Below, piece after piece: positions 1-64,000 of a stretch of 64,000 nucleotides of DNA. A model generated the notes under the pieces. It made no database searches and was not told the origin of the DNA. It saw only the letters and a program-made list of their open reading frames with translations. Source of the DNA: Fervidobacterium changbaicum (GTDB lineage Bacteria; Thermotogota; Thermotogae; Thermotogales; Fervidobacteriaceae); the NCBI RefSeq assembly GCF_004117075.1, contig NZ_CP026721.1, positions 1,736,001 to 1,800,000 of the forward strand, read 5' to 3'. Positions within the stretch are counted from its first letter, which is position 1. Every line of letters begins with the position of its first letter. The translations under genes and the position numbers were made by a program.

Positions 1-1582
1 GTTGTGTACTAACACCACGCACGTTAACGTATCTACCAAGTAGTAATCTAGCAGTTGTTGGTGTTGAGAACTCGACAACGGCTGATTGAACACCTGGGAT
101 ACCTTGAAGAATAGAAGCAGGATTTGTTTCGTTCGTTCTTAAATTCCTGAATACTGTAGGTGGGCTATTATCGTCATTCACGATGGTCGCATCGTAAAGC
201 AAACCATAAACGGGGCTTGATATCGAACCTGAAAGTAGAGAACTTGAAAGTTCTTTGCCGTAGTAACCTTCTCTTGCTATCAAATAAATTCTCGAGCTAA
301 AGCCTATAGAAGTTCGGTCAATGAAACCTGTATTAAACGAGTTTTGACCGTACTTTGCCCAAATACCGTAGAGGCCACGTGCATCGAACTGCCATGCGTA
401 CACGGTTCCATCATTTGCCGCTACGGTGAAATAGTAATTCTCGGACATAAGAGCACCCAACGGTGCGATATTCACAGCACCACTGATTGGTATTGAGCTT
501 GGAATGTTGTACTGCCATACTAAGTTAAACTGTCCGCTTGTTAAGTTATACGAAAGTATGCTTACCTTTCCGTTTCCATACGAAGATGATGGCACAATTA
601 GGTATGTTATACCGTCAAGACCTTTTACGATACCTGGTGTTGAGGTGATCTGTTGTCCGATGCTGAATTCTCCTGCTTTTGTCAAACTGGAGTTAAGTGC
701 TACTACTTTCCCGTTATCTCCAAAGACATAAATAATATCATCACCATCTATTAGCGGTCCAGATGAATTGGCAGCACTCAAGAATGTAACGTGTTGTTCC
801 GAAGGCGATGTGGATGGATCAATTTTGTAGAGTGTACCTTGGTTGCTCAGTGCATAAACGTGTCCGCTACTACTCATCGCCATAGGTGTTGTAAATTCAC
901 CACCAAGAGTTATTGAAGAAACTTCAGTTAGGTCATTTTCATATCTTATCGAGAATGTTCCGTTCTGGGTTAGCACGTATACTCGTGTTCTACCTGGATT
1001 GAGCATCGGGGGTGTTTTAATGGGCTGTCCGAGGTTTACTGTAATAGGTGGTGTTACAAAACTGTTATTCACGGTGTCATAAGTTATTCTATACAAAGTA
1101 CCGTTAACTGTGCCAAGGAAAATAACAATTTGGCCTGAGTCAAGGTATGCTGTAAGTCCATAGGATGGACCGTTTATGTTTGTATAATATGCAGTGCCAC
1201 CTGTACTACCTTGTGTGAAATGATGCACTACGAGTCTATTTTGAGCCGTACCCTGAGCAGTGACGTATATCAAGTACCTGTCAGGACCGCTATCAGGTTT
1301 AATAAACACGGGAGGAGCTACGATGTTCGCCACTTGATCAATTTGTCCTTGTTGAATGGTGCCACCTGCCATAGTCAGTGTGAAAAGAGCACCGTCGTTT
1401 GACAGATAAAGCAAGGTTCCACCTTCCAGCGCAATTATACTCGGTCCTGATTTGCCTGGTATCGACCTTGAGAATGTTGGGGCCCATAATCCGCTGATGT
1501 TCAGTGCAGAAAACGTGAACTGCGGCAACAGAACTATTATGAACGTTAACAAGACAACCAAAAGTTTAAATCGCACCTTCAT
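1..1582 (-). CDS. Secreted PQQ-like beta-propeller protein (3' end outside window)
   Basis: The frame is open on the minus strand from an ATG at 1582 to the window edge, 527 codons, so the C-terminus is missing. A GGAGGG ribosome-binding site precedes the start. The N-terminus (MKVRFK, then a hydrophobic stretch ending FTFSA) is a Sec signal peptide, so the protein is exported. The mature part is a series of beta-strand units rich in Gly, Thr and Tyr with recurring patterns such as LYKIDPST, GKVVALNS and GTVYAWQF, typical of PQQ-like or WD-type propellers that bind other proteins or sugars. No catalytic motif is visible. An IS110 element lies just upstream and separates it from the lipoprotein gene on the same strand, so the two may once have been co-transcribed. 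The exact role is unknown. Confidence 0.8.
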   Translation of the reverse strand, partial: MKVRFKLLVVLLTFIIVLLPQFTFSALNISGLWAPTFSRSIPGKSGPSIIALEGGTLLYLSNDGALFTLTMAGGTIQQGQIDQVANIVAPPVFIKPDSGPDRYLIYVTAQGTAQNRLVVHHFTQGSTGGTAYYTNINGPSYGLTAYLDSGQIVIFLGTVNGTLYRITYDTVNNSFVTPPITVNLGQPIKTPPMLNPGRTRVYVLTQNGTFSIRYENDLTEVSSITLGGEFTTPMAMSSSGHVYALSNQGTLYKIDPSTSPSEQHVTFLSAANSSGPLIDGDDIIYVFGDNGKVVALNSSLTKAGEFSIGQQITSTPGIVKGLDGITYLIVPSSSYGNGKVSILSYNLTSGQFNLVWQYNIPSSIPISGAVNIAPLGALMSENYYFTVAANDGTVYAWQFDARGLYGIWAKYGQNSFNTGFIDRTSIGFSSRIYLIAREGYYGKELSSSLLSGSISSPVYGLLYDATIVNDDNSPPTVFRNLRTNETNPASILQGIPGVQSAVVEFSTPTTARLLLGRYVNVRGVSTQ

Positions 1583-1728
1583 ACACCGTACCCTCCTTTC
1601 TCACATGCTTATTAATCGTTACATCCAAACGTCAGAGAACCTGAAAGTTTTGGGCTGAGTTGGAGCTCATTCCGAACTACCGCGTATCTGAAGCAAGAAA
1701 CACGAGAACGTTTTTTTGCACACTAGCT

Positions 1729-1743
1729 TTACAAGACTTTCAT
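1729..1743 (-). other. Four-codon mini-ORF behind an optimal Shine-Dalgarno
   Basis: On the minus strand a perfect AGGAGGTGA (1755-1747) sits six bases before ATG AAA GTC TTG TAA (MKVL, stop). Nothing longer continues in frame. It lies about 150 bases upstream of the propeller-protein start. It could be a leader peptide or the remains of a gene start damaged near the insertion-sequence junction. The function is unknown. Confidence 0.3.
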
Positions 1744-1766
1744 ATGTCACCTCCTACATAAAAATA

Positions 1767-1775
1767 TGGTATAAA
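1767..1775 (+). promoter_or_regulatory. Possible extended -10 promoter for the IS110 leader RNA
   Basis: TGGTATAAA matches the TGGTATAAT extended -10 seen before leuS, mgtE and the gene at 63555. Transcription would start near 1782, just before the structured leader of the transposase. No clear -35 is visible. It may belong to the element's left end or to flanking DNA. Confidence 0.4.
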
Positions 1776-1797
1776 TAATTTAGCTTAAAAAAATTGA

Positions 1798-1954
1798 GGG
1801 CAGGACAACTTATGTCACCTTGGCTTTTAAGCCATTTAAGGAGTCTGTTGCCTGCCTTTAACCATGATTAGTTGGTTGGGCTTTCAGCCCTCGTCAGCAT
1901 GGAGGATTGGTTCAGCAGGCTCCCTGCCCTCATCATTCGAAAGGAGGATTTTTC
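1798..1954 (+). ncRNA. Candidate IS110 bridge RNA in the transposase 5' leader
   Basis: About 157 non-coding bases precede the transposase ATG and can form several stems. The outer stem is 1799-1809 (GGCAGG-A-CAAC) with 1847-1856 (GTTGCCTGCC), with one bulged A. Inside it lies GGCT/AGCC (1822-1825/1830-1833). Two further hairpins are GGGCT/AGCCC (1878-1882/1886-1890) and GCAGG/CCTGC (1915-1919/1923-1927). IS110-group elements are known to encode a bridge RNA of roughly this size upstream of the recombinase, with loops that pair to target and donor DNA. The RNA role here is inferred from position, length and structure. The loop-DNA pairing was not established. Confidence 0.5.
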
Positions 1955-3154
1955 ATGGATAACTTCCCTGTTTTCGTCGGCATCGATGTTTCCAAGGATA
2001 AGTTCAACGTCTGCGCTATCTCTAATCCCAGTTCCATCATCTTCGAATCTTCTTTCGATATGTCCCAGCAAGGCTTTTCCTCCTTCGCAAACAAACTCTC
2101 TGCCTTCCCAAAACAATCCATCATCATCGCTATGGAATCTACTGGCTGTTATCATCTCAACCTTCTGGCTTTCCTTTCTTCCAACGACTTTGCTTGCGCT
2201 GTTTTTAATCCTCTAACTGTTAAAAACTTTGCTTCTCTTCGAAAGACCAAAACCGACAAAATCGATGCTCGCATTATCGCTACTGCTTTGTTTTACCTAC
2301 AACATCAAATTCCTTCTTCTGCTTTTGTCAACTCTGAGCTTCGTGATATTGTCAGAGCACGCGAAAACATTATCCACCGCATCGCAAAAGTTAAAGACAA
2401 TATCGAAAAACTGCTCAACGTTCTTTTCCCTGAACTCGAAAGAGTTACCAATATCTACAGTGACACTATCCTCAATCTTCTTTCTCATTTCCCTTCTGCC
2501 AAGGCTATTCAAAAGGCTCGTAATCTGGATGTGTTCTTTTCCAAAGACCGTGGCAGAAGTACAAAACTTAATGCTCAAAAACTTAAAGAACTCGCTAATA
2601 ACTCGATTGCTCAATATTGGCCGATGAAAGAAAAGATTCTTGTGCAAAATATCAAAGAACTACAATTTTTACAGCAACAGCTTGAAGAATACGACAAGAT
2701 GATGAAAGAATATTGCGAATGTAGTGCGATAAACCTTGATATCGAGATACTCACGTCAATACCAGGTATTGGTGAAAACAGCGCGATGCATTTCTTGGCA
2801 GAAGTTGGAGATATCTCAAGATTTAGTACATACAAAAAACTCATTGCGTATTGTGGACTCGATCCAAGCATTGCCCAATCAGGCAAAAGCAAAGTAGAAG
2901 GACACATATCGAAAAGGGGCAATGCCCACCTAAGACGAATACTATGGCTAATGGCAGTGAGTGTAGTGATTCACAACGAATATTTCCGAACATACTATGA
3001 ACGAAAAAGGCAGCAAGGTATACCGTACAAAAAAGCGATAATGTCAGTAGTACACAAGTTATTGCGAACGTTGTACGCAATGTTGAGAAAGAAAGAGAAG
3101 TTCAATATTGATTATGCTATCTCACACTCAAAACAAAAATTTAATTTTGCATAG
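1955..3154 (+). CDS. IS110-family DEDD transposase/recombinase
   Basis: 399 residues, the usual IS110 size. The N-terminal RuvC-like DEDD domain opens with VFVGIDVSKDKFNV. Visible catalytic positions are D11, E61 (AMESTGCYH), D101 and D104 (KTDKIDARIIA), almost the same spacing as in the characterised IS621 enzyme. A central helical region follows, then the C-terminal Tnp domain with the helix-hairpin-helix LTSIPGIGENSA and a candidate nucleophile serine S309 (AQSGKS). The ATG at 1955 is chosen because AAAGGAGG lies nine bases upstream. An upstream in-frame start at 1907 would run through the structured leader. All key residues are present and the frame is intact, so the element may be active. 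Confidence 0.92.
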   Translation: MDNFPVFVGIDVSKDKFNVCAISNPSSIIFESSFDMSQQGFSSFANKLSAFPKQSIIIAMESTGCYHLNLLAFLSSNDFACAVFNPLTVKNFASLRKTKTDKIDARIIATALFYLQHQIPSSAFVNSELRDIVRARENIIHRIAKVKDNIEKLLNVLFPELERVTNIYSDTILNLLSHFPSAKAIQKARNLDVFFSKDRGRSTKLNAQKLKELANNSIAQYWPMKEKILVQNIKELQFLQQQLEEYDKMMKEYCECSAINLDIEILTSIPGIGENSAMHFLAEVGDISRFSTYKKLIAYCGLDPSIAQSGKSKVEGHISKRGNAHLRRILWLMAVSVVIHNEYFRTYYERKRQQGIPYKKAIMSVVHKLLRTLYAMLRKKEKFNIDYAISHSKQKFNFA

Positions 3155-3245
3155 TTGACTCCTTTGAATTTTCTATTTTTCCGTTTTTTACCAAAGCTTT
3201 TTTCATTTTTTGGCTGCTCAGGGATTATCTAAACAAAAATCAGGA

Positions 3246-4853
3246 TTATTGTACATACAACAAGAAGTTTCCAATATCCCGCATCAAGTTACCTGACAAA
3301 TCCTGAACATTCATAACAGTAACGTAATAATAGCCCAGTGCCATTATGGTAGACACGGAGAACACAACAGTCTTCCCATCAGAAGAGATCTCTTCCGGTT
3401 CCATTAGTAAATCCCTGTAAAAGCTGGCGAATTCGTTTTCTCTGATGAGCAGCCTCGGTTTAACTCCTGTGTTTATTCCACCAGCGTCGTAGACTTTCAA
3501 TTTAAAGACCGCCGGTCCGGGTGAAATGTACGTTGGCTGGTCCTTCCCCATCTCAACATCGTTTACGGTGAGTGAGATAAATCTCGGACCGTTGTAGTCG
3601 GGTACACTCACAAAAGTTTCGGCTATTCCACCTCTATTATCGTCCGATTCCGCGTAAACTGTAATTATATGTGTTCCCTCTTCTACGTCCCACAAAGTAA
3701 ATCTTTTTGCTTCTTTTCCTTCAGAAGCGATGCTCGAGTCTATCGCTTTCCCGTCGACGAAGTACACAATCTTTGTGTATCGGACTCTCTCTTCTTGTGG
3801 AACAAGTGCGATAACCGCCGTTCCACCTGCAGTTAAATTCGCTGGGCTCACCTCGACCTCAAAACTCAAAGCCGTCGAACCGACGTAGATTCTTTTCGAA
3901 TAGTAGGCGGCATTTCCTTCTTTATCTCTCACAGTTATATTAAGCGTATGTGTTCCAAGTTCTTTTTTACCTATTTTTATGGCTTTTTCAAACGATTTTC
4001 CTGAAATCTTACCTTGCTCGACAACTTCACCATTGAACTCCACTTTGTAATAATCGAGCTCTTCGTTGTCATACATTTTGACTTCGAAGCTCACATCTGA
4101 GTTTACCGGATAAAAAGTCTTAGTGAAAACATTAATGATAGGTTTGACCCTATCCACTGGATTTACTTCGAATACTACCTTCGTGGCATCCTCCATATTG
4201 TAAGAAGAAGTTTTTAGAAATAGCTCCACTTTTCCAGGATAATTTACTGGTTCAAGTTTTCTATAAACATATCCCGCCTTCTCGGTAAGTGCTTTCCTTA
4301 TCCAAGTGTTACCACCTACTCGACCGTCCAAAGTGTAGTTCACTATGGGGTTCTCACTACCGACTTTGATTAGCAGCATCACCTCATCGCCCACATACGG
4401 GCGCTCGGGTATGAGTCTCACTTCCTCAATTAAGGGAGGTAACGAATCGTAAACCGTCATTGTTCCGTTAGTGGTGTACCAAACATTATCAACTATCGAA
4501 TAACCCTCAACACTTAGCTGGTAAATGCCCGGCTTTGAGAAGCGCTTCGTGATTTCGTAAGGGTACTTGTTAATCGAAATGGATTCACTGAACACGGTGC
4601 TGTCACTGTGTTTGGATTTCACCTTTATGTTCGACAAGCCCGGCTCGAGTGGTTCAACGGTGATTTTTACATCCGTATTGACAAAAGTGACTTCTGGGTA
4701 GGATACTTTAAACTTTTCGTTGGAAGTTGTTGTACCTCTTGAAGTACATGAGAAAACAGCTAACAGAAAGATATTCAGCACAATCAATAACAAAGCAGTT
4801 GACTTGGTGATGAACCCAAAAAAGAACCTGCTTTTTTTAACTTCAGGTTTCAT
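3246..4853 (-). CDS. Probable lipoprotein with repeated Ig-like domains
   Basis: 535 residues. After a basic N-terminus and a hydrophobic segment comes LLAVFSC, a probable lipobox with the modified cysteine at C36, although Phe at -2 is unusual. The rest reads as about five beta-sandwich modules of 80-110 residues, each opening with a Pro-rich linker (LPPLIEEV, VKPIINV, NGPRFISL) and containing GTHTLNITV- or GTHIITVYA-type strands like bacterial Ig or Big domains. A strong GGAGGTG precedes the ATG at 4853. It probably sits on the cell surface or under the toga and may bind carbohydrate or protein. No enzymatic motif is visible and I do not recognise a named family. Confidence 0.75.
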   Translation of the reverse strand: MKPEVKKSRFFFGFITKSTALLLIVLNIFLLAVFSCTSRGTTTSNEKFKVSYPEVTFVNTDVKITVEPLEPGLSNIKVKSKHSDSTVFSESISINKYPYEITKRFSKPGIYQLSVEGYSIVDNVWYTTNGTMTVYDSLPPLIEEVRLIPERPYVGDEVMLLIKVGSENPIVNYTLDGRVGGNTWIRKALTEKAGYVYRKLEPVNYPGKVELFLKTSSYNMEDATKVVFEVNPVDRVKPIINVFTKTFYPVNSDVSFEVKMYDNEELDYYKVEFNGEVVEQGKISGKSFEKAIKIGKKELGTHTLNITVRDKEGNAAYYSKRIYVGSTALSFEVEVSPANLTAGGTAVIALVPQEERVRYTKIVYFVDGKAIDSSIASEGKEAKRFTLWDVEEGTHIITVYAESDDNRGGIAETFVSVPDYNGPRFISLTVNDVEMGKDQPTYISPGPAVFKLKVYDAGGINTGVKPRLLIRENEFASFYRDLLMEPEEISSDGKTVVFSVSTIMALGYYYVTVMNVQDLSGNLMRDIGNFLLYVQ

Positions 4854-5053
4854 ACAAGCACACCTCCGAAAGTGTTCTATTTTTTATCTTCTTATTTGTG
4901 ACAAACATCCCAAAAAGTACCAGAACACAAATTTACCCAATAACATATTCTATATTAGGCGTGCCTGCTCCTACTACATCAACTATAAATTTAGACCTCG
5001 AATTAGTCAAAATTATTGAAATTTTGTTAAGAAAAAATGTAAAGGAATCCTTC

Positions 5054-5081
5054 TTGATTTTTTTTCAATAAATGATATAAT
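5054..5081 (+). promoter_or_regulatory. Promoter of tRNA-Ala
   Basis: TTGATT (5054-5059), a 16-base spacer and TATAAT (5076-5081) make a near-consensus vegetative promoter. The expected start is near 5088, about 29 bases before the mature tRNA. The region from 4854 to 5053 contains only AT-rich upstream DNA of the lipoprotein gene. Confidence 0.8.
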
Positions 5082-5116
5082 CTTCATGCGTATTAAGATG
5101 CATGTGTCATAATAGT

Positions 5117-5193
5117 GGGGCCGTAGCTCAGCTTGGGAGAGCGCTACCATGGCACGGTAGAGGTCGTGGGTTCAAGTCCCATCGGCTCCACCA
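5117..5193 (+). tRNA. tRNA-Ala (anticodon GGC)
   Basis: A complete 77-base cloverleaf with encoded CCA. The acceptor stem GGGGCCG/CGGCTCC contains the G3:U70 wobble pair that defines alanine tRNAs. The anticodon stem CTACC/GGTAG encloses a seven-base loop with anticodon GGC at positions 34-36, which reads GCC and GCU codons. The T arm carries GTTCAAGTC. The discriminator base is A. It stands alone between its own promoter and terminator. Confidence 0.97.
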
Positions 5194-5207
5194 ACAGTTC
5201 AGACTTC

Positions 5208-5238
5208 AGCCCTGGTTGATCCCAGGGCTTTTGTTTTT
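5208..5238 (+). terminator. Rho-independent terminator after tRNA-Ala
   Basis: AGCCCTGG (5208-5215) pairs with CCAGGGCT (5222-5229) over a six-base loop and is followed by TTGTTTTT. It ends the single-tRNA transcript. The 140 bases from here to the groES promoter hold nothing else I can identify. Confidence 0.9.
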
Positions 5239-5376
5239 CAATACCATACTTTTCGTGATGTTGCAAACAAAGCCGTTCAGTCAATTTTGGTTAGTGAAAA
5301 CATAAGAAAAAATAAGAAAAATACATTTATTTCGCTATAAAGCTGCATAAATGGCCATAGACGTAAACTTTCACAA

Positions 5377-5404
5377 TTCACATATTTCATTTTTCTGTTA
5401 TACT
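5377..5404 (+). promoter_or_regulatory. groESL promoter
   Basis: TTCACA (5377-5382), a 16-base spacer and TATACT (5399-5404) form a vegetative-type promoter. The start would fall near 5411, inside the CIRCE operator, which suits repression by steric block. Confidence 0.7.
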
Positions 5405-5408
5405 AAAA

Positions 5409-5435
5409 TTAGCACACGCAACTAAAGAGTGATAA
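5409..5435 (+). promoter_or_regulatory. CIRCE operator (HrcA binding site)
   Basis: TTAGCACAC, nine bases, GAGTGATAA. This matches the CIRCE consensus TTAGCACTC-N9-GAGTGCTAA with one substitution in each arm. It overlaps the predicted transcription start and lies 38 bases before the groES ATG. HrcA is known to repress chaperone operons through this element and to be released on heat stress. Confidence 0.9.
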
Positions 5436-5473
5436 TCAAAACACAACAACATGTGACAGGAGGGGGTAAGAGT

Positions 5474-5743
5474 ATGAAGGTAAAACCACTTGGTGAAAGG
5501 CTTTTGATAAAGCCCATCATCGAAGAAAAGAAGACAGCAGGTGGTATTGTACTTCCAGATGCCGCTAAGGAAAAACCGATGAAGGCTGAGATAGTTGAAG
5601 TTGGTAAACTGCCAGAAGATTGCACACTCAAAGTCGGAGACAAGGTAATATACAACAAGTACTCCGGAACAGAAATTAAGATCGACGATGAAGACTACAT
5701 TTTGATCGATTTGAACGACATTCTTGCAAAAATAGAAGAATAA
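5474..5743 (+). CDS. groS: Co-chaperonin GroES (Hsp10)
   Basis: 89 residues, close to the usual 90-100. The protein starts [14 protein letters not shown], the conserved first strand of the heptameric lid that caps the GroEL ring. The mobile loop region [17 protein letters not shown] and the C-terminal strand [12 protein letters not shown] are present. The ATG at 5474 is chosen because AGGAGGGGG lies just upstream and family members begin here; an earlier in-frame start at 5429 would place coding sequence over the CIRCE site. The gene is followed after 28 bases by groEL in the same transcript, under HrcA/CIRCE control. Confidence 0.97.
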
Positions 5744-5771
5744 AAACGGAAAATTGGAGGAGGTGTGAGAT

Positions 5772-7388
5772 ATGGCAAAGTTGTTGAAATACAGTGAAGA
5801 AGCAAGAAGGGCACTCGAATCAGGTGTTGATGCGGTTGCGAATGCAGTGAAGATCACACTTGGTCCAAAGGGTAGAAACGTCGTTATCGAAAAATCTTGG
5901 GGAAGCCCAACAATTACAAACGACGGTGTTTCCATCGCTAAGGAAATAGAACTCGAAGACAAGTTCGCAAACCTTGGTGCTCAGCTCGTTAAGGAAGTTG
6001 CAAGCAAGACAAACGACGTTGCCGGTGACGGTACAACAACTGCAACAGTTCTTGCGCAGGCAATGATTAAAGAAGGACTCAAGATGGTCGCAGCTGGCGC
6101 AAATCCAATACTTGTCAAACGCGGAATCGACAAAGCTGTAGCAAAGGTTGTTGAGGAAATTAAAAAGATTTCCAAGAAGCTCTCCAGCACGGAAGATATA
6201 GCACACGTTGCAGCTATAAGCGCCAACAGCGAAGAGATTGGAAAGCTTATTGCAGAAGCTATGGAAAAGGTTGGAGAAGATGGGGTCATCACAGTTGAGG
6301 ACAGCAAAACCATCGACACATACGTTGAATTCACCGAAGGTATGCAATTTGACAGAGGTTATATCTCACCGTACTTTGTAACAGACCCAGAAAAGATGGA
6401 AGTTGTCTACAACGAACCGTTCATACTCATTACCGATAGAAAACTTTCCAACGTAAAACCACTCATCCCAATACTTGAAAAAGTTGCTCAAACAGGAAGA
6501 CCACTCGTAATCATTGCAGAAGATGTCGAAGGTGAAGTACTCACAACGCTTGTGCTCAACAAGCTCAAGGGTACACTCAACACAGTTGCAGTTAAGGCTC
6601 CTGGCTTCGGTGACAGAAGGAAAGCCATGCTCCAGGATATTGCAATTCTCACAGGTGGTATCGTAGCAAGCGAAGAAGTTGGTATTAATCTTGAAGACCT
6701 CACACTCCAAGACCTCGGTAGAGCGGATGTTGTTAGAGTAAAGAAAGACGAAACAATAATCGTCGGTGGTAAAGGTAAACCAGAAGAAATCAAAAAGAGA
6801 ATCGCTCAGATTAAAGCCCAGATCGAACAGACCACAAGCGAATACGAAAAAGAAACGTTGCAAGAAAGAATGGCAAAACTCGCTGGTGGAGTAGCAGTTA
6901 TAAAAGTCGGTGCTGCTACAGAAACGGAACTCAAAGAAAAGAAACACAGAATTGAAGACGCTCTTAGCGCAACAAGGGCAGCTGTTGAAGAAGGTATCGT
7001 TCCCGGTGGTGGAATTACACTCTTAAGAGCAAGAAAAGCCATCGAGCCACTCTTGAACGAACTTACTGGTGATGAGAAACTCGGAGCACAGATCGTTTAC
7101 AACGCACTCGAGGCGCCAATCAGACAGATTGCTCTCAACGCTGGTTACGACGGTGCAATTATAGTACACAACGTTCTTGCAAAAGACGAGGTAGCATACG
7201 GTTTCGATGCACTCAAAGGAGAATACTGCAACATGTACGAACGCGGTATAATTGACCCAGCAAAGGTTACAAGGAGTGCACTGCAAAACGCAGCCTCAAT
7301 CGCTGGAATGCTCCTCACAACAGAAGTGCTCGTCGTTGAAAAGCCAGAGGAAAAGAAAGCATCCGTGCCTGAAATGCCAGAATATTAA
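5772..7388 (+). CDS. groL: Chaperonin GroEL (Hsp60)
   Basis: 538 residues, normal length. ATP-binding motifs are in place: [15 protein letters not shown], the [13 protein letters not shown] segment and [15 protein letters not shown] with the hydrolytic aspartate. The intermediate and apical domains follow, with [10 protein letters not shown] and the late equatorial [11 protein letters not shown]. The protein forms the double heptameric ring that folds client proteins together with GroES. The C-terminal tail ends [14 protein letters not shown] and lacks the Gly-Gly-Met repeats found in E. coli GroEL. GGAGGAGG precedes the ATG. It is the second gene of the CIRCE-controlled operon and is followed by a strong terminator. 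Confidence 0.98.
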
Positions 7389-7404
7389 TACTAGAAGAAA
7401 TAGC

Positions 7405-7442
7405 AAAAAAAGCGGTACCCGGAAAGCGGGTACCGCTTTTTT
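7405..7442 (+). terminator. Terminator after groEL
   Basis: AGCGGTACCC (7411-7420) pairs perfectly with GGGTACCGCT (7428-7437) over a seven-base loop, with A-rich flank upstream and TTTTTT downstream. Confidence 0.95.
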
Positions 7443-7471
7443 ATTCATTGCACTGTGCTAAAATATATTAA

Positions 7472-8029
7472 ATGAAAGGGAAGGTGGTTGATACGAGAAT
7501 CAGATTGCTGGCAGTGACAGATGTAAGGGGAACTATCGCAATTAATGAAAACGATAGAACGGATTGGGGAAGTCCGGAGGACAAAAGACTTTTCAAAGAA
7601 ATAACCACCCGCTCAGGTCTTGTTGTTATGGGCAGAAAGACCTACGAAGCGATTGGTAAAAGATTGCCCGGAAGGTACAACGTTGTTCTGAGCACAAAGG
7701 GCGTGTTTTCTTGTGGAGAGCCTGATTTGGTACTAAACGGGAACGTTTCGCAGATAATTCAGGAACTTAGGAACCGAGGTTTTGAAGACGTGTGCGTTAT
7801 CGGTGGTCAGACTTTGTTTTCTCAATTTCTAAACGCTGGTCTTGTAACAGACTTACACTTGACAATAGAACCGATAATCCTACCTGACGGGTTGAATCTT
7901 TTTTCAAATATTGACAAACACTACTCATTACGCTTTGAAAAAGCTCAGATTCTGAATTCTAAGGGAACTATCTACGTGCATTATCGAATTGGAGAGCTTG
8001 GAAACAAAATACAGGGTTTGAAAATCTGA
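7472..8029 (+). CDS. folA: Dihydrofolate reductase
   Basis: About 185 residues. It reduces dihydrofolate to tetrahydrofolate with NADPH. Family landmarks are VVMGRKTYEAIGKRLPGR (cofactor-binding loop and second helix), NVVLS and VIGGQTLFSQFL (the GG hinge near the NADPH site). The sequence resembles the Thermotoga maritima DHFR, including a DVRGTIA opening strand. The start is uncertain. The ATG at 7472 has no good ribosome-binding site, while GGGAAGGTGG lies inside the first codons at 7478-7487 and the conserved domain begins only near residue 8. The true start may therefore be a non-ATG codon a few residues in. The gene stands alone between the groEL terminator and the EF-G-like gene. Confidence 0.85.
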   Translation: MKGKVVDTRIRLLAVTDVRGTIAINENDRTDWGSPEDKRLFKEITTRSGLVVMGRKTYEAIGKRLPGRYNVVLSTKGVFSCGEPDLVLNGNVSQIIQELRNRGFEDVCVIGGQTLFSQFLNAGLVTDLHLTIEPIILPDGLNLFSNIDKHYSLRFEKAQILNSKGTIYVHYRIGELGNKIQGLKI

Positions 8030-8045
8030 AATATTCTGGTAAAAT
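8018..8045 (+). promoter_or_regulatory. Promoter of the EF-G-like gene
   Basis: TTGAAA (8018-8023), a 16-base spacer and TAAAAT (8040-8045), with TGG forming an extended -10. It overlaps the end of the DHFR gene and starts transcription about 35 bases before the next ATG. Confidence 0.6.
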
Positions 8046-8087
8046 ATACCACAGTGACATTTTTTTATCATATACGGAGGTGGGGAC

Positions 8088-10145
8088 ATGGTTGCGAAGG
8101 ATAAACGCACAGTGGCTCTTGTGGGTCACAACGGTTCTGGAAAATCCGCTTTGATGGTAGCTGCTCTTAACCTTGGTGGGATGAACGTTACAAAGAAAGA
8201 GGTTGATTTTGATCCAATAGAAGCACAAAGGGGTGCAAGTATAAACTCGCATGTTGGCACGTTTAAGTTCGAAGGTAAACAGATCACGCTTGTTGACACG
8301 CCAGGTTTCAGCGATTTTATTGGTGAAGTTATCAGTGCGATCTTCGTTTCCGAGAATGTTATCAGCGTTATAAATGCAACGGCAGGTGTGGAAATCCAGA
8401 CGGAAAGAACATGGGCTCTTGCAACGGAAATGGAAAAACCCATAATGGTCTTCATCAACCAGATGGACAAGGAAAGAGCAAGCTTTGAGAATTCACTCGC
8501 ATCACTCAAGGAACGGTTCGAAGCGAAGATTGTACCCATAGTCTACCCAGTTGGTGCAGAAGCGAACTTCAAAGGAGTTGTCGATCTTATCTCTGGAAAA
8601 GCATACCTCTATGAAAATGGCAAACCAAAGGAGACAGAAATTCCAGCAGAAGTAAAGGATAAAGTTGAAGAAATTAAGATGTCGATAATGGAAGATATCG
8701 TTTCACTCGATGATACTTTGATGGAAAAATACTTTGCAGAAGAACCAATTACCCCTGAAGAACTTTGGTCGGCTCTTAGAAAGGGATTCATCGAAAGACA
8801 AATCGTCCCAGTTTTGGCAGGTTCTGCAGAAAAGAACATAGGTGTTGACGTATTACTTAGAACACTGAACAACATCGGTGCTTCTCCACTTGAAGCTAAA
8901 CCGTACAAGGCAAGACTCGAAAGTGGCGACGAAGTGGATGTTGTAGCTTCCGAGACAGATCCGTTCGTTGGTTACACGTTCAAAGCGGTTGTTGACCCGT
9001 TCGTTGGAAAATTGAGCTACATAAAGGTTGTCTCCGGTGTTCTTAAACCAGGTGATACATTTGTTAATGTAACAAGAGGTTCCCAAGAAAAGGTCGGACA
9101 CCTGTACTTTGCAAAAGGTAAGGAAACCTACGAAGTTGAGGAGGCATCCTGTGGTGATGTTGTTGTCCTTCCAAAACTCAAAGAGAGTGCCGTTAGGGAC
9201 ACACTAACGCACAAAGATAGGAAACTTGCGATAATTCCTCCAGTTTACCCGGAACCGATGATCTCCAAGAGCGTCAACCCAAAATCAAAGTCAGACATCG
9301 ACAAGATCAGCAACGGTCTGAGCAGATTGGCGGATTCCGATCCAACATTCGCTTGGGAATTCGATCCCGAAACTTCGGAAACCGTTATCTCAGGTATTGG
9401 TGGTATGCACCTTGATGTCATGGTTGAAAGACTCAAGAACATCTTTGGCGTAGATGTAGAGGTTGGAAAACCGAAGATTGCTTACAGGGAAACTGTAATG
9501 GCAAAGGCGATTTCTGAGCACAAACACAAGAAACAAACAGGTGGACACGGTCAGTATGGACACGTTAAGATAGAGATCGAGCCACTTGAAAGAGGCGCGG
9601 GCTTTGAATTTGTTGACAAGATCGTGGGTGGAGTCATTCCAAGAAACTTCATCCCGTCGGTTGAAAAAGGAATTCGTGAAGCAATGAAGAAAGGTGTGCT
9701 TGCGGCGTATCCGGTTGTCGATGTCAGAGTAACACTATTCGACGGTTCGTACCACGAAGTCGACTCATCGGATATCTCGTTCCAAATCGCAGCAATTCAA
9801 GCATTCAAAAAAGGTATGCAGCAGGCAAGGCCAGTTTTGCTTGAACCAGTAATGTACGTAGAAGTCTTCACACCAGATGAAAACGCTGGAGATGTGATGG
9901 GAGATATAAGCTCAAGAAGGGGAAGACCGATGGGAATGGAGCCTGCAGGAAAAGGTATGACTGTTGTCAAAGCAGAAGTCCCACTTGCCGAAATGCTTGA
10001 CTTCCAGAGCAGACTCTCATCGATCACGAGTGGTAGAGGTTATTTCACGATGAGGTTTGCGAAATACGATATCGTTCCACCAAACATCCAAGAAAAGATA
10101 ATAGCAGAACGCAAGAAGTACCTCGAACAGCAAGCGGAAGAATAA
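8088..10145 (+). CDS. Elongation factor G-like GTPase (EF-G paralogue)
   Basis: 685 residues with the five-domain EF-G layout. The G domain has GHNGSGKS (13-20), DTPGF (70-74) and NQMD (124-127). Domains II to V follow, including GGHGQYGHV and the C-terminal RGYFTMRFAKYD. In true EF-G the G3 motif is DTPGH and the histidine activates GTP hydrolysis. Here it is Phe74, so hydrolysis is expected to be weak or differently triggered. This is typical of the EF-G-like subfamily, whose role is unsettled and may concern ribosome recycling or special translocation. GGAGGTGGGG precedes the ATG. A strong terminator follows, so it is transcribed alone or with the DHFR gene. Confidence 0.93.
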   Translation: MVAKDKRTVALVGHNGSGKSALMVAALNLGGMNVTKKEVDFDPIEAQRGASINSHVGTFKFEGKQITLVDTPGFSDFIGEVISAIFVSENVISVINATAGVEIQTERTWALATEMEKPIMVFINQMDKERASFENSLASLKERFEAKIVPIVYPVGAEANFKGVVDLISGKAYLYENGKPKETEIPAEVKDKVEEIKMSIMEDIVSLDDTLMEKYFAEEPITPEELWSALRKGFIERQIVPVLAGSAEKNIGVDVLLRTLNNIGASPLEAKPYKARLESGDEVDVVASETDPFVGYTFKAVVDPFVGKLSYIKVVSGVLKPGDTFVNVTRGSQEKVGHLYFAKGKETYEVEEASCGDVVVLPKLKESAVRDTLTHKDRKLAIIPPVYPEPMISKSVNPKSKSDIDKISNGLSRLADSDPTFAWEFDPETSETVISGIGGMHLDVMVERLKNIFGVDVEVGKPKIAYRETVMAKAISEHKHKKQTGGHGQYGHVKIEIEPLERGAGFEFVDKIVGGVIPRNFIPSVEKGIREAMKKGVLAAYPVVDVRVTLFDGSYHEVDSSDISFQIAAIQAFKKGMQQARPVLLEPVMYVEVFTPDENAGDVMGDISSRRGRPMGMEPAGKGMTVVKAEVPLAEMLDFQSRLSSITSGRGYFTMRFAKYDIVPPNIQEKIIAERKKYLEQQAEE

Positions 10146-10168
10146 CGATAATTTCTTTGGCAGTAATG

Positions 10169-10200
10169 AGGGTCGGCATCAGCCGACCCTTTTCTTTTTT
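10169..10200 (+). terminator. Terminator after the EF-G-like gene
   Basis: AGGGTCGGC (10169-10177), loop ATCA, GCCGACCCT (10182-10190), then TTTCTTTTTT. It separates the GTPase gene from the flagellar operon. Confidence 0.95.
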
Positions 10201-10253
10201 CACACTTAGGAAAATCATATCGCACAGAAGAATATTGAATTGGAGGTGGACTA

Positions 10254-11195
10254 ATGAAATCAAGAAAATGGCTTTTCATATTGTTGGGCATCCTTATTGG
10301 AGTGCTAATTGTTGCAGTGATTTTTTTCTATGGCTATTCTTCATATCTTATAAGTCAAATTTACGGAAAAGAGGCCTCTACGTTCCAAGCGTGGAGAAAC
10401 TATTTTGGCCTTTTATTTTCCAAAGTTCCGATTGTGAAAAACTTCGTTCAGTACGAGCCAATAAACGTTTTCACCGCAAAAGAGTACTTTGAAAGCGCTT
10501 ATGAGCAATACGCTTCACAACTCGATGCGAAATTAAAAGAACTGGAGGAAAAAGAAACACTCTTAGCCAAGAAAGAATCCGAAGTTAACAAACTCTTAGA
10601 AGCGCTGAAAACGGTGGAGAATAACTGGAAAGAGCAGAGATTAAAAGAACAACTGAACAAAGTTGAAGATACAACAACACTGAAGCGCTTGCAGGACCTT
10701 GTAGATACATTTCTCAACTCAGATCCACCACAGCTCAGAAGGCTAATGAATGCAGAAAACATGTCGGTTGAAACACTTGCACTGATACTTTCAAAGCTAC
10801 CTGCAGATACAAGGGCGGAATTACTCCAAGAACTCACCGCAGTTAATCCAGTAAAGGCAGCTCAAGTCGTTGAGAAGATAGGCGGTGTGGATCAGATAAT
10901 TAGTGATATAGAGAACAAAATCCAAGACCTTGAGGCGAAGATAAACGAGTTAGTTTCATACGAAGCGCAGATAATAACAGTGGATGGTTTTAGGAAAGGG
11001 CTTTCAGCATACTTATCAGAAATGCCGTACGAAGAAATCTGGAACATGGTTGAAAAGATAAGCAAAAAGCCAGACTTGGTGTTCTACATCCTTTCAAACG
11101 TCGATGACCAAACACGAATCAGGTTGTTGAAAGACATAAAAGACAAGAACGAAGAGCTCTTCATCGAAGTTTTGAACTTGGGGGCGAGATTTTGA
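10254..11195 (+). CDS. MotE/YlxF-like flagellar protein with MgtE-N-type domain
   Basis: 313 residues. It has an N-terminal membrane anchor (residues 7-28), a coiled coil around residues 85-145 (LKELEEKETLLAKKESEV), then a helical region with SVETLALILSKLPADTRAEL that resembles the superhelical N-terminal domain of MgtE magnesium transporters, and a second coiled coil. Proteins with this plan (YlxF in Bacillus, MotE) lie in flagellar operons next to fliK and are linked to the motor or export gate. Here it is the first gene of the operon, directly before fliK, which supports that role. TTGGAGGTGG precedes the ATG. It overlaps fliK by four bases. The function is inferred from architecture and position. 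Confidence 0.7.
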   Translation: MKSRKWLFILLGILIGVLIVAVIFFYGYSSYLISQIYGKEASTFQAWRNYFGLLFSKVPIVKNFVQYEPINVFTAKEYFESAYEQYASQLDAKLKELEEKETLLAKKESEVNKLLEALKTVENNWKEQRLKEQLNKVEDTTTLKRLQDLVDTFLNSDPPQLRRLMNAENMSVETLALILSKLPADTRAELLQELTAVNPVKAAQVVEKIGGVDQIISDIENKIQDLEAKINELVSYEAQIITVDGFRKGLSAYLSEMPYEEIWNMVEKISKKPDLVFYILSNVDDQTRIRLLKDIKDKNEELFIEVLNLGARF

Positions 11196-14041
11196 TTGAT
11201 CTAATCAACCTTACAAAAATTCTCGGTAGTCCTGAGAAAGTTCAAAGCGTGCTTTCCGAAATAAGTAAAAGTTCTGGAAATGGAGAATCTTTTGAAAAGA
11301 TTCTCCAAAAAGTCGTTGATGAACTATCTAAAACAGACACTAGCGAAAGTCCCCAGAACGAGAATAGCGCTGTAGCGAAAAAGATCGCACTTTCACAACA
11401 AATAGTGAAAAACGAGAATCAAGTAGGTTCATTGGGCGAAGAAAACAAAATGAACAAGAAAGAAATCTTGCAAACAACCGTCACTGGCCAAAGCGAAAGA
11501 TTAATAAAGGAGACTACCGCTGGGGATAGCAAGACCCACGAGGTAAAGAGTGACAATGGTGAAGAACTGTTCTCTCAAGCTTCAAATGAGCTAAGTGAAG
11601 GCAAAGATATCAATAATGACAAACACATATCAGTAATAGGCAAACTCCAAGAACTATCGAAAAAGGATTCGAACATTATCTCGAATTCCTTACAAACATC
11701 CGCTTCTGAAAACGGAAAAAGCGAAACTGGCACGGCATATTTGAAAGAAGAAAAAATCATCGAAGCAACCAAAGAAGAAGATAGCGTTTCGCAGCTCAAA
11801 AAAAAGTTTTTGACCGAGTTCACATCCGAAGCTCCAAAAGATGATAAACATGGGATTGTGGTTGCGGATACTGGTGTTAAAGGTCAGAACATGTACACAA
11901 AATACGAAACAGCAGAGAAACTTTCTATTAAAGTAAATACTGTTCACACTGAACAGCAAGCACAAGTCAGCGTCAAAGAAGTGACTTTGAACATGAATGA
12001 TGCTGGAAAGGAAAATTCAGGACCAATTTCATCAAATAGTTCGAAGGATAATAAGCAAACAAAAGTTGTTATGAACGCTTCCGAAAAGGTCCAGCCTAAA
12101 TACGTAAAAGAAAATAGAACCGTTAGCGATAACGCAGGTATTTTTAACTACGAAGCACCAACCAAAACCAAGCGCGATGATTTGCAGAATGTTCAAATAT
12201 TCCCACAACAACTGAGCGAAACAAAGACAAGTAATTCCAAGACAGCGCAAAGCTTAGGAAACAAAATAGCCGAACCTCAGAGCAACCAAATTGCCAGAAT
12301 TTTCAGTCAAAAAGCCGAGGTTGAAATTGTTCAGGACATCGGTCACGAAGCTTCTAAAACAAGATACGTAGTGGAACCAAACTCACAGATGGCTAAATCA
12401 AAGACAACCGATAAGAAGACCGATGTGATTCAGGAAAATCTGCAAAAGGAAGAACTTCAAAACAACGTATATAGACCTTCCGATAAAGGCATCCAAAATC
12501 TGGCTCAAAACGCTTTCGAAGCAAAGCGCATTGTTGAATCAAACTCTGCTATTGCCCAGTCGAAAGCGAGCGATACGAAAACAAATGCGATTAATGAAAA
12601 GAGGGAAAAACTGGAAGCATCAACTAAGGAGAACAAATCAATCGGTCGTGTTAGCAGTTTTATCAGTATTGAAAACATCGCTTATTTAGAAGAGAGAGCC
12701 CAGTTACTTCAATCTTCAGTCAATGAGTTTTCTAAATCTTTGCAAAGACAAAATTCGACCAATGGTGTTGTGTCTAATGTAAATGTCGAAAAAACGAACG
12801 TGCTTCATGAAATCAATGTTAGAAATGCAAGAACTTCGGAAAATGTGGCAGTAGTAAACGGTTTATCGACATCCCATACAAACGTACAGAATAAATCCAA
12901 CATGGAAAAGATAGATAAAGTTATCTCGCAAGAGAAAATCCAGACTAGTCAGCGGGTTGTTCCTTTTGTTGCGAACAGTAACGCTAATGAGTCTAAGCAA
13001 AATGATGCAGAAAGGAAGAGCGATGGAAACATCTTACCGATACTTGGTTCAATAAGATTGATTGCTTCGGAAAAATTAAATCAGATTGTGAATTTCCAAA
13101 GTAAGGATGAAGATATTGGAAAAGATAATGCAATAGATTCTAAAGCTTCAAAAATCTCCAACCAACAGATATCACTAGCAGCTGAGTTAGTCAAAAGCGC
13201 AGCTATGGAAAATCCAAAGGTTGTGTCTAATCAACCAAATGTTCAAGTGAAGGAAAGCATTAAAGATAAAAACAACGTACAATTAGCTGAAAAATCAAAC
13301 ATTCCAGACATAACACAACCCGAAATTTCAAGCGATGTTGTGAAACCGGCTCAGAACGACATTTTTCAAAATACGAACTCTCAGCAAGAAAAATACGATG
13401 CAAAGGCATTTAGGAATGAGGCTGGTGAGGTGTCGAAGAATAAATTAGAGATAAAGTCCTTTGAAGTTGAGTACAGAGTTAAAGATGAACCTAAGAAAGG
13501 AGAAATTCAAGAAAAACCTAACATCTCAAACAAGTTCTTAGAACGGCTTGCTGAAATGACGTACAAAGCATCGGAAACAAAATTCGAGCAAACATACCAA
13601 GCAAGTAGCAGATTTGAACTTGCAGAACGTTTACAATATGCTCGTAACCTTGAAGAGATTTATCAAAAGATAAGAGAATTTGGATTTTCAGGCAAATTGG
13701 AAGAGAACGTAAGGATGAAGTTGTATCCAGAACAACTCGGGAACATCGACGTTGAGTTGAAAAAAGAGGGCAGGTCCATTACTATCGTTTTTGTGGCGGA
13801 GAATGAAAAAAGTAAGGAGCTTTTGGAAAAAAACATCGGTGTTTTGCGAGAAAGATTGACAACTCTGGATTTTGATGTGAAGAACTTGGAAGTGCGCATG
13901 AAAGAAGAGAACAACTACTATGAAGAAAGTAGACATCAGCACAATCAACAACAAAGAGAACATAATCAAGAAGGAAATAGAAAAAGAGCGTTTAATGAAG
14001 AGGTGATGGAAGATGATGATGAACGTGAACGCGACGTCTAA
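11192..14041 (+). CDS. fliK: Flagellar hook-length control protein FliK
   Basis: 949 residues, much longer than the 400-600 usual for the family. The first 780 residues are polar, Lys/Ser/Asn/Gln-rich and low in complexity, the expected ruler part. The C-terminal domain (about 815-905) has the hook-control signature VRMKLYPEQLGNIDVELKKE that signals the switch in export specificity, followed by a charged His/Gln-rich tail. The start is TTG at 11192 with GGGGGCG upstream, sharing bases with the stop of the preceding gene. A degenerate internal repeat is visible near residues 385-420 and 442-475. The unusual length may reflect a long hook or simply an expanded ruler. Confidence 0.88.
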   Translation: MIDLINLTKILGSPEKVQSVLSEISKSSGNGESFEKILQKVVDELSKTDTSESPQNENSAVAKKIALSQQIVKNENQVGSLGEENKMNKKEILQTTVTGQSERLIKETTAGDSKTHEVKSDNGEELFSQASNELSEGKDINNDKHISVIGKLQELSKKDSNIISNSLQTSASENGKSETGTAYLKEEKIIEATKEEDSVSQLKKKFLTEFTSEAPKDDKHGIVVADTGVKGQNMYTKYETAEKLSIKVNTVHTEQQAQVSVKEVTLNMNDAGKENSGPISSNSSKDNKQTKVVMNASEKVQPKYVKENRTVSDNAGIFNYEAPTKTKRDDLQNVQIFPQQLSETKTSNSKTAQSLGNKIAEPQSNQIARIFSQKAEVEIVQDIGHEASKTRYVVEPNSQMAKSKTTDKKTDVIQENLQKEELQNNVYRPSDKGIQNLAQNAFEAKRIVESNSAIAQSKASDTKTNAINEKREKLEASTKENKSIGRVSSFISIENIAYLEERAQLLQSSVNEFSKSLQRQNSTNGVVSNVNVEKTNVLHEINVRNARTSENVAVVNGLSTSHTNVQNKSNMEKIDKVISQEKIQTSQRVVPFVANSNANESKQNDAERKSDGNILPILGSIRLIASEKLNQIVNFQSKDEDIGKDNAIDSKASKISNQQISLAAELVKSAAMENPKVVSNQPNVQVKESIKDKNNVQLAEKSNIPDITQPEISSDVVKPAQNDIFQNTNSQQEKYDAKAFRNEAGEVSKNKLEIKSFEVEYRVKDEPKKGEIQEKPNISNKFLERLAEMTYKASETKFEQTYQASSRFELAERLQYARNLEEIYQKIREFGFSGKLEENVRMKLYPEQLGNIDVELKKEGRSITIVFVAENEKSKELLEKNIGVLRERLTTLDFDVKNLEVRMKEENNYYEESRHQHNQQQREHNQEGNRKRAFNEEVMEDDDERERDV

Positions 14042-14669
14042 TCTCTTCTCCCAGGTGAGTGAAAGAACAACGAAGAAAGATATGGATAAAGAAGCGTTCC
14101 TGAGACTATTGATCACGCAGCTCAAAAATCAAGATCCACTTGAGCCAATGAAAGACAGGGACTTCATTGCGCAGATGTCTCAGCTTTCATCCCTCGAGCA
14201 GATAATGAACATGAGCAAGTCTGTGCAGCAATTTGTTGAGACGGCAGCTCAACTTTACCGAACACAAGCAGTTTCCATGATAGGAAAGACCGCGGTGGTT
14301 AAGACCAACACGATACAGGTCTCGAACGGGGTTCCAGAGACGAAAGTTTTCAAGCTTGACGAACCAGCGAACATTATCATCAGGATATTTGATGGAAATG
14401 GAAAACTCGTGAAAGAGCAAAAGCTTGGCAACGTTGATGCTGGAATGCAGCTATTTGCCTGGGATGGAAAAGATGAGAACGGTACAAAAGTGAGGGATGG
14501 GAAATACACATTCAAGGTACTTAAAGTAACAGGAAACGGAGACTACGAAGAGATACCAAGTGTGGAAAGCGGTGTTGTTTCCGGTGTTCAATTTGACGGA
14601 AGCAAAATCAACATAGTTGTTAATAGCAAGGTATACGAGATTTCAGAAATATCAGAAATCTATGCGTAG
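14013..14669 (+). CDS. flgD: Flagellar hook capping/assembly protein FlgD
   Basis: 218 residues, typical. The N-terminal export and capping region contains KEAFLRLLITQLKNQDPLEP and FIAQMSQLSSLEQI, the family hallmark. The C-terminal half is a FlgD Ig/Tudor-like module with IRIFDGNGKLVKEQKLG and FAWDGKDENGTKVRDG. FlgD caps the growing hook and is exported by the flagellar type III system. The gene overlaps the end of fliK by 29 bases, with AGGTG before a run of three ATG codons (14013, 14016, 14019), any of which could be the start. Confidence 0.96.
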   Translation: MMMNVNATSNLFSQVSERTTKKDMDKEAFLRLLITQLKNQDPLEPMKDRDFIAQMSQLSSLEQIMNMSKSVQQFVETAAQLYRTQAVSMIGKTAVVKTNTIQVSNGVPETKVFKLDEPANIIIRIFDGNGKLVKEQKLGNVDAGMQLFAWDGKDENGTKVRDGKYTFKVLKVTGNGDYEEIPSVESGVVSGVQFDGSKINIVVNSKVYEISEISEIYA

Positions 14670-14681
14670 GGGTGAGGATAT

Positions 14682-16997
14682 ATGATGAGGTCTCTTTACA
14701 GTGGTGTATCTGGACTTCAAGGATTCCAACAAGAGATTGATGTGGTAAGCAACAACATTGCAAACGTCAACACGATAGGTTTTAAGGGTGCGAGGGTCAC
14801 CTACGCGACGAACTTTTCACAGATTCTCGATATGTCCAGAAGGGCAACGGATAGAACTGGTGGAACGAACCCAAAGCAAATCGGGTACGGTATACGTGTT
14901 GCATCGATCGACAAGATAATGAACCAAGGAAGTTTCCAAAACACCGGTAAGAAAACAGATTTGGCTATACAAGGTGAGGGATTCTTCGTCCTTTCGAATG
15001 GGCAAAGGTACTTCTACACGAGGGCTGGTAATTTTGATTTAGACCTGAATGGAACGGTGGTTCAGCCAACTACAGGTTTGAAATTACAAGGATGGGTTGC
15101 CGAAGTTGATCCCACAAGTGGTAGAAGATTTGTCGACACAAACAAACCAATTGGTAACATCCAGATATCGGCTGGTCTCAGCATGGCGGCAAAACAAACC
15201 TCAAGGATGGTCTTGGCGGGAAATCTTGATGCAAGAGTTGGGCCAGAGAAATTCGTTATCGCAATTAACGGTTACGGTGGTAGGGCTATTAACACGAAGG
15301 TTACATTTGAAAGAGACTTCGGAGGACTCCAAGACACTTTCAGTGATTACCAGATCTACCTCGGTAAGATAGATGCCAATCTGGACGATAAAATCGATGG
15401 CAGAATTTACATAAAGTTTGACAAGTTCGGAAACGTCGTTAGTGCAGGAGCTGTTAAGCAGAAGCTCTCAGGAACAGCTTCTTCTGGTGCTCTAACTCTT
15501 ACAGAACCTATCCAGCAGCAGGATGGGAATTACCTTTTCATTATAAGGGATAATCAGGGAAGGATAGTTGATACAGTATCCAGAAACGTCCTAAATGGAA
15601 GTGTTACTGAGGCTATCGTAAGTGAGAAACTCATAGATGGTCAGAACTATTTTGTGGAAATTGCCGCTTCAACACAAGAAGTAGCTCCCCTTGATTTAGA
15701 GCTTGACAGCTCTAATGTAGGAGTAACAACGTCCGGTCAACTCACAAGGAACTACACAGTACAGTACGTGGTTGAAAATCTTGATGGAACACCGGTTAGC
15801 GGTATTGCTGCACAAGATATAAACAGTGCTGGAACGCAGAGCTTAACCAACGCAAATCTCGTTGCTGGTCGGCAGTACAGAGTGCGCGTTGTTGTCAACG
15901 GAAAGACACTTGGTTCGGAAGTTGTCACCGCTGTTGACGATGGTGGTAACGGAAGAATTAATTTTGAGTACACACAAGGTAAATACGGTGTTGTTAGAGT
16001 AATCAGGGACGCTGTTACAGGTAACGCAATTGGAACTTACAACGTGCTTTTGCTTAACGGCGACAACACAATTTACGATGCGAACTTAGCAAGTGGAAAT
16101 TCTTACCAGGATGTCGTTTACCAACCATCAAAAGTTGATCAACTCACAATTCCTGGAGCTGGTGAGCCACGGTTCTACGAAGCAGATAACCCAACGAACT
16201 TCTCTGTGGTCTCATTCAAATCGCCATTCTACACGACATCGACACAGGTTTACGATTCTCTTGGAAATCCGTACACGCTTTACATTGACTTTGTAAAACT
16301 TGCAGCAGTTTACGGAAACAACGAAAACGCGTGGGCATTCAGAATTAGAAGTGCAACAGGTGAGAACATAAAATACCTTTCCAATTACGATACCGGAACA
16401 GAGATCACAGGTGGTAGTTTTGGTGTATTGAGGTTCGATAAAACAGGAAGACTACTTGGTGTCAATTCGTTTGATCCAAACACGGGGCAAATTGCTGAGG
16501 GAGAAAATATAGATGCTATCATGTTCAACGCAGGGGAAAACGGTGACGGAATAGTGAAAATCAAACTAGATTTGAACAGCATGACGCAATTCGCTGCGCT
16601 TGCGGATGCGTTTGTCAAAATGCAGGATGGTAATGCCCAAGGTGTTCTAGAATCGTTCTCGATTTCTGAAAATGGAGACATCATCGGTTCATTTACTAAC
16701 GGTTTAGTTGATGTTCTTGGAAAAGTTGCACTTGCCACATTCAACAATCCAGCGGGCTTGCTTGAACTCGGTAACTCACTTTATGGAGAGAGTGCAAACA
16801 GTGGAACAGCTCGCATAGGTCAACCCGGTAAGGGTGGATTTGGATCACTTGTTGCAGGTGCTTTAGAAATGTCGAACGTTGACCTCTCAGAGGAGTTCAC
16901 CAAACTGATAATCGCTCAAAGAGGTTTCCAAGCGAACGCAAGAACAATTACAACGGCAGACCAGATACTCCAAGAAGTGGTGAACCTCAGAAGATAA
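14682..16997 (+). CDS. flgE: Flagellar hook protein FlgE
   Basis: 771 residues, nearly twice the size of enterobacterial FlgE. The N-terminus (RSLYSGVSGLQGFQQEID, then VVSNNIANVNTIGFKGAR) and C-terminus (FTKLIIAQRGFQANARTI, then ADQILQEVVNLRR) are the coiled-coil D0/D1 parts that stack in the hook. The middle is a large insertion with three related beta units of 45-50 residues at about 283-328, 357-406 and 436-481, each ending in an LxxGxxYxVxV-like strand. These probably decorate the hook surface. GGGGTGAGG precedes the start, and the gene follows flgD by 12 bases. Confidence 0.96.
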   Translation: MMRSLYSGVSGLQGFQQEIDVVSNNIANVNTIGFKGARVTYATNFSQILDMSRRATDRTGGTNPKQIGYGIRVASIDKIMNQGSFQNTGKKTDLAIQGEGFFVLSNGQRYFYTRAGNFDLDLNGTVVQPTTGLKLQGWVAEVDPTSGRRFVDTNKPIGNIQISAGLSMAAKQTSRMVLAGNLDARVGPEKFVIAINGYGGRAINTKVTFERDFGGLQDTFSDYQIYLGKIDANLDDKIDGRIYIKFDKFGNVVSAGAVKQKLSGTASSGALTLTEPIQQQDGNYLFIIRDNQGRIVDTVSRNVLNGSVTEAIVSEKLIDGQNYFVEIAASTQEVAPLDLELDSSNVGVTTSGQLTRNYTVQYVVENLDGTPVSGIAAQDINSAGTQSLTNANLVAGRQYRVRVVVNGKTLGSEVVTAVDDGGNGRINFEYTQGKYGVVRVIRDAVTGNAIGTYNVLLLNGDNTIYDANLASGNSYQDVVYQPSKVDQLTIPGAGEPRFYEADNPTNFSVVSFKSPFYTTSTQVYDSLGNPYTLYIDFVKLAAVYGNNENAWAFRIRSATGENIKYLSNYDTGTEITGGSFGVLRFDKTGRLLGVNSFDPNTGQIAEGENIDAIMFNAGENGDGIVKIKLDLNSMTQFAALADAFVKMQDGNAQGVLESFSISENGDIIGSFTNGLVDVLGKVALATFNNPAGLLELGNSLYGESANSGTARIGQPGKGGFGSLVAGALEMSNVDLSEEFTKLIIAQRGFQANARTITTADQILQEVVNLRR

Positions 16998-17044
16998 TCC
17001 TATAGTGCAATCTGAGTAATCTGAAACCTATAGAGGTGAAAAAT

Positions 17045-17248
17045 TTGATAAAGCTGACGGCACTTAATGGTAAAGAGTTCTATTTAAACGCTGAATACAT
17101 CGAAAAAATCGAAGCCAATCCGGACACAACGATCACTTTGTACAATGGGAAAAAGTACATCGTGCTCGAACCAGTGCAAGAAGTGGTCAAGCGCATTATG
17201 GAATACAAAAAGCAGATATTCTTACCACCGATGGTAGGTGAGGAGTAA
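17045..17248 (+). CDS. flbD: FlbD family flagellar protein
   Basis: 67 residues, normal for this small family that sits between flgE and motA in many bacteria. The pattern MIKLTALNGKEFYLN, then IEKIEANPDT and a C-terminal VVKRIMEYK, is characteristic. The TTG at 17045 is chosen because GAGGTG at 17033-17038 is the ribosome-binding site and family members begin MIKLT; a GTG at 17036 would lie inside that site. Its biochemical role is not well defined. The stop overlaps motA as TAATG. Confidence 0.88.
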   Translation: MIKLTALNGKEFYLNAEYIEKIEANPDTTITLYNGKKYIVLEPVQEVVKRIMEYKKQIFLPPMVGEE

Positions 17249-18036
17249 TGGATATAACGGTTTTAATTGGTGTTATTCTCGGTTTTGGTATGATGGTATT
17301 CGGTATACTAAGCGGTAGTGGTGACTTCGCAACGTTCATCAATATCCCTTCCGTCATCATCACGGTGGGTGGAGCGATTTCTTCTGCTATAACAGCAAAC
17401 AAAAAGGTTGTGGTCTTTGGTATCGCTAAAGTCATAACGAACGCGATCAAAGAGCCAAAAATCGATTATATTGGCACCTTAAGAACACTTGTGTCTTTCT
17501 CAGAAAAAGCAAGAAGGGAAGGTCTGCTTTCTCTTGAGGCGAACTTGGAAGAAATTCAAGATCCGTTCTTTAGAAAGGCCGTTCAGCTGGTTGTTGATGG
17601 AACAGAGCCAGAAGTTCTGCGCTCGATGATGGAAATAGAAATTGATATGACAACTTCTGAGATGTTAGACCAAAAGGCGTTTTTCGATTCCCTTGGAACG
17701 TTTGGACCAGCTTTTGGTATGATCGGAACACTTGTTGGATTGATCCAAATGTTGAATACATTGAATAACCCGGAAACACTGGGTCCATCGATGGCCGTTG
17801 CCTTGATAACCACGCTTTATGGTTCGATATTGGCTAACATCGTCGGTATTCCCGTAGCAGAAAAGATAGCGAAACGTGCAGCTGATATCGAAATTGCCAG
17901 AAGAATGATACTTGAAGGCGTGCTATCTATTCAGTCTGGAGAAAACCCGAGGGTACTTGAAGAAAAGCTCAAATCGTACTTACCGACAGCGGAGAAAGCA
18001 AAATACGAAGCCCAAGTTCAGGGGGCTGGCGCTTAA
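17248..18036 (+). CDS. motA: Flagellar motor stator protein MotA
   Basis: 262 residues with four membrane segments, near residues 3-23 and 30-52 and at about 150-170 and 182-205. The conserved FGPAFGMIGTLVGLIQML and ALITTLYGSILANIVGIP regions line the ion channel with MotB, and the cytoplasmic loop carries the charged torque-generating part. It conducts protons or sodium ions to drive rotation; the coupling ion is not obvious from the sequence. The start overlaps flbD (TAATG) and the stop overlaps motB the same way, so the three are translationally coupled. Confidence 0.96.
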   Translation: MDITVLIGVILGFGMMVFGILSGSGDFATFINIPSVIITVGGAISSAITANKKVVVFGIAKVITNAIKEPKIDYIGTLRTLVSFSEKARREGLLSLEANLEEIQDPFFRKAVQLVVDGTEPEVLRSMMEIEIDMTTSEMLDQKAFFDSLGTFGPAFGMIGTLVGLIQMLNTLNNPETLGPSMAVALITTLYGSILANIVGIPVAEKIAKRAADIEIARRMILEGVLSIQSGENPRVLEEKLKSYLPTAEKAKYEAQVQGAGA

Positions 18037-18908
18037 TGGCTAAAAAAGAAAAGTGTGTCTGTAAAGCGGTTCCTGAGTGGCTTAACACGTACGGTGATAT
18101 GGTCACATTATTACTAACGTTCTTCGTATTGTTGTTTTCAATGTCGAGCATAAGCCCTGGAAAATTCCAACAGGTCGTTGTTGGTCTAACTCTTGCACTC
18201 AGCGGTAACCCGCCGAGTGTCCTTACAGGCGGCCAAACAATGAGTGAAGAGGCGTTGATTTCAACTAAACCGGGCGTGTATCAGGAACTACTGAGAGTAT
18301 CGGAGGAGTACAAAGGGAAGGTAACCATAGAAGAACGGGACGAAGGAACACTCATTACACTAACGAACTTTAAAATCTTTGAGACAGGAAGTGCAAGGCT
18401 AACAGCAGAAGCAAAGGAAATAATTGAAAAACTTGGGGCTATGATTTTGGAACACACGTCGAACATCATAGAAGTTAGAGGGTACGCGGATGATAGGCCA
18501 ACAACTCCAGACTCGATATATCCATCGAACTGGCATCTAAGTTGCGCACGTGCCGCTTCCGTGGTCAATTTCATGCTTACAGAATTAAAGCAAAAGCGAT
18601 ACGCTCTGAGGTATTCTGAGATAAGGTCCGGTTTATTCGACATCGATTATTTTTATTCACCTGACAGATTTGTCCCGATAGGTAAAGGTGATGTAGACGT
18701 AAACAGAGAGTTGAAATCGATAAAGGCCAATTACGATTACGATATTTCCAAGCTGCAAAGTGATTACGAAAGTGGTAAAATATCATATGAGGAATACCAA
18801 AAGAAACGAGCAGAGCTTACCAAAAACTACAATATCGATGTAGAAAAGACACGTGCTAAATACAGAAAGATAGAGATAGTGATCAAAAGAGAGACAAAAG
18901 GTTATTGA
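18036..18908 (+). CDS. motB: Flagellar motor stator protein MotB with inserted helical hairpin
   Basis: 290 residues. The single membrane segment holds the ion-binding aspartate D21 in TYGDMVTLLLTFFVLL. The OmpA-like peptidoglycan-binding domain (about 115-285) has EVRGYADDRP and YPSNWHLSCARAA. Between NREL (223-226) and the final strand RKIEIVIKR an extra segment of about 45 residues interrupts the domain where ordinary MotB continues directly. Within it, SDYESGKISYEEYQKKRAEL resembles the SHOCT hairpin. The start overlaps motA as TAATG. The protein anchors the stator to the cell wall. Confidence 0.95.
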   Translation: MAKKEKCVCKAVPEWLNTYGDMVTLLLTFFVLLFSMSSISPGKFQQVVVGLTLALSGNPPSVLTGGQTMSEEALISTKPGVYQELLRVSEEYKGKVTIEERDEGTLITLTNFKIFETGSARLTAEAKEIIEKLGAMILEHTSNIIEVRGYADDRPTTPDSIYPSNWHLSCARAASVVNFMLTELKQKRYALRYSEIRSGLFDIDYFYSPDRFVPIGKGDVDVNRELKSIKANYDYDISKLQSDYESGKISYEEYQKKRAELTKNYNIDVEKTRAKYRKIEIVIKRETKGY

Positions 18909-18931
18909 TTCTGATTTAAGGAGGGCAAAGT

Positions 18932-19453
18932 ATGCCTGAAGAAGTTGAACAACAGCAAGAGCAGGCTAAAGGTAAGGGTGGATTAGGGAATTTAATAAAA
19001 ATGATAGTAATACCATTGGTAGTCTCACTGGTTGTCAGTTTGGTGGTCTTCTTCGTACTTGGTTCGAACAGACAACCAAGTCAAGCACAGGAAGAAAAAA
19101 CAACCACTGCACCTGTCCAGATAAAAGCTGTTGTCATTTCTCCTGGAAAATATCAAACTTTCATGCTTAAAGGTGGAAGGGATGTTGCGGTAGTTGATTC
19201 CTTGACGTTGCTTGTAGGTAGTGAGCCGTGCCGAGCGGCGGTTGCTGATAAGAACGACGAGATAATGGACGCACTTGCAACGATATTCTTGAGTAAAGAA
19301 AGATTTGACCTTGTCACCCCAGCAGGATTAGATTTGTTAAAGAAACAAATCAGAGAAGCGGTTAATCAGATCACTGGATTTACGGGTGAAAAAGAAAAAC
19401 TGGGCGTGTTGAATGTTTATATATACATAAAAGCGATAAGCACAGTGCAATAA
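18932..19453 (+). CDS. fliL: Flagellar basal body-associated protein FliL
   Basis: 173 residues. A polar cytoplasmic N-terminus (MPEEVEQQQEQAK) precedes one membrane helix (about 22-45) and a periplasmic FliL domain with YQTFMLKGGRDVAVVDSLTL and the late helix DLLKKQIREAVNQI. FliL forms rings around the stator and supports torque at high load in several species. AAGGAGGG precedes the ATG. It lies between motB and fliM, its usual place. Confidence 0.9.
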   Translation: MPEEVEQQQEQAKGKGGLGNLIKMIVIPLVVSLVVSLVVFFVLGSNRQPSQAQEEKTTTAPVQIKAVVISPGKYQTFMLKGGRDVAVVDSLTLLVGSEPCRAAVADKNDEIMDALATIFLSKERFDLVTPAGLDLLKKQIREAVNQITGFTGEKEKLGVLNVYIYIKAISTVQ

Positions 19454-19489
19454 AGATTTGAGAGCCCCTTTGATGGGAGGTTGTTGGTT

Positions 19490-20491
19490 TTGCCAGATGT
19501 ACTGAGCCAAGAGGAAATAGACCGATTACTGGCTGCGCTTTCGCAAGGAGAAGTTAACATAGAAGAAGTGAAAAAAGAGGGCGAAGAGAAAAAGATTCGC
19601 ACGTACGACTTTTTACGACCTCAAAAATTTTCAAAAGAGCAAATCAGAACAGTACAGATGATCCATGAAAACTTCGCCCGAAGCACTTCCACCTATCTTT
19701 CAGGTAAGTTGAGGTCGTTCACATCGGTAAACGTCGTTGGTATAGACCAGTTGACTTACGACGAATACATGAAGTCAATCGGCAATCCATCTTTCATAAC
19801 GATCTTTACAGCCAGGGAATTAGTGGGTAGTGCTATATTCAACATGAGTTTGGAAATATTCTACGGCATTCTCGATGTACTTCTGGGAGGTCCTGGAGAA
19901 CCAGGCGATGTTAAGAGGATACCAACCGAGATCGAAATGGGAGTAATAAAAAAAGAAGTTGTAAACTTGCTCACGGCACTTTCGCAAGCCTGGATGTCCG
20001 TGCATCCGTTCATTCCAGTTATTGAGTCCACGGAAACTAACCCCCAGTTTGTACAAATCGTCCCCAGTAGTGAAATGGTCATGGCTATAACGTTCTTCGT
20101 AAGTTTCGGAAAAGTCGAGGGTTACATGAGTATTTGCTGGCCATCTTCTGTGATAGAGCCAATAGGCGAAAAACTCACAACGCAAAGTTGGTTCAAAGTG
20201 AAACAGAAAGAAGCAACGGAGGAACACATCGAAAAACTCAGAGAAAATCTACAAAGAACTAAGATAGATGTTATTGCAATCATTGGAGAGACGGTGTTAA
20301 CCTTGGGTGAAATCTTAACACTTGAGATTGGGGATGTAATAAGGCTCAAAGAACACTACGATGAACCAATAAAAGTAGAAGTCAATGGTCGGACCAAGTT
20401 CTTGGGAAAGCCAGGTCAATACAAGGGAAACTACGCAGTGAAAATCACCGATGTGGTTGAAGAGCCTAAAGAGGAAGGTGAAGAAGAATGA
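19490..20491 (+). CDS. fliM: Flagellar switch protein FliM
   Basis: 333 residues. The N-terminal CheY-P binding peptide DVLSQEEIDRLL is followed by the CheC-like middle domain (EIFYGILDVLLGGPGEPGDV) and a C-terminal SpoA domain (ILTLEIGDVIRLKEHYDEP). FliM sits in the C ring and switches rotation direction. The start is the TTG at 19490, nine bases after GGGAGG and matching the family start xPDVLSQ; in-frame TTG codons at 19481 and 19484 are too close to that site. It overlaps fliY by four bases (ATGA). Confidence 0.95.
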   Translation: MPDVLSQEEIDRLLAALSQGEVNIEEVKKEGEEKKIRTYDFLRPQKFSKEQIRTVQMIHENFARSTSTYLSGKLRSFTSVNVVGIDQLTYDEYMKSIGNPSFITIFTARELVGSAIFNMSLEIFYGILDVLLGGPGEPGDVKRIPTEIEMGVIKKEVVNLLTALSQAWMSVHPFIPVIESTETNPQFVQIVPSSEMVMAITFFVSFGKVEGYMSICWPSSVIEPIGEKLTTQSWFKVKQKEATEEHIEKLRENLQRTKIDVIAIIGETVLTLGEILTLEIGDVIRLKEHYDEPIKVEVNGRTKFLGKPGQYKGNYAVKITDVVEEPKEEGEEE

Positions 20492-21591
20492 TTGCCGATG
20501 ATTTCTTAAGCCAAGAGGAATTAGACGCGTTACTCAAACAAGTTGTACAAGATGAAGGGCTCTCAGATATCGAGAAATCAATGGTTGGAGAAGTTGGAAA
20601 TATAATTCTTGGAGCAGGTGCCACTGCGCTATCTAACATCTTGGGGAGAAAGGTCGAGATCTCAACACCTGAAGTTGAAGTTATGACTCTCAAAGAACTG
20701 AGAAATGGTGTATCCGGCGAAAAGGTATGTGTAACGATACATTTTGAAGGAGAGATCGAAGGACTCAACGCTATGGTTCTCGAAAAGCAGCTTGCATCGG
20801 AGATTGCGGACATAATGATGGGTGGATTTGGTAAACCTGAAAGTTATGAACTTGATGAATTCAAATTGAGCGCTGTTGCTGAAGCCATGAACCAGATGAT
20901 GGGCTCAGCAGCTACCTCTCTTTCTGACATGATAAAAAAACCGGTCAGTATCATTCCACCGACAGCTGAGATCTTGAACTTCGACGATCCGAGCGTAAAA
21001 TTCCCACCTATCGGCAATGATGAAGACAGAGTAGCAAAGGCAACATTTACAATGACAATAGAAGAGTTGCAACCTGCGAAGTTTTTCTTGGCGATGCCTA
21101 TCCCATTTGTTAAAAAACTGTACGAATTGATATTTGGTTCTCAAGAAGTTGAGCAAAAGCAGACAGCTACAGCGACTTCACAAAGTTCTCAAGTCTCCGC
21201 ATCAAAATCAACAGCTACATATGTTCCGCCGGCTCCGAGAAGAGAAGAAAAACAAGCGGTTGCGGCAAGACCTGTCCAATTTGAAGACTTTGGAAAGGCT
21301 CAGCAACCTTCGGAAAGGCCACACGTGCTCGATGAAAGACTGCAGTTACTTTTCGACGTACCGCTGAATGTCACAGTTGAACTCGGGCGAACGAAACTTA
21401 CGTTGAAGGAAGTCATGGAGCTTGGAATAGGTTCACTCATAGAACTTGACAAACTCACTGGTGAGCCTGTTGATATCTACGTAAACAACAAACTAATTGC
21501 CCGTGGAGAAGTTGTAGTCATCGACGAAAACTTTGGCGTACGTATAACGGAGATTGTAAATCCAAAAGAAAGATTATACACATTGAAATAG
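20488..21591 (+). CDS. fliY: Flagellar switch protein FliY (CheC-FliN fusion)
   Basis: 367 residues. The N-terminus repeats the CheY-P binding pattern (DDFLSQEELDALL). Two CheC-type phosphatase motifs follow, KSMVGEVGNIILGAGATALS and LSAVAEAMNQMMGSAATSLS, then a Ser/Thr/Gln-rich linker (about 212-280) and a FliN/SpoA domain (LFDVPLNVTVELGRTKL to the end). FliY combines CheY-P dephosphorylation with the C-ring role of FliN, as in Bacillus and Thermotoga. It is the last gene of the operon, with a bidirectional terminator just after it. Confidence 0.96.
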   Translation: MIADDFLSQEELDALLKQVVQDEGLSDIEKSMVGEVGNIILGAGATALSNILGRKVEISTPEVEVMTLKELRNGVSGEKVCVTIHFEGEIEGLNAMVLEKQLASEIADIMMGGFGKPESYELDEFKLSAVAEAMNQMMGSAATSLSDMIKKPVSIIPPTAEILNFDDPSVKFPPIGNDEDRVAKATFTMTIEELQPAKFFLAMPIPFVKKLYELIFGSQEVEQKQTATATSQSSQVSASKSTATYVPPAPRREEKQAVAARPVQFEDFGKAQQPSERPHVLDERLQLLFDVPLNVTVELGRTKLTLKEVMELGIGSLIELDKLTGEPVDIYVNNKLIARGEVVVIDENFGVRITEIVNPKERLYTLK

Positions 21592-21603
21592 AAAAAACTC
21601 AAA

Positions 21604-21631
21604 AAAGAAAGCCCCTGTCGGGGCTTTCTTT
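21604..21631. terminator. Bidirectional terminator between fliY and the GH1 gene
   Basis: AAAGAAAGCCCC (21604-21615), loop TGTC, GGGGCTTTCTTT (21620-21631). A-rich and T-rich flanks allow it to stop transcription from both convergent operons. Confidence 0.93.
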
Positions 21632-22948
21632 TTATGATTTTAGAAATTCTTTTAACCACAATGCGGAATCCTTCAATATCCTCTTTTGAGTGTTATAGTC
21701 GACATAAATTATACCGAACCGCTTTGAATAACCATAAGCCCATTCGAAGTTATCCATCAAAGACCAGATGAAGTAACCTTTCAAATCCACGCCTGCGTTG
21801 ATAGCCTCCAAAGCCTTTTCAAAGTGTTTCTCCAAATACTCTATCCTGTATGTATCTTGAACTCTACCATTCTCCAGCTTGTCAGGGCCTGCCATACCGT
21901 TCTCGGTTATGTAAAGCGGCAATCTGTACCTTTCTTTCAGATAAACTAGCATGTCGAATAATCCTTGTGGATAAATCTCCCAGCCCATCTCCGTTTTTGG
22001 GAGGTCTCCTTGCACGTATGAAAATCCAAGCGGGTTGTTTGGATCAAAAATGACAAGCGTTCGCGTGTAGTAATTCACACCGAAGAAGTCTATCGGTGTG
22101 GCTATGATATTCATATCGCTATCTAGGATCTGCAACCCCTTTTCTAAATAGAGAGCAACAGCTTCCTCGGGGTATTTACCGAAAACAACCGGATCATGGT
22201 ACCAAGCGTTGACAAACTTATCAACAAGACTTGCAACAAGGAAACTTTCCGGTTTTGAATCACCGGGCTCTATTTTCATCACCACGTTAGTCAAACCTAC
22301 TTTTCCATCCTTCACTTCTTCCCTAAACGCTTGGACTGCATGACCATGGGCTCTCAAAAGATTGTGTGCTGCGATTAGTGCCTCTTGAAGATCCTTATGT
22401 CCAGGTGCATGCTCTCCGGTGAAGTAGCCCAAGAAAGACGAACACCACGGTTCATTGAGCGTAATCCAGTGTTTTACGCGGTCACCAAGTTCATTGAACA
22501 TGAACGTTGCATAAGCTCTGAAATAGAGTGCTATATCTGGATTTAACCAACCACCTTTTTCGTACAATGCGTAAGGCAAATCCCAGTGGTAGAGTGTGAT
22601 AAACGGTACAATATCGTTTTCCAAAAGCTCATCGACGAGTCTGTTGTAAAAATCAACACCTTTTTGATTGATGTTCTTCCCATCCGGCATCACTCGAGGC
22701 CATGAAATCGAAAACCTATAGGCATCCAAACCTATTTCCTTCATTAGCTTAATATCTTCTTTGTACCTATGGTAGTGATCGCATGCAACGTCTCCATTGT
22801 CACCATTTAACGTTTTACCGGGCGTATGAGAAAAGACATCCCAGATCGATGGACCTCTACCATCCTCGTTTGCAGCTCCTTCAATTTGATAAGCCGCCGT
22901 TGCCGTACCAAAAATAAAATCTTTTGGAAAATCAGACCGTCTGATCAT
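21632..22948 (-). CDS. bglA: Family GH1 beta-glucosidase
   Basis: 438 residues, typical for GH1. It hydrolyses beta-linked glucosides and related disaccharides with retention. The GH1 N-terminal signature FIFGTATAAYQIEGA is present, the acid/base glutamate is E166 in WITLNEPW and the nucleophile is E349 in LYITENG. There is no signal peptide, so it acts on imported sugars. It is the last gene of the minus-strand operon that starts at mgtE. Its ATG overlaps the preceding gene's stop by four bases, with a GGGGGTGG site upstream. Confidence 0.96.
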   Translation of the reverse strand: MIRRSDFPKDFIFGTATAAYQIEGAANEDGRGPSIWDVFSHTPGKTLNGDNGDVACDHYHRYKEDIKLMKEIGLDAYRFSISWPRVMPDGKNINQKGVDFYNRLVDELLENDIVPFITLYHWDLPYALYEKGGWLNPDIALYFRAYATFMFNELGDRVKHWITLNEPWCSSFLGYFTGEHAPGHKDLQEALIAAHNLLRAHGHAVQAFREEVKDGKVGLTNVVMKIEPGDSKPESFLVASLVDKFVNAWYHDPVVFGKYPEEAVALYLEKGLQILDSDMNIIATPIDFFGVNYYTRTLVIFDPNNPLGFSYVQGDLPKTEMGWEIYPQGLFDMLVYLKERYRLPLYITENGMAGPDKLENGRVQDTYRIEYLEKHFEKALEAINAGVDLKGYFIWSLMDNFEWAYGYSKRFGIIYVDYNTQKRILKDSALWLKEFLKS

Positions 22949-23514
22949 TTTTCCACCCCCTCTTTTGGCATTTTCATATCCAACATAATCTTATGCGTCT
23001 TCACAGCCAGGTAAGCGTTTGCAAGTGCACCCAGTGTACCAAGCGTCATTACCAAGGGCAGAAAGACAAAAATAGCATTTGAGCCGATGAGGAAACTTCC
23101 TACAACAAACTGCACCAAGTTGTTCGTTACCATACCCAGAATACTTATCCCGAAAACACCAAATAGTTTAACTCTCGAAAACAGGCTTTGAACAACTGCA
23201 GAGGCGATACTACCGAAAAAACCCATGAAAAAACCCGGTGTGAATATCGTACCTGAAAGAATCGAACCAAGTAAAGATTTAGAAACAGCAAGGAGCAGTG
23301 CATCGGAAAGACCAGAAAAAACTGACAGATAAAGCACAAGAAAGTTTGAAAATCCCCATTTACCACCTGGCACAGGAAATGGTACTAACCCTTCAACCAC
23401 GTAAACCACACTACTCAGGGCTATCATCGTTCCAAAAACTACCACGTTTCTGTGTCTACCGCGTTCTTGTGCTTTTCTTTTTTGAACTCTATTATCATCC
23501 TGTTTGGCACGCAA
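22945..23514 (-). CDS. Gx-transporter/heptaprenyl-synthase-component-I family membrane protein
   Basis: 189 residues with about five hydrophobic segments and the family pattern VEGLVPFPVPGGKWGFSN, near GFFMGFFGSIAS. The family was once annotated as component I of heptaprenyl diphosphate synthase, but its sequence is that of a small S-component-like membrane transporter, and it normally pairs with a NusG-domain-II protein, as here. The substrate is unknown. The TTG at 23514 is chosen because AGGAGGGAG lies six bases upstream, inside the preceding gene, giving a 76-base overlap with it. Confidence 0.8.
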   Translation of the reverse strand: MRAKQDDNRVQKRKAQERGRHRNVVVFGTMIALSSVVYVVEGLVPFPVPGGKWGFSNFLVLYLSVFSGLSDALLLAVSKSLLGSILSGTIFTPGFFMGFFGSIASAVVQSLFSRVKLFGVFGISILGMVTNNLVQFVVGSFLIGSNAIFVFLPLVMTLGTLGALANAYLAVKTHKIMLDMKMPKEGVEK

Positions 23515-23843
23515 ATTATACTCCCTCCTGGTCCCACTTTGCCTGTCTTTTCGCAGATCTTATCAGGACAATTCGACTCGGTAACCCAGACCTTCTGTCC
23601 GTCGAAATGCAAAGTCGTGACGTACTTGCCATCTTTGTTTTTAATGATCCAATCACCTGGTTCATTTACTCTTAGAACCTCTTCACCTTGGATCCTTACA
23701 GAAATTGCGCCACTCTGTAACTGGTAACTCGCTGCCTTTTTGTGGCTGAACACGTAATCAAACAGATACCAACCAACTCCCACAGCAACGACTACTATAA
23801 CCAAGACGACGTCAACAACTCTCAACAATTTCCTTTCTGCCAT
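23439..23843 (-). CDS. NusG domain II-like membrane-anchored protein
   Basis: 134 residues: one N-terminal membrane segment (about 10-30), then a beta-rich outer domain with SVRIQGEEV, WVTESNCPDKIC and GSIICVPNRMII. The pattern C-P-D-K-I-C with a later ICVPN is typical of the NusG_II/DUF family found next to Gx transporters. Two or three conserved cysteines may bind a cofactor or metal. It starts three bases after the hutI stop and overlaps the next gene by 76 bases, so the pair is translationally coupled. The function is unknown. Confidence 0.8.
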   Translation of the reverse strand: MAERKLLRVVDVVLVIVVVAVGVGWYLFDYVFSHKKAASYQLQSGAISVRIQGEEVLRVNEPGDWIIKNKDGKYVTTLHFDGQKVWVTESNCPDKICEKTGKVGPGGSIICVPNRMIIEFKKEKHKNAVDTETW

Positions 23844-23846
23844 TAA

Positions 23847-25043
23847 CTACACGACCATCCTTCCGTTTATCAAAACGTGCTCTACAAAGTTCTCTTGCCA
23901 CATATAGGGAATATTCAAAAACTCGTTAGTTTTCCAAAGCACCAAATCCGCTGGATAGCCTGGCCTTACAAGTCCGGAATCAAAACCAAGAAGGTGTGCG
24001 GAATTGACCGTGTAAGCGGTCAGTACCTCCTCTGGTTCCATCTTCAAAAACCTTATCGCAAGGTGCATGACAAAACTCGGCATGAAAATAGGGGCAGAAC
24101 CGGGGTTGAAATCGGAGCCTAAGGCTACAGGTATTCCAGAGTCTATTATTTCTCTTGCCGGTGCGAACGATTCACCCAGATAAAAGCTTGTGTTGGGCAT
24201 CAAAGTAACCATCGTATTGCTATTTGACAGCTCCTGGATATCTTCCTTCGTAACTTTTAAGACGTGATCAACACTAACTGCTTCCAAGCGCGCTCCAAAC
24301 CTTGCTGCGCCCACATTTTCTATCTCATCAGCGTGCAAACGTATCTTGAAACCAAGTGATTTTGAAAATTTCAAAAAATCCTCTATCTCCTCAGGTAGAT
24401 ACGCTCCTTTGTCGCAGAACACATCGACAAAATCGGCAAGCCTTTCTTTCGAAATCTCAGCGAGTAGTTCCTCCATTTCGGAGATGTATTCACCAACGGA
24501 TTTCTCTTTTGGCTTTGCGTGTAAGCCAAGGAACGTGGAAGCGATTTTATTGGGAAGCGTTTCCTTAAGTTGTTTTATGACTCTTAATTGCTTTAACTCA
24601 TTTTCCTTATCCAGCCCATATCCGCTTTTACACTCTATTCCAACCACACCGTGTTTTGTAAACTCTGCGATGTAGGAAGCGGAAACGCTGTAAAGCTCGT
24701 CTTCAGACGCCAATCTTACAAGATGTGAAGTATAGTGTATACCACCACCGGCTTGGAGGATTTCAAGATACGTCTTTCCTCGAGCGCGCATGTAAAATTC
24801 CTTTGCACGAGAGCCGACGAAAGGAATATGTGTATGCGCATCGAACAGCCCTGGAGTGACGAGCTTGGCCTTCACATCTGCATTCTTGTGCGGACGTAAA
24901 TCAACAATTCTACCGTCCCTAATGACGATATCTCTTTCCAAATATTCCTCGATCTTTCTCATCCCTTCCCCTCTTACAGGGGCTTGAACGCTGGGGGTTA
25001 AAATCCTTTCCGCATTGATGATAAACTCCTTTTCGTAATTCAT
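23847..25043 (-). CDS. hutI: Imidazolonepropionase
   Basis: 398 residues of the amidohydrolase superfamily. It opens the ring of imidazolone-5-propionate in histidine degradation. Visible landmarks are the metal-binding LFDAHTHIPFVGSRAKEF, the substrate-loop AGGGIHYTS, RLHADEIENVGAA and ALGSDFNPGSAP with the catalytic aspartate. No other hut gene is nearby; it lies between rdgB and the NusG-II-like gene. ATGA overlap with rdgB. Confidence 0.93.
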   Translation of the reverse strand: MNYEKEFIINAERILTPSVQAPVRGEGMRKIEEYLERDIVIRDGRIVDLRPHKNADVKAKLVTPGLFDAHTHIPFVGSRAKEFYMRARGKTYLEILQAGGGIHYTSHLVRLASEDELYSVSASYIAEFTKHGVVGIECKSGYGLDKENELKQLRVIKQLKETLPNKIASTFLGLHAKPKEKSVGEYISEMEELLAEISKERLADFVDVFCDKGAYLPEEIEDFLKFSKSLGFKIRLHADEIENVGAARFGARLEAVSVDHVLKVTKEDIQELSNSNTMVTLMPNTSFYLGESFAPAREIIDSGIPVALGSDFNPGSAPIFMPSFVMHLAIRFLKMEPEEVLTAYTVNSAHLLGFDSGLVRPGYPADLVLWKTNEFLNIPYMWQENFVEHVLINGRMVV

Positions 25044-25663
25044 GAGCCTATCTCTCCAACTTTTACAAGTGCATCGAAAAGCTTTCTAAAAGCGACGCTT
25101 CTGTGACTGATAACTTTCTTCACTTCCTCACCGAGTTCACCGAACGTTTTATCGTAACCTTTTGGTATGAATATCGGGTCATATCCAAAACCTTTGTCCC
25201 CACGTATTTCCCTACTGATCGTGCCTTCGACGTAACCTTCTACAGAAATCAAGAAGTTCTTAATAGGATTGAAATACGTAGCGGCACAGACGAACCTCGC
25301 ACTACGTTCTTCGTAATTCCTCATCAATTGAAGGATACTTTCCATCTTCTCAACATAACTGGCATCTTCAAGGTACCTGGCACTCATAACACCTGGAAAT
25401 CCACCCAGCACGTCAATAGAAAGACCAGAATCATCAGCGATGACAGGCTGCCCTATTTCTTTACCGTACTCGATAGCTTTGATAATGGAGTTTTCAATGA
25501 ACGTTTCACCGGTCTCTTCAACATCTACTTCCCAATCTACCGTTTCGAGCATCACAAACTCTGGAATAACGAGTTTAATTTCTTCGATCTTGTGATTATT
25601 CTTTGAAGCAACGTAGATTCTCAATTTTTCGATATTTTTCTTATCACTATTCAAAGTACTCAC
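25040..25663 (-). CDS. rdgB: XTP/dITP pyrophosphatase (RdgB/HAM1 family)
   Basis: 207 residues. It removes non-canonical purine triphosphates (ITP, XTP, dITP) by releasing pyrophosphate. Motifs are [44 protein letters not shown] and [10 protein letters not shown], all diagnostic. The start is the GTG at 25663, whose bases overlap the uvrA stop by four, with AGGGGGA upstream. The N-terminus carries about 14 extra polar residues before the first strand. Confidence 0.95.
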
Positions 25664-28470
25664 GATGCTTCCCCCTCACTGCAACATATCAAAGATGGAA
25701 TTTTGTCTAGCTTATCTGAATTTGACAGAACCATTTTTAGGTACTTCCCGGTCCATGACCTTTCAACTTTCGCGACTTCTTCAGGAGTACCAGTTGCAAC
25801 GACGTATCCTCCATCATCTCCGCCTTCAGGTCCAAGGTCAATTACGTAGTCGGCTGACTTAATGACATCGAGGTTGTGTTCGATAACGATAACCGTGTTA
25901 CCTTTATCAACAAGCCTGTTGAGCACCTCTATGAGCCTTTTTACGTCATCGAAATGTAGCCCTACCGTTGGTTCGTCGAGTATGTATAGCGTTCTACCCG
26001 TTGCCTTCTTTCTAAGCTCGGAAGCCAACTTCACCCGCTGTGCCTCGCCACCGGAGAGCGTTGTGGCCGGCTGTCCGAGTTTGATGTATCCAAGTCCCAC
26101 ATCGGAAAGCACTTGCAGTGTCTCCCGAATCGTTGGGATATTTTGGAAAAACTCAAGTGCCTCATCAACGGTCATATCCAAAACATCTGCGATGTTCTTA
26201 CCTTTGTACGTCACTTCCAGTGTCTCTGAATTGTACCTCTTACCCTTGCAGACCTCACATTCGACGTAGACTTCTGGTAGGAACATCATCTCGATTTTGA
26301 CAACGCCTTGTCCACCGCAAGCTTCACACCGTCCACCTTTGACATTGAAACTGAACCGTCCTTTATCGTACCCGCGCGCCTTCGCTTCCGGGGTCATTGC
26401 GAACAATTCCCTTATAGCGTCGAAGACCTTCGTATAAGTTGCGGGGTTACTGCGTGGCGTTCTACCTATCGGTGACTGGTCGATAGCGATGATCTTATCG
26501 ATATGCTCGAGCCCTTCTATCCTGTCGTGTTCTCCGACTTCGTACCGTGTTTTGTGCAACTTATTGGCGATGGCTGGATAGAGTGTATCAATTATCAATG
26601 AACTCTTACCGGAACCGCTCACACCTGTAACGCATATGAATGTTCCAAGTGGAAAATCAACGGTTATATTCTTCAGATTGTTGTGCCTCGCTCCGACTAT
26701 TCTAATATAATTCCCGTTCCCTTTTCTTCTCACTTTGGGAACTTCTATCTTCAATTTGCCCGAAAGGTACTTTCCAGTTATAGATTCCTCGCAACTGATA
26801 AGTCCGTCGAGTGTTCCAGAATAAACTATATGCCCTCCGTTAACACCTGCTCGAGGACCTACATCGACGATGTAGTCTGCACTCCTAATGACCTCTTCAT
26901 CGTGCTCAACAACGAGCACAGTATTTCCTAAATCTCGCAATTCTTTGAGCATCGATATGAGCCTATTGTTATCCCTTTGGTGAAGTCCTATGGTCGGTTC
27001 GTCAAGCACGTATATTACGCCAGTCAATCTCGAACCTATCTGGGTTGCGAGCCTTATTCTTTGCGCTTCCCCGCCTGACAGCGTCCGCACATTTCTTGAA
27101 AGACTCAGATAACCCAGCCCGACCTGTTCCAAGAAATCCAGTCGTTTCTCGATTTCGTGTAGCAGTTCCCTCACAGCTTCCATCTGCTTTTCCGAAAGCT
27201 CTTTAGGTAAACTTCTTATAATTTCCAATTCCCTTGAGATTGGAAGGTCTGTAAAATCTATGATACTCAATCCCTTGATCGTAACGCTCAACGCTTCTTG
27301 CCTGAGTCTTTTACCTTTACACGTCTGACAAGTGCGCTCCACGAAGAAATTCTGAACGATCCACTCTCTCATCTCTTCAGAAGTGTATTCTTCGTAGCGT
27401 TCTTTCACAAGTGCGATAAGCCCTTCGAAGTATTCCGTTCCGTAAAGTAGAGCTTCTTTAGCTTCCTCTGGTTGCTCCTCAAAAGATTTGTACGGGTCCC
27501 CACCGTACTCGCGCACTATCCTCTCAATTCTCCTAGGGAGCCATCCATCTGCCTTGTGCCCTATCCTCAACCCTTGGACGACGGGGACGCCTTCCTCAAA
27601 AAGAGTGCGCTCGTCGACTTCGAGTTTGAAACCAAGGCCGTGGCAATCAGGGCACGCACCGTACGGCGCGTTGAACGAGAAGAACTTAGGATTTATTTCT
27701 GGCATCGAAAAACCACAGGAAAGACAGGAGAGCTTTTCAGAATAAAAGTGTTCATCATCGCCTGACCTTACCAAGACGAAACCGTTACCCTCTTTAAGAG
27801 CGAGTTCTACAGACTGAAAGAGCCTGTGCGAGTCGGTATCGGAAAGGTCCAACCTGTCGATAACCAAGTTTATTGTATGCCTAACGTTCTTATTTAACTC
27901 AGGAACCTCTTCCAATCTGTATATCTTCCCGTCGACTTCTACCCTCGTGTAACCTCTGTTAAGAAAAGTATTGAACTCGTCCTTGTATGTTCCCTTCTTC
28001 TCACGGGCTATAGGTGCAAGTATCATAATCCGCTTGTTTGAAAAGTGCTTTTGCACGCGAGTCACGATTTCATCCACTGACATCCTTTGAAGTTCTCTAC
28101 CACAGTGAGGACAATGCGGTACGCCTATCTGTGCGTACAGAACGCGCAGATAATCGTATATCTCCGTCACTGTTCCTACCGTAGACCTCGGGTTGTGGGA
28201 CACACTCTTTTGGTCTATTGCGATAGTCGGAGAAAGCCCCTCGATACTGTCTACATCAGGCTTTTTCAACTCACCGATGAACTGCCTTGCATATGTCGAA
28301 AGGCTTTCCAGATAACGCCTTTGCCCTTCGATAAAAATCGTATCCATTGCAAGGGAGCTCTTTCCAGAACCAGATAGTCCGGTAATGACTACGAGTTTGT
28401 TCTTGGGCATTTCTACATCGATGTTCTTTAAATTATGCACACGCGCACCTTTGACGATAATCCTGTCCAT
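25660..28470 (-). CDS. uvrA: Excinuclease ABC subunit UvrA
   Basis: 936 residues, the full length. It is the DNA-damage recognition ATPase of nucleotide excision repair. There are two ABC modules, each with a Walker A ([13 protein letters not shown] and [13 protein letters not shown]) and signature (LSGGEAQRI and LSGGEAQRV) plus Walker B ([13 protein letters not shown] and [12 protein letters not shown]). Zinc modules appear as CLSCGF...CPDCHG and CEACGGQG...CEVCKGKR. A short Ser-rich tail ends with a CC pair. A GGAGGT site lies upstream at about 28490. It is in the mgtE operon. Confidence 0.98.
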
Positions 28471-28473
28471 TGG

Positions 28474-28824
28474 CTAACTTCTAAACCTCCTTGAAAGTGC
28501 CGACCACAGCATGACCATGAAAACAAGGCCGAAAACCAACGTTTCAACACTCAGCGCAACTATTTTTCTCTGGATGTCATCGATACTTAGATAGTGATAC
28601 GCAGCCGCTTGGAACGGGAAGAACCAAGTAATTGCCATAACTACAAAAACAATCGTAACGAAAATAGCCATGGTCCTGATAGAACTCCAAGCATCGTCCA
28701 GTTCTTCTTGAAGCCTTTGAAACCTTGCGTTGATATTCTCCAAATCTTCTTCATATCTTTTCAAATGCTCTTCTAATTTTTCGAGAGATTCTAAAAGCTT
28801 TCTTTCAAGTTCTTCCTTTTCCAC
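28474..28824 (-). CDS. Small membrane protein with N-terminal coiled coil
   Basis: 116 residues. The first 55 are a charged coiled coil ([20 protein letters not shown]), followed by two membrane segments (about 52-70 and 90-110) and a short basic end SRRFRS. I do not recognise a family. The GTG start at 28824 follows GAGGAGGGG by about six bases. It lies 41 bases after mgtE and three bases before uvrA, so it is part of the operon. It could be a membrane adaptor, but this is a guess from shape only. Confidence 0.7.
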
Positions 28825-28865
28825 ACGTACCCCTCCTCGATGGAGACAAGCGGAAAGAGCCTATA

Positions 28866-30215
28866 TTACCTTTTTATACCGAGCATGTGTGTGACAACCT
28901 CGAAGTATATCCAGATACCTGTTAGGTCTGTGATGGTTGTGATAAGTGGACCAGACATGACCGCCGGGTCTATCTTCATCAACTTACCCAAGAACGGTAG
29001 CATCGCACCTACGACATTTGCGAAGATAATTATTATGAAAAGCGAGAACGCTGCGGAAACATTTACCATGATATTATTCGAAATCATGAAACCTCTAATG
29101 AAAAGTACAGCACCAAGAACCCCACCAAGTATACTTCCAACGAGCAATTCTTTCAAAAATACCTTCCACCAATCCTTAAGCTCTATATCTCCCAGTGCCA
29201 TACTCCTGATAATGAGCGTGCTACTTTGTCCCCCAGCATTTCCACCGGCATCAACCATTGTTGTCATAAATGCGGCTATAATTGGTATCATCGCGAGCAC
29301 CTCTTCGTAACCATGGACGATAAAAGCGTTAACACTCTCCAATAATAGCAAACCAACAAGCCAAGGCAACCTATTTTTGATGAAGACCAAAGGAGAAGTG
29401 TGGAAGTACGAAGTCGTCGTAACGTTCATACCTGCCATCTTGTGGATATCCTCTGTGGCTTCCTCATCGATAACATCAACTATGTCATCGATGGTTATAA
29501 TTCCAACAAGTCTCATATCGTTGTCCACGACAGGTATAGCATTCAAATCGTATTTTTTCATCAACTCAGCAACCTCTTCTTGGTCAGTTGTCGTCTTAAC
29601 GTAAATCGGGTCAGGAGTATATACCTCTTCAATCAGTGTATCTGGCTCTGCGAAGAGTAAGTCTTCCAGTTTCACAGTACCGATGAGCGTTCTGTCCTCT
29701 TCAACTACGAAGATCGTGTAGATTGTCTCAGCGTCTTTTCCAAACTTGCGCACCTTTTCGAGTGCCTGCTGAACGGTCATGGATTTCGTGACGTAGATGA
29801 AATAAGGCGACATCAATCGCCCAGCTGAATTCTCGGGGTAGTTCAACACTTCTATTGTTTGTTCCCTTTCGCTTTTTGGGAGGAACGAGAGTAGTTTGGT
29901 GACAACATCGGCAGGCAATTCATCGAGGAGTTCAGCCCTATCCGCAGGGTCCATGTTTTTGAAAATCGATTTTATCTCATCATCAGTCAGCATCTTTACA
30001 AGTTCGAATTGTTCATCGGGCTCAAGTTTGGAAAAGACTTCCGCAGCGAGTTCTTTGTTCAAAAGGCGGAATACAACAGCTTTCTCGGATGTCTCAAGTT
30101 CTTCTATCATCTCGTAGATAACATTTGCGTCTTGATCTTCGAGCAACATCTTAAGTGTTCGAAAATCACCGCGCTCGATAAGTTTGCGGATATCAACCTG
30201 GATCTTTACCTTCAT
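28866..30215 (-). CDS. mgtE: Magnesium transporter MgtE
   Basis: 449 residues. The superhelical N domain (about 5-135), a CBS pair (about 136-260) that senses cytosolic Mg2+ and five membrane helices (about 280-449) are in the usual order. Conserved features are MVDAGGNAGGQSSTLIIRS in the pore domain and SGPLITTITDLTG near the channel's metal-binding aspartate. CLC- or CorC-like parts are absent. AAGGAGGGG precedes the ATG. It heads the minus-strand operon and has a leader of about 150 bases. Confidence 0.96.
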   Translation of the reverse strand: MKVKIQVDIRKLIERGDFRTLKMLLEDQDANVIYEMIEELETSEKAVVFRLLNKELAAEVFSKLEPDEQFELVKMLTDDEIKSIFKNMDPADRAELLDELPADVVTKLLSFLPKSEREQTIEVLNYPENSAGRLMSPYFIYVTKSMTVQQALEKVRKFGKDAETIYTIFVVEEDRTLIGTVKLEDLLFAEPDTLIEEVYTPDPIYVKTTTDQEEVAELMKKYDLNAIPVVDNDMRLVGIITIDDIVDVIDEEATEDIHKMAGMNVTTTSYFHTSPLVFIKNRLPWLVGLLLLESVNAFIVHGYEEVLAMIPIIAAFMTTMVDAGGNAGGQSSTLIIRSMALGDIELKDWWKVFLKELLVGSILGGVLGAVLFIRGFMISNNIMVNVSAAFSLFIIIIFANVVGAMLPFLGKLMKIDPAVMSGPLITTITDLTGIWIYFEVVTHMLGIKR

Positions 30216-30371
30216 CTACGTCCCCTCCTTCGTAAGAAAGTTATGGTGGCTTGTTACTGGAATAACTCGGATATTCCACAATTGATCACCTTCCTTTCAT
30301 CTTGGTTTTATAAGGCTTAGATGAGATGTGCTGTGATTTTCAAAAGCTTGTACCGATTTGTAAATTTTGTG
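30216..30371 (-). other. Long 5' leader of mgtE, no riboswitch recognised
   Basis: About 155 bases separate the predicted transcription start (near 30370) from the mgtE ATG. A small hairpin, GGAATA/TATTCC with a seven-base loop, is present on the minus strand at about 30259-30277. I could not match the leader to the M-box magnesium riboswitch. The rest of the mgtE-leuS gap holds only the two divergent promoters. Confidence 0.4.
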
Positions 30372-30376
30372 TATTA

Positions 30377-30385
30377 ATTATACCA
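30377..30385 (-). promoter_or_regulatory. Extended -10 promoter of the mgtE operon
   Basis: TGGTATAAT on the minus strand (30385 to 30377). No convincing -35 is seen; the TG extension would compensate. Confidence 0.65.
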
Positions 30386-30492
30386 GAAAAAGGTCGTTCC
30401 GTGCAGATATGTATATGAATTTTCTGTGAAGAAAATTAGAATTCTTGAGAATTTCCTTTCAGAAATAAGATGAGTGAAAAAATCGCATTTTA

Positions 30493-30501
30493 TGGTATAA
30501 T
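30493..30501 (+). promoter_or_regulatory. Extended -10 promoter before leuS
   Basis: TGGTATAAT at 30493-30501, about 75 bases upstream of the leuS start. It is the same motif as on the opposite strand for mgtE, and no clear -35 is visible. It probably starts the long plus-strand gene run. Confidence 0.65.
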
Positions 30502-30575
30502 GTATGAGAATTGGAAAAATATCGAGAAATACCAAAACTGAAAATCACAAAAAACTGAGCTTTGGAGGGAAAGCT

Positions 30576-33032
30576 ATGAAGGAGTATCGTCCGCAGGAGA
30601 TAGAACCGAAATGGCAGAAAGTATGGGAAGAAAAGAAGGTTTTCGAAACACCTCAGTATTCTCAAAAGCCAAAGTATTACGCACTTGTTATGTTCCCATA
30701 TCCTTCCGGAACGTTGCACGTGGGTCACGTCAAGAACTACACGATAGGTGATATCGTTGCAAGATACAAGAGAATGCAAGGTTACAACGTCTTGCATCCG
30801 TTTGGTTACGACGCATTCGGATTACCTGCCGAGAACGCGGCGATTGCTCACAAAATACATCCGAAAAAATGGACGATGGATAACATAAACACGATCCGCG
30901 GGCAGATAAAAAAGATGGGTATTAGCTACGACTGGAACAGAGAGGTAATCACTTGCAATGAGGACTACTATAAGTGGACTCAGTGGATATTCTTGAAACT
31001 GTACGAGGCGGGTTTAGCATACAAAAAGCCTGGCGCTGTTAACTGGTGTCCGAGCTGTCAAACAGTTTTGGCAAACGAGCAAGTGAAGGATGGTAAGTGT
31101 GAAAGGTGTGGAACCACGGTTACAATAAAACACCTCGAGCAGTGGTACTTCAAAATAACTGAGTATGCGGAAAAACTCCTCGAAGGTCTTGACAAGCTCC
31201 CGGGCTGGCCTGAACACGTAAAAACGATGCAAAGGAACTGGATAGGTAAGAGTACAGGTGCAGAGGTAGACTTCCCTGTTGAAGGTTTGGATAAGAAAAT
31301 TAGGATCTTCACAACAAGGCCAGACACCATATACGGTGTCACTTTTATGGCGATCGCACCTGAGTCGCCTCTTGTGCTTGAACTTGTAACGGACGAAAAA
31401 AGAAAAGAAGTGGAAGAGTTCTTGGCAAAAGTTGCACTTGAGGACAGGTTCAAACGTACTAGCTTAGAAGCAAAGAAAGAGGGTGTCTTCCTCGGTAGAT
31501 ATGCGATTAATCCTCTAACAGGCGAGCGTATACCAATCTACGTTGCCAACTACATACTGTACGAATACGGAACTGGTGCGATAATGGCTGTTCCTGCACA
31601 CGACAAGCGCGATTTCGACTTTGCAAAAGCGTACGGACTTCCAATCAAGCAAGTTATAAAGCCAAAAAATGGTGAGTGGAACATAGAAGAAGCACCTTAC
31701 GAAGAAGAAGGTATAATGGTTAACAGTGGTCCGTTTGATGGATTAGAGAGCAAGGCAGGTATTGAGGTTGTTACCAAATACATGGAAGAAAAAGGACTTG
31801 GGAAAAAGAGCGTTCAATACAAACTTAGAGACTGGCTCATTTCAAGGCAGCGGTACTGGGGAGCTCCAATTCCAATAATTTACTGCGATAAATGCGGTAT
31901 TGTTCCTGTGCCGGAGAAAGATTTACCGGTGAAACTACCGGAAAATGTAGAGTTCTTACCAACAGGTCAATCACCACTCACGCTGAGTGAGGAGTTCAAG
32001 CACACAACGTGTCCAAAATGCGGAGGTCCTGCGCATCGTGAAGTGGAAACGATGGACACGTTCGTTGATAGTTCGTGGTATTTCTTAAGGTACGTGAATC
32101 CCAAACTGGAAGACAGGCCTTTTGACACAAACGACGTAAATTATTGGCTACCGGTGGACCAATACATAGGTGGAGTAGAACATGCTGTTTTGCATTTGCT
32201 CTACTCAAGATTCATCACCAAAGTGCTGCACGACCTTGGTTATGTTGGTTTTGACGAACCATTCCAGAACTTATTCACTCAAGGTATGATCTACAAAGAT
32301 GGTTGGAAGATGAGTAAGTCAAAAGGGAACGTTGTCTCGCCTGACGATATGATCGAAAAATACGGGGCCGATACTTTGAGAATGTACATACTCTTCATGG
32401 CACCACCAGAAAAAGATGCTGAATGGAGCGATGCGGGTATTGAGGGCGTGCACAGATTTGTCAAACGACTGTGGAATAACTACTACAAAATGCTTGATAT
32501 TATAAACGCGTCCGATGTTGAAGAGGCAGAATTTGGCAGAGAAGAAAAGGCACTGAGGCGAAAACTACACGCGATGATTAAAAAGATAAAAGAAGACATA
32601 GAAGGCGGGTTCAAATTCAACACCGCTATAGCAGGTTTGATGGAATTCAACAACCAACTTTCCGATTACCTTGAAAGCGTTGAGAATCCAAGTAAGAAGT
32701 TGTTAAGAGAGATAGCAGAGAAGATAGCGTTGATCATCTCGCCATTCGCACCGCATATGGCTGAAGAGATGTGGCACGACCTTGGGAAAGAGACGCTCAT
32801 CGTCGAAGAACGCTGGCCGGACTACGACGAAGAGGCACTAAAAGAAGATGAAATAACGATAGTAGTCCAAGTCAACGGTAAAGTCAGGGGCAAGGTCACC
32901 GTCCCAGCCGGCTTCACAGAAGAGCAGATAAAAGAAAGAGCTGTTGAAAGTGTGAAGAAGCTAATAGAAGGTAAGCAGTTGGTCAACACGTTCTATGTGC
33001 CCGGGAAGTTGGTAAACATAGTTGTTAAATAA
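30576..33032 (+). CDS. leuS: Leucyl-tRNA synthetase
   Basis: 818 residues, class Ia. It charges tRNA-Leu. It has the HIGH-type motif PYPSGTLHVGHVKNYTIGD, a zinc region CPSC...CERCG, the CP1 editing domain (about 225-415, with TTRPDTIYG and GTGAIMAVPAHD), the second Cys-rich CDKCG...CPKCGG, and KMSKSKGN. The C-terminal domain ends VPGKLVNIVVK. The ATG at 30576 is chosen because TTTGGAGGG lies just upstream and family members begin near KEYRPQEIEPKWQ; an in-frame start at 30504 would lie on the promoter. Confidence 0.98.
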   Translation: MKEYRPQEIEPKWQKVWEEKKVFETPQYSQKPKYYALVMFPYPSGTLHVGHVKNYTIGDIVARYKRMQGYNVLHPFGYDAFGLPAENAAIAHKIHPKKWTMDNINTIRGQIKKMGISYDWNREVITCNEDYYKWTQWIFLKLYEAGLAYKKPGAVNWCPSCQTVLANEQVKDGKCERCGTTVTIKHLEQWYFKITEYAEKLLEGLDKLPGWPEHVKTMQRNWIGKSTGAEVDFPVEGLDKKIRIFTTRPDTIYGVTFMAIAPESPLVLELVTDEKRKEVEEFLAKVALEDRFKRTSLEAKKEGVFLGRYAINPLTGERIPIYVANYILYEYGTGAIMAVPAHDKRDFDFAKAYGLPIKQVIKPKNGEWNIEEAPYEEEGIMVNSGPFDGLESKAGIEVVTKYMEEKGLGKKSVQYKLRDWLISRQRYWGAPIPIIYCDKCGIVPVPEKDLPVKLPENVEFLPTGQSPLTLSEEFKHTTCPKCGGPAHREVETMDTFVDSSWYFLRYVNPKLEDRPFDTNDVNYWLPVDQYIGGVEHAVLHLLYSRFITKVLHDLGYVGFDEPFQNLFTQGMIYKDGWKMSKSKGNVVSPDDMIEKYGADTLRMYILFMAPPEKDAEWSDAGIEGVHRFVKRLWNNYYKMLDIINASDVEEAEFGREEKALRRKLHAMIKKIKEDIEGGFKFNTAIAGLMEFNNQLSDYLESVENPSKKLLREIAEKIALIISPFAPHMAEEMWHDLGKETLIVEERWPDYDEEALKEDEITIVVQVNGKVRGKVTVPAGFTEEQIKERAVESVKKLIEGKQLVNTFYVPGKLVNIVVK

Positions 33033-33067
33033 AATCTCAATACCATAAAATATCGGGGGGATTGACG

Positions 33068-34051
33068 ATGAAACGACTAGCAGTGTTCTTGTTTCTTGTT
33101 TTAAGCTTGCTAACATTTGCTCAGCAAGACATCGTTGCCGTTGTCAACGGAAGGAATATTACCATGGATGAGTGGAACAGAGAAGCAAACGTTCAAAAAC
33201 TGCTTTTGGACATCCAGAAGACCAATCAAACGTTTTATACGGTATTAACCAATACACAGGAAGGACTAGCACTGCTCGAGAGGTACAAATTGGCAGTTCT
33301 GGACCAACTGATAACAAAGGTATTATTCATACAATTTGCAGAGAAAAAAGGTGTTGCTCCGGATGATAAAGATATCAAAAACTATGTTGACAACGAAATC
33401 AAGAAGATGCTTACAGAGGCATCAATGACAGAAGCGGAGCTAAACAACTATTTAGTAGAGCTTGGAATGGGAACACTGAATGATTACAAAGAAAAACTTT
33501 ACTTCCAAAGAAAGTATTCTCTGAGCATTGCAAACGTTTACGCACAGTACTTAACTGCGTCTGTGAGCGATGCGGAAGTAAAGGCTTATTACGAAAAGAA
33601 CAAAGAAAAGTACACCGTTCCTTCACAGTACGACTTGCTTGTCTTTAAGACAAACAACAAAACTACTGCAGATTCTTTAAGGCAAGATGTTATCAGAGGT
33701 ACCTCGGTAGATGACATATCAAAAAAATACAACATCTCACCGTTGATAAATGGCTGGGTTAACGAGAATGACACGACGAAACTTCCAAAAAACTTATGGC
33801 TCTTGGTTACAAACTCCATTAAAGGCACAACGCTACCTGTACAACAAGTAGGAAACGAGTTTTACGTTATAAGGGTGAGGGACATTAAACTTGGCGGAAC
33901 GAAAACTTTGAATGACGTTGCAGAGGAAATAAAGAAAGAATTGCTTGCACAAAAACAAGAGGAAGCCACAAAGAAGGTTCTGGCTGATTTCGATGAGTTC
34001 AAGAAGACTTCGAAAGTAGAAATCAGGTACAAGAGCAATTTGATAAAGTAA
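33068..34051 (+). CDS. Exported SurA/PrsA-like peptidyl-prolyl isomerase family protein
   Basis: 327 residues. A signal peptide (MKRLAVFLFLVLSLLTFA) is followed by a SurA-N-type helical region beginning DIVAVVNGRNITMDEWNREA and a C-terminal PpiC-like region (about 185-285, YDLLVFKTNNKT, INGWVNEND, FYVIRVRDI). The parvulin core is divergent, so isomerase activity is uncertain while a chaperone role for exported proteins is likely. The ATG at 33068 is preferred over the TTG at 33062, because GGGGGGA lies eight bases upstream. It lies between leuS and the potassium channel gene. Confidence 0.8.
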   Translation: MKRLAVFLFLVLSLLTFAQQDIVAVVNGRNITMDEWNREANVQKLLLDIQKTNQTFYTVLTNTQEGLALLERYKLAVLDQLITKVLFIQFAEKKGVAPDDKDIKNYVDNEIKKMLTEASMTEAELNNYLVELGMGTLNDYKEKLYFQRKYSLSIANVYAQYLTASVSDAEVKAYYEKNKEKYTVPSQYDLLVFKTNNKTTADSLRQDVIRGTSVDDISKKYNISPLINGWVNENDTTKLPKNLWLLVTNSIKGTTLPVQQVGNEFYVIRVRDIKLGGTKTLNDVAEEIKKELLAQKQEEATKKVLADFDEFKKTSKVEIRYKSNLIK

Positions 34052-34095
34052 AGCAAAACAGGCGAAAGTGCTCCAGATAGAAAGGCAAGAAAGCA

Positions 34096-35168
34096 ATGCC
34101 GAACAAATCGAAGAGGCACAAGAAACACTTGAACAAGACTTTTCAGTTCCTAGAGCGCAACATCGTCCAACGTTTGAAAAAGGCACTGCTCAGTATAACG
34201 GCCGTTTTCGTTGTTGGAACTTTATATTACTGGATTTTTGAAGGTTTTTCCTTTATTGATGCGCTTTTTTCGTGGGCATCACCATATCTACAGTTGGATA
34301 CGGGATACACAAAGAACTCTCGGTTTTTGGAAAGTTCTTCACATTGGCACTGATACTTGCTGGCTTGTCCATAGTCTTGTACAACGTATCCTATGTCACA
34401 GCACTGCTTGTGGAAGGTGATTTACTTCGCTTATTGAGGCAGCGGAGAGTAGAAAGAAAGGAGTCAAGGATGAAAGATCATATCATCGTTGTTGGAGTGG
34501 GGAAAATTGGTACGGAAGTTATAACCCAACTTCGCAGACTCAATGAACCCGTTGTGGCAATTGATAGCGTCATATCTGAGGAAGAATTAAAAAAGAAGCT
34601 ACCTGCGAACGCGGGTGAAGTTGTGTTTGTAAGAGGTGATGCCACAAACGAGGATACCTTGCTGCGTGCCGGCATAAAACAAGCACGGGCGCTTATAACC
34701 ACATTGCCCAGCGATGCGCTGAACGTCTTTGTTTCGTTAACCGCAAAGAACTTGAACCATGATATATACATCATTTCGAACATCAGTGACTTATCTAATC
34801 TCACCAAATTTATCTATGCAGGTGTTGACCATCCGATAGCCACGGCGGAAATAGCGGGTCTGAAGATGGTAGAAGCTATAGGTTTTCTGAGGAAAAAAGA
34901 GAACATAGTTGACGTACTCAACATCTTAGATCGAACGTTCCAGGTGGAGATACTCGATATTACTAATACAAAACTTTCAGGCAAGAAGATTTCAGAGCTC
35001 AGACTTAAAGAAAAGTACAACGTTTATATAGTAGCCATAATTAGAGGCGACGAGTTTATATTGGGACCTTCAAAAGACGAAGTCTTAACAAAAGAGAGCA
35101 AGATTGTTCTCTTCGGTGAAGAGAACGGACTGGCTAAGTTCAGAGATGACTTCTTGAACGGGAAATGA
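34096..35168 (+). CDS. MthK-type RCK potassium channel, split by a -1 frameshift
   Basis: Two overlapping frames together encode one channel. The first (from ATG 34096) gives a basic N-terminus and helix TM1 (LLSITAVFVVGTLYYWIFEG, then FSFIDALF) and then loses homology. The -1 frame continues with the selectivity filter TISTVGYG, TM2 (FFTLALILAGLSIVLYNV) and the TrkA-N/TrkA-C regulatory module (IIVVGVGKIGTEV). They join in phase if the ribosome slips back one base, or one T is added, at the T6C tract 34265-34271, giving DALFFVGITISTVGYG and about 357 residues. The frame break could be programmed, a real mutation or a homopolymer sequencing error. The family conducts K+ gated by ligands on the RCK domains. 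Confidence 0.85.
34265..34271 (+). other. Slippery heptamer T TTT TTC at the channel frameshift
   Basis: In the first frame the codons are CTT TTT TCG. Slipping back one base after CTT TTT lets the next codon read TTC and then GTG GGC, exactly the frame of the pore. A T TTT TTC run is a known type of -1 slip site and is also a homopolymer where RNA polymerase or sequencing can err. Confidence 0.6.
34470..35168 (+). CDS. Possible separate RCK (TrkA) subunit from an internal start
   Basis: AAAGGAG (34457-34463) lies six bases before ATG 34470, exactly where the soluble RCK module begins (MKDHIIVVGVGKIG). This would yield 232 residues: a Rossmann fold with GVGKIG and VVAIDS, plus a TrkA-C domain. 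In the archaeal channel MthK an internal start is known to supply extra RCK subunits that complete the gating ring, so the site may be functional and independent of the upstream frameshift. Expression is inferred, not shown. Confidence 0.6.
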   Translation: MKDHIIVVGVGKIGTEVITQLRRLNEPVVAIDSVISEEELKKKLPANAGEVVFVRGDATNEDTLLRAGIKQARALITTLPSDALNVFVSLTAKNLNHDIYIISNISDLSNLTKFIYAGVDHPIATAEIAGLKMVEAIGFLRKKENIVDVLNILDRTFQVEILDITNTKLSGKKISELRLKEKYNVYIVAIIRGDEFILGPSKDEVLTKESKIVLFGEENGLAKFRDDFLNGK

Positions 35169-35201
35169 CCTATGAAAATATAAAGTGGGAGGGAGCACGT
35201 G

Positions 35202-37599
<2,398 letters not shown>

Positions 37600-37634
37600 T
37601 TCGAAGCGGATGATAGATAACGGGAGAGAAGAAA

Positions 37635-39524
37635 ATGTTAGCTTTCAACGGTCGTTTCAGTGAGGACAGAACACTTATAGAAAGAATCAGAAAGATGAAT
37701 TACGATGATTTGTACAACTTCGCTGAAGAAATCAGGAAATACATGATAGATGTGACCTCCGTTAACGGGGGTCACTTAGCTTCGAATTTGGGTACTGTGG
37801 AGCTAACTCTTGCACTCTACAGGATCTTTGATCCTTACGAGGACTACATAATTTGGGATACAGGTCATCAGACCTACACCCATAAATTACTCACAGGTAG
37901 ATGGGATGCGTTCAAAACGCTCCGGACATTTGGTGGGATATCTGGTTTCACGAACATATTCGAATCGCCAGTGGACAGGTTTGGTGCAGGACATGTAGGC
38001 ACTTCAATAGCAGCGGCACTTGGTATTGAAAAAGCTCTGAAACTGCAGAATAAAAACGCCAACGTTGTAGTTGTCATAGGTGACGGGGCACTTACAAGTG
38101 GGCAAGCACTTGAAGCCCTGAACCAAATAAAGTCCCAGAATTCGAGGATAAAAATCATCCTCAACAGCAACGGAATGAGCATATCGAAAAACGTAGGTGG
38201 CTTGTCACAGCTACTTGAAGCTTTAAGAACGAGTAAAATATACGTGAGTATAAAAGAAAAGCTCAAAAAAGGGCTCAACGAGGCGGTTGAGTTCGAACTG
38301 AAGAAGATAAGGGAAGCACTGAAGGTTGCACTCATAGGCGACGACTTTTTCGAATCACTCGGTGTAAAGCACTTTGGTCCCATCGATGGACACGATTTAA
38401 AATCGCTCGAAGAAGCATTAAAACAGGTGAAAGATTACCCCTATCCGACTGTACTTTCTGTATTTACGATAAAAGGCAAAGGTTACCATTACTCCGAACA
38501 AAATCCAACGAAATACCACGGTGTGGATAAATTTGATCCCGATTCTGGCACATTCGAAAAGCCGGAAGGGGCGTATTCGTACAGCGAAGTTTTTGGCACG
38601 ACGCTGATGAAAATAGCCTTAGAAGATGATAAGGTTGTTGCACTAACAGCCGCCATGCCAGATGGAACAGGGTTAAGCAAATTTGCTAAACAATTTCCGG
38701 AACGATTCGTTGACTTAGGGATAACCGAACAATCTGTAGTAACCTACGCAGGTGGTTTGGCTGCTATGGGCTTCAAGCCTGTTGTAGCTATATATTCGAC
38801 GTTTCTACAAAGAGCGTACGACCAGATCATTCATGACATCGCGCTACAGGATTTGGACGTGGTATTTGCAATTGACAGGGCTGGATTAGTTGGAACCGAT
38901 GGTCCAACACACCACGGCGTGTTTGATATAGCCTATTTAAAACCTATTCCAAACATCAAGGTATTGACACCTCTTGATGGGAAAGACCTTGCTTGTATGT
39001 TGTGGACTGTTTTAAAAGGAAAAGACAAATACAAAGGACCTATCGCTATAAGGTACCCTCGGGACGTGGAATTTGGCAAATTAGACGAAATTTATGGTAA
39101 AATAGAAATCAGAAGTCCATTCAAATGGGAAGTTCTCGTGGAAGGTAAAGAGGTGGCCTTGCTGGCAGTTGGCGTTCTTGCCAAAAAATATACAGATATG
39201 GCAAAAACAAACGGTTGGACGTTGATTGGGGTAAGAAGTGTAAAACCTATGGACAAAGATATGCTTGAAAGGACTTTTCAAAGTCATAAATACATTTTTA
39301 CCATAGAGGAAGGTACGGTACTTGGAGGATTTGGAGAGACTATTGCTTTTGAATACCTGCAGAAGTATTCAGACAAGTACGAGTGCCAAGTTGAAATCAT
39401 TGGAATACAAGACGAATTCATCCCTCACGGAACGCGCGAAGAACTCATAAGATACGTGGGACTTGACAGCGACAATGTAGAGCAAAGAATTAAAAAAACA
39501 GTTTCGAAAGGAGTGAGATTATGA
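37635..39524 (+). CDS. dxs: 1-deoxy-D-xylulose-5-phosphate synthase
   Basis: 629 residues, thiamine diphosphate enzyme. It condenses pyruvate and glyceraldehyde-3-phosphate in the first step of the MEP isoprenoid pathway. The histidine of TGHQTYTHKLLTGR, the ThDP motif GDGALTSGQALEALN, NSNGMSISKNVGGLS and the pyrimidine-domain LGITEQSVVTYAGGLA are visible. The C-terminal transketolase domain ends with DEFIPHGTREEL. It shares four bases with the following gene. Other MEP and isoprenoid genes (ispF, uppS) lie downstream in the same run. Confidence 0.96.
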   Translation: MLAFNGRFSEDRTLIERIRKMNYDDLYNFAEEIRKYMIDVTSVNGGHLASNLGTVELTLALYRIFDPYEDYIIWDTGHQTYTHKLLTGRWDAFKTLRTFGGISGFTNIFESPVDRFGAGHVGTSIAAALGIEKALKLQNKNANVVVVIGDGALTSGQALEALNQIKSQNSRIKIILNSNGMSISKNVGGLSQLLEALRTSKIYVSIKEKLKKGLNEAVEFELKKIREALKVALIGDDFFESLGVKHFGPIDGHDLKSLEEALKQVKDYPYPTVLSVFTIKGKGYHYSEQNPTKYHGVDKFDPDSGTFEKPEGAYSYSEVFGTTLMKIALEDDKVVALTAAMPDGTGLSKFAKQFPERFVDLGITEQSVVTYAGGLAAMGFKPVVAIYSTFLQRAYDQIIHDIALQDLDVVFAIDRAGLVGTDGPTHHGVFDIAYLKPIPNIKVLTPLDGKDLACMLWTVLKGKDKYKGPIAIRYPRDVEFGKLDEIYGKIEIRSPFKWEVLVEGKEVALLAVGVLAKKYTDMAKTNGWTLIGVRSVKPMDKDMLERTFQSHKYIFTIEEGTVLGGFGETIAFEYLQKYSDKYECQVEIIGIQDEFIPHGTREELIRYVGLDSDNVEQRIKKTVSKGVRL

Positions 39525-39850
39525 AATTCCCAACAGAATACGGGGAAGTTGAAATCACAGTAAATGCCATAAGGAAGCTTGTGTACCTTGCGGTCCTCGA
39601 AACCTACGGACCAATAAGTATAGGTTCTGACAACTGGTTTTCAAGGTGGTTCTCATCTGAAGAAGGCAAGATAAAAGTTGAAGAGGACGAATATGGCCAT
39701 CTGAAAATCGACATATTTGTCGAGGTGGAATTCGGTACAAAAGTCACAGAAGTTGCCAAAAACATCGAAGAAAACGTTGTTCACAAACTCAGTGCCTTTG
39801 CAAACTGCGAGAATCCTGAAGTTAACGTGCACGTCATAGGTGTGCGCTGA
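39521..39850 (+). CDS. Asp23/Gls24 family protein
   Basis: 109 residues, the usual size. It begins TEYGEVEITVNAIRKLVYLA and contains HLKIDIFVEVEFGTKVTEVAKNIEENV, the alternating strand-helix pattern of this family, which is linked to the envelope and to stress, and often sits beside fakA-like genes, as here. ATGA overlap with dxs and 14 bases to the next start. No enzymatic motif is known. Confidence 0.85.
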   Translation: MKFPTEYGEVEITVNAIRKLVYLAVLETYGPISIGSDNWFSRWFSSEEGKIKVEEDEYGHLKIDIFVEVEFGTKVTEVAKNIEENVVHKLSAFANCENPEVNVHVIGVR

Positions 39851-39864
39851 AATGGGGTGGTAAC

Positions 39865-41481
39865 TTGTTGACAACAATAAATGGGACGGATATGAAAGGC
39901 ATCTTCATGAAGGGTGCCGAAAATTTGCTTGCACACAGAGACGAAATAAACGCTTTAAACGTCTTCCCGGTTCCTGACGGTGATACGGGCTCAAACATGA
40001 GCTCAACGATGCTTGAAGCCTGCAAATACCTTGAAAACCTCACCGATGAAAAATTGAGCAACGTGCTCGATGCGATAAAACGGGGCACGCTAATGGGGGC
40101 AAGGGGGAACTCTGGCGTTATCCTTTCTCAAATATTCAGAGGTTTTTGCGATACCTTGATGAAAAAGAGCAAACTTACGGTTGCTGACTTTGTCAAAGGC
40201 ATAAAAGGAGCGAAAGAGACCGCTTACAAAGCGGTGTTAAGACCTGTTGAGGGAACCATCCTTACGGTTGTGCGGGTCCTTGATGAGCATTCCAAAGAAC
40301 TTTCAAATCTTGAAAGCTTTGAAGCACTCTTTGAGAAAATGGAAGAAATTGCGCTCGATACAGTGAAAAAGACGCCTTCTTTGTTGCCAAAGTTGAAAGA
40401 AGCGAACGTTGTTGATGCCGGAGCGAAGGGTTTGTACTACATCATCCAGGGATTCAAAATGTACGTACTCGGTGATACGACAATAAACCTCCAAGGTGTC
40501 GAAACGAGACCTTCCGAAGAAATTACAATAGCTTACGAAGAGCTGAAGTACCAGTACTGTACCGAATTGATTGTCAGAGCGAGGAAACCGATAACTAACG
40601 GTACGCAAAAACAGCTGGAGAATTACCTCAACTCTATGGGAGATTCAGTTGTATTCTTTGTTCAAGACGACATAATAAAACTTCACGTACACACGAACAA
40701 CCCAGGTCAGGTAATCGAGGAATTCTTAAAACACGGGGAATTGCTCAAGGTCAAAATCGACAACATGAAAGAACAGCATGAACATGTTGTTGGTGAGCAG
40801 TACGCAAAAAAAGAAAGAAAAAAGATAGCCTACGTTGCGGTCTCACCTGGCGATGGAATCTCTAAAGTGCTTAGAGACCTTGGCGTAGATGAAATCGTCT
40901 CAGGCGGCCAATCGATGAACCCGAGTATGGCCGATATACTCGATGCTGTAAGACGCGCGAACGCTGAGAACGTCATCGTCTTCCCAAATAACTCGAATAT
41001 CATACTAGCTGCTGAACAAGCTGCGAAAGTAGCAGAGCAGGAAGGATTAAAGGTGCATGTTGTAAAAACAATAAATGTTCAGCAGAGCGTTGCAGCAATG
41101 ATCTACAGGATGGGCGAGGAAATTGACGAGATACTAAAGAGTATAGAAGAAACCATAAAAAATACAATTGCCATATCGATTACCGTCGCCGTGAGGGATT
41201 CAAAGTACGCAGGCGAAAAGATCAAGAAAGACGAGTACCTTGGTTTCTTGAACAAAGAACTCGTATCGCACCACAAGAACTTAGTGAACGTACTTGATAA
41301 ACTATACCAAAAATGTAAACTCGAAGAACGTGAAATTCTAACCGTCTTCGTAGGTTCGAGTGCAACTCCAATCGAACAGAATATCGTTGAAAAATACACC
41401 AAGAAAAAATACCCAAACGTCCAAATAGAGTTCATAGAGGGAGGTCAACCGCATTACCCGTTCCTGATGATGGTTGAGTGA
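39865..41481 (+). CDS. fakA: DAK2-domain fatty acid kinase FakA-like protein (YloV)
   Basis: 538 residues. The N-terminal DhaL/DAK2 ATP-binding domain contains LNVFPVPDGDTGSNMSSTM, with the conserved aspartates that hold Mg-ATP, and GARGNSGVILSQIFRGF. The middle and C-terminal parts (VVDAGAKGLYYIIQGF, then SGGQSMNPSMADILDAV) match the FakA family. FakA phosphorylates fatty acids held by a separate DegV-type FakB, none of which is seen here. The start is TTG at 39865 or 39868 after GGGGTGG. Confidence 0.9.
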   Translation: MLTTINGTDMKGIFMKGAENLLAHRDEINALNVFPVPDGDTGSNMSSTMLEACKYLENLTDEKLSNVLDAIKRGTLMGARGNSGVILSQIFRGFCDTLMKKSKLTVADFVKGIKGAKETAYKAVLRPVEGTILTVVRVLDEHSKELSNLESFEALFEKMEEIALDTVKKTPSLLPKLKEANVVDAGAKGLYYIIQGFKMYVLGDTTINLQGVETRPSEEITIAYEELKYQYCTELIVRARKPITNGTQKQLENYLNSMGDSVVFFVQDDIIKLHVHTNNPGQVIEEFLKHGELLKVKIDNMKEQHEHVVGEQYAKKERKKIAYVAVSPGDGISKVLRDLGVDEIVSGGQSMNPSMADILDAVRRANAENVIVFPNNSNIILAAEQAAKVAEQEGLKVHVVKTINVQQSVAAMIYRMGEEIDEILKSIEETIKNTIAISITVAVRDSKYAGEKIKKDEYLGFLNKELVSHHKNLVNVLDKLYQKCKLEEREILTVFVGSSATPIEQNIVEKYTKKKYPNVQIEFIEGGQPHYPFLMMVE

Positions 41482-41520
41482 ATTTGGTGATTAGGCGATG
41501 GTCGATAAGAGGTGGAAAAC

Positions 41521-41970
41521 GTGAGAGAAGTGATGACAGTTACAAGCGTTGATGAGAATTACATATACGTTTCATTGTCTGTAGATCCCGGTACATGTGC
41601 TTCATGTGCGCTGAGTGGTGCTTGTTCTATCAAAAGCGAAAGTGCAAAAAAGGGCGTCTTTAAGATTTCAAAAAAGAACATAAATGAAAACCTGCTCCCT
41701 GTAATGCCTGGCGATATCGTTGTTGTCGATTTCAAATACAACACGGCAATTCTATCCATGATAGTTTACGGAATCCCACTAACAGGATTCATATTCGGAG
41801 CACTGATTGGATATCTATTGAAACTTTCCGACATTCTTTCATTCGTGCTAGCTTTAGTGTTCGCTGGTATTGGAACCGTAATAACGAGGTTGTATGACAA
41901 AAAGTATAAAATAGAAATCGTCGATGTAAAGAGGAACACGTCAGGTATAAACCTCGGTCATATTTCTTGA
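41521..41970 (+). CDS. SoxR-reducing/RseC family membrane protein
   Basis: 149 residues. The N-terminal soluble domain carries CASCALSGAC, a C-x2-C-x5-C pattern that may bind an iron-sulfur cluster, and PGDIVVVDFKYNTAI. Two membrane helices follow (about 77-97 and 103-122). RseC/RsxC-type proteins are tied to redox control near electron transport complexes, but no rnf or rsx genes are next to it. GTG at 41521 is chosen because AGAGGTGG lies six bases before it; the GTG at 41512 would be within that site. Confidence 0.8.
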   Translation: MREVMTVTSVDENYIYVSLSVDPGTCASCALSGACSIKSESAKKGVFKISKKNINENLLPVMPGDIVVVDFKYNTAILSMIVYGIPLTGFIFGALIGYLLKLSDILSFVLALVFAGIGTVITRLYDKKYKIEIVDVKRNTSGINLGHIS

Positions 41971-42012
41971 CATGATCTTTATTGAGCTTTTTTGGCGATG
42001 GGGGGAATAGAA

Positions 42013-42798
42013 ATGGTATACCACTTCAAAAAGGGGTCCGGTAATAACGGGTGGGTCGTTATAGTACACGGTCTTGGTGAGCACATTGGAAGATATGAAA
42101 GGCTCATTCAATTGCTTGCAGAGAACGATTATGGAGTCATAGGATTTGACTTGCCAGGCCATGGTAAAAGTTCAGGCAAACGCGGTCACACATCCATCGA
42201 AGAGGTCATAGACTTGATCGATGAAGTCACGAAGTCTGTTAATTCTTTTGTACTCTTTGGTCATAGCCTTGGTGGACTTATCGCCGTGCGTTACACAGAG
42301 GAAAGACCTACGAAAGTCTCAAAACTCATCGTTTCATCGCCAGCGCTTTACCTTGAGCCGAAACCGAATCAGGTGATGATGTTAAAGTTGTTCTCGTTCT
42401 TGGCACCTTCGATGACGGTGAAGAACGGAATTGATCCCAATTTACTTTCCAGAAACAAAGATGCTGTTCACAAATACATTACGGATCCCCTTGTCCACGA
42501 CAGAATATCCATTAGGCTTGGCAAAAGTATGTTGCAAAACGTTCAATTAGCCCATGAGCGTGCTTCGAGGATCAAGTGCCCTGTGGCCATACTGGTAGGC
42601 ACCGACGATAAAGTAACGCCACCGCACGGTGCACGCAACTTCTACGAGCAGCTTGATACAAAAAAAGCGATTGAAGAATTCGAAGGGGGCTACCACGAAC
42701 TCTTTGAGGACCCCGAGTACGGGGAGCAATTCCACAAAAGAATCTTATATTACATAAAAGATTGGGAGAGCAAATTGGAAAAGGAAGAACCAGTTTAA
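42013..42798 (+). CDS. Alpha/beta hydrolase, monoacylglycerol-lipase/lysophospholipase type
   Basis: 261 residues, serine hydrolase. The nucleophile elbow is FGHSLGG, the oxyanion and cap region reads VIVHGLGEHIGRYERL, and the acid and base of the triad are in VGTDDKVTPPHGA and GGYHELFEDPE. DLPGHGKSSGKRGH is typical of the lysophospholipase (PldB-like) group. No signal peptide, so it is cytoplasmic. The ATG at 42013 follows GGGGGGA by six bases. It probably hydrolyses monoacylglycerols or lysophospholipids. Confidence 0.9.
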   Translation: MVYHFKKGSGNNGWVVIVHGLGEHIGRYERLIQLLAENDYGVIGFDLPGHGKSSGKRGHTSIEEVIDLIDEVTKSVNSFVLFGHSLGGLIAVRYTEERPTKVSKLIVSSPALYLEPKPNQVMMLKLFSFLAPSMTVKNGIDPNLLSRNKDAVHKYITDPLVHDRISIRLGKSMLQNVQLAHERASRIKCPVAILVGTDDKVTPPHGARNFYEQLDTKKAIEEFEGGYHELFEDPEYGEQFHKRILYYIKDWESKLEKEEPV

Positions 42799-42816
42799 AC
42801 CGAAAGGATGAGGTAA

Positions 42817-43350
42817 ATGGGAGCTTACAAAACAAGATTCGGTGAGCTAGAAATAAAAGACGATGAAGTGATAAACTTTCCGAACGGAATTCCCGGTTTT
42901 GAGCAGCTTAGAAGATTCATAATCTTGAACACTCCGGAAACACAGCCTATCCAGTGGCTTGTGAGTCTGGAGGATGAGAACGTAGCGTTCCCACTGATAG
43001 ATCCCTGGCTCGTTATGGAAAGTTACGAAGTGGACCTATCTAAACAGGATCTTGATCTGCTCCAAGTTGAAGATCCATCGGACTTGGTTGTATGGAGCAT
43101 AGTTACTATCCCCATCGGTAAACCTGAGGAAGCCACTGTGAATTTGAAAGCTCCCGTTGTGGTAAACGTAAAAAAGGGGATAGGGGTTCAAGTCATACTC
43201 GAAAAATACGAACTGAAACATCCGATAACCAAGTCAAAAACAACAGAAAATCAAACAAACGATGACGCGACTTCTTTACAGAACGTTCAAGAAGTCAAAG
43301 AAGTTGCAGATGAAGAAAAGGTGCATGAAAGAAAAGAGAGTGGTGCTTGA
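42817..43350 (+). CDS. fliW: Flagellar assembly factor FliW
   Basis: 177 residues. The core carries [20 protein letters not shown], then [10 protein letters not shown] and [13 protein letters not shown]. FliW binds CsrA and frees flagellin translation, linking secretion to synthesis. The last 45 residues are a charged tail not present in most FliW proteins. The stop overlaps the csrA start as TGATG, the usual fliW-csrA pairing, far from the main flagellar operon. Confidence 0.94.
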
Positions 43351-43595
43351 TGTTGGTATTATCGAGAAAAGTTGGGGAAAGCATAATAATAGGTGATAAC
43401 ATACAAGTGAAAGTGTTGAAAGTCGAAGGTGGTGCGGTTAAGATTGGGATAATTGCACCAGCGAACGTGAGGATCTACCGCGAAGAAATTTACAAAACAA
43501 TAGCCCAGAGCAACAAAATGGCTACCAATGCTGCATTTCAATTAGACAACGTACTTAAACTGAAGGAGGTTATCGGCGGTGATAAAGATAGATGA
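43350..43595 (+). CDS. csrA: Carbon storage regulator CsrA
   Basis: 81 residues. Begins [18 protein letters not shown] and contains [22 protein letters not shown], the RNA-binding strand and key arginine of the family. It binds GGA loops near ribosome-binding sites and represses flagellin translation, and is antagonised by FliW encoded just before it. The ATG at 43350 shares one base with the fliW stop. It overlaps gatC by 17 bases. Confidence 0.96.
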
Positions 43596-43863
43596 TAAAC
43601 TCATCGAACACCTTTCAAAACTTTCGCGCCTGACATTTGACGAATCGGAAAAATTAAAATCGGACTTACAGAAGATTATAGACTATTTCGAGATCTTGTC
43701 CGAAGTTGATACAGAAAGTATCGAACCGATGTACACGCCTATCGAAGAGCCTTGCAAACTCAGGGAAACAGGACCGCGAGTGAACGAAAATGTTGAAGGC
43801 ATTATTGAGAACTTTCCTGAAAAAGAAGGAAGACTCATCAAAGTTCCAAGCATCTACGGATGA
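43579..43863 (+). CDS. gatC: Glutamyl-tRNA(Gln) amidotransferase subunit C
   Basis: 94 residues. [38 protein letters not shown] and [20 protein letters not shown] are the family pattern. GatC stabilises GatAB, which converts Glu-tRNA(Gln) (and often Asp-tRNA(Asn)) to the amide form. gatA and gatB are not in this window. The start is GTG at 43579 after AAGGAGG, inside csrA. Its 3' end overlaps yraN by 74 bases. Confidence 0.92.
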
Positions 43864-44218
43864 TGCAAAGAACAACCAGAAAAGTTGGAAGATAGCTGAG
43901 CAAATCGCGGCTGAGTATCTAAAGCGCAAAGGTTATAAAATAATCGAAAGAAACTACCGCACCCCTTACGGGGAAATAGATATAATTGCAAAGCTTGGCT
44001 CATCGTTCGTATTTGTTGAAGTAAAATCGGGCACGGGGTTTCGCATAAACCCTTCAGAGCGTGTTGACAAAATAAAGTACGAAAAAATATACCGCAGTGC
44101 CGAGTACTATCTGAAAGGGAAGCGATACACAAGAGCGCAGATAGATGTTGTTGAAGTTATAGATAACGGAGTAATAGAAATAAAGCATTACAAAAACGTA
44201 GGGTGGGATTTTGCATGA
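43790..44218 (+). CDS. yraN: UPF0102 (YraN) family endonuclease-like protein
   Basis: About 142 residues. The conserved core GEQ/AEYLKRKGYKIIERNYRTPYGEIDII, then FVFVEVKSGTGFRINP, has the predicted PD-(D/E)xK-like nuclease motif (EID..., EVKS). The first 30 residues encoded from ATG 43790 overlap gatC and have no counterpart in the family, so the true start may lie nearer 43860, but I see no in-frame start codon with a good site there. The function in vivo is unsettled; a role in DNA processing has been suggested. ATGA overlap with smpB. Confidence 0.85.
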   Translation: MLKALLRTFLKKKEDSSKFQASTDDAKNNQKSWKIAEQIAAEYLKRKGYKIIERNYRTPYGEIDIIAKLGSSFVFVEVKSGTGFRINPSERVDKIKYEKIYRSAEYYLKGKRYTRAQIDVVEVIDNGVIEIKHYKNVGWDFA

Positions 44219-44658
44219 AGATAATAGCAACCAACAAAAAGGCATATACAGATTACATCATAGATGAAACGTACGAAGCGGGCATAGTCCTTGTAGGGAC
44301 GGAGGTAAAGTCCCTTAGAGAGCACGGTGCAAGCTTCAAAGACTCGTTTTGCAGGATAAAAGATGGGGAGATCTACCTGTTGAACTTGCACATACCGCCT
44401 TATCGATACGGTAACATCTACAACCACGACCCAGAAAGGCCAAGGAAATTACTTTTGCATAGAAAACAGATAGACAGAATCTGGGGAAAAATCCGTCAAG
44501 AAGGGTACACGGTCGTTCCAACAAAGATTTACTTCAACGACCGTGGGATCGTCAAAGTTGAGATAGCAGTTGCGAAAGGTAAAAAGAGCCACGATAAACG
44601 CGAGGAGATAAAGAAGAAGGAAATCGATAGAAGGATAAAGGAATACTTGAAAAGGTAA
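44215..44658 (+). CDS. smpB: SsrA-binding protein SmpB
   Basis: 147 residues, usual length. It binds tmRNA and helps rescue stalled ribosomes. Conserved parts are IIATNKKAYTDYII, GTEVKSLREHGASFKDSFC, HIPPYRYGNIYNHDPERPRK and the basic tail with IDRRIKEYLKR. The ATG at 44215 shares bases with the yraN stop, with GGGTGGGA upstream. The tmRNA gene itself is not in this window. Confidence 0.96.
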   Translation: MKIIATNKKAYTDYIIDETYEAGIVLVGTEVKSLREHGASFKDSFCRIKDGEIYLLNLHIPPYRYGNIYNHDPERPRKLLLHRKQIDRIWGKIRQEGYTVVPTKIYFNDRGIVKVEIAVAKGKKSHDKREEIKKKEIDRRIKEYLKR

Positions 44659-44687
44659 TACCAAAAATACGAAAAGGAGTGAGAGAT

Positions 44688-45437
44688 ATGGATATAACAA
44701 AAGCTGTTTTGGAAAAACTTGAAGAGTTCAAGAAAAACTACAAACCTGAGACGGTTGAGATAGATTTGAAAAAGATATCGCTAAATGAGTACATCGACCA
44801 CACAAACCTAAAACCTACCGCTACAACGTCTGAAATAGAATTGCTCTGCAAAGAAGCTATAGACTACAAATTTAAAGGCGTTTGCGTCAATCCCTCCTTT
44901 GTCCCATTTGTTGTGCAGAAGCTCAAGGGTAGTTCGGTTCTAACCGTAACCGTTATAGGTTTCCCCCTGGGAGCTACGAGTACATACTCCAAGGTGGAAG
45001 AAACGAAATGGGCTGTGGAAAACGGGGCACAGGAAGTGGACATGGTGATACACATAGGTAAACTCAAAGAGGGTGACTACGAATACGTGTACAACGACAT
45101 AAAATCCGTTGTTGAGGCAGCAAAGGTGCCCGTTAAAGTCATTATCGAAACGTGCTTTTTAACGGATGAAGAAAAAGTCGCTGCTTGCGTACTCTCCAAA
45201 CTTGCAGGGGCGACTTTCGTGAAGACATCTACGGGTTTTGGTACCGGCGGTGCCAAATTCGAAGACGTTCAGCTCATGCGTTGGGCAGTTGACGGAGAGA
45301 TTCAAGTCAAAGCTTCTGGCGGTGTGCGAACCTACGAAGATGCTATCAAAATGCTTTCGGCAGGTGCAACAAGAATTGGGACAAGCTCAGGAGTAGCGAT
45401 AGTAACGAACAAGGCAACTGGACAAGGGGGATATTGA
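44688..45437 (+). CDS. deoC: Deoxyribose-phosphate aldolase
   Basis: 249 residues, class I aldolase. It cleaves 2-deoxyribose-5-phosphate to acetaldehyde and glyceraldehyde-3-phosphate. The Schiff-base lysine is in FVKTSTGFGTGGA, and the proton-relay region is VKASGGVRTYEDA. EYIDHTNLKPTATTSEI opens the barrel. The N-terminal 30 residues are extra. The ATG at 44688 is chosen over the GTG at 44679 because AAGGAGTGAG lies just before it. Confidence 0.96.
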   Translation: MDITKAVLEKLEEFKKNYKPETVEIDLKKISLNEYIDHTNLKPTATTSEIELLCKEAIDYKFKGVCVNPSFVPFVVQKLKGSSVLTVTVIGFPLGATSTYSKVEETKWAVENGAQEVDMVIHIGKLKEGDYEYVYNDIKSVVEAAKVPVKVIIETCFLTDEEKVAACVLSKLAGATFVKTSTGFGTGGAKFEDVQLMRWAVDGEIQVKASGGVRTYEDAIKMLSAGATRIGTSSGVAIVTNKATGQGGY

Positions 45438-45514
45438 TAGCCGAGATAGGTGTTTAGGTGTTTTTTGGTCTTTTCGTATGTTGGTCTGGTGTGACCGATT
45501 TTGGGGGTGAGCCT

Positions 45515-46630
45515 ATGAAAGTATTGGGGTTAATCTTAGCTGGCGGAAAGAGTGAGGCTTTGGGAAAACTGGTGTACAAGAGGGCAAGTGCGGCAGTCCC
45601 TGTTTTTGGAAAATACCGTGCGATAGATTTCACGTTAAGCAATATGGTGAATTCAGGTATATACAAAGTAGGAGTTCTAACACAGTACAACCCGAGGAGC
45701 TTGATGGACCACCTGGGTTCTGGAAAAGAGTGGGACCTCGACAGAAAACACGGAGGTCTTTACATACTCCAACCGTACATAGGCATGACGGGAGAATACT
45801 GGTACAGAGGTACGGCGGATGCGATCTTCCAAAACACAACGATGCTCCGAAGAGGCGATGAAGATTACGTTCTGATAGGTTCAGGCGACCACATATACAA
45901 AATGCTTTACAACGACATGTTCAGTTACCACTTTGCGAAAGGTGCGGATATCACACTCTTAGTAAAAGAACTGGATGATACATACGATATAACCCAGTAT
46001 GGAACGGTTGTAACAGAACCTGACGGTAGGATTGTGGAAATAAAAGAGAAAGTTCAAAATCCACCAACTAAAAAAGCCTTCCTGGGTGTGTACTTTATCA
46101 ACAAGTACCTGTTGATGGAATTACTCTATGATGCAGTCCCGGCAGGGAAGTATGACTTGCTCCTCGATGTTGTTATACCAAACCTTTCAAAACTGCGAGT
46201 CTACGCGTACGAATTCAACGGCTACTGGAGGAACGTAAAAAAAGGCATAAATGAATATTACAAGATGAACATGGAGGTTCTGAACAGCCGAGCACTGCGC
46301 GAGGAACTTTTCGTAAAATATGGAAAAGTTTACACAAAACTGAAAGACTATCCACCTGCCAAGTACACGAATACAGCAAAAGTAAGTAACTCAATGATAG
46401 CCGATGGTTGCATCATTTCGGGTAACGTTAAGAACTCCGTACTCTTCAGAGGAGTTGTTGTAAAGGCTGGCGCAAGGGTTGAGAATTCCATCGTGATGCA
46501 AGACACAGTGATTGAAGAGGGTGCGGTTGTTAAAAACGCGATAATAGACAAGAACTGTGTTATTAGAGCAGAACAGATGCTTGTTGGCGACTTTGAACCT
46601 GTTGTGCTTGAAAAGTGGATGGTTGTTTAG
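45515..46630 (+). CDS. glgD: Glucose-1-phosphate adenylyltransferase regulatory subunit GlgD
   Basis: 371 residues. It has the nucleotidyltransferase fold of ADP-glucose pyrophosphorylase, but the catalytic loop GGxGTRLxPLT is replaced by GGKSEALGKLVYKRAS, so it is probably regulatory. FTLSNMVNSGIYKVGVLTQY, IGSGDHIYKM and a left-handed beta-helix end (SVLFRGVVVKAGARVENS, then IVMQDTVIEEGAVV) are retained. GGGGGTGAG precedes the ATG at 45515. It lies 41 bases upstream of glgC, matching the Bacillus-type GlgC-GlgD heterotetramer. Confidence 0.9.
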   Translation: MKVLGLILAGGKSEALGKLVYKRASAAVPVFGKYRAIDFTLSNMVNSGIYKVGVLTQYNPRSLMDHLGSGKEWDLDRKHGGLYILQPYIGMTGEYWYRGTADAIFQNTTMLRRGDEDYVLIGSGDHIYKMLYNDMFSYHFAKGADITLLVKELDDTYDITQYGTVVTEPDGRIVEIKEKVQNPPTKKAFLGVYFINKYLLMELLYDAVPAGKYDLLLDVVIPNLSKLRVYAYEFNGYWRNVKKGINEYYKMNMEVLNSRALREELFVKYGKVYTKLKDYPPAKYTNTAKVSNSMIADGCIISGNVKNSVLFRGVVVKAGARVENSIVMQDTVIEEGAVVKNAIIDKNCVIRAEQMLVGDFEPVVLEKWMVV

Positions 46631-46671
46631 TGCGGCGTAGCGTTTTAACTGTCTAATTTGGGGGTGTGCGT

Positions 46672-47919
46672 ATGACAAATGTTGTAGCATTAATACTCGC
46701 CGGTGGACAAGGCACAAGACTGGGAGTACTGACAGAGAAAATACCGAAACCTGCGGTTCAATTCGGAGGGAAATACAGAATAATAGATTTTACACTCAGT
46801 AACTGCGTTAATTCCGGAATTTACAGGGTGGGTGTCCTTGCTCAGTACAGGCCACACCTTTTAAACAAGCACATTGGCATAGGAAAACCTTGGGATTTGG
46901 ACAGAAAGGGTGGCGGGGTGACTATACTCCAGCCATATTCAACACTGACAGAGAGCGTCTGGTACAAAGGAACAGCGGACGCGGTTTATCAGAACATAGA
47001 ATTTGTTGACGAATTCTCGCCCGAATACGTTGTCGTTCTTTCAGGTGACCATATATACTCAATGGATTACAGTGAGTTCGTTTACTACCACGTCTCAAAG
47101 GGTGCACTTGCAACGATAGCGTGTATGGAAGTGCCTATATCAGAAGCACATAGATTTGGTATAATGGTAACTGATATAGATTACAAAATCGTTGATTTCC
47201 AGGAAAAGCCAAAGCAACCGAAATCCAACCTTGCTTCGCTTGGCATTTACGTGTTCAGTTGGGAGTTCATAAAGCAGGCACTTATTGAAGACGCGAAAGA
47301 TGAATCGAGTGAGCACGATTTTGGTAAGAACGTAATTCCGAAGATACTGTCAACCGGGCGTGTCTACGCCTTCCCATTTGAGGGCTACTGGCAAGATGTT
47401 GGAACGATAATGTCTTACTGGGAGACAAACTTAGAGCTTGTAAGGCCTATCCCGCCGTTCAACATCCATGATCCGAATTGGAGAATCTATACAAGGTCTG
47501 AGGAGATGCAACCAGCGTACATATCCCCAACTGGAGAAGTGAGGAACTCTATTGTCAGTGAGGGTTGCGAGATATACGGGCTGGTCGAGAACAGCATCCT
47601 TTCTCAAGGTGTAACAGTCGGCGAAAATAGTGTTATCAGAAACAGCGTGATAATGACAAAAGTCGAGATTGGCGATAATGTCATAATAGAGGATGCAATC
47701 ATCGCCGAAAACACGATCATCAAAAATGGTTGCAAAATAGGGATTGGTGAATTTGCCGAAAGCAAGTACGACAAAAAGGTCTACAATTCCCACATAACCG
47801 TTGTCGGAATGGACACAGTAATCGAAGAAGACTGCGAATTCGGTAAAAATGTCGTTATCGGCAACGACAGGCTCATTCCAAAGGGCACGAAGATAGAGAG
47901 TGGAGGTTACTTCTTCTGA
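46672..47919 (+). CDS. glgC: Glucose-1-phosphate adenylyltransferase catalytic subunit GlgC
   Basis: 415 residues. It makes ADP-glucose from ATP and glucose-1-phosphate for glycogen. The catalytic loop [20 protein letters not shown] is intact, with [33 protein letters not shown] and the sugar-site [11 protein letters not shown]. The C-terminal left-handed beta-helix carries hexapeptides such as [27 protein letters not shown] precedes the ATG at 46672. It acts with the neighbouring GlgD. Confidence 0.95.
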
Positions 47920-47953
47920 TGATTAGTCCTAGCCACAAAAAGGAGGAATTTAC

Positions 47954-48940
47954 GTGGACCTTTATTTCATAAAAGTGCGGGCGAGAAGCAAAGGAACAGC
48001 TGAAGAGATAGTTGGATACTTCTTTGGCAAAACCAACGGTGCACCAGACTTCGACTTTCTGGTCGTTCCTTTGCGCTATTCTGAAGTGGTGGATAATATA
48101 ACCTTAGATGAAGACCTGAGGGAATTCAAAGAAAAACTTGACAAGGCAAAGCAAAAAGTAAAGGAAATACCGGGCGTCTACGACGTCACAATAGCATTTA
48201 TCGCTTACCTTAACAACATGATGAATCGTCGCGGTAAGATACCTTTGGGCATAGAGTTTTCAACAGCTATAAAGGAGAACGACACCGAAGTTCTTAGAGT
48301 TATCATCTCAGACCTACTCGAGGAATGGAGCCCGAAGATGGAGGTCTTTGTCAAAGCCCAGGGGCTGCTCTTGGAAGAATATTCCGCGTACACGTTTCTT
48401 TCAATGCAAGAAGATTTTTCCGATGAAAATGTTGCGAAAGTTTACACACGTCCGGATGTTGCAGACTTACCGGAGGTCTTTCCTGTCATTGACCCCATTA
48501 ACGGTACCTCGATTGTCCAATTCGACGTAGGCGACAAAATTCCGGTCGTTATTTTGAACCCTGGCAAGTACGAAAAGCAGATACGTGAAAAATTCCCCAA
48601 TTTTGACAAGGACAAGTTATCAATAGAGGCAACTATCTTAAGCAAGGAACTGGTTCGGGTAAAAGGTGGAAACTTGTACCTGGTAAAAGTGGAACTTGAC
48701 GAAGGATTGATAGCAAAAGGTTTAGTAAGTCCTGCTCTGAAAATACTAAGTGATGAGGCATACTTTGAAAAAAGAAGAAGACAGCGCGTAGTAGAACAGA
48801 AAGAACCCACAGAAAAATACCCGAAGACCATCAAAGTTGAAATCCCATCAACAACGGGATCCGAACTTCTTATATCTCTCATGACCACACTTTTAATAAC
48901 GGGGGCTTTACTCATAATTATTTACCTCTTTGCCAAATAA
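47954..48940 (+). CDS. Conserved protein with C-terminal membrane anchor, function unknown
   Basis: 328 residues. The bulk is soluble and mixed alpha/beta (FIKVRARSKGTAEEIVGYFF near the start, VGDKIPVVILNPGKYEKQI in the middle). After a basic, Pro-containing linker (EKRRRQRVVEQKEPTEKYP) a single membrane helix (about 306-326, LISLMTTLLITGALLIIIYL) anchors the C-terminus. There is no signal peptide, so the main part is cytoplasmic. I do not recognise a family with certainty; it has the look of Thermotogota-restricted proteins. The GTG at 47954 follows AGGAGG by eight bases. Confidence 0.7.
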   Translation: MDLYFIKVRARSKGTAEEIVGYFFGKTNGAPDFDFLVVPLRYSEVVDNITLDEDLREFKEKLDKAKQKVKEIPGVYDVTIAFIAYLNNMMNRRGKIPLGIEFSTAIKENDTEVLRVIISDLLEEWSPKMEVFVKAQGLLLEEYSAYTFLSMQEDFSDENVAKVYTRPDVADLPEVFPVIDPINGTSIVQFDVGDKIPVVILNPGKYEKQIREKFPNFDKDKLSIEATILSKELVRVKGGNLYLVKVELDEGLIAKGLVSPALKILSDEAYFEKRRRQRVVEQKEPTEKYPKTIKVEIPSTTGSELLISLMTTLLITGALLIIIYLFAK

Positions 48941-48988
48941 TGAAAAATAGGCAAATGCTGAGCAATAAGCAAAATCAGGGGTGGTATC

Positions 48989-49969
48989 TTGCAGACAACT
49001 ACTGTGAACGAGAAGAACATCGGCAAGGTAGTAGAACTCGTTTACGAAGAAAAGCAAGAGTTCTATGATGAACTTTTTGGTAAGAATGCATTGAAGTACA
49101 TAAAAGAAGCATTTGAGTACGATATACCACCTTTCATAAAGAAGAACTGCATAGTTTTAGAAGATCAAAAAGGCGTAAGAGCTGTACTTTTGTACGCAAC
49201 CAAAGCAGAATTTCGACACGGATACCAAAGGTGGTTCAGTGTTCTTGGACTAAAGATAATTCCTGTTGGAGCCAAGATGATCTACATCATAGAAAGAATA
49301 TTGATGGATTTTTCCATCGATGATTTGTACGTTGTTTCATTGGCTGGAGAGTTTAAAGAACAGCTTTTATACAGGTTCATAAAATCAAGCAGGTATAAGA
49401 AAATCATTGTTGATACGCTGAATTCCGATTTATACGAGCGGTTCAGCTTTGGAGAAGAAAAGCCAATACATGCAAAACTGAAAAGGTTCTCGAAATTTTG
49501 TGACTACCACACATTAACCGGTATAGGTTGGGACACTCATCCGCTTGTCCAAGGCAGAAAATTAATACTCGGTGGAGTTCAAATAGATTCTCAACTTGGC
49601 CTTCACGGTCATTCCGATGCAGATGTGCTTTGCCATGCGCTTATCGACAGCCTACTTGGAGTGACTTTGAAAAAGGATATAGGTGCTGTATTCCCAGAAA
49701 ACGACGAAAACAAAGGTCGGAGCAGTTTAGAGATGCTGGAATTAGTCGTGCAGACCGTTAACAAAAGCGGTTTCTTCCCATCATCTGCAGATTGTGTTAT
49801 AATTTCACCGATTAAGTTGAAAGATTACAGGGAAAAGATATCGAATAGGCTCGAAAACGTCCTGGGTTGCCCGGTTTCGATAAAATTCAAAACTGGTAAT
49901 GGTGTATACCCTGAATCCGAGATGAAGGGAATAACGGCAATGTGTGTGACAAATGTGGACAAGGTGTGA
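48989..49969 (+). CDS. ispF: 2-C-methyl-D-erythritol 2,4-cyclodiphosphate synthase with N-terminal GNAT-like domain
   Basis: 326 residues; the C-terminal 150 (177-326) are IspF, the cyclase of the MEP pathway. Zinc ligands D182, H184 (GIGWDTHPL) and H208 (GLHGHSDADVLCHALID) and KKDIGAVFPENDE are conserved. The first 170 residues are a separate domain whose strand and helix order (GVRAVLLYA, IDDLYVVSLAGEFKEQLLYRFI) suggests a degenerate GNAT acetyltransferase, without the RxxGxG acetyl-CoA motif. IspF is more often fused to IspD, which this domain does not resemble. Start is TTG at 48989 after GGGGTGG. Confidence 0.88.
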   Translation: MQTTTVNEKNIGKVVELVYEEKQEFYDELFGKNALKYIKEAFEYDIPPFIKKNCIVLEDQKGVRAVLLYATKAEFRHGYQRWFSVLGLKIIPVGAKMIYIIERILMDFSIDDLYVVSLAGEFKEQLLYRFIKSSRYKKIIVDTLNSDLYERFSFGEEKPIHAKLKRFSKFCDYHTLTGIGWDTHPLVQGRKLILGGVQIDSQLGLHGHSDADVLCHALIDSLLGVTLKKDIGAVFPENDENKGRSSLEMLELVVQTVNKSGFFPSSADCVIISPIKLKDYREKISNRLENVLGCPVSIKFKTGNGVYPESEMKGITAMCVTNVDKV

Positions 49970-50009
49970 ATCTTGAAAATCTTTAAATAAAGAACTGGAG
50001 GTGTTAGGG

Positions 50010-50564
50010 ATGGTGAACAGCTTTCTGAAACAAGCGGAAGAAAAGATGAAAAAATCTGTCGAGAAAATCGCCGAAGAACTCAAACATCTGAGGACAGGAA
50101 GGGCCACACCAGCTGTCCTTGAAGAAATAAAAGTCGACTACTACGGCGTTCCAACTCCCGTTCTCCAAGTTGCTCAGGTAACAACTGAAGAAAGACAGCT
50201 CATAGTCAAACCTTGGGAAAGGAACCTATTATCGGCAATAGAAAAAGCAATACTTGCCAGCGACCTTGGACTTACCCCAGTGAACGATGGGAACGTTGTA
50301 AGAATCAACTTCCCAACGCCGACAACAGAGCAAAGACAGAAATGGGTTAAGAAGGCAAAAGAAATCGTAGAAGAAGGAAAAATAGCGGTCAGGAACATCA
50401 GACGTGACATATTGAAGGAAGTAAAAGATGCAAAGAAGGATGGGAAGATTTCCGAAGATGATGAAAAAAGACTTGAAAAAGAAATACAAAATGTCACTGA
50501 CAAATACATAGCAGAACTCGATAAACTATTCGAGAAGAAAGAAAAGGAGATAATGGAATTTTGA
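50010..50564 (+). CDS. frr: Ribosome recycling factor
   Basis: 184 residues, normal. Dissociates post-termination ribosomes with EF-G. It shows [20 protein letters not shown], then [20 protein letters not shown] and the long helix pair at the ends ([25 protein letters not shown]). The ATG at 50010 follows TGGAGGTG. It overlaps uppS by one base (TGATG). Confidence 0.97.
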
Positions 50565-51280
50565 TGGTAAGCGAAAACCAAAGCCAAGTTCACTCTTTAA
50601 CCCACATCGCATTCATAATGGACGGAAATGGAAGATGGGCAAAAAAACAAGGCAAGCCACGCACATACGGGCATTACGTTGGTGCATATAAAATAGAGGA
50701 TGTTGTCCGATGGTGCGCCGAACGTGGCGTAAAGTACGCCACTTTCTACGCATTTTCAACAGAAAACTGGAAACGTCCGCCAGAAGAGGTCAATTTTATC
50801 CTTGGCTTGCTTGTTGAAAAAGTAGGCGAGTTCTACGAACGCATGGCGAAAGAGCATGTCAGACTGCGTTTCATAGGTAGAATCAACGAATTACCAGAAC
50901 CGGTAAAAGAAAAGTGTATTGAGTACGAAGAAAAGACAAAACAGTTTGATAGAATACAGGCAATACTTGCTTTGAACTACGGTGGTCGGGCGGAAATGGT
51001 GGATGCTGTGAAGAAGATAGTAGCAGCTGGAATTAATCCTGAGGATATAACCGACGAGACCATTAGACAGCACCTTTACGCACCGGACATCCCTGACCCA
51101 GACCTTATAGTCAGAACTTCTGGTGAAATGAGACTCAGCAACTTTTTGATATGGCAGGGTGCGTACAGCGAGCTATACTTTAGCGACCTACTATGGCCAG
51201 AATTCACTGAACAGGAACTTGACAAAGCGATCGAATCTTACAAGCGTCGTGAAAGACGCTTTGGGGGGATAAAGGGTTAA
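50564..51280 (+). CDS. uppS: Undecaprenyl diphosphate synthase (isoprenyl transferase)
   Basis: 238 residues. It adds isopentenyl units in cis to make the lipid carrier for peptidoglycan and surface polysaccharides. HIAFIMDGNGRWAKKQGKPR contains the catalytic aspartate, TFYAFSTENWKRP and RTSGEMRLSNFLIWQ the other substrate-binding parts, and YSELYFSDLLWPEFT closes the active site. It overlaps frr by one base and is followed two bases later by cdsA. Confidence 0.97.
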   Translation: MVSENQSQVHSLTHIAFIMDGNGRWAKKQGKPRTYGHYVGAYKIEDVVRWCAERGVKYATFYAFSTENWKRPPEEVNFILGLLVEKVGEFYERMAKEHVRLRFIGRINELPEPVKEKCIEYEEKTKQFDRIQAILALNYGGRAEMVDAVKKIVAAGINPEDITDETIRQHLYAPDIPDPDLIVRTSGEMRLSNFLIWQGAYSELYFSDLLWPEFTEQELDKAIESYKRRERRFGGIKG

Positions 51281-51281
51281 T

Positions 51282-52142
51282 ATGCAAGACCAAGGCACAG
51301 GCAAAAATTCAGTTGGGGATAACTCACTGAAGAGAGAAACTATCCAACGGGTAATAAGTGCTTTTATAGTTGCTCCTTTTGTCGTATTTTGTTTTGTCTC
51401 CTATCCCAGCTTAGTTGGACTTGTTGCAACTATCGTCTTGATCAGCTCTGGTGAGTTTTTTTTCACAACGTTGAAAAAACATGATCCGTGGCTATCAATA
51501 ATCTACACAGCATTGGTAACAACTTACCCAGTTCTTTACGGTGCCGCGTTCCCCAACAACCCGATGGAACTGTTAGCCGTTGTCTTCATAGTGGGTTCAG
51601 TATTTGCACTCAGTAGGGTGAAAAACAGAGAGATAATAACAGAAGTGTACTTTGCTTACTCGGTGGCATTGCTTTACATAAGCTTCTTACTTTCGTTCTT
51701 TATCCCATTGTACGCGAAGTACGGTGCAGCGATGTCTTTGCTTACGCTCACACTTTCCTGGTCTTACGACAGCTTTGCTTACGCATTTGGTATGACGATG
51801 GGCAAGCACAAATTCGGCAGCTATTACAGCCCCAACAAAAGCTGGGAAGGTTTCTACGGTGGTATATTTGGAACGTTCGTCTACATATTGATATACCAAT
51901 TTGTTACAAACACTGTCCTTAAGTCGAATATACATATGAATCCACTACTGGCACTTGCTTTGGCCGTTATAACCGGTGTCTTTGACACGTTCGGTGACAT
52001 TTTTGAATCGTCGATAAAAAGGCACTACGGAGTTAAGCATATGGGAAATCTCATGCCAGGCCACGGTGGCATGCTCGATAGAATCGATGGATTGTTGTTC
52101 ATAACACCTGTTATTTACATTGTTCTTAACCTATTCTACTAA
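51282..52142 (+). CDS. cdsA: Phosphatidate cytidylyltransferase
   Basis: 286 residues with about eight membrane helices. It makes CDP-diacylglycerol from CTP and phosphatidate. The signature SSIKRHYGVKHMGNLMPGHG, then GMLDRIDG, fits the family pattern S-x-x-K-R-x4-K-D-x-G-x3-P-G-H-G-G-x-x-D-R-x-D-S, except that the Asp after the second Lys is His and the last Ser is Gly. Otherwise the frame and length are normal. It lies between uppS and alaS in the same run. Confidence 0.92.
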   Translation: MQDQGTGKNSVGDNSLKRETIQRVISAFIVAPFVVFCFVSYPSLVGLVATIVLISSGEFFFTTLKKHDPWLSIIYTALVTTYPVLYGAAFPNNPMELLAVVFIVGSVFALSRVKNREIITEVYFAYSVALLYISFLLSFFIPLYAKYGAAMSLLTLTLSWSYDSFAYAFGMTMGKHKFGSYYSPNKSWEGFYGGIFGTFVYILIYQFVTNTVLKSNIHMNPLLALALAVITGVFDTFGDIFESSIKRHYGVKHMGNLMPGHGGMLDRIDGLLFITPVIYIVLNLFY

Positions 52143-52179
52143 TTTTGCAAAATAGTCTGGAGCGGAGGTGCTAAGGTTA

Positions 52180-54783
52180 ATGAAATACATGACCAGTGAT
52201 GAAATAAGAGAAGCGTTTTTATCTTTTTTTGAGAGCAAGGGGCACAAACGATTGCCGAGTGCTTCGCTTATACCTGATGACCCGCAACTCATGTTTACCG
52301 TTGCAGGTATGGTGCCTTTTAAACCCATCTTTTGGGGTAAGGTTGAGCCTGTGTACACACGGGTTACAACCTGCCAAAAATGTGTTCGAACGAACGACAT
52401 AGAGAACGTTGGTAGAACACCGAGGCACCACACCTTTTTTGAAATGCTCGGTAACTTTTCCTTCGGCGACTACTTCAAAAAAGAAGCGATCGAATGGGCT
52501 TGGGAATTTGTCACAAAAGTACTTGAAATGCCAGAAGAAAAACTGTGGGTAACGATTTACGAGTACGATGATGAAGCCTTTGAGATCTGGAGAGCCATCG
52601 GTATCCCTGAGCACAAGATAATTAGAATGGGAAAAGAAGACAACTTCTGGGGTCCAGCTGGTCCAACAGGTCCGTGTGGTCCGTGTTCTGAAATCCATTA
52701 CGACACAGGCCTTGAAGTACCGGTCAAGGATGGGGGTATTCCAACCCCAGCCAACACCGATGGCAGATTCATCGAGATTTGGAATTTAGTTTTTACCGAA
52801 TTCTATCAAGACGAAGAAGGCAAATTGCACCCACTTCCAAGAAAGAACATAGACACCGGAGCAGGTCTTGAAAGAATATCAGCGATGATGCAAGGAGTGC
52901 TCTGGAACTTCGATACAGACCTCTTTGCACCGATCATCGAAAGAATCCAAAACGTGCTCAGTGTCAAATACAAAGAAGATCCAAAAAAGGACGTTTCGAT
53001 AAGAGTTATCGCCGACCACGTACGAGCGGTCACGTTCATGATAGCCGATGGAGTCCTTCCGTCTAACGAGGGAAGAGGCTACGTTTTAAGACGCGTGCTG
53101 AGACGAGCTTTAAGACACGGGGTATTGCTTGGTGCAAAAGAGCCATTCCTCTACAAGATAGTTGAAAGCGTTGTTCAGAAGATGGGCCATATCTATCCCG
53201 AGATCTTAGAAAAACGCAGCTTTGTTGAAAACATAGTCAAAGCAGAAGAACTTAAGTTCATCTCCAACCTCTCAAGAGGTCTCGAACTTGTCCAGAAGAT
53301 CATCGAAACAAAGGGTAAGATAACCGCGGAGGATGCATTCAAACTGTATGACACGTACGGATTCCCGATAGACATACTGCGCGACATAGCCCAAGAAAAC
53401 AACTACGAACTCGACGAAAAAGGCTTTGAAGCATACCTTGAGCAGCAACGCGAAAGGTCAAGAAAAGCGCAGGGCGAAGTCGAATTTGCACAAAAAACCG
53501 GATACGAAACACTCGACGTAGAGACCGTATTTGTAGGTTACGACACGATGGAATCTGAAGGTACCGTGCTGAAGATCAAAAAAGATGGTGAATTCGTTGA
53601 TAACGTAGAATCTTCAGAACCGATCCTGTGCGAAATTGTCTTGGACGTCACGCCGTTCTATGCGGAAAAGGGTGGCCAAGTTTCAGATAAAGGAACAATT
53701 ACATGGGAGCATGGAAAATTCGAAGTTGAGTACGTCTACAACCCAGTAGAAGGTATAATTGTTCACAGAGGAAAACTAACAGGAAAACTCAGCGTTGGAA
53801 CGAAAGTACTTTCAAAAGTCGCCCCAATTAGAAAATGGACGATGAAAAACCACACAGCCACACACTTACTCCATGCTGCACTGAGAAGAGTACTGGGCAA
53901 CCATGTGCGCCAAGCTGGTTCACTTGTAGAACCCGAAAGACTGAGATTTGACTTCACCCACTACCAAGCACTCACGAAAGAGCAGATACAGGAAATAGAA
54001 AACCTAGTAAACGAAGTCATACTCAGCGCGATTCCTGTTGTTACCGAAGTAAAGAGCTACGATGAAGCGGTCAAAGAAGGTGCAATTGCGCTCTTTGAGG
54101 AAAAGTACGGAGATTACGTAAGGGTTGTAAAAGTTGGTGACTTCAGCGAAGAACTCTGTGGTGGAACCCATGTCAAGAACACGGGCGAAATCGGTTTGTT
54201 CAAAATAGTGTCAGAAAGCGCAGTAAGTGCAGGTGTTAGAAGGATAGAAGCGATAACGGGCTTCAGTTCACTTGCATACGTACGCAGGCAAGATGAGATA
54301 TTGGACAGCCTCAAAGAAAAACTCGAAGCCCCAGTTAGTGAACTTCTTTTGAAAGTTGAAAGACTCATAGAAGAGAAAAAGACACTAGAGCGCGAACTTG
54401 CAAACTTGAAAAAACGCCTTGTTAACCCAGATGCTATCGCGAGCAACGTAAAAACTTGGAACAACGTGAACTACGTGGCTAGTACTCTTGAAGAGATCGA
54501 CCCTGAGGTTTTGAAAGAGCTTACAGACGAAGTTTCTGAAAAAATCAAAGGTTTGGTGTTACTCATCTCCAAACTCGGTGAAAAGGTCGTCTTCACTGTA
54601 AAAGTTCCAAAAGAGCTGACCACTGAGTACCATGCTGGAAACATCGCGAAAGTCGTGGCCAAAATCCTCGGTGGTGGTGGAGGCGGAAGTCCGACGTTCG
54701 CACAAGCAGGAGGAAAGATTGCTCAGAACATCCCGGAAGCAATAGAAACATTTGAAAAGATAATAAGAAAGGAAGTGCAGTGA
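52180..54783 (+). CDS. alaS: Alanyl-tRNA synthetase
   Basis: 867 residues. Class II catalytic core with [20 protein letters not shown] and the [12 protein letters not shown] region, a tRNA-binding part, an editing domain with the zinc site [11 protein letters not shown] and [14 protein letters not shown], and the C-Ala domain with [16 protein letters not shown]. The ATG at 52180 follows GGAGGTG by eleven bases. Ends with TGATG overlapping mreB. The cognate tRNA-Ala(GGC) with G3:U70 lies at 5117. Confidence 0.98.
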
Positions 54784-55796
54784 TGTTTGCTAGGTCGGAT
54801 CTGGGAATAGACCTTGGAACGGCTAACACACTTGTCTACGTACGTGGCAAGGGTATAGTAATTAACGAACCATCCGTCATCGCAATCAACGTCGAGACAA
54901 ACGAAATAATAAAGGTCGGAGCCGAAGCCAAGAAGATGCTTGGCAAAACACCGTCTTACATCCAAGCGATAAGGCCACTAAAAGACGGCGTCATCGCAGA
55001 CTACGACGTAGCACTTGCCATGCTTACGTACTTCATAAACAAAGCGCAGGAAAAGTTCTCATTCTTCCGCCCAAGAGTAGTCATAGGCGTTCCGTACGGT
55101 GTGACCGAAGTCGAAAGCCGTGCACTGCTCACAGCTGGAAAAGAAGCGGGAGCCAAGAAAGTCTTCCTCATAGAAGAACCTATGGCCAGTGCATTGGGTG
55201 CCGGGCTTCCGGTTGAAGAACCTCAGGGTAGCATGATAATAGATATCGGTGGTGGAACGACCGAAGCTGCGGTTATTTCGCTTGGTTCCATAGTCACCGC
55301 TACATCGACAAGAATTGCTGGTGATGAATTTGACGAAGCGATAATACAGTACGTTAGGGAAATATACAGGGTCACGATAGGCGAGAGAACGGCCGAACGA
55401 GTGAAGATAGAGATCGGAAACGTGTACCCACTCAAAGAATTCGACGAGCTCCAGACTGAAATTGTTGGAATTGAATTGTCGTCAGGGCTACCGAAGAGAC
55501 TGATACTGACTGGAGGCGAGATCAGAGAAGCGATTCGTCCAACGGCTATGCAGATAGTTGAAACAGCGAAGCTAACACTTGAAAAGACGCCTCCAGAACT
55601 TGTTGCAGATATCACCGAAAGAGGAATCGTTATTTCTGGTGGTGGTTCCTTACTTAGGGGCATGGCTGAACTTTTGTCAAAAGAGACGGGCATAAAGGTC
55701 TATCAAGCAGACGACCCGCTTAGCTGTGTGGCAAAAGGTGCAGGGTTGGTACTTGACAAAATCGACATACTGGCGAGGCTGAAGAGTGTAGAATGA
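54783..55796 (+). CDS. mreB: Rod-shape determining protein MreB
   Basis: 337 residues, actin fold. The phosphate loops are [14 protein letters not shown] and [18 protein letters not shown], and the adenosine motif is [15 protein letters not shown]. It forms filaments under the membrane that direct cell-wall synthesis. The ATG at 54783 overlaps the alaS stop by one base. It is followed by an mreC-like gene with ATGA overlap. Confidence 0.97.
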
Positions 55797-56434
55797 AAAT
55801 CAACTATGTGTCTTTAGTTTTCATCATCTTGTTGACAATCTTTTTTCTTGATGTATTCACAAACAACAGCATATCACGTTCATTGCATTCAATACTCTCG
55901 GCGATTGCATCACCGCTTTTCAGTGCAAAGGCCTTTCTTGAAGATTATTTTGAAAAATACATAATTATTCAGAACATAAAACTCTTTTCCGATGTAAAAC
56001 CGGACGAGTTTGTAGTACTAAGCGAAGATTTAAAAGGATACTACGTTCGAAATCTCAGGAAAAAGGGATTGATTTTAAACGAAAAGGGCCAGCTCGTTGG
56101 TTTTGTCGAAAAGACAGGAGACGTAGGATACGTTTCAAAGTGGTGGGAATCGGAATTCCCTGTAACCGTCCAGGCAACAGACTTAACAGTTATCGGATAC
56201 TACAAAGATTATAAAATCACAATTCCGGATCCAAACATATCGACAGAAAAACTACAAGGTAAAGTCTACATGTCCGAATATCTTCCATACGGTAAACTCT
56301 TAAAAAACTATGACCTAAATCTAGGCTACTACGAAAACGGAAGATTCGAAATAAACATTCCTAAGGTTTCAAAGAAGGTTATCTTACTTGAAAACTACGA
56401 GACAGATATAGCTAATCCAGAAAATTCGGAATAA
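55793..56434 (+). CDS. Short MreC-like protein
   Basis: 213 residues, below the usual 270-300. It has one N-terminal membrane helix (about 5-22), a short coiled region ([17 protein letters not shown], then [10 protein letters not shown]) and two beta-barrel segments with [21 protein letters not shown] and [14 protein letters not shown]. Family identity rests on position after mreB (ATGA overlap) and on [17 protein letters not shown], which resembles the MreC core. It would link the MreB filament to wall synthases. The tandem IS copies lie just downstream. Confidence 0.65.
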
Positions 56435-56468
56435 ATGAAATTTGAAACAACTCAGTTTGAACCTTACA

Positions 56469-57509
56469 GATCCTGTTAACTTGTAGTGATGGAAGACAAT
56501 AGAACACAGATAACACGCGCAATATCATTGTTGTTCAGTTTCAAGAGATTTCTCACTACACAAAAGCTGTTCACGTACATTGGAAGATTGTCAATATTCT
56601 TAAATCCACGCTTGGCTCGTACAAAGTCTTGGAATAACGAAAACTTCGATTCACATTGATTGTTTTGCCCAAGTCTCACAACAATATGATTGATATTCTT
56701 GTATAGTATCTTCACTGCACCATATGCACCAAGTCCATCTGTAATTAGTTCGATTGTTCTTTCGTTGTTACCAAAGAACTTCTCTAACAATATCTTCACT
56801 TGACCCATATCGCGATATTTGGATACATGCCAAGCAACAATAAGATTCGAATCGTGCTCAACTAAGAACCAAACGTAGTACTTTTTGGATTTAAACAAAA
56901 CGACAGTTTCATCACCATGGACTTTGAAAGCATCTACAGGAACGAGGATGGAAAAGAAACAAGACAACTTAAGGATCCACTTGTAGATAGCGACATGAGA
57001 GACTTTGATATTAAGTGAGTCTCTGATGGAACGCAAGGACACAGCTTTGAAATAAAGGACGAAGGCTTTAAGGACAATAAAGATAGGGAAGCGGAAGAAC
57101 TTGAAAGAGTCGAAAGGAAGAGGGACAAATTGAGGTAAGTTAGTTGGGATTTCGTCTCTGGTATGGCAAGAACGGCAACGGAACTTAACGAAGGCTTTTT
57201 TGATTTTGTGGATTTGCATAGTTTTTCCACAGACAGGGCATTTAGGATAAGGGAAAGAGAAGAGCTTGTGTTTTTTTGAATGAACAAGTCTGAAAGTGCG
57301 CTTACAGTCTTTGCAAAAGTATTGTTGGTTACCGTACTTATCATGACCGTTTTTGTAGATGTTGGTAGAGCCGCATTTGGGGCAAGAGACTACAGAATTT
57401 TGCATAGTGGAGTACCTCCTTTTTGTGAGAATTGATGGTGGGGGGTGTTCCACTAATAAGAAGATAATACGGTTTTTGGAAATTTTCAATACTTTTAGTT
57501 AACAGCATC
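56469..57509 (-). mobile_element. IS6-like insertion sequence, copy 1 (1041 bp)
   Basis: Left end GATCCTGTTAAC and right end AGTTAACAGCATC form the inverted repeat; this copy has a C for G at position 4 of the left end compared with copy 2. It contains one transposase gene on the minus strand whose stop lies inside the left inverted repeat. It is flanked by ACCTTACA. It is followed eight bases later by copy 2 in the same orientation. Confidence 0.92.
56476..57405 (-). CDS. IS6-like DDE transposase with zinc-ribbon N-terminus, copy 1
   Basis: 309 residues. There are two zinc-ribbon units, C8/C11/C31/C34 and C56/C59/C77/C80, then a helix-turn-helix (KVSHVAIYKW) and the DDE catalytic domain with D165 (HGDETVV), D223 (ITDGLGAYG) and E252 (NNQCESKF). 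The frame is intact. The ATG at 57405 is chosen because AAAGGAGG lies about nine bases upstream; the longer frame up to 57489 would begin at the right end without a site. The end differs from copy 2: NNNDIARVIC here. Family assignment to IS6 rests on the 8-bp duplication and catalytic-domain pattern and is tentative. Confidence 0.85.
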   Translation of the reverse strand: MQNSVVSCPKCGSTNIYKNGHDKYGNQQYFCKDCKRTFRLVHSKKHKLFSFPYPKCPVCGKTMQIHKIKKAFVKFRCRSCHTRDEIPTNLPQFVPLPFDSFKFFRFPIFIVLKAFVLYFKAVSLRSIRDSLNIKVSHVAIYKWILKLSCFFSILVPVDAFKVHGDETVVLFKSKKYYVWFLVEHDSNLIVAWHVSKYRDMGQVKILLEKFFGNNERTIELITDGLGAYGAVKILYKNINHIVVRLGQNNQCESKFSLFQDFVRAKRGFKNIDNLPMYVNSFCVVRNLLKLNNNDIARVICVLLSSITTS

Positions 57510-57517
57510 ACCTTACA

Positions 57518-58558
57518 GATGCTGTTAACTTGTAGTGATGGAAGACAATAGAACACTCATAACACGCGCAATATCATTGCCATTCAGTTTCAAGAGATTT
57601 CTCACTACACAAAAACTGTTTACGTACATTGGAAGATTGTCAATATTCTTAAATCCACGCTTGGCTCGTACAAAGTCTTGGAATAACGAAAACTTCGATT
57701 CACATTGATTGTTTTGCCCAAGTCTCACAACAATATGATTGATATTCTTGTATAGTATCTTCACTGCACCATATGCACCAAGTCCATCTGTAATTAGTTC
57801 GATTGTTCTTTCGTTGTTACCAAAGAACTTCTCTAACAATATCTTCACTTGACCCATATCGCGATATTTGGATACATGCCAAGCAACAATAAGATTCGAA
57901 TCGTGCTCAACTAAGAACCAAACGTAGTACTTTTTGGATTTAAACAAAACGACAGTTTCATCACCATGGACTTTGAAAGCATCTACAGGAACGAGGATGG
58001 AAAAGAAACAAGACAACTTAAGGATCCACTTGTAGATAGCGACATGAGAGACTTTGATATTAAGTGAGTCTCTGATGGAACGCAAGGACACAGCTTTGAA
58101 ATAAAGGACGAAGGCTTTAAGGACAATAAAGATAGGGAAGCGGAAGAACTTGAAAGAGTCGAAAGGAAGAGGGACAAATTGAGGTAAGTTAGTTGGGATT
58201 TCGTCTCTGGTATGGCAAGAACGGCAACGGAACTTAACGAAGGCTTTTTTGATTTTGTGGATTTGCATAGTTTTTCCACAGACAGGGCATTTAGGATAAG
58301 GGAAAGAGAAGAGCTTGTGTTTTTTTGAATGAACAAGTCTGAAAGTGCGCTTACAGTCTTTGCAAAAGTATTGTTGGTTACCGTACTTATCATGACCGTT
58401 TTTGTAGATGTTGGTAGAGCCGCATTTGGGGCAAGAGACTACAGAATTTTGCATAGTGGAGTACCTCCTTTTTGTGAGAATTGATGGTGGGGGGTGTTCC
58501 ACTAATAAGAAGATAATACGGTTTTTGGAAATTTTCAATACTTTTAGTTAACAGCATC
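57518..58558 (-). mobile_element. IS6-like insertion sequence, copy 2 (1041 bp)
   Basis: Same length and orientation as copy 1. The perfect 13-bp inverted repeat is GATGCTGTTAACT at the left, and its complement AGTTAACAGCATC at the right. Few base differences from copy 1, mostly at the 3' end of the transposase. It is followed directly by an 82-base repeat of its own right end. Confidence 0.92.
57525..58454 (-). CDS. IS6-like DDE transposase with zinc-ribbon N-terminus, copy 2
   Basis: 309 residues, almost identical to copy 1 with the same zinc ribbons and catalytic D165, D223 and E252. It ends NGNDIARVMS where copy 1 has NNNDIARVIC. Same ribosome-binding site and ATG (58454). Both copies look functional, so either could drive further copying of the array. 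Confidence 0.85.
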   Translation of the reverse strand: MQNSVVSCPKCGSTNIYKNGHDKYGNQQYFCKDCKRTFRLVHSKKHKLFSFPYPKCPVCGKTMQIHKIKKAFVKFRCRSCHTRDEIPTNLPQFVPLPFDSFKFFRFPIFIVLKAFVLYFKAVSLRSIRDSLNIKVSHVAIYKWILKLSCFFSILVPVDAFKVHGDETVVLFKSKKYYVWFLVEHDSNLIVAWHVSKYRDMGQVKILLEKFFGNNERTIELITDGLGAYGAVKILYKNINHIVVRLGQNNQCESKFSLFQDFVRAKRGFKNIDNLPMYVNSFCVVRNLLKLNGNDIARVMSVLLSSITTS

Positions 58559-58640
58559 AGAATTGATGGTGGGGGGTGTTCCACTAATAAGAAGATAATA
58601 CGGTTTTTGGAAATTTTCAATACTTTTAGTTAACAGCATC
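58559..58640. repeat. 82-bp duplicate of the IS right end (third-copy remnant)
   Basis: Bases 58559-58640 repeat 58477-58558 exactly, from AGAATTGATGG to the terminal AACAGCATC, and are followed by ACCTTACA. Either a third tandem copy lost all but its right end, or the right end was duplicated. The sequence also carries an outward-facing inverted repeat that could act as a transposase site. Confidence 0.9.
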
Positions 58641-58663
58641 ACCTTACAACAGGGGGGAGCAAC

Positions 58664-59263
58664 ATGGAAAACACAAGAAACAGGGACTACAACGAACTTA
58701 CAAAAGAAGAGCTCATCCAAAAAGTACGTGAATTAGAAGACGAAGTCTCAAGACTTAAAATGCGCGAATCTGAACTTGAGATGCTCTTGAACGAGTACTC
58801 TTCAATAATGAAGAAACAATTCGAAGTCTTCGACGATTTCATCAAAGATGTGGGAACAAGACGTATGATAGACCCTCTGACAAGGGTCTACTCACATGAG
58901 CACATTTTAAAACTCATATCCTACTACCACCAGAAGGCGTTCGAAGAAAGCTTCGGATACTCGCTACTAACAATCACTATAAATAACTTCGACAAACTTG
59001 AGCAAATGGAAAAAGAACGCGTTTTACTGAGCATAGGAAAGTTACTAAAAGAGCTTGTCAGAGTGCCGCTTGATAGCGTTGGACGGTCCGCTGAAGACCA
59101 GTTCATAGTCTTGCTAACTGAGATTACGAAAGATAACGCACTAAAAGTGAAAGAGCGCATAGAGAATGCGCTCGCATTGCACAACATCGACGCTGCTGTA
59201 AAGTTTGCAGCATATCCTGACGATTCGACAAATCTTGAAGAGCTCGTAAAGATGGTTCAATAA
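58664..59263 (+). CDS. Protein with coiled coil and degenerate GGDEF domain
   Basis: 199 residues. The N-terminal coiled coil ([20 protein letters not shown] and on) precedes a GGDEF-fold domain (about 68-199) that starts [13 protein letters not shown] and has the helix pattern of the family. The active loop GG(D/E)EF is replaced by [11 protein letters not shown], so cyclic-di-GMP synthesis is not expected; it may bind GTP or act as a sensor or scaffold. The ATG follows AGGGGGGAG. The IS array is just upstream, so its transcription may now depend on IS read-out. Confidence 0.75.
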
Positions 59264-59304
59264 GCTCAGTAGTTCATATTAGATTTAGAAAGGAGACTTG
59301 CCCA

Positions 59305-60576
59305 ATGGGTTCAATAATCGTCGAGAGGTCGCAGTTAACAGGTGAAGTGGAAATTTCCGGGGCGAAAAATTCAGCACTTCCTCTGTTAGCTGCCGCACTA
59401 TTAACAGAAGAGGAAGTCACTCTTCATAAAGTACCGGTCCTTTCAGATGTTGAAACAATGATAGATATCTTAAGAACCACAGGAAAAAAAGTGGTGTTTG
59501 AAAAAGACAAAAACACCGTTCACATATCTGGTCCAATAGTCCAAACGCACGTGCCTTATGATTTAGTAAGGAAAATGAGAGCATCGTTCAACGTCCTTGG
59601 TCCCATCGCCGCACTCATGGGTGAGGCGAGCACTCCACTTCCTGGTGGTTGTGCAATAGGTGTGCGACCTGTGGATTTCCACATCGAAGGTCTTAAAAGA
59701 CTGGGTTTTGATATTACGTACGATCACGGTGAAATACTTGCCAAAAGAGGTACAAAACAAGATGGAGTAACCGTTTATCTACCATTCCCAAGTGTCGGTG
59801 CCACCGAGCACATAATGAGCACAGCGTCGATACTGCCCGGTACCACAATAATTGAAAACGCCGCGATGGAACCGGAGATAGTGGATTTGCAGAACTTACT
59901 TAACAAAATGGGTGCGAAGGTTTCAGGAGCCGGGACAAGTAGGATAGTTGTTGAAGGTGTCAAGAACTTACACGGTTGCGAGCACACGGTCATACCAGAC
60001 AGAATTGAGGCGGGCACATACGCTATTGCTCTGCTTGCCACACGTGGAGAAGGGTTGATCAAAAACGTCAATCCAGAACATCTTGATGCACTCTGGTTTG
60101 TCCTTGAGAGAACTGGTGCGGTCGTGAAAAAGGGTCCAGACTACGTTGAAGTGAGGTCATGGAACCGTTGGAAAGGATGTGACATCAACGTACTGCCTTA
60201 CCCAGGCTTTCCGACAGACCTACAACCGCAAATAATCGTATATCTTGCACTTGCAGATGGTACGAGCACCGTTACGGAAAACGTGTTCAAAACACGCTTT
60301 GCACACGTTGGCGAACTTGTCAGAATGGGAGCAGATATGAGAATAAAAGACAACACGGTCTTTATAAACGGTGTTCCCAAGCTGGAAGGAACAACCGTTA
60401 TGGGCACAGACCTAAGGGCAACCGCAGCACTTGTGATTGCAGGTCTTGCAGCGGAAGGAACGACCGAAGTTACACAAGTTGAACACATATTCCGAGGCTA
60501 TGAAAACGTTATTGAGAAATTCGCGAAACTCGGAGCAAAGATTAAGTACGTCCCCGGAGGTGCACCTGAAATTTGA
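59305..60576 (+). CDS. murA: UDP-N-acetylglucosamine 1-carboxyvinyltransferase
   Basis: 423 residues, the first committed step of peptidoglycan synthesis. K21-N22 ([14 protein letters not shown]), the catalytic cysteine C116 in [18 protein letters not shown] and the C-terminal [18 protein letters not shown] are in place. GAAAGGAG precedes the ATG. It overlaps the next gene by four bases. It is the target of fosfomycin in species with this cysteine. Confidence 0.97.
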
Positions 60577-62456
60577 GAATGGAGCAGCCAGAAAAATCAG
60601 GTACTGGAGCTGAAATTAGGCGATCAAATCATCCGAAGCGTCCCCACTTTCTAAAAATCTCAAGGAACTTTTGGCTCTTTTTGATAGATACTGCTCTACT
60701 TTTTCTTTCAGGTGCTGTTGCGCTCTTTGTCAGATTCGGATTCGATTTCGCAGAGATGCGCAAGTACGCATCTGGTGTTCTGTTATTGATCCTATTCACA
60801 TCGCTTTCCAACCTGTTGAACGGCACTTACCAAATCGTTTGGCGCTACGCTCAGCCGGTTGAATTCTTAAAGCTTCTCAGAGGGCTTTTCATAGGCTACG
60901 CTTCCACTGTGTTGTTCATCCACTTCACGAGGATTGCCGTGCTACCCAGGTCCGTTGGTATGCTTACATTCCTTGGTGGGTACTTTTTGCTCTTCAGCGC
61001 AAGGACCACGTACCAATTCTTGTTGAGCATTCGAAAGGCATCCGGCAAGCGGATTGCGATAGTTGGTGCAGGGGACGCCGGTGTTATTTTACTCAACGAA
61101 ATCAAGCGCACCAACTACGGACATGTACTTGCCTTCTTTGACGACGACCCTTCAAAATTGCACAAGACGATAGCCAACGTGAAAGTAGTGGGTACCATAG
61201 AGCAAATAGACAAATTCATCGATAAACTTGAACTCGATGAAATACTGATAGCGATTCCTTCAGCATCAAAAGAACTCATAGCGCGAATTTCAGATAAAGT
61301 TGTTGAGAAAGGTGTGACGTTGAAGACCTTCCCTCCGATATCTCAACTTTTGGACAGAGAACCGACGATTGAGGACCTGAGGGAGATCTCCATCCAAGAC
61401 ATCATCGGAAGAGAGCCTGTAACGGTTGACCTGCGTTCAATAAGTGGTTATATATCAGGCAAAACAGTCTTAGTTACAGGTGCTGGCGGAAGCATCGGTT
61501 CGGAAATCGCAAGGCAGGTTTCTAACTTCTCACCAAAAGGTTTAATTCTTCTGGGGCGTGGTGAAAACAGTATATACGAAATATACAACGAACTCAAAGA
61601 AAAAGCCCAAAATCTTGACTTAATCCCCGTAATAGCCGACGTAACAGATGAAAAATTGATGGACCAAGTCTTTTCAAACCACAAACCAGACATCGTCTTC
61701 CATTCTGCTGCCCACAAACATGTATTCTTCATGCAGACGAACCTTTACGAAGCACTTAGAGTCAACACATTAGGAACGATAAACCTAGCGAAACTTGCGT
61801 GTATACACAACGTTGAACGGTTCGTCTTCATCTCGACGGACAAAGCGGTCCATCCTACATCGTACATGGGCCTGAGCAAACGGATTGCGGAACTTTACCT
61901 TCTTACCATTCCCAAAACGTGCACTACACGTATTTCAATCGTACGGTTTGGGAACGTCATAGGTAGTCGCGGAAGCGTGCTTTGGAAATTCAAAAAGCAA
62001 ATCGAAAAAGGCGGTCCTTTGACCATAACTGATCCAAGGATGAAGCGCTACTGGATGAGCATCCCAGAAGCTGTCTCCTTGGTCATACAATCCGGTGCCT
62101 TTTCAAACAGCAGGGAACTCTACGTACTGGACATGGGTGAACAGATCCCCGTTGAGAAAGTAGCAAAAACGCTGGCGAAACTCATGGGAAAACCGGACAT
62201 ACCGGTTGTCTACACAGGAGCAGTGCCCGGAGAAAAGTTTGAAGAAGAACTATTTTACGAATTCGAAATCCCGGAACCAACCGACCATCCCAAGATCTCT
62301 CGTGTCAGATACACCGAAATCTCACTAACATCCGACCAGATAGAAACAATAGTTAAACAAGCGATGGAACTCTTCGTTATTGGAAAGGAAAAAGAGGCAG
62401 TTGAATTACTAAAGACAATCTTGGATGCGGTAGTACAAAGCGAACAGCAAAAATAA
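60573..62456 (+). CDS. CapD/PglF/WbpM-type NDP-sugar 4,6-dehydratase
   Basis: 627 residues. Four membrane helices (about 33-52, 65-84, 105-125, 130-148) precede a first Rossmann domain ([17 protein letters not shown]) and the SDR dehydratase domain ([18 protein letters not shown]). The SDR active site reads [18 protein letters not shown], with Met where ordinary SDRs have Tyr, as in the PglF/WbpM group. It makes a 4-keto-6-deoxy-HexNAc for surface polysaccharide or glycoprotein sugars. The TTG at 60573 is favoured by the GGAGGTG upstream and the overlap with murA; an ATG at 60579 is possible. Confidence 0.92.
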
Positions 62457-62494
62457 AAAATCGGCAGGGTTCAACCCTGCCGATTCAATCTTTT
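62455..62494. terminator. Bidirectional terminator between the dehydratase gene and hslO
   Basis: TCGGCAGGG (62461-62469), loop TTCAA, CCCTGCCGA (62475-62483), with an A-rich left flank and a T-rich right flank. It serves both convergent genes. Confidence 0.92.
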
Positions 62495-63374
62495 AACTCT
62501 CTTGGCTTTCTATTTTCTTCTTTTCCTCGATCGCCATCTTAATCTCATCTGGCCCGAATGTATAAGTTGTTGAACACCACTTACACGTCACTTCCGCTTT
62601 ACCTTCCCCGAGCATCTCATCCAAATCGCTGAGGTCTAAAACCTTGAGAGACTCAAAAGCCTTTTCCCTACTACAAAGGCACTGAAACACAACGTTCATC
62701 TCTTCAAGCAACAACTTCTCCGTTCCAAGCACGTGTTTAGCGATCTCTTCTAAACTCTTTTCTCCTAAGAAATTCGTAATCGCAAAACTGTTGAGCCTTC
62801 CTTCGATACCGGATATTACCTGTTCTGGTATACTTCTATCCAAGATCTGAACAGCCAATCCACCTGCCTTTGCGACACCTTCCTTGTCCATCAACACACC
62901 AAGAGCGAATGCAGATGGAATTTGCTCGGATTTTGTATAATAATACGCAACATCTTCCGCTATCTCACCTGAAACAATGGGTACTTTTGAAACAAATGGC
63001 GTCTTAAGCCCCACATCCCTCACAACAGTGAGGTCTCCGCCACCGATAGCACTCTTCACATCGAACTTTCCAAATTCGTTCCTTTCCAACTCAAACGACG
63101 TATTCGTTATATACCCCCTAACCGTCCCTTTCCAGGTCGATTGTGCGACCACGGTTCCTGCCGGTCCGTTGCCACTGATAACGAACGTGATAGTCTCTCT
63201 TTCTCCAAGCCACGGGATGACCAACATCGAAGCGCTTATCAACCTTCCAAGCACCACAGTGGGAAGGTACGATAGCTTGTGTCTTTCCCTCAACTCCTGA
63301 ACAACATCCTTTGAATCGGTGACTGAAAACCTAATCATTCCGTCGTACGCAGTCCCGTAGATCAACCTTGCCAT
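62493..63374 (-). CDS. hslO: Redox-regulated chaperone Hsp33
   Basis: 293 residues. The C-terminal zinc switch has C232 and C234 (QCLCSREKA) and C264 and C267 (VTCKWCSTT); oxidation releases zinc and activates holdase activity. The N-terminal part (GNGPAGTVVAQ and GGGDLTVVRDVG) matches the family. GGGGAGGCG precedes the ATG at 63374. It protects proteins from oxidative and heat damage. Confidence 0.96.
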   Translation of the reverse strand: MARLIYGTAYDGMIRFSVTDSKDVVQELRERHKLSYLPTVVLGRLISASMLVIPWLGERETITFVISGNGPAGTVVAQSTWKGTVRGYITNTSFELERNEFGKFDVKSAIGGGDLTVVRDVGLKTPFVSKVPIVSGEIAEDVAYYYTKSEQIPSAFALGVLMDKEGVAKAGGLAVQILDRSIPEQVISGIEGRLNSFAITNFLGEKSLEEIAKHVLGTEKLLLEEMNVVFQCLCSREKAFESLKVLDLSDLDEMLGEGKAEVTCKWCSTTYTFGPDEIKMAIEEKKKIESQES

Positions 63375-63499
63375 CCTTTCGCCTCCCCTTGGACTTCCTA
63401 TTTTCTAAAACAAGTTTAGCAATTTCCATCGAAAATAGCAAGTGTTGATAAACTCTTATCATAGAACCGAAAAAAACTGGCACCTTTTCAGAAAGCGTG

Positions 63500-63508
63500 T
63501 GGTATAAT
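63500..63508 (+). promoter_or_regulatory. Extended -10 promoter before the last gene
   Basis: TGGTATAAT at 63500-63508, about 47 bases upstream of the ATG at 63555. The bases from 63375 to 63499 hold only the hslO upstream region on the other strand. Confidence 0.65.
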
Positions 63509-63554
63509 TCAATCAGAGCGAAAAAGCTCACTGTCCCAGAATGGGGGGTATAAC

Positions 63555-64000
63555 ATGCCGGTGGTAGATGCTGTCAAAATCGAAGAGTTGATATCTAAAG
63601 TTCCCGGTGTAAAAGCGGTTAAAGTTGTGGGAGACGGAGCAGGATTGCACGAAATTCACGTGATCACGACGAGCGATAAAAGTCCAAAACAGCTTGTCAG
63701 GGACATTGAAACCGTTGTCCTTGCAAGCACAGGCATCAGGCTCGACAGAAAAATCATCTCGATAGCCCAGGTCGAATCGGATGTGAAGACACAAAAAGTC
63801 CTTCCTTACCAAATTTCAAACCTAAAGGTCGAGCACGTAGACGAGCGAAACATCCGCGTAACGGTCACGATAGAACACGGTGAAGAGGAGTTCTACGGCG
63901 AGTACAGTGGTCCTAAGACATCGCGAAACATCCCGAGGGTTATCGGCAACGCCGTTCTCAACGCCCTTTCGGAAATTCACGATTTTGCACTCTCATTCGA
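63555..64000 (+). CDS. Conserved protein of unknown function (3' end outside window)
   Basis: 148 codons lie inside the window and the frame is still open. GGGGGGT precedes the ATG at 63555. The N-terminal domain (ISKVPGVKAVKVVGDGAGLHEI, then VITTSDKSPKQLVRDIE and GIRLDRKIISIAQVE) has an alternating beta-alpha pattern. The second part begins near LKVEHVDERNIRVTVTIEHG and ends with a helix start EIHDFALSF. I do not recognise a characterised family and cannot see any catalytic motif. Confidence 0.7.
   Translation, partial: MPVVDAVKIEELISKVPGVKAVKVVGDGAGLHEIHVITTSDKSPKQLVRDIETVVLASTGIRLDRKIISIAQVESDVKTQKVLPYQISNLKVEHVDERNIRVTVTIEHGEEEFYGEYSGPKTSRNIPRVIGNAVLNALSEIHDFALSF

Follow-up and report, generated by a model that had tools for sequence, protein, structure and literature searches.

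A predicted GNAT-fold domain lacking the acetyl-CoA loop is fused to IspF in the Fervidobacterium and Thermosipho lineage

Results and discussion

The fused gene and its reading frame

The window (the whole stretch of 64,000 nucleotides that was analysed, from Fervidobacterium changbaicum) contains a single open reading frame in which an IspF (YgbB) domain follows an N-terminal domain of predicted GNAT fold (Table 1); the sequence GGGGTGGT lies three bases ahead of its start codon, a TTG. IspF (MEcPP synthase) is an essential enzyme of isoprenoid synthesis, much studied as a drug target, and IspD is its commonly described fusion partner. The genes dxs and uppS are also located within the window. 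Throughout the window's family (f1; 20 genomes), glgC is found near the fused gene (all 20 loci, L001-L020), DUF4899 in 16 of the 20 loci, and both frr and uppS in ten, these counts coming from short loci in which absences are not firm; the glgC/DUF4899 neighbourhood (46666-48940 in the window) is conserved, with no evident functional link.

Table 1. Features of the fused gene, and the N-extended IspF frames of family f11.
Feature	Position	Strand	Details or basis
Fused pseudo-GNAT and IspF gene	48989..49969	+	TTG start; 326 aa plus stop
N-terminal GNAT-fold domain, residues 1-171	48989..49501	+	AlphaFold2, VIA-align, hhalign
Predicted elements, first part: strand 2-5; helices 11-21, 23-43; strands 54-59, 62-71			AlphaFold2
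Predicted elements, middle: helices 72-76, 79-106; strand 112-120; helix 123-133			AlphaFold2
Predicted elements, last part: strand 138-143; helix 146-151; strands 155-157, 165-170			AlphaFold2
Inserted helices between strands 3 and 4, residues 72-106	49202..49306	+	AlphaFold2 and family alignment
Site of the missing P-loop, residues 117-126, from the last part of strand 4 into helix 3	49337..49366	+	alignment, motif counts
IspF (YgbB) domain, residues 177-323	49517..49957	+	PF02542, E 5.2e-41
Zn ligands Asp182 and His184 (DxH)	49532..49540	+	invariant, 20/20
Third Zn ligand, His216	49634..49636	+	invariant, 20/20
Asn304, equivalent to Glu135, a Mg/Mn ligand in E. coli IspF	49898..49900	+	column matched to the Glu of B. 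subtilis IspF
N-extended IspF frame (f11)	L112:3131-3925	+	divergent N-extension
N-extended IspF frame (f11)	L102:36-890	-	divergent N-extension

IspF is mostly a stand-alone protein, which would favour reading this frame as separate genes that were mis-joined, or as the product of a frameshift. At least one in-frame ATG, GTG or TTG does occur within the 30 codons before the IspF motif in 17 of the 20 f1 genomes, where a separate initiation of IspF is possible, judged by codons alone; the window, however, has no such codon within this distance, nor do 2 of the 19 other f1 genomes, and the frame is open, co-linear and free of stops in all 20. The mis-joined separate gene that the sequence-only reading had set against its own proposal of a fusion is thus hardly credible.

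The IspF part

The C-terminal part scores 116.7 bits with the IspF profile TIGR00151, just above the cut-off of 116.45, and the Asp, His, His set of Zn ligands expected of IspF is complete; the roles of the Zn and Mg/Mn ligands are given in PMC3927217. At the Mg/Mn-binding position, all 20 fused proteins have Asn304 in place of Glu or Asp, which the same source puts at 81% and 18% of IspF sequences (99% together); Glu or Asp is thus usual at this position, not defining. The asparagine is not tied to the fusion, since unfused proteins have it too: each of the 17 sequences aligned in A6 (f1 proteins, eight unfused IspF from families f2 and f3, and two from f11) carries it. By eye, Asn also occupies this position in three rows each of f9 and f10, while Glu is kept in three rows of f7 and one of f8; the loci concerned include L107, L108, L115 and L118.

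Of the other MEP enzymes, IspE scores above its cut-off in all 20 f1 genomes, in frames of ordinary length (264-296 aa). IspD has some match in all 20, with E at or below 1.2e-50 in 19, the genome with only a weak match being G073 (60% complete); its cut-off is passed in only 10 of the 20, the window's genome not among them (its separate IspD-like match, G000:C1:2166864-2167529, scores 171.9 bits where 181.3 would be needed). Most f1 IspD frames are of ordinary length. In G072 and G076, IspD-like proteins are matched strongly at two places per genome; one of the two matches lies within a longer frame (458 or 503 aa), possibly a further fusion protein of IspD type.

Fold of the N-terminal domain

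Neither Pfam nor NCBIfam has a family, IspD included, that matches residues 1-171 alone at E 10 or better. In a Foldseek search with the whole model, the top rows are structures of IspDF, over 274-297 columns, at an rmsd of 12-13 and with the same TM as for IspF alone; only the IspF part thus fits these structures. The domain was therefore modelled separately for a search of its own. AlphaFold2, run on the family alignment, reaches a pLDDT of 90.8 with the whole protein and of 88.2 when given only residues 1-171, and it predicts for the latter the order of strands and helices typical of GNATs, b1-a1-a2-b2-b3-b4-a3-b5-a4-b6-b7, plus helices that are inserted after strand 3 and before strand 4. 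Within the inserted helices, eight residues (K72, F75, R76, Y79, W82, G87, G94 and K96) are invariant in all 20 fused domains.

Against the PDB, Foldseek finds 46 matches to the domain at E <=0.001 (best E 5.5e-6), and the best 50 rows are nearly all titled acetyltransferases. VIA-align, used as a second look at the matches that Foldseek supplied, places an N-acetyltransferase of Staphylococcus aureus first among solved structures (4m85_C; Z 16.3, rmsd 2.9, 162 aligned), and polyamine and arylalkylamine acetyltransferases are among the further matches. Searches of PDB sequences are silent on this fold: the best match of the sequence-only search (E 1.7) is not credible, and the profile search returns no GNAT, its best match being an NBS-LRR protein (E 0.08); both were taken as chance.

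Relation to free-standing GNATs and loss of the acetyl-CoA loop

In single fused proteins, the Pfam GNAT hits are not significant (best E 0.015, in 2 of the 20), and it is the comparison of profiles that brings out the relationship. Below the fused genes, the profile built from the N-terminal domain (A2, 20 rows) yields 11 weak hits; three were opened, of which L051 (E 6.5e-4) and L059 (E 0.005) sit in free-standing GNATs and L058 does not. With L059 as the query, 20 free-standing GNATs of Thermotogota were chosen from a search (A3), and their alignment matches that of the fused domains in hhalign with a probability of 97.9% and an E of 4.9e-13 (for that one comparison) over 160 columns. The free-standing proteins (L059, L079 and others) thus share with the fused domain the fold family and the sequence relation, which extends to the segment that links strands 3 and 4; they differ in having no IspF attached and in the acetyl-CoA site.

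The P-loop, crucial for recognising the pyrophosphate of acetyl-CoA, has the consensus [QR]xxGx[GA] according to PMC3814719. This motif is present in 20/20 of the A3 GNATs and in all 25 GNAT frames that were correctly read, counts partly due to selection since the GNATs were retrieved with a P-loop-bearing query, against 0/20 of the fused domains. An alignment of seven fused domains with ten GNATs locates the loss: NVAVDKNYRGRGYGRKLM in L079, a free-standing GNAT from the genome of the window, corresponds to SLAGE-FKEQLL in the fused domain of the window, seven residues shorter, and the same segment is four residues shorter in the three Thermosipho-type rows; a second deletion follows strand 5.

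The domain is for this reason filed as a GNAT-fold pseudo domain and not as an acetyltransferase; as far as sequence goes, loss of the acetyl-CoA loop suggests that it is non-catalytic, though an absent P-loop is no proof against CoA binding. The view that the domain is still an active acyltransferase, its cofactor site being unusual, could draw on the complete GNAT fold, predicted at good confidence, but is very improbable given the absence of the motif throughout and the shortening of the loop by four to seven residues in the seven aligned members. In sum, the domain very probably has the GNAT fold, is related to free-standing GNATs and lacks the P-loop, as judged from the model together with these comparisons. 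The sequence-only reading, which had proposed for the first 170 residues an acetyltransferase fold without the acetyl-CoA loop, and not IspD, is supported on these points: no IspD match was found; structure prediction, fold comparison and profile-profile comparison all indicate a GNAT and not an unrelated fold; and the loop is missing both by motif count and in the alignment.

Distribution of the fusion

The whole fused protein was searched against 103 Thermotogota genomes and found a match in 97. In all 20 f1 genomes the match covers both parts (from query residue 1-10 to 323-326), and there is one IspF match per genome, always the fused gene, which is thus the only IspF found there. In the other 77 the best match is confined to the IspF part, without the N-terminal domain; one of them, G063, gives a second hit of 18 bits to query residues 102-213 in a frame of 926 aa, which is taken as chance. 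The A2 profile recovers the same 20 fused genes (E <=2e-70) and, beyond these, nothing better than E 6.5e-4. A pattern-based scan of 84,980 species genomes, which can miss distant relatives and omits records near the window's own, returns seven loci, all from Fervidobacterium, Thermosipho or a Thermotogota bacterium. The fusion across Thermotogota, which the sequence-only reading had marked for a survey, is therefore family-wide in f1 and was not found in the 77 other IspF-bearing genomes. In the open-access library that was searched, we found no description of a GNAT-IspF fusion in Fervidobacterium, Thermosipho or Thermotogae.

Members of the Fervidobacterium/Thermosipho family live in hot habitats, and the domain might only stabilise the IspF trimer at high temperature, as a cap for folding or thermostability without a specific partner. 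This is unlikely. Protein stability is one suggestion made for the pseudo-acetyltransferase domain of O-GlcNAcase in PMC3814719; Thermotogota of the same order, however, have IspF without a match to the domain, so that heat alone does not demand it. Strong selection on the domain also speaks against such a cap, although a cap would be constrained as well.

Selection and conservation

For ten genome pairs, dN/dS was estimated with a script of our own. The domain has values of 0.068-0.113 in the five pairs with unsaturated dS, and is thus maintained by purifying selection; the IspF part has values of 0.026-0.142 in the eight pairs where it is estimable. Invariant residues fall on the acceptor and the cofactor half of the fold at 22 vs 6 in the fused set, and at 2 vs 12 among the free-standing GNATs (Fisher p 1.4e-4). 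In controls limited to Fervidobacterium and its sister genus, the counts are 39 vs 17 for 11 fused domains and 45 vs 32 for 8 GNATs; a shift of conservation toward the acceptor half is thus seen with the full sets only and is lost in the control subsets, and it was not used as evidence.

These data bear on the idea of a ligand sensor, in which the pocket of the pseudo-GNAT would bind a small molecule and tune IspF allosterically. The acceptor half of the fold is retained, residues of the inserted helices are invariant, and polyamine and arylalkylamine acetyltransferases are among the fold matches, all of which would suit a sensor; yet the sequence points to no ligand, fold likeness says nothing on the ligand, and the shift of conservation is not robust. 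A sensor is conceivable, but we rate it as rather improbable.

Comparison with known fusions and proposed role

Two known systems resemble the fused protein in part. In IspDF (Campylobacter jejuni 1w55, Helicobacter pylori 8xhu), an N-terminal alpha/beta domain is likewise joined to IspF at the same end, and passages of PMC10663253 and PMC5821942 name this IspF fusion only. The enzyme IspD forms the N-terminal domain of those proteins, whereas the protein described here has a predicted GNAT fold lacking the P-loop in that place, with IspD encoded at another locus. In human O-GlcNAcase (3zj0) and a eukaryotic counterpart (6r45), a domain of GNAT fold without the P-loop consensus is likewise fused to an enzyme (Z 12.1 for both); it is described as a pseudo-acetyltransferase that does not bind acetyl-CoA, and its bacterial homologue OgpAT has helices similarly inserted between strands 3 and 4 (PMC3814719). 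O-GlcNAcase differs in the partner enzyme and in carrying the domain on the C-terminal side of it, and loss of acetyl-CoA binding, measured there, is inferred for the domain on IspF. The pairing of a pseudo-GNAT with IspF is a new architecture built of two known folds.

In the Fervidobacterium and Thermosipho lineage, an in-frame joining of ispF to a GNAT gene may have given rise to this architecture; the joined GNAT would then have lost cofactor binding and been kept as a non-catalytic module for binding or assembly, adding alpha/beta lobes to the IspF trimer, and its remaining acceptor-side surface, with the conserved inserted helices, could bind another protein or a small ligand. Taken as a whole, a cofactor-dead GNAT that serves the IspF trimer in binding or assembly is the best explanation and a reasonably likely one; its functional part, a non-catalytic module for binding or assembly, is by itself a tentative proposal, and the frames of IspE and most frames of IspD, being of ordinary length, point to no partner. 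Of tethering and metabolite sensing, the two roles that the sequence-only reading had offered, the data single out neither; assembly or partner binding is tentatively preferred over sensing.

A more specific form of partner binding, in which the pseudo-GNAT would be a docking platform that recruits another protein to IspF (such as IspE, IspD or a partner linked to the membrane), seems decidedly unlikely. If true, it would amount to a built-in MEP scaffold in place of the disputed association of IspD, IspE and IspF in other bacteria. More generally, the assembly of MEP enzymes is called controversial in PMC5821942, and a domain retained on IspF offers a handle on this question. The family-wide fusion looks like a clean natural reuse of the acetyltransferase fold as a non-catalytic module, whose function, with the fused gene as the sole IspF found and a thermophile as the source, is directly testable by deletion and structure.

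N-extended IspF in family f11 and a transposase pair

When N-extensions on IspF were sought by eye in 26 genomes outside f1, two f11 genomes, G100 (264-aa frame) and G101 (284-aa frame), proved to encode an IspF extended by about 115-125 residues. None of the tests ties these extensions to either GNAT set: hhalign gives a probability of 1.6% (E 0.03) against the free-standing and 0.2% (E 0.31) against the fused set, HMM scores are at background, and a Pfam scan of the G100 extension finds no match. In an rpoB tree (23 rows), f11 lies outside the order, f2 and f3 are nearer to f1, and f11 is not the sister of f1, so that a common origin of the N-extensions would need intervening losses or transfer; an IspF tree (46 rows) shows both proteins on long branches and groups G100, but not G101, with f1 at weak support (84/87). 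The f11 N-extension is possibly a second, reduced fusion.

Elsewhere in the window, two nearly identical transposase frames stand in tandem on the reverse strand (56476-57489 and 57525-58538), the first of them DDE_Tnp_IS240, between genes that we take to be mreC-like and GGDEF-like.
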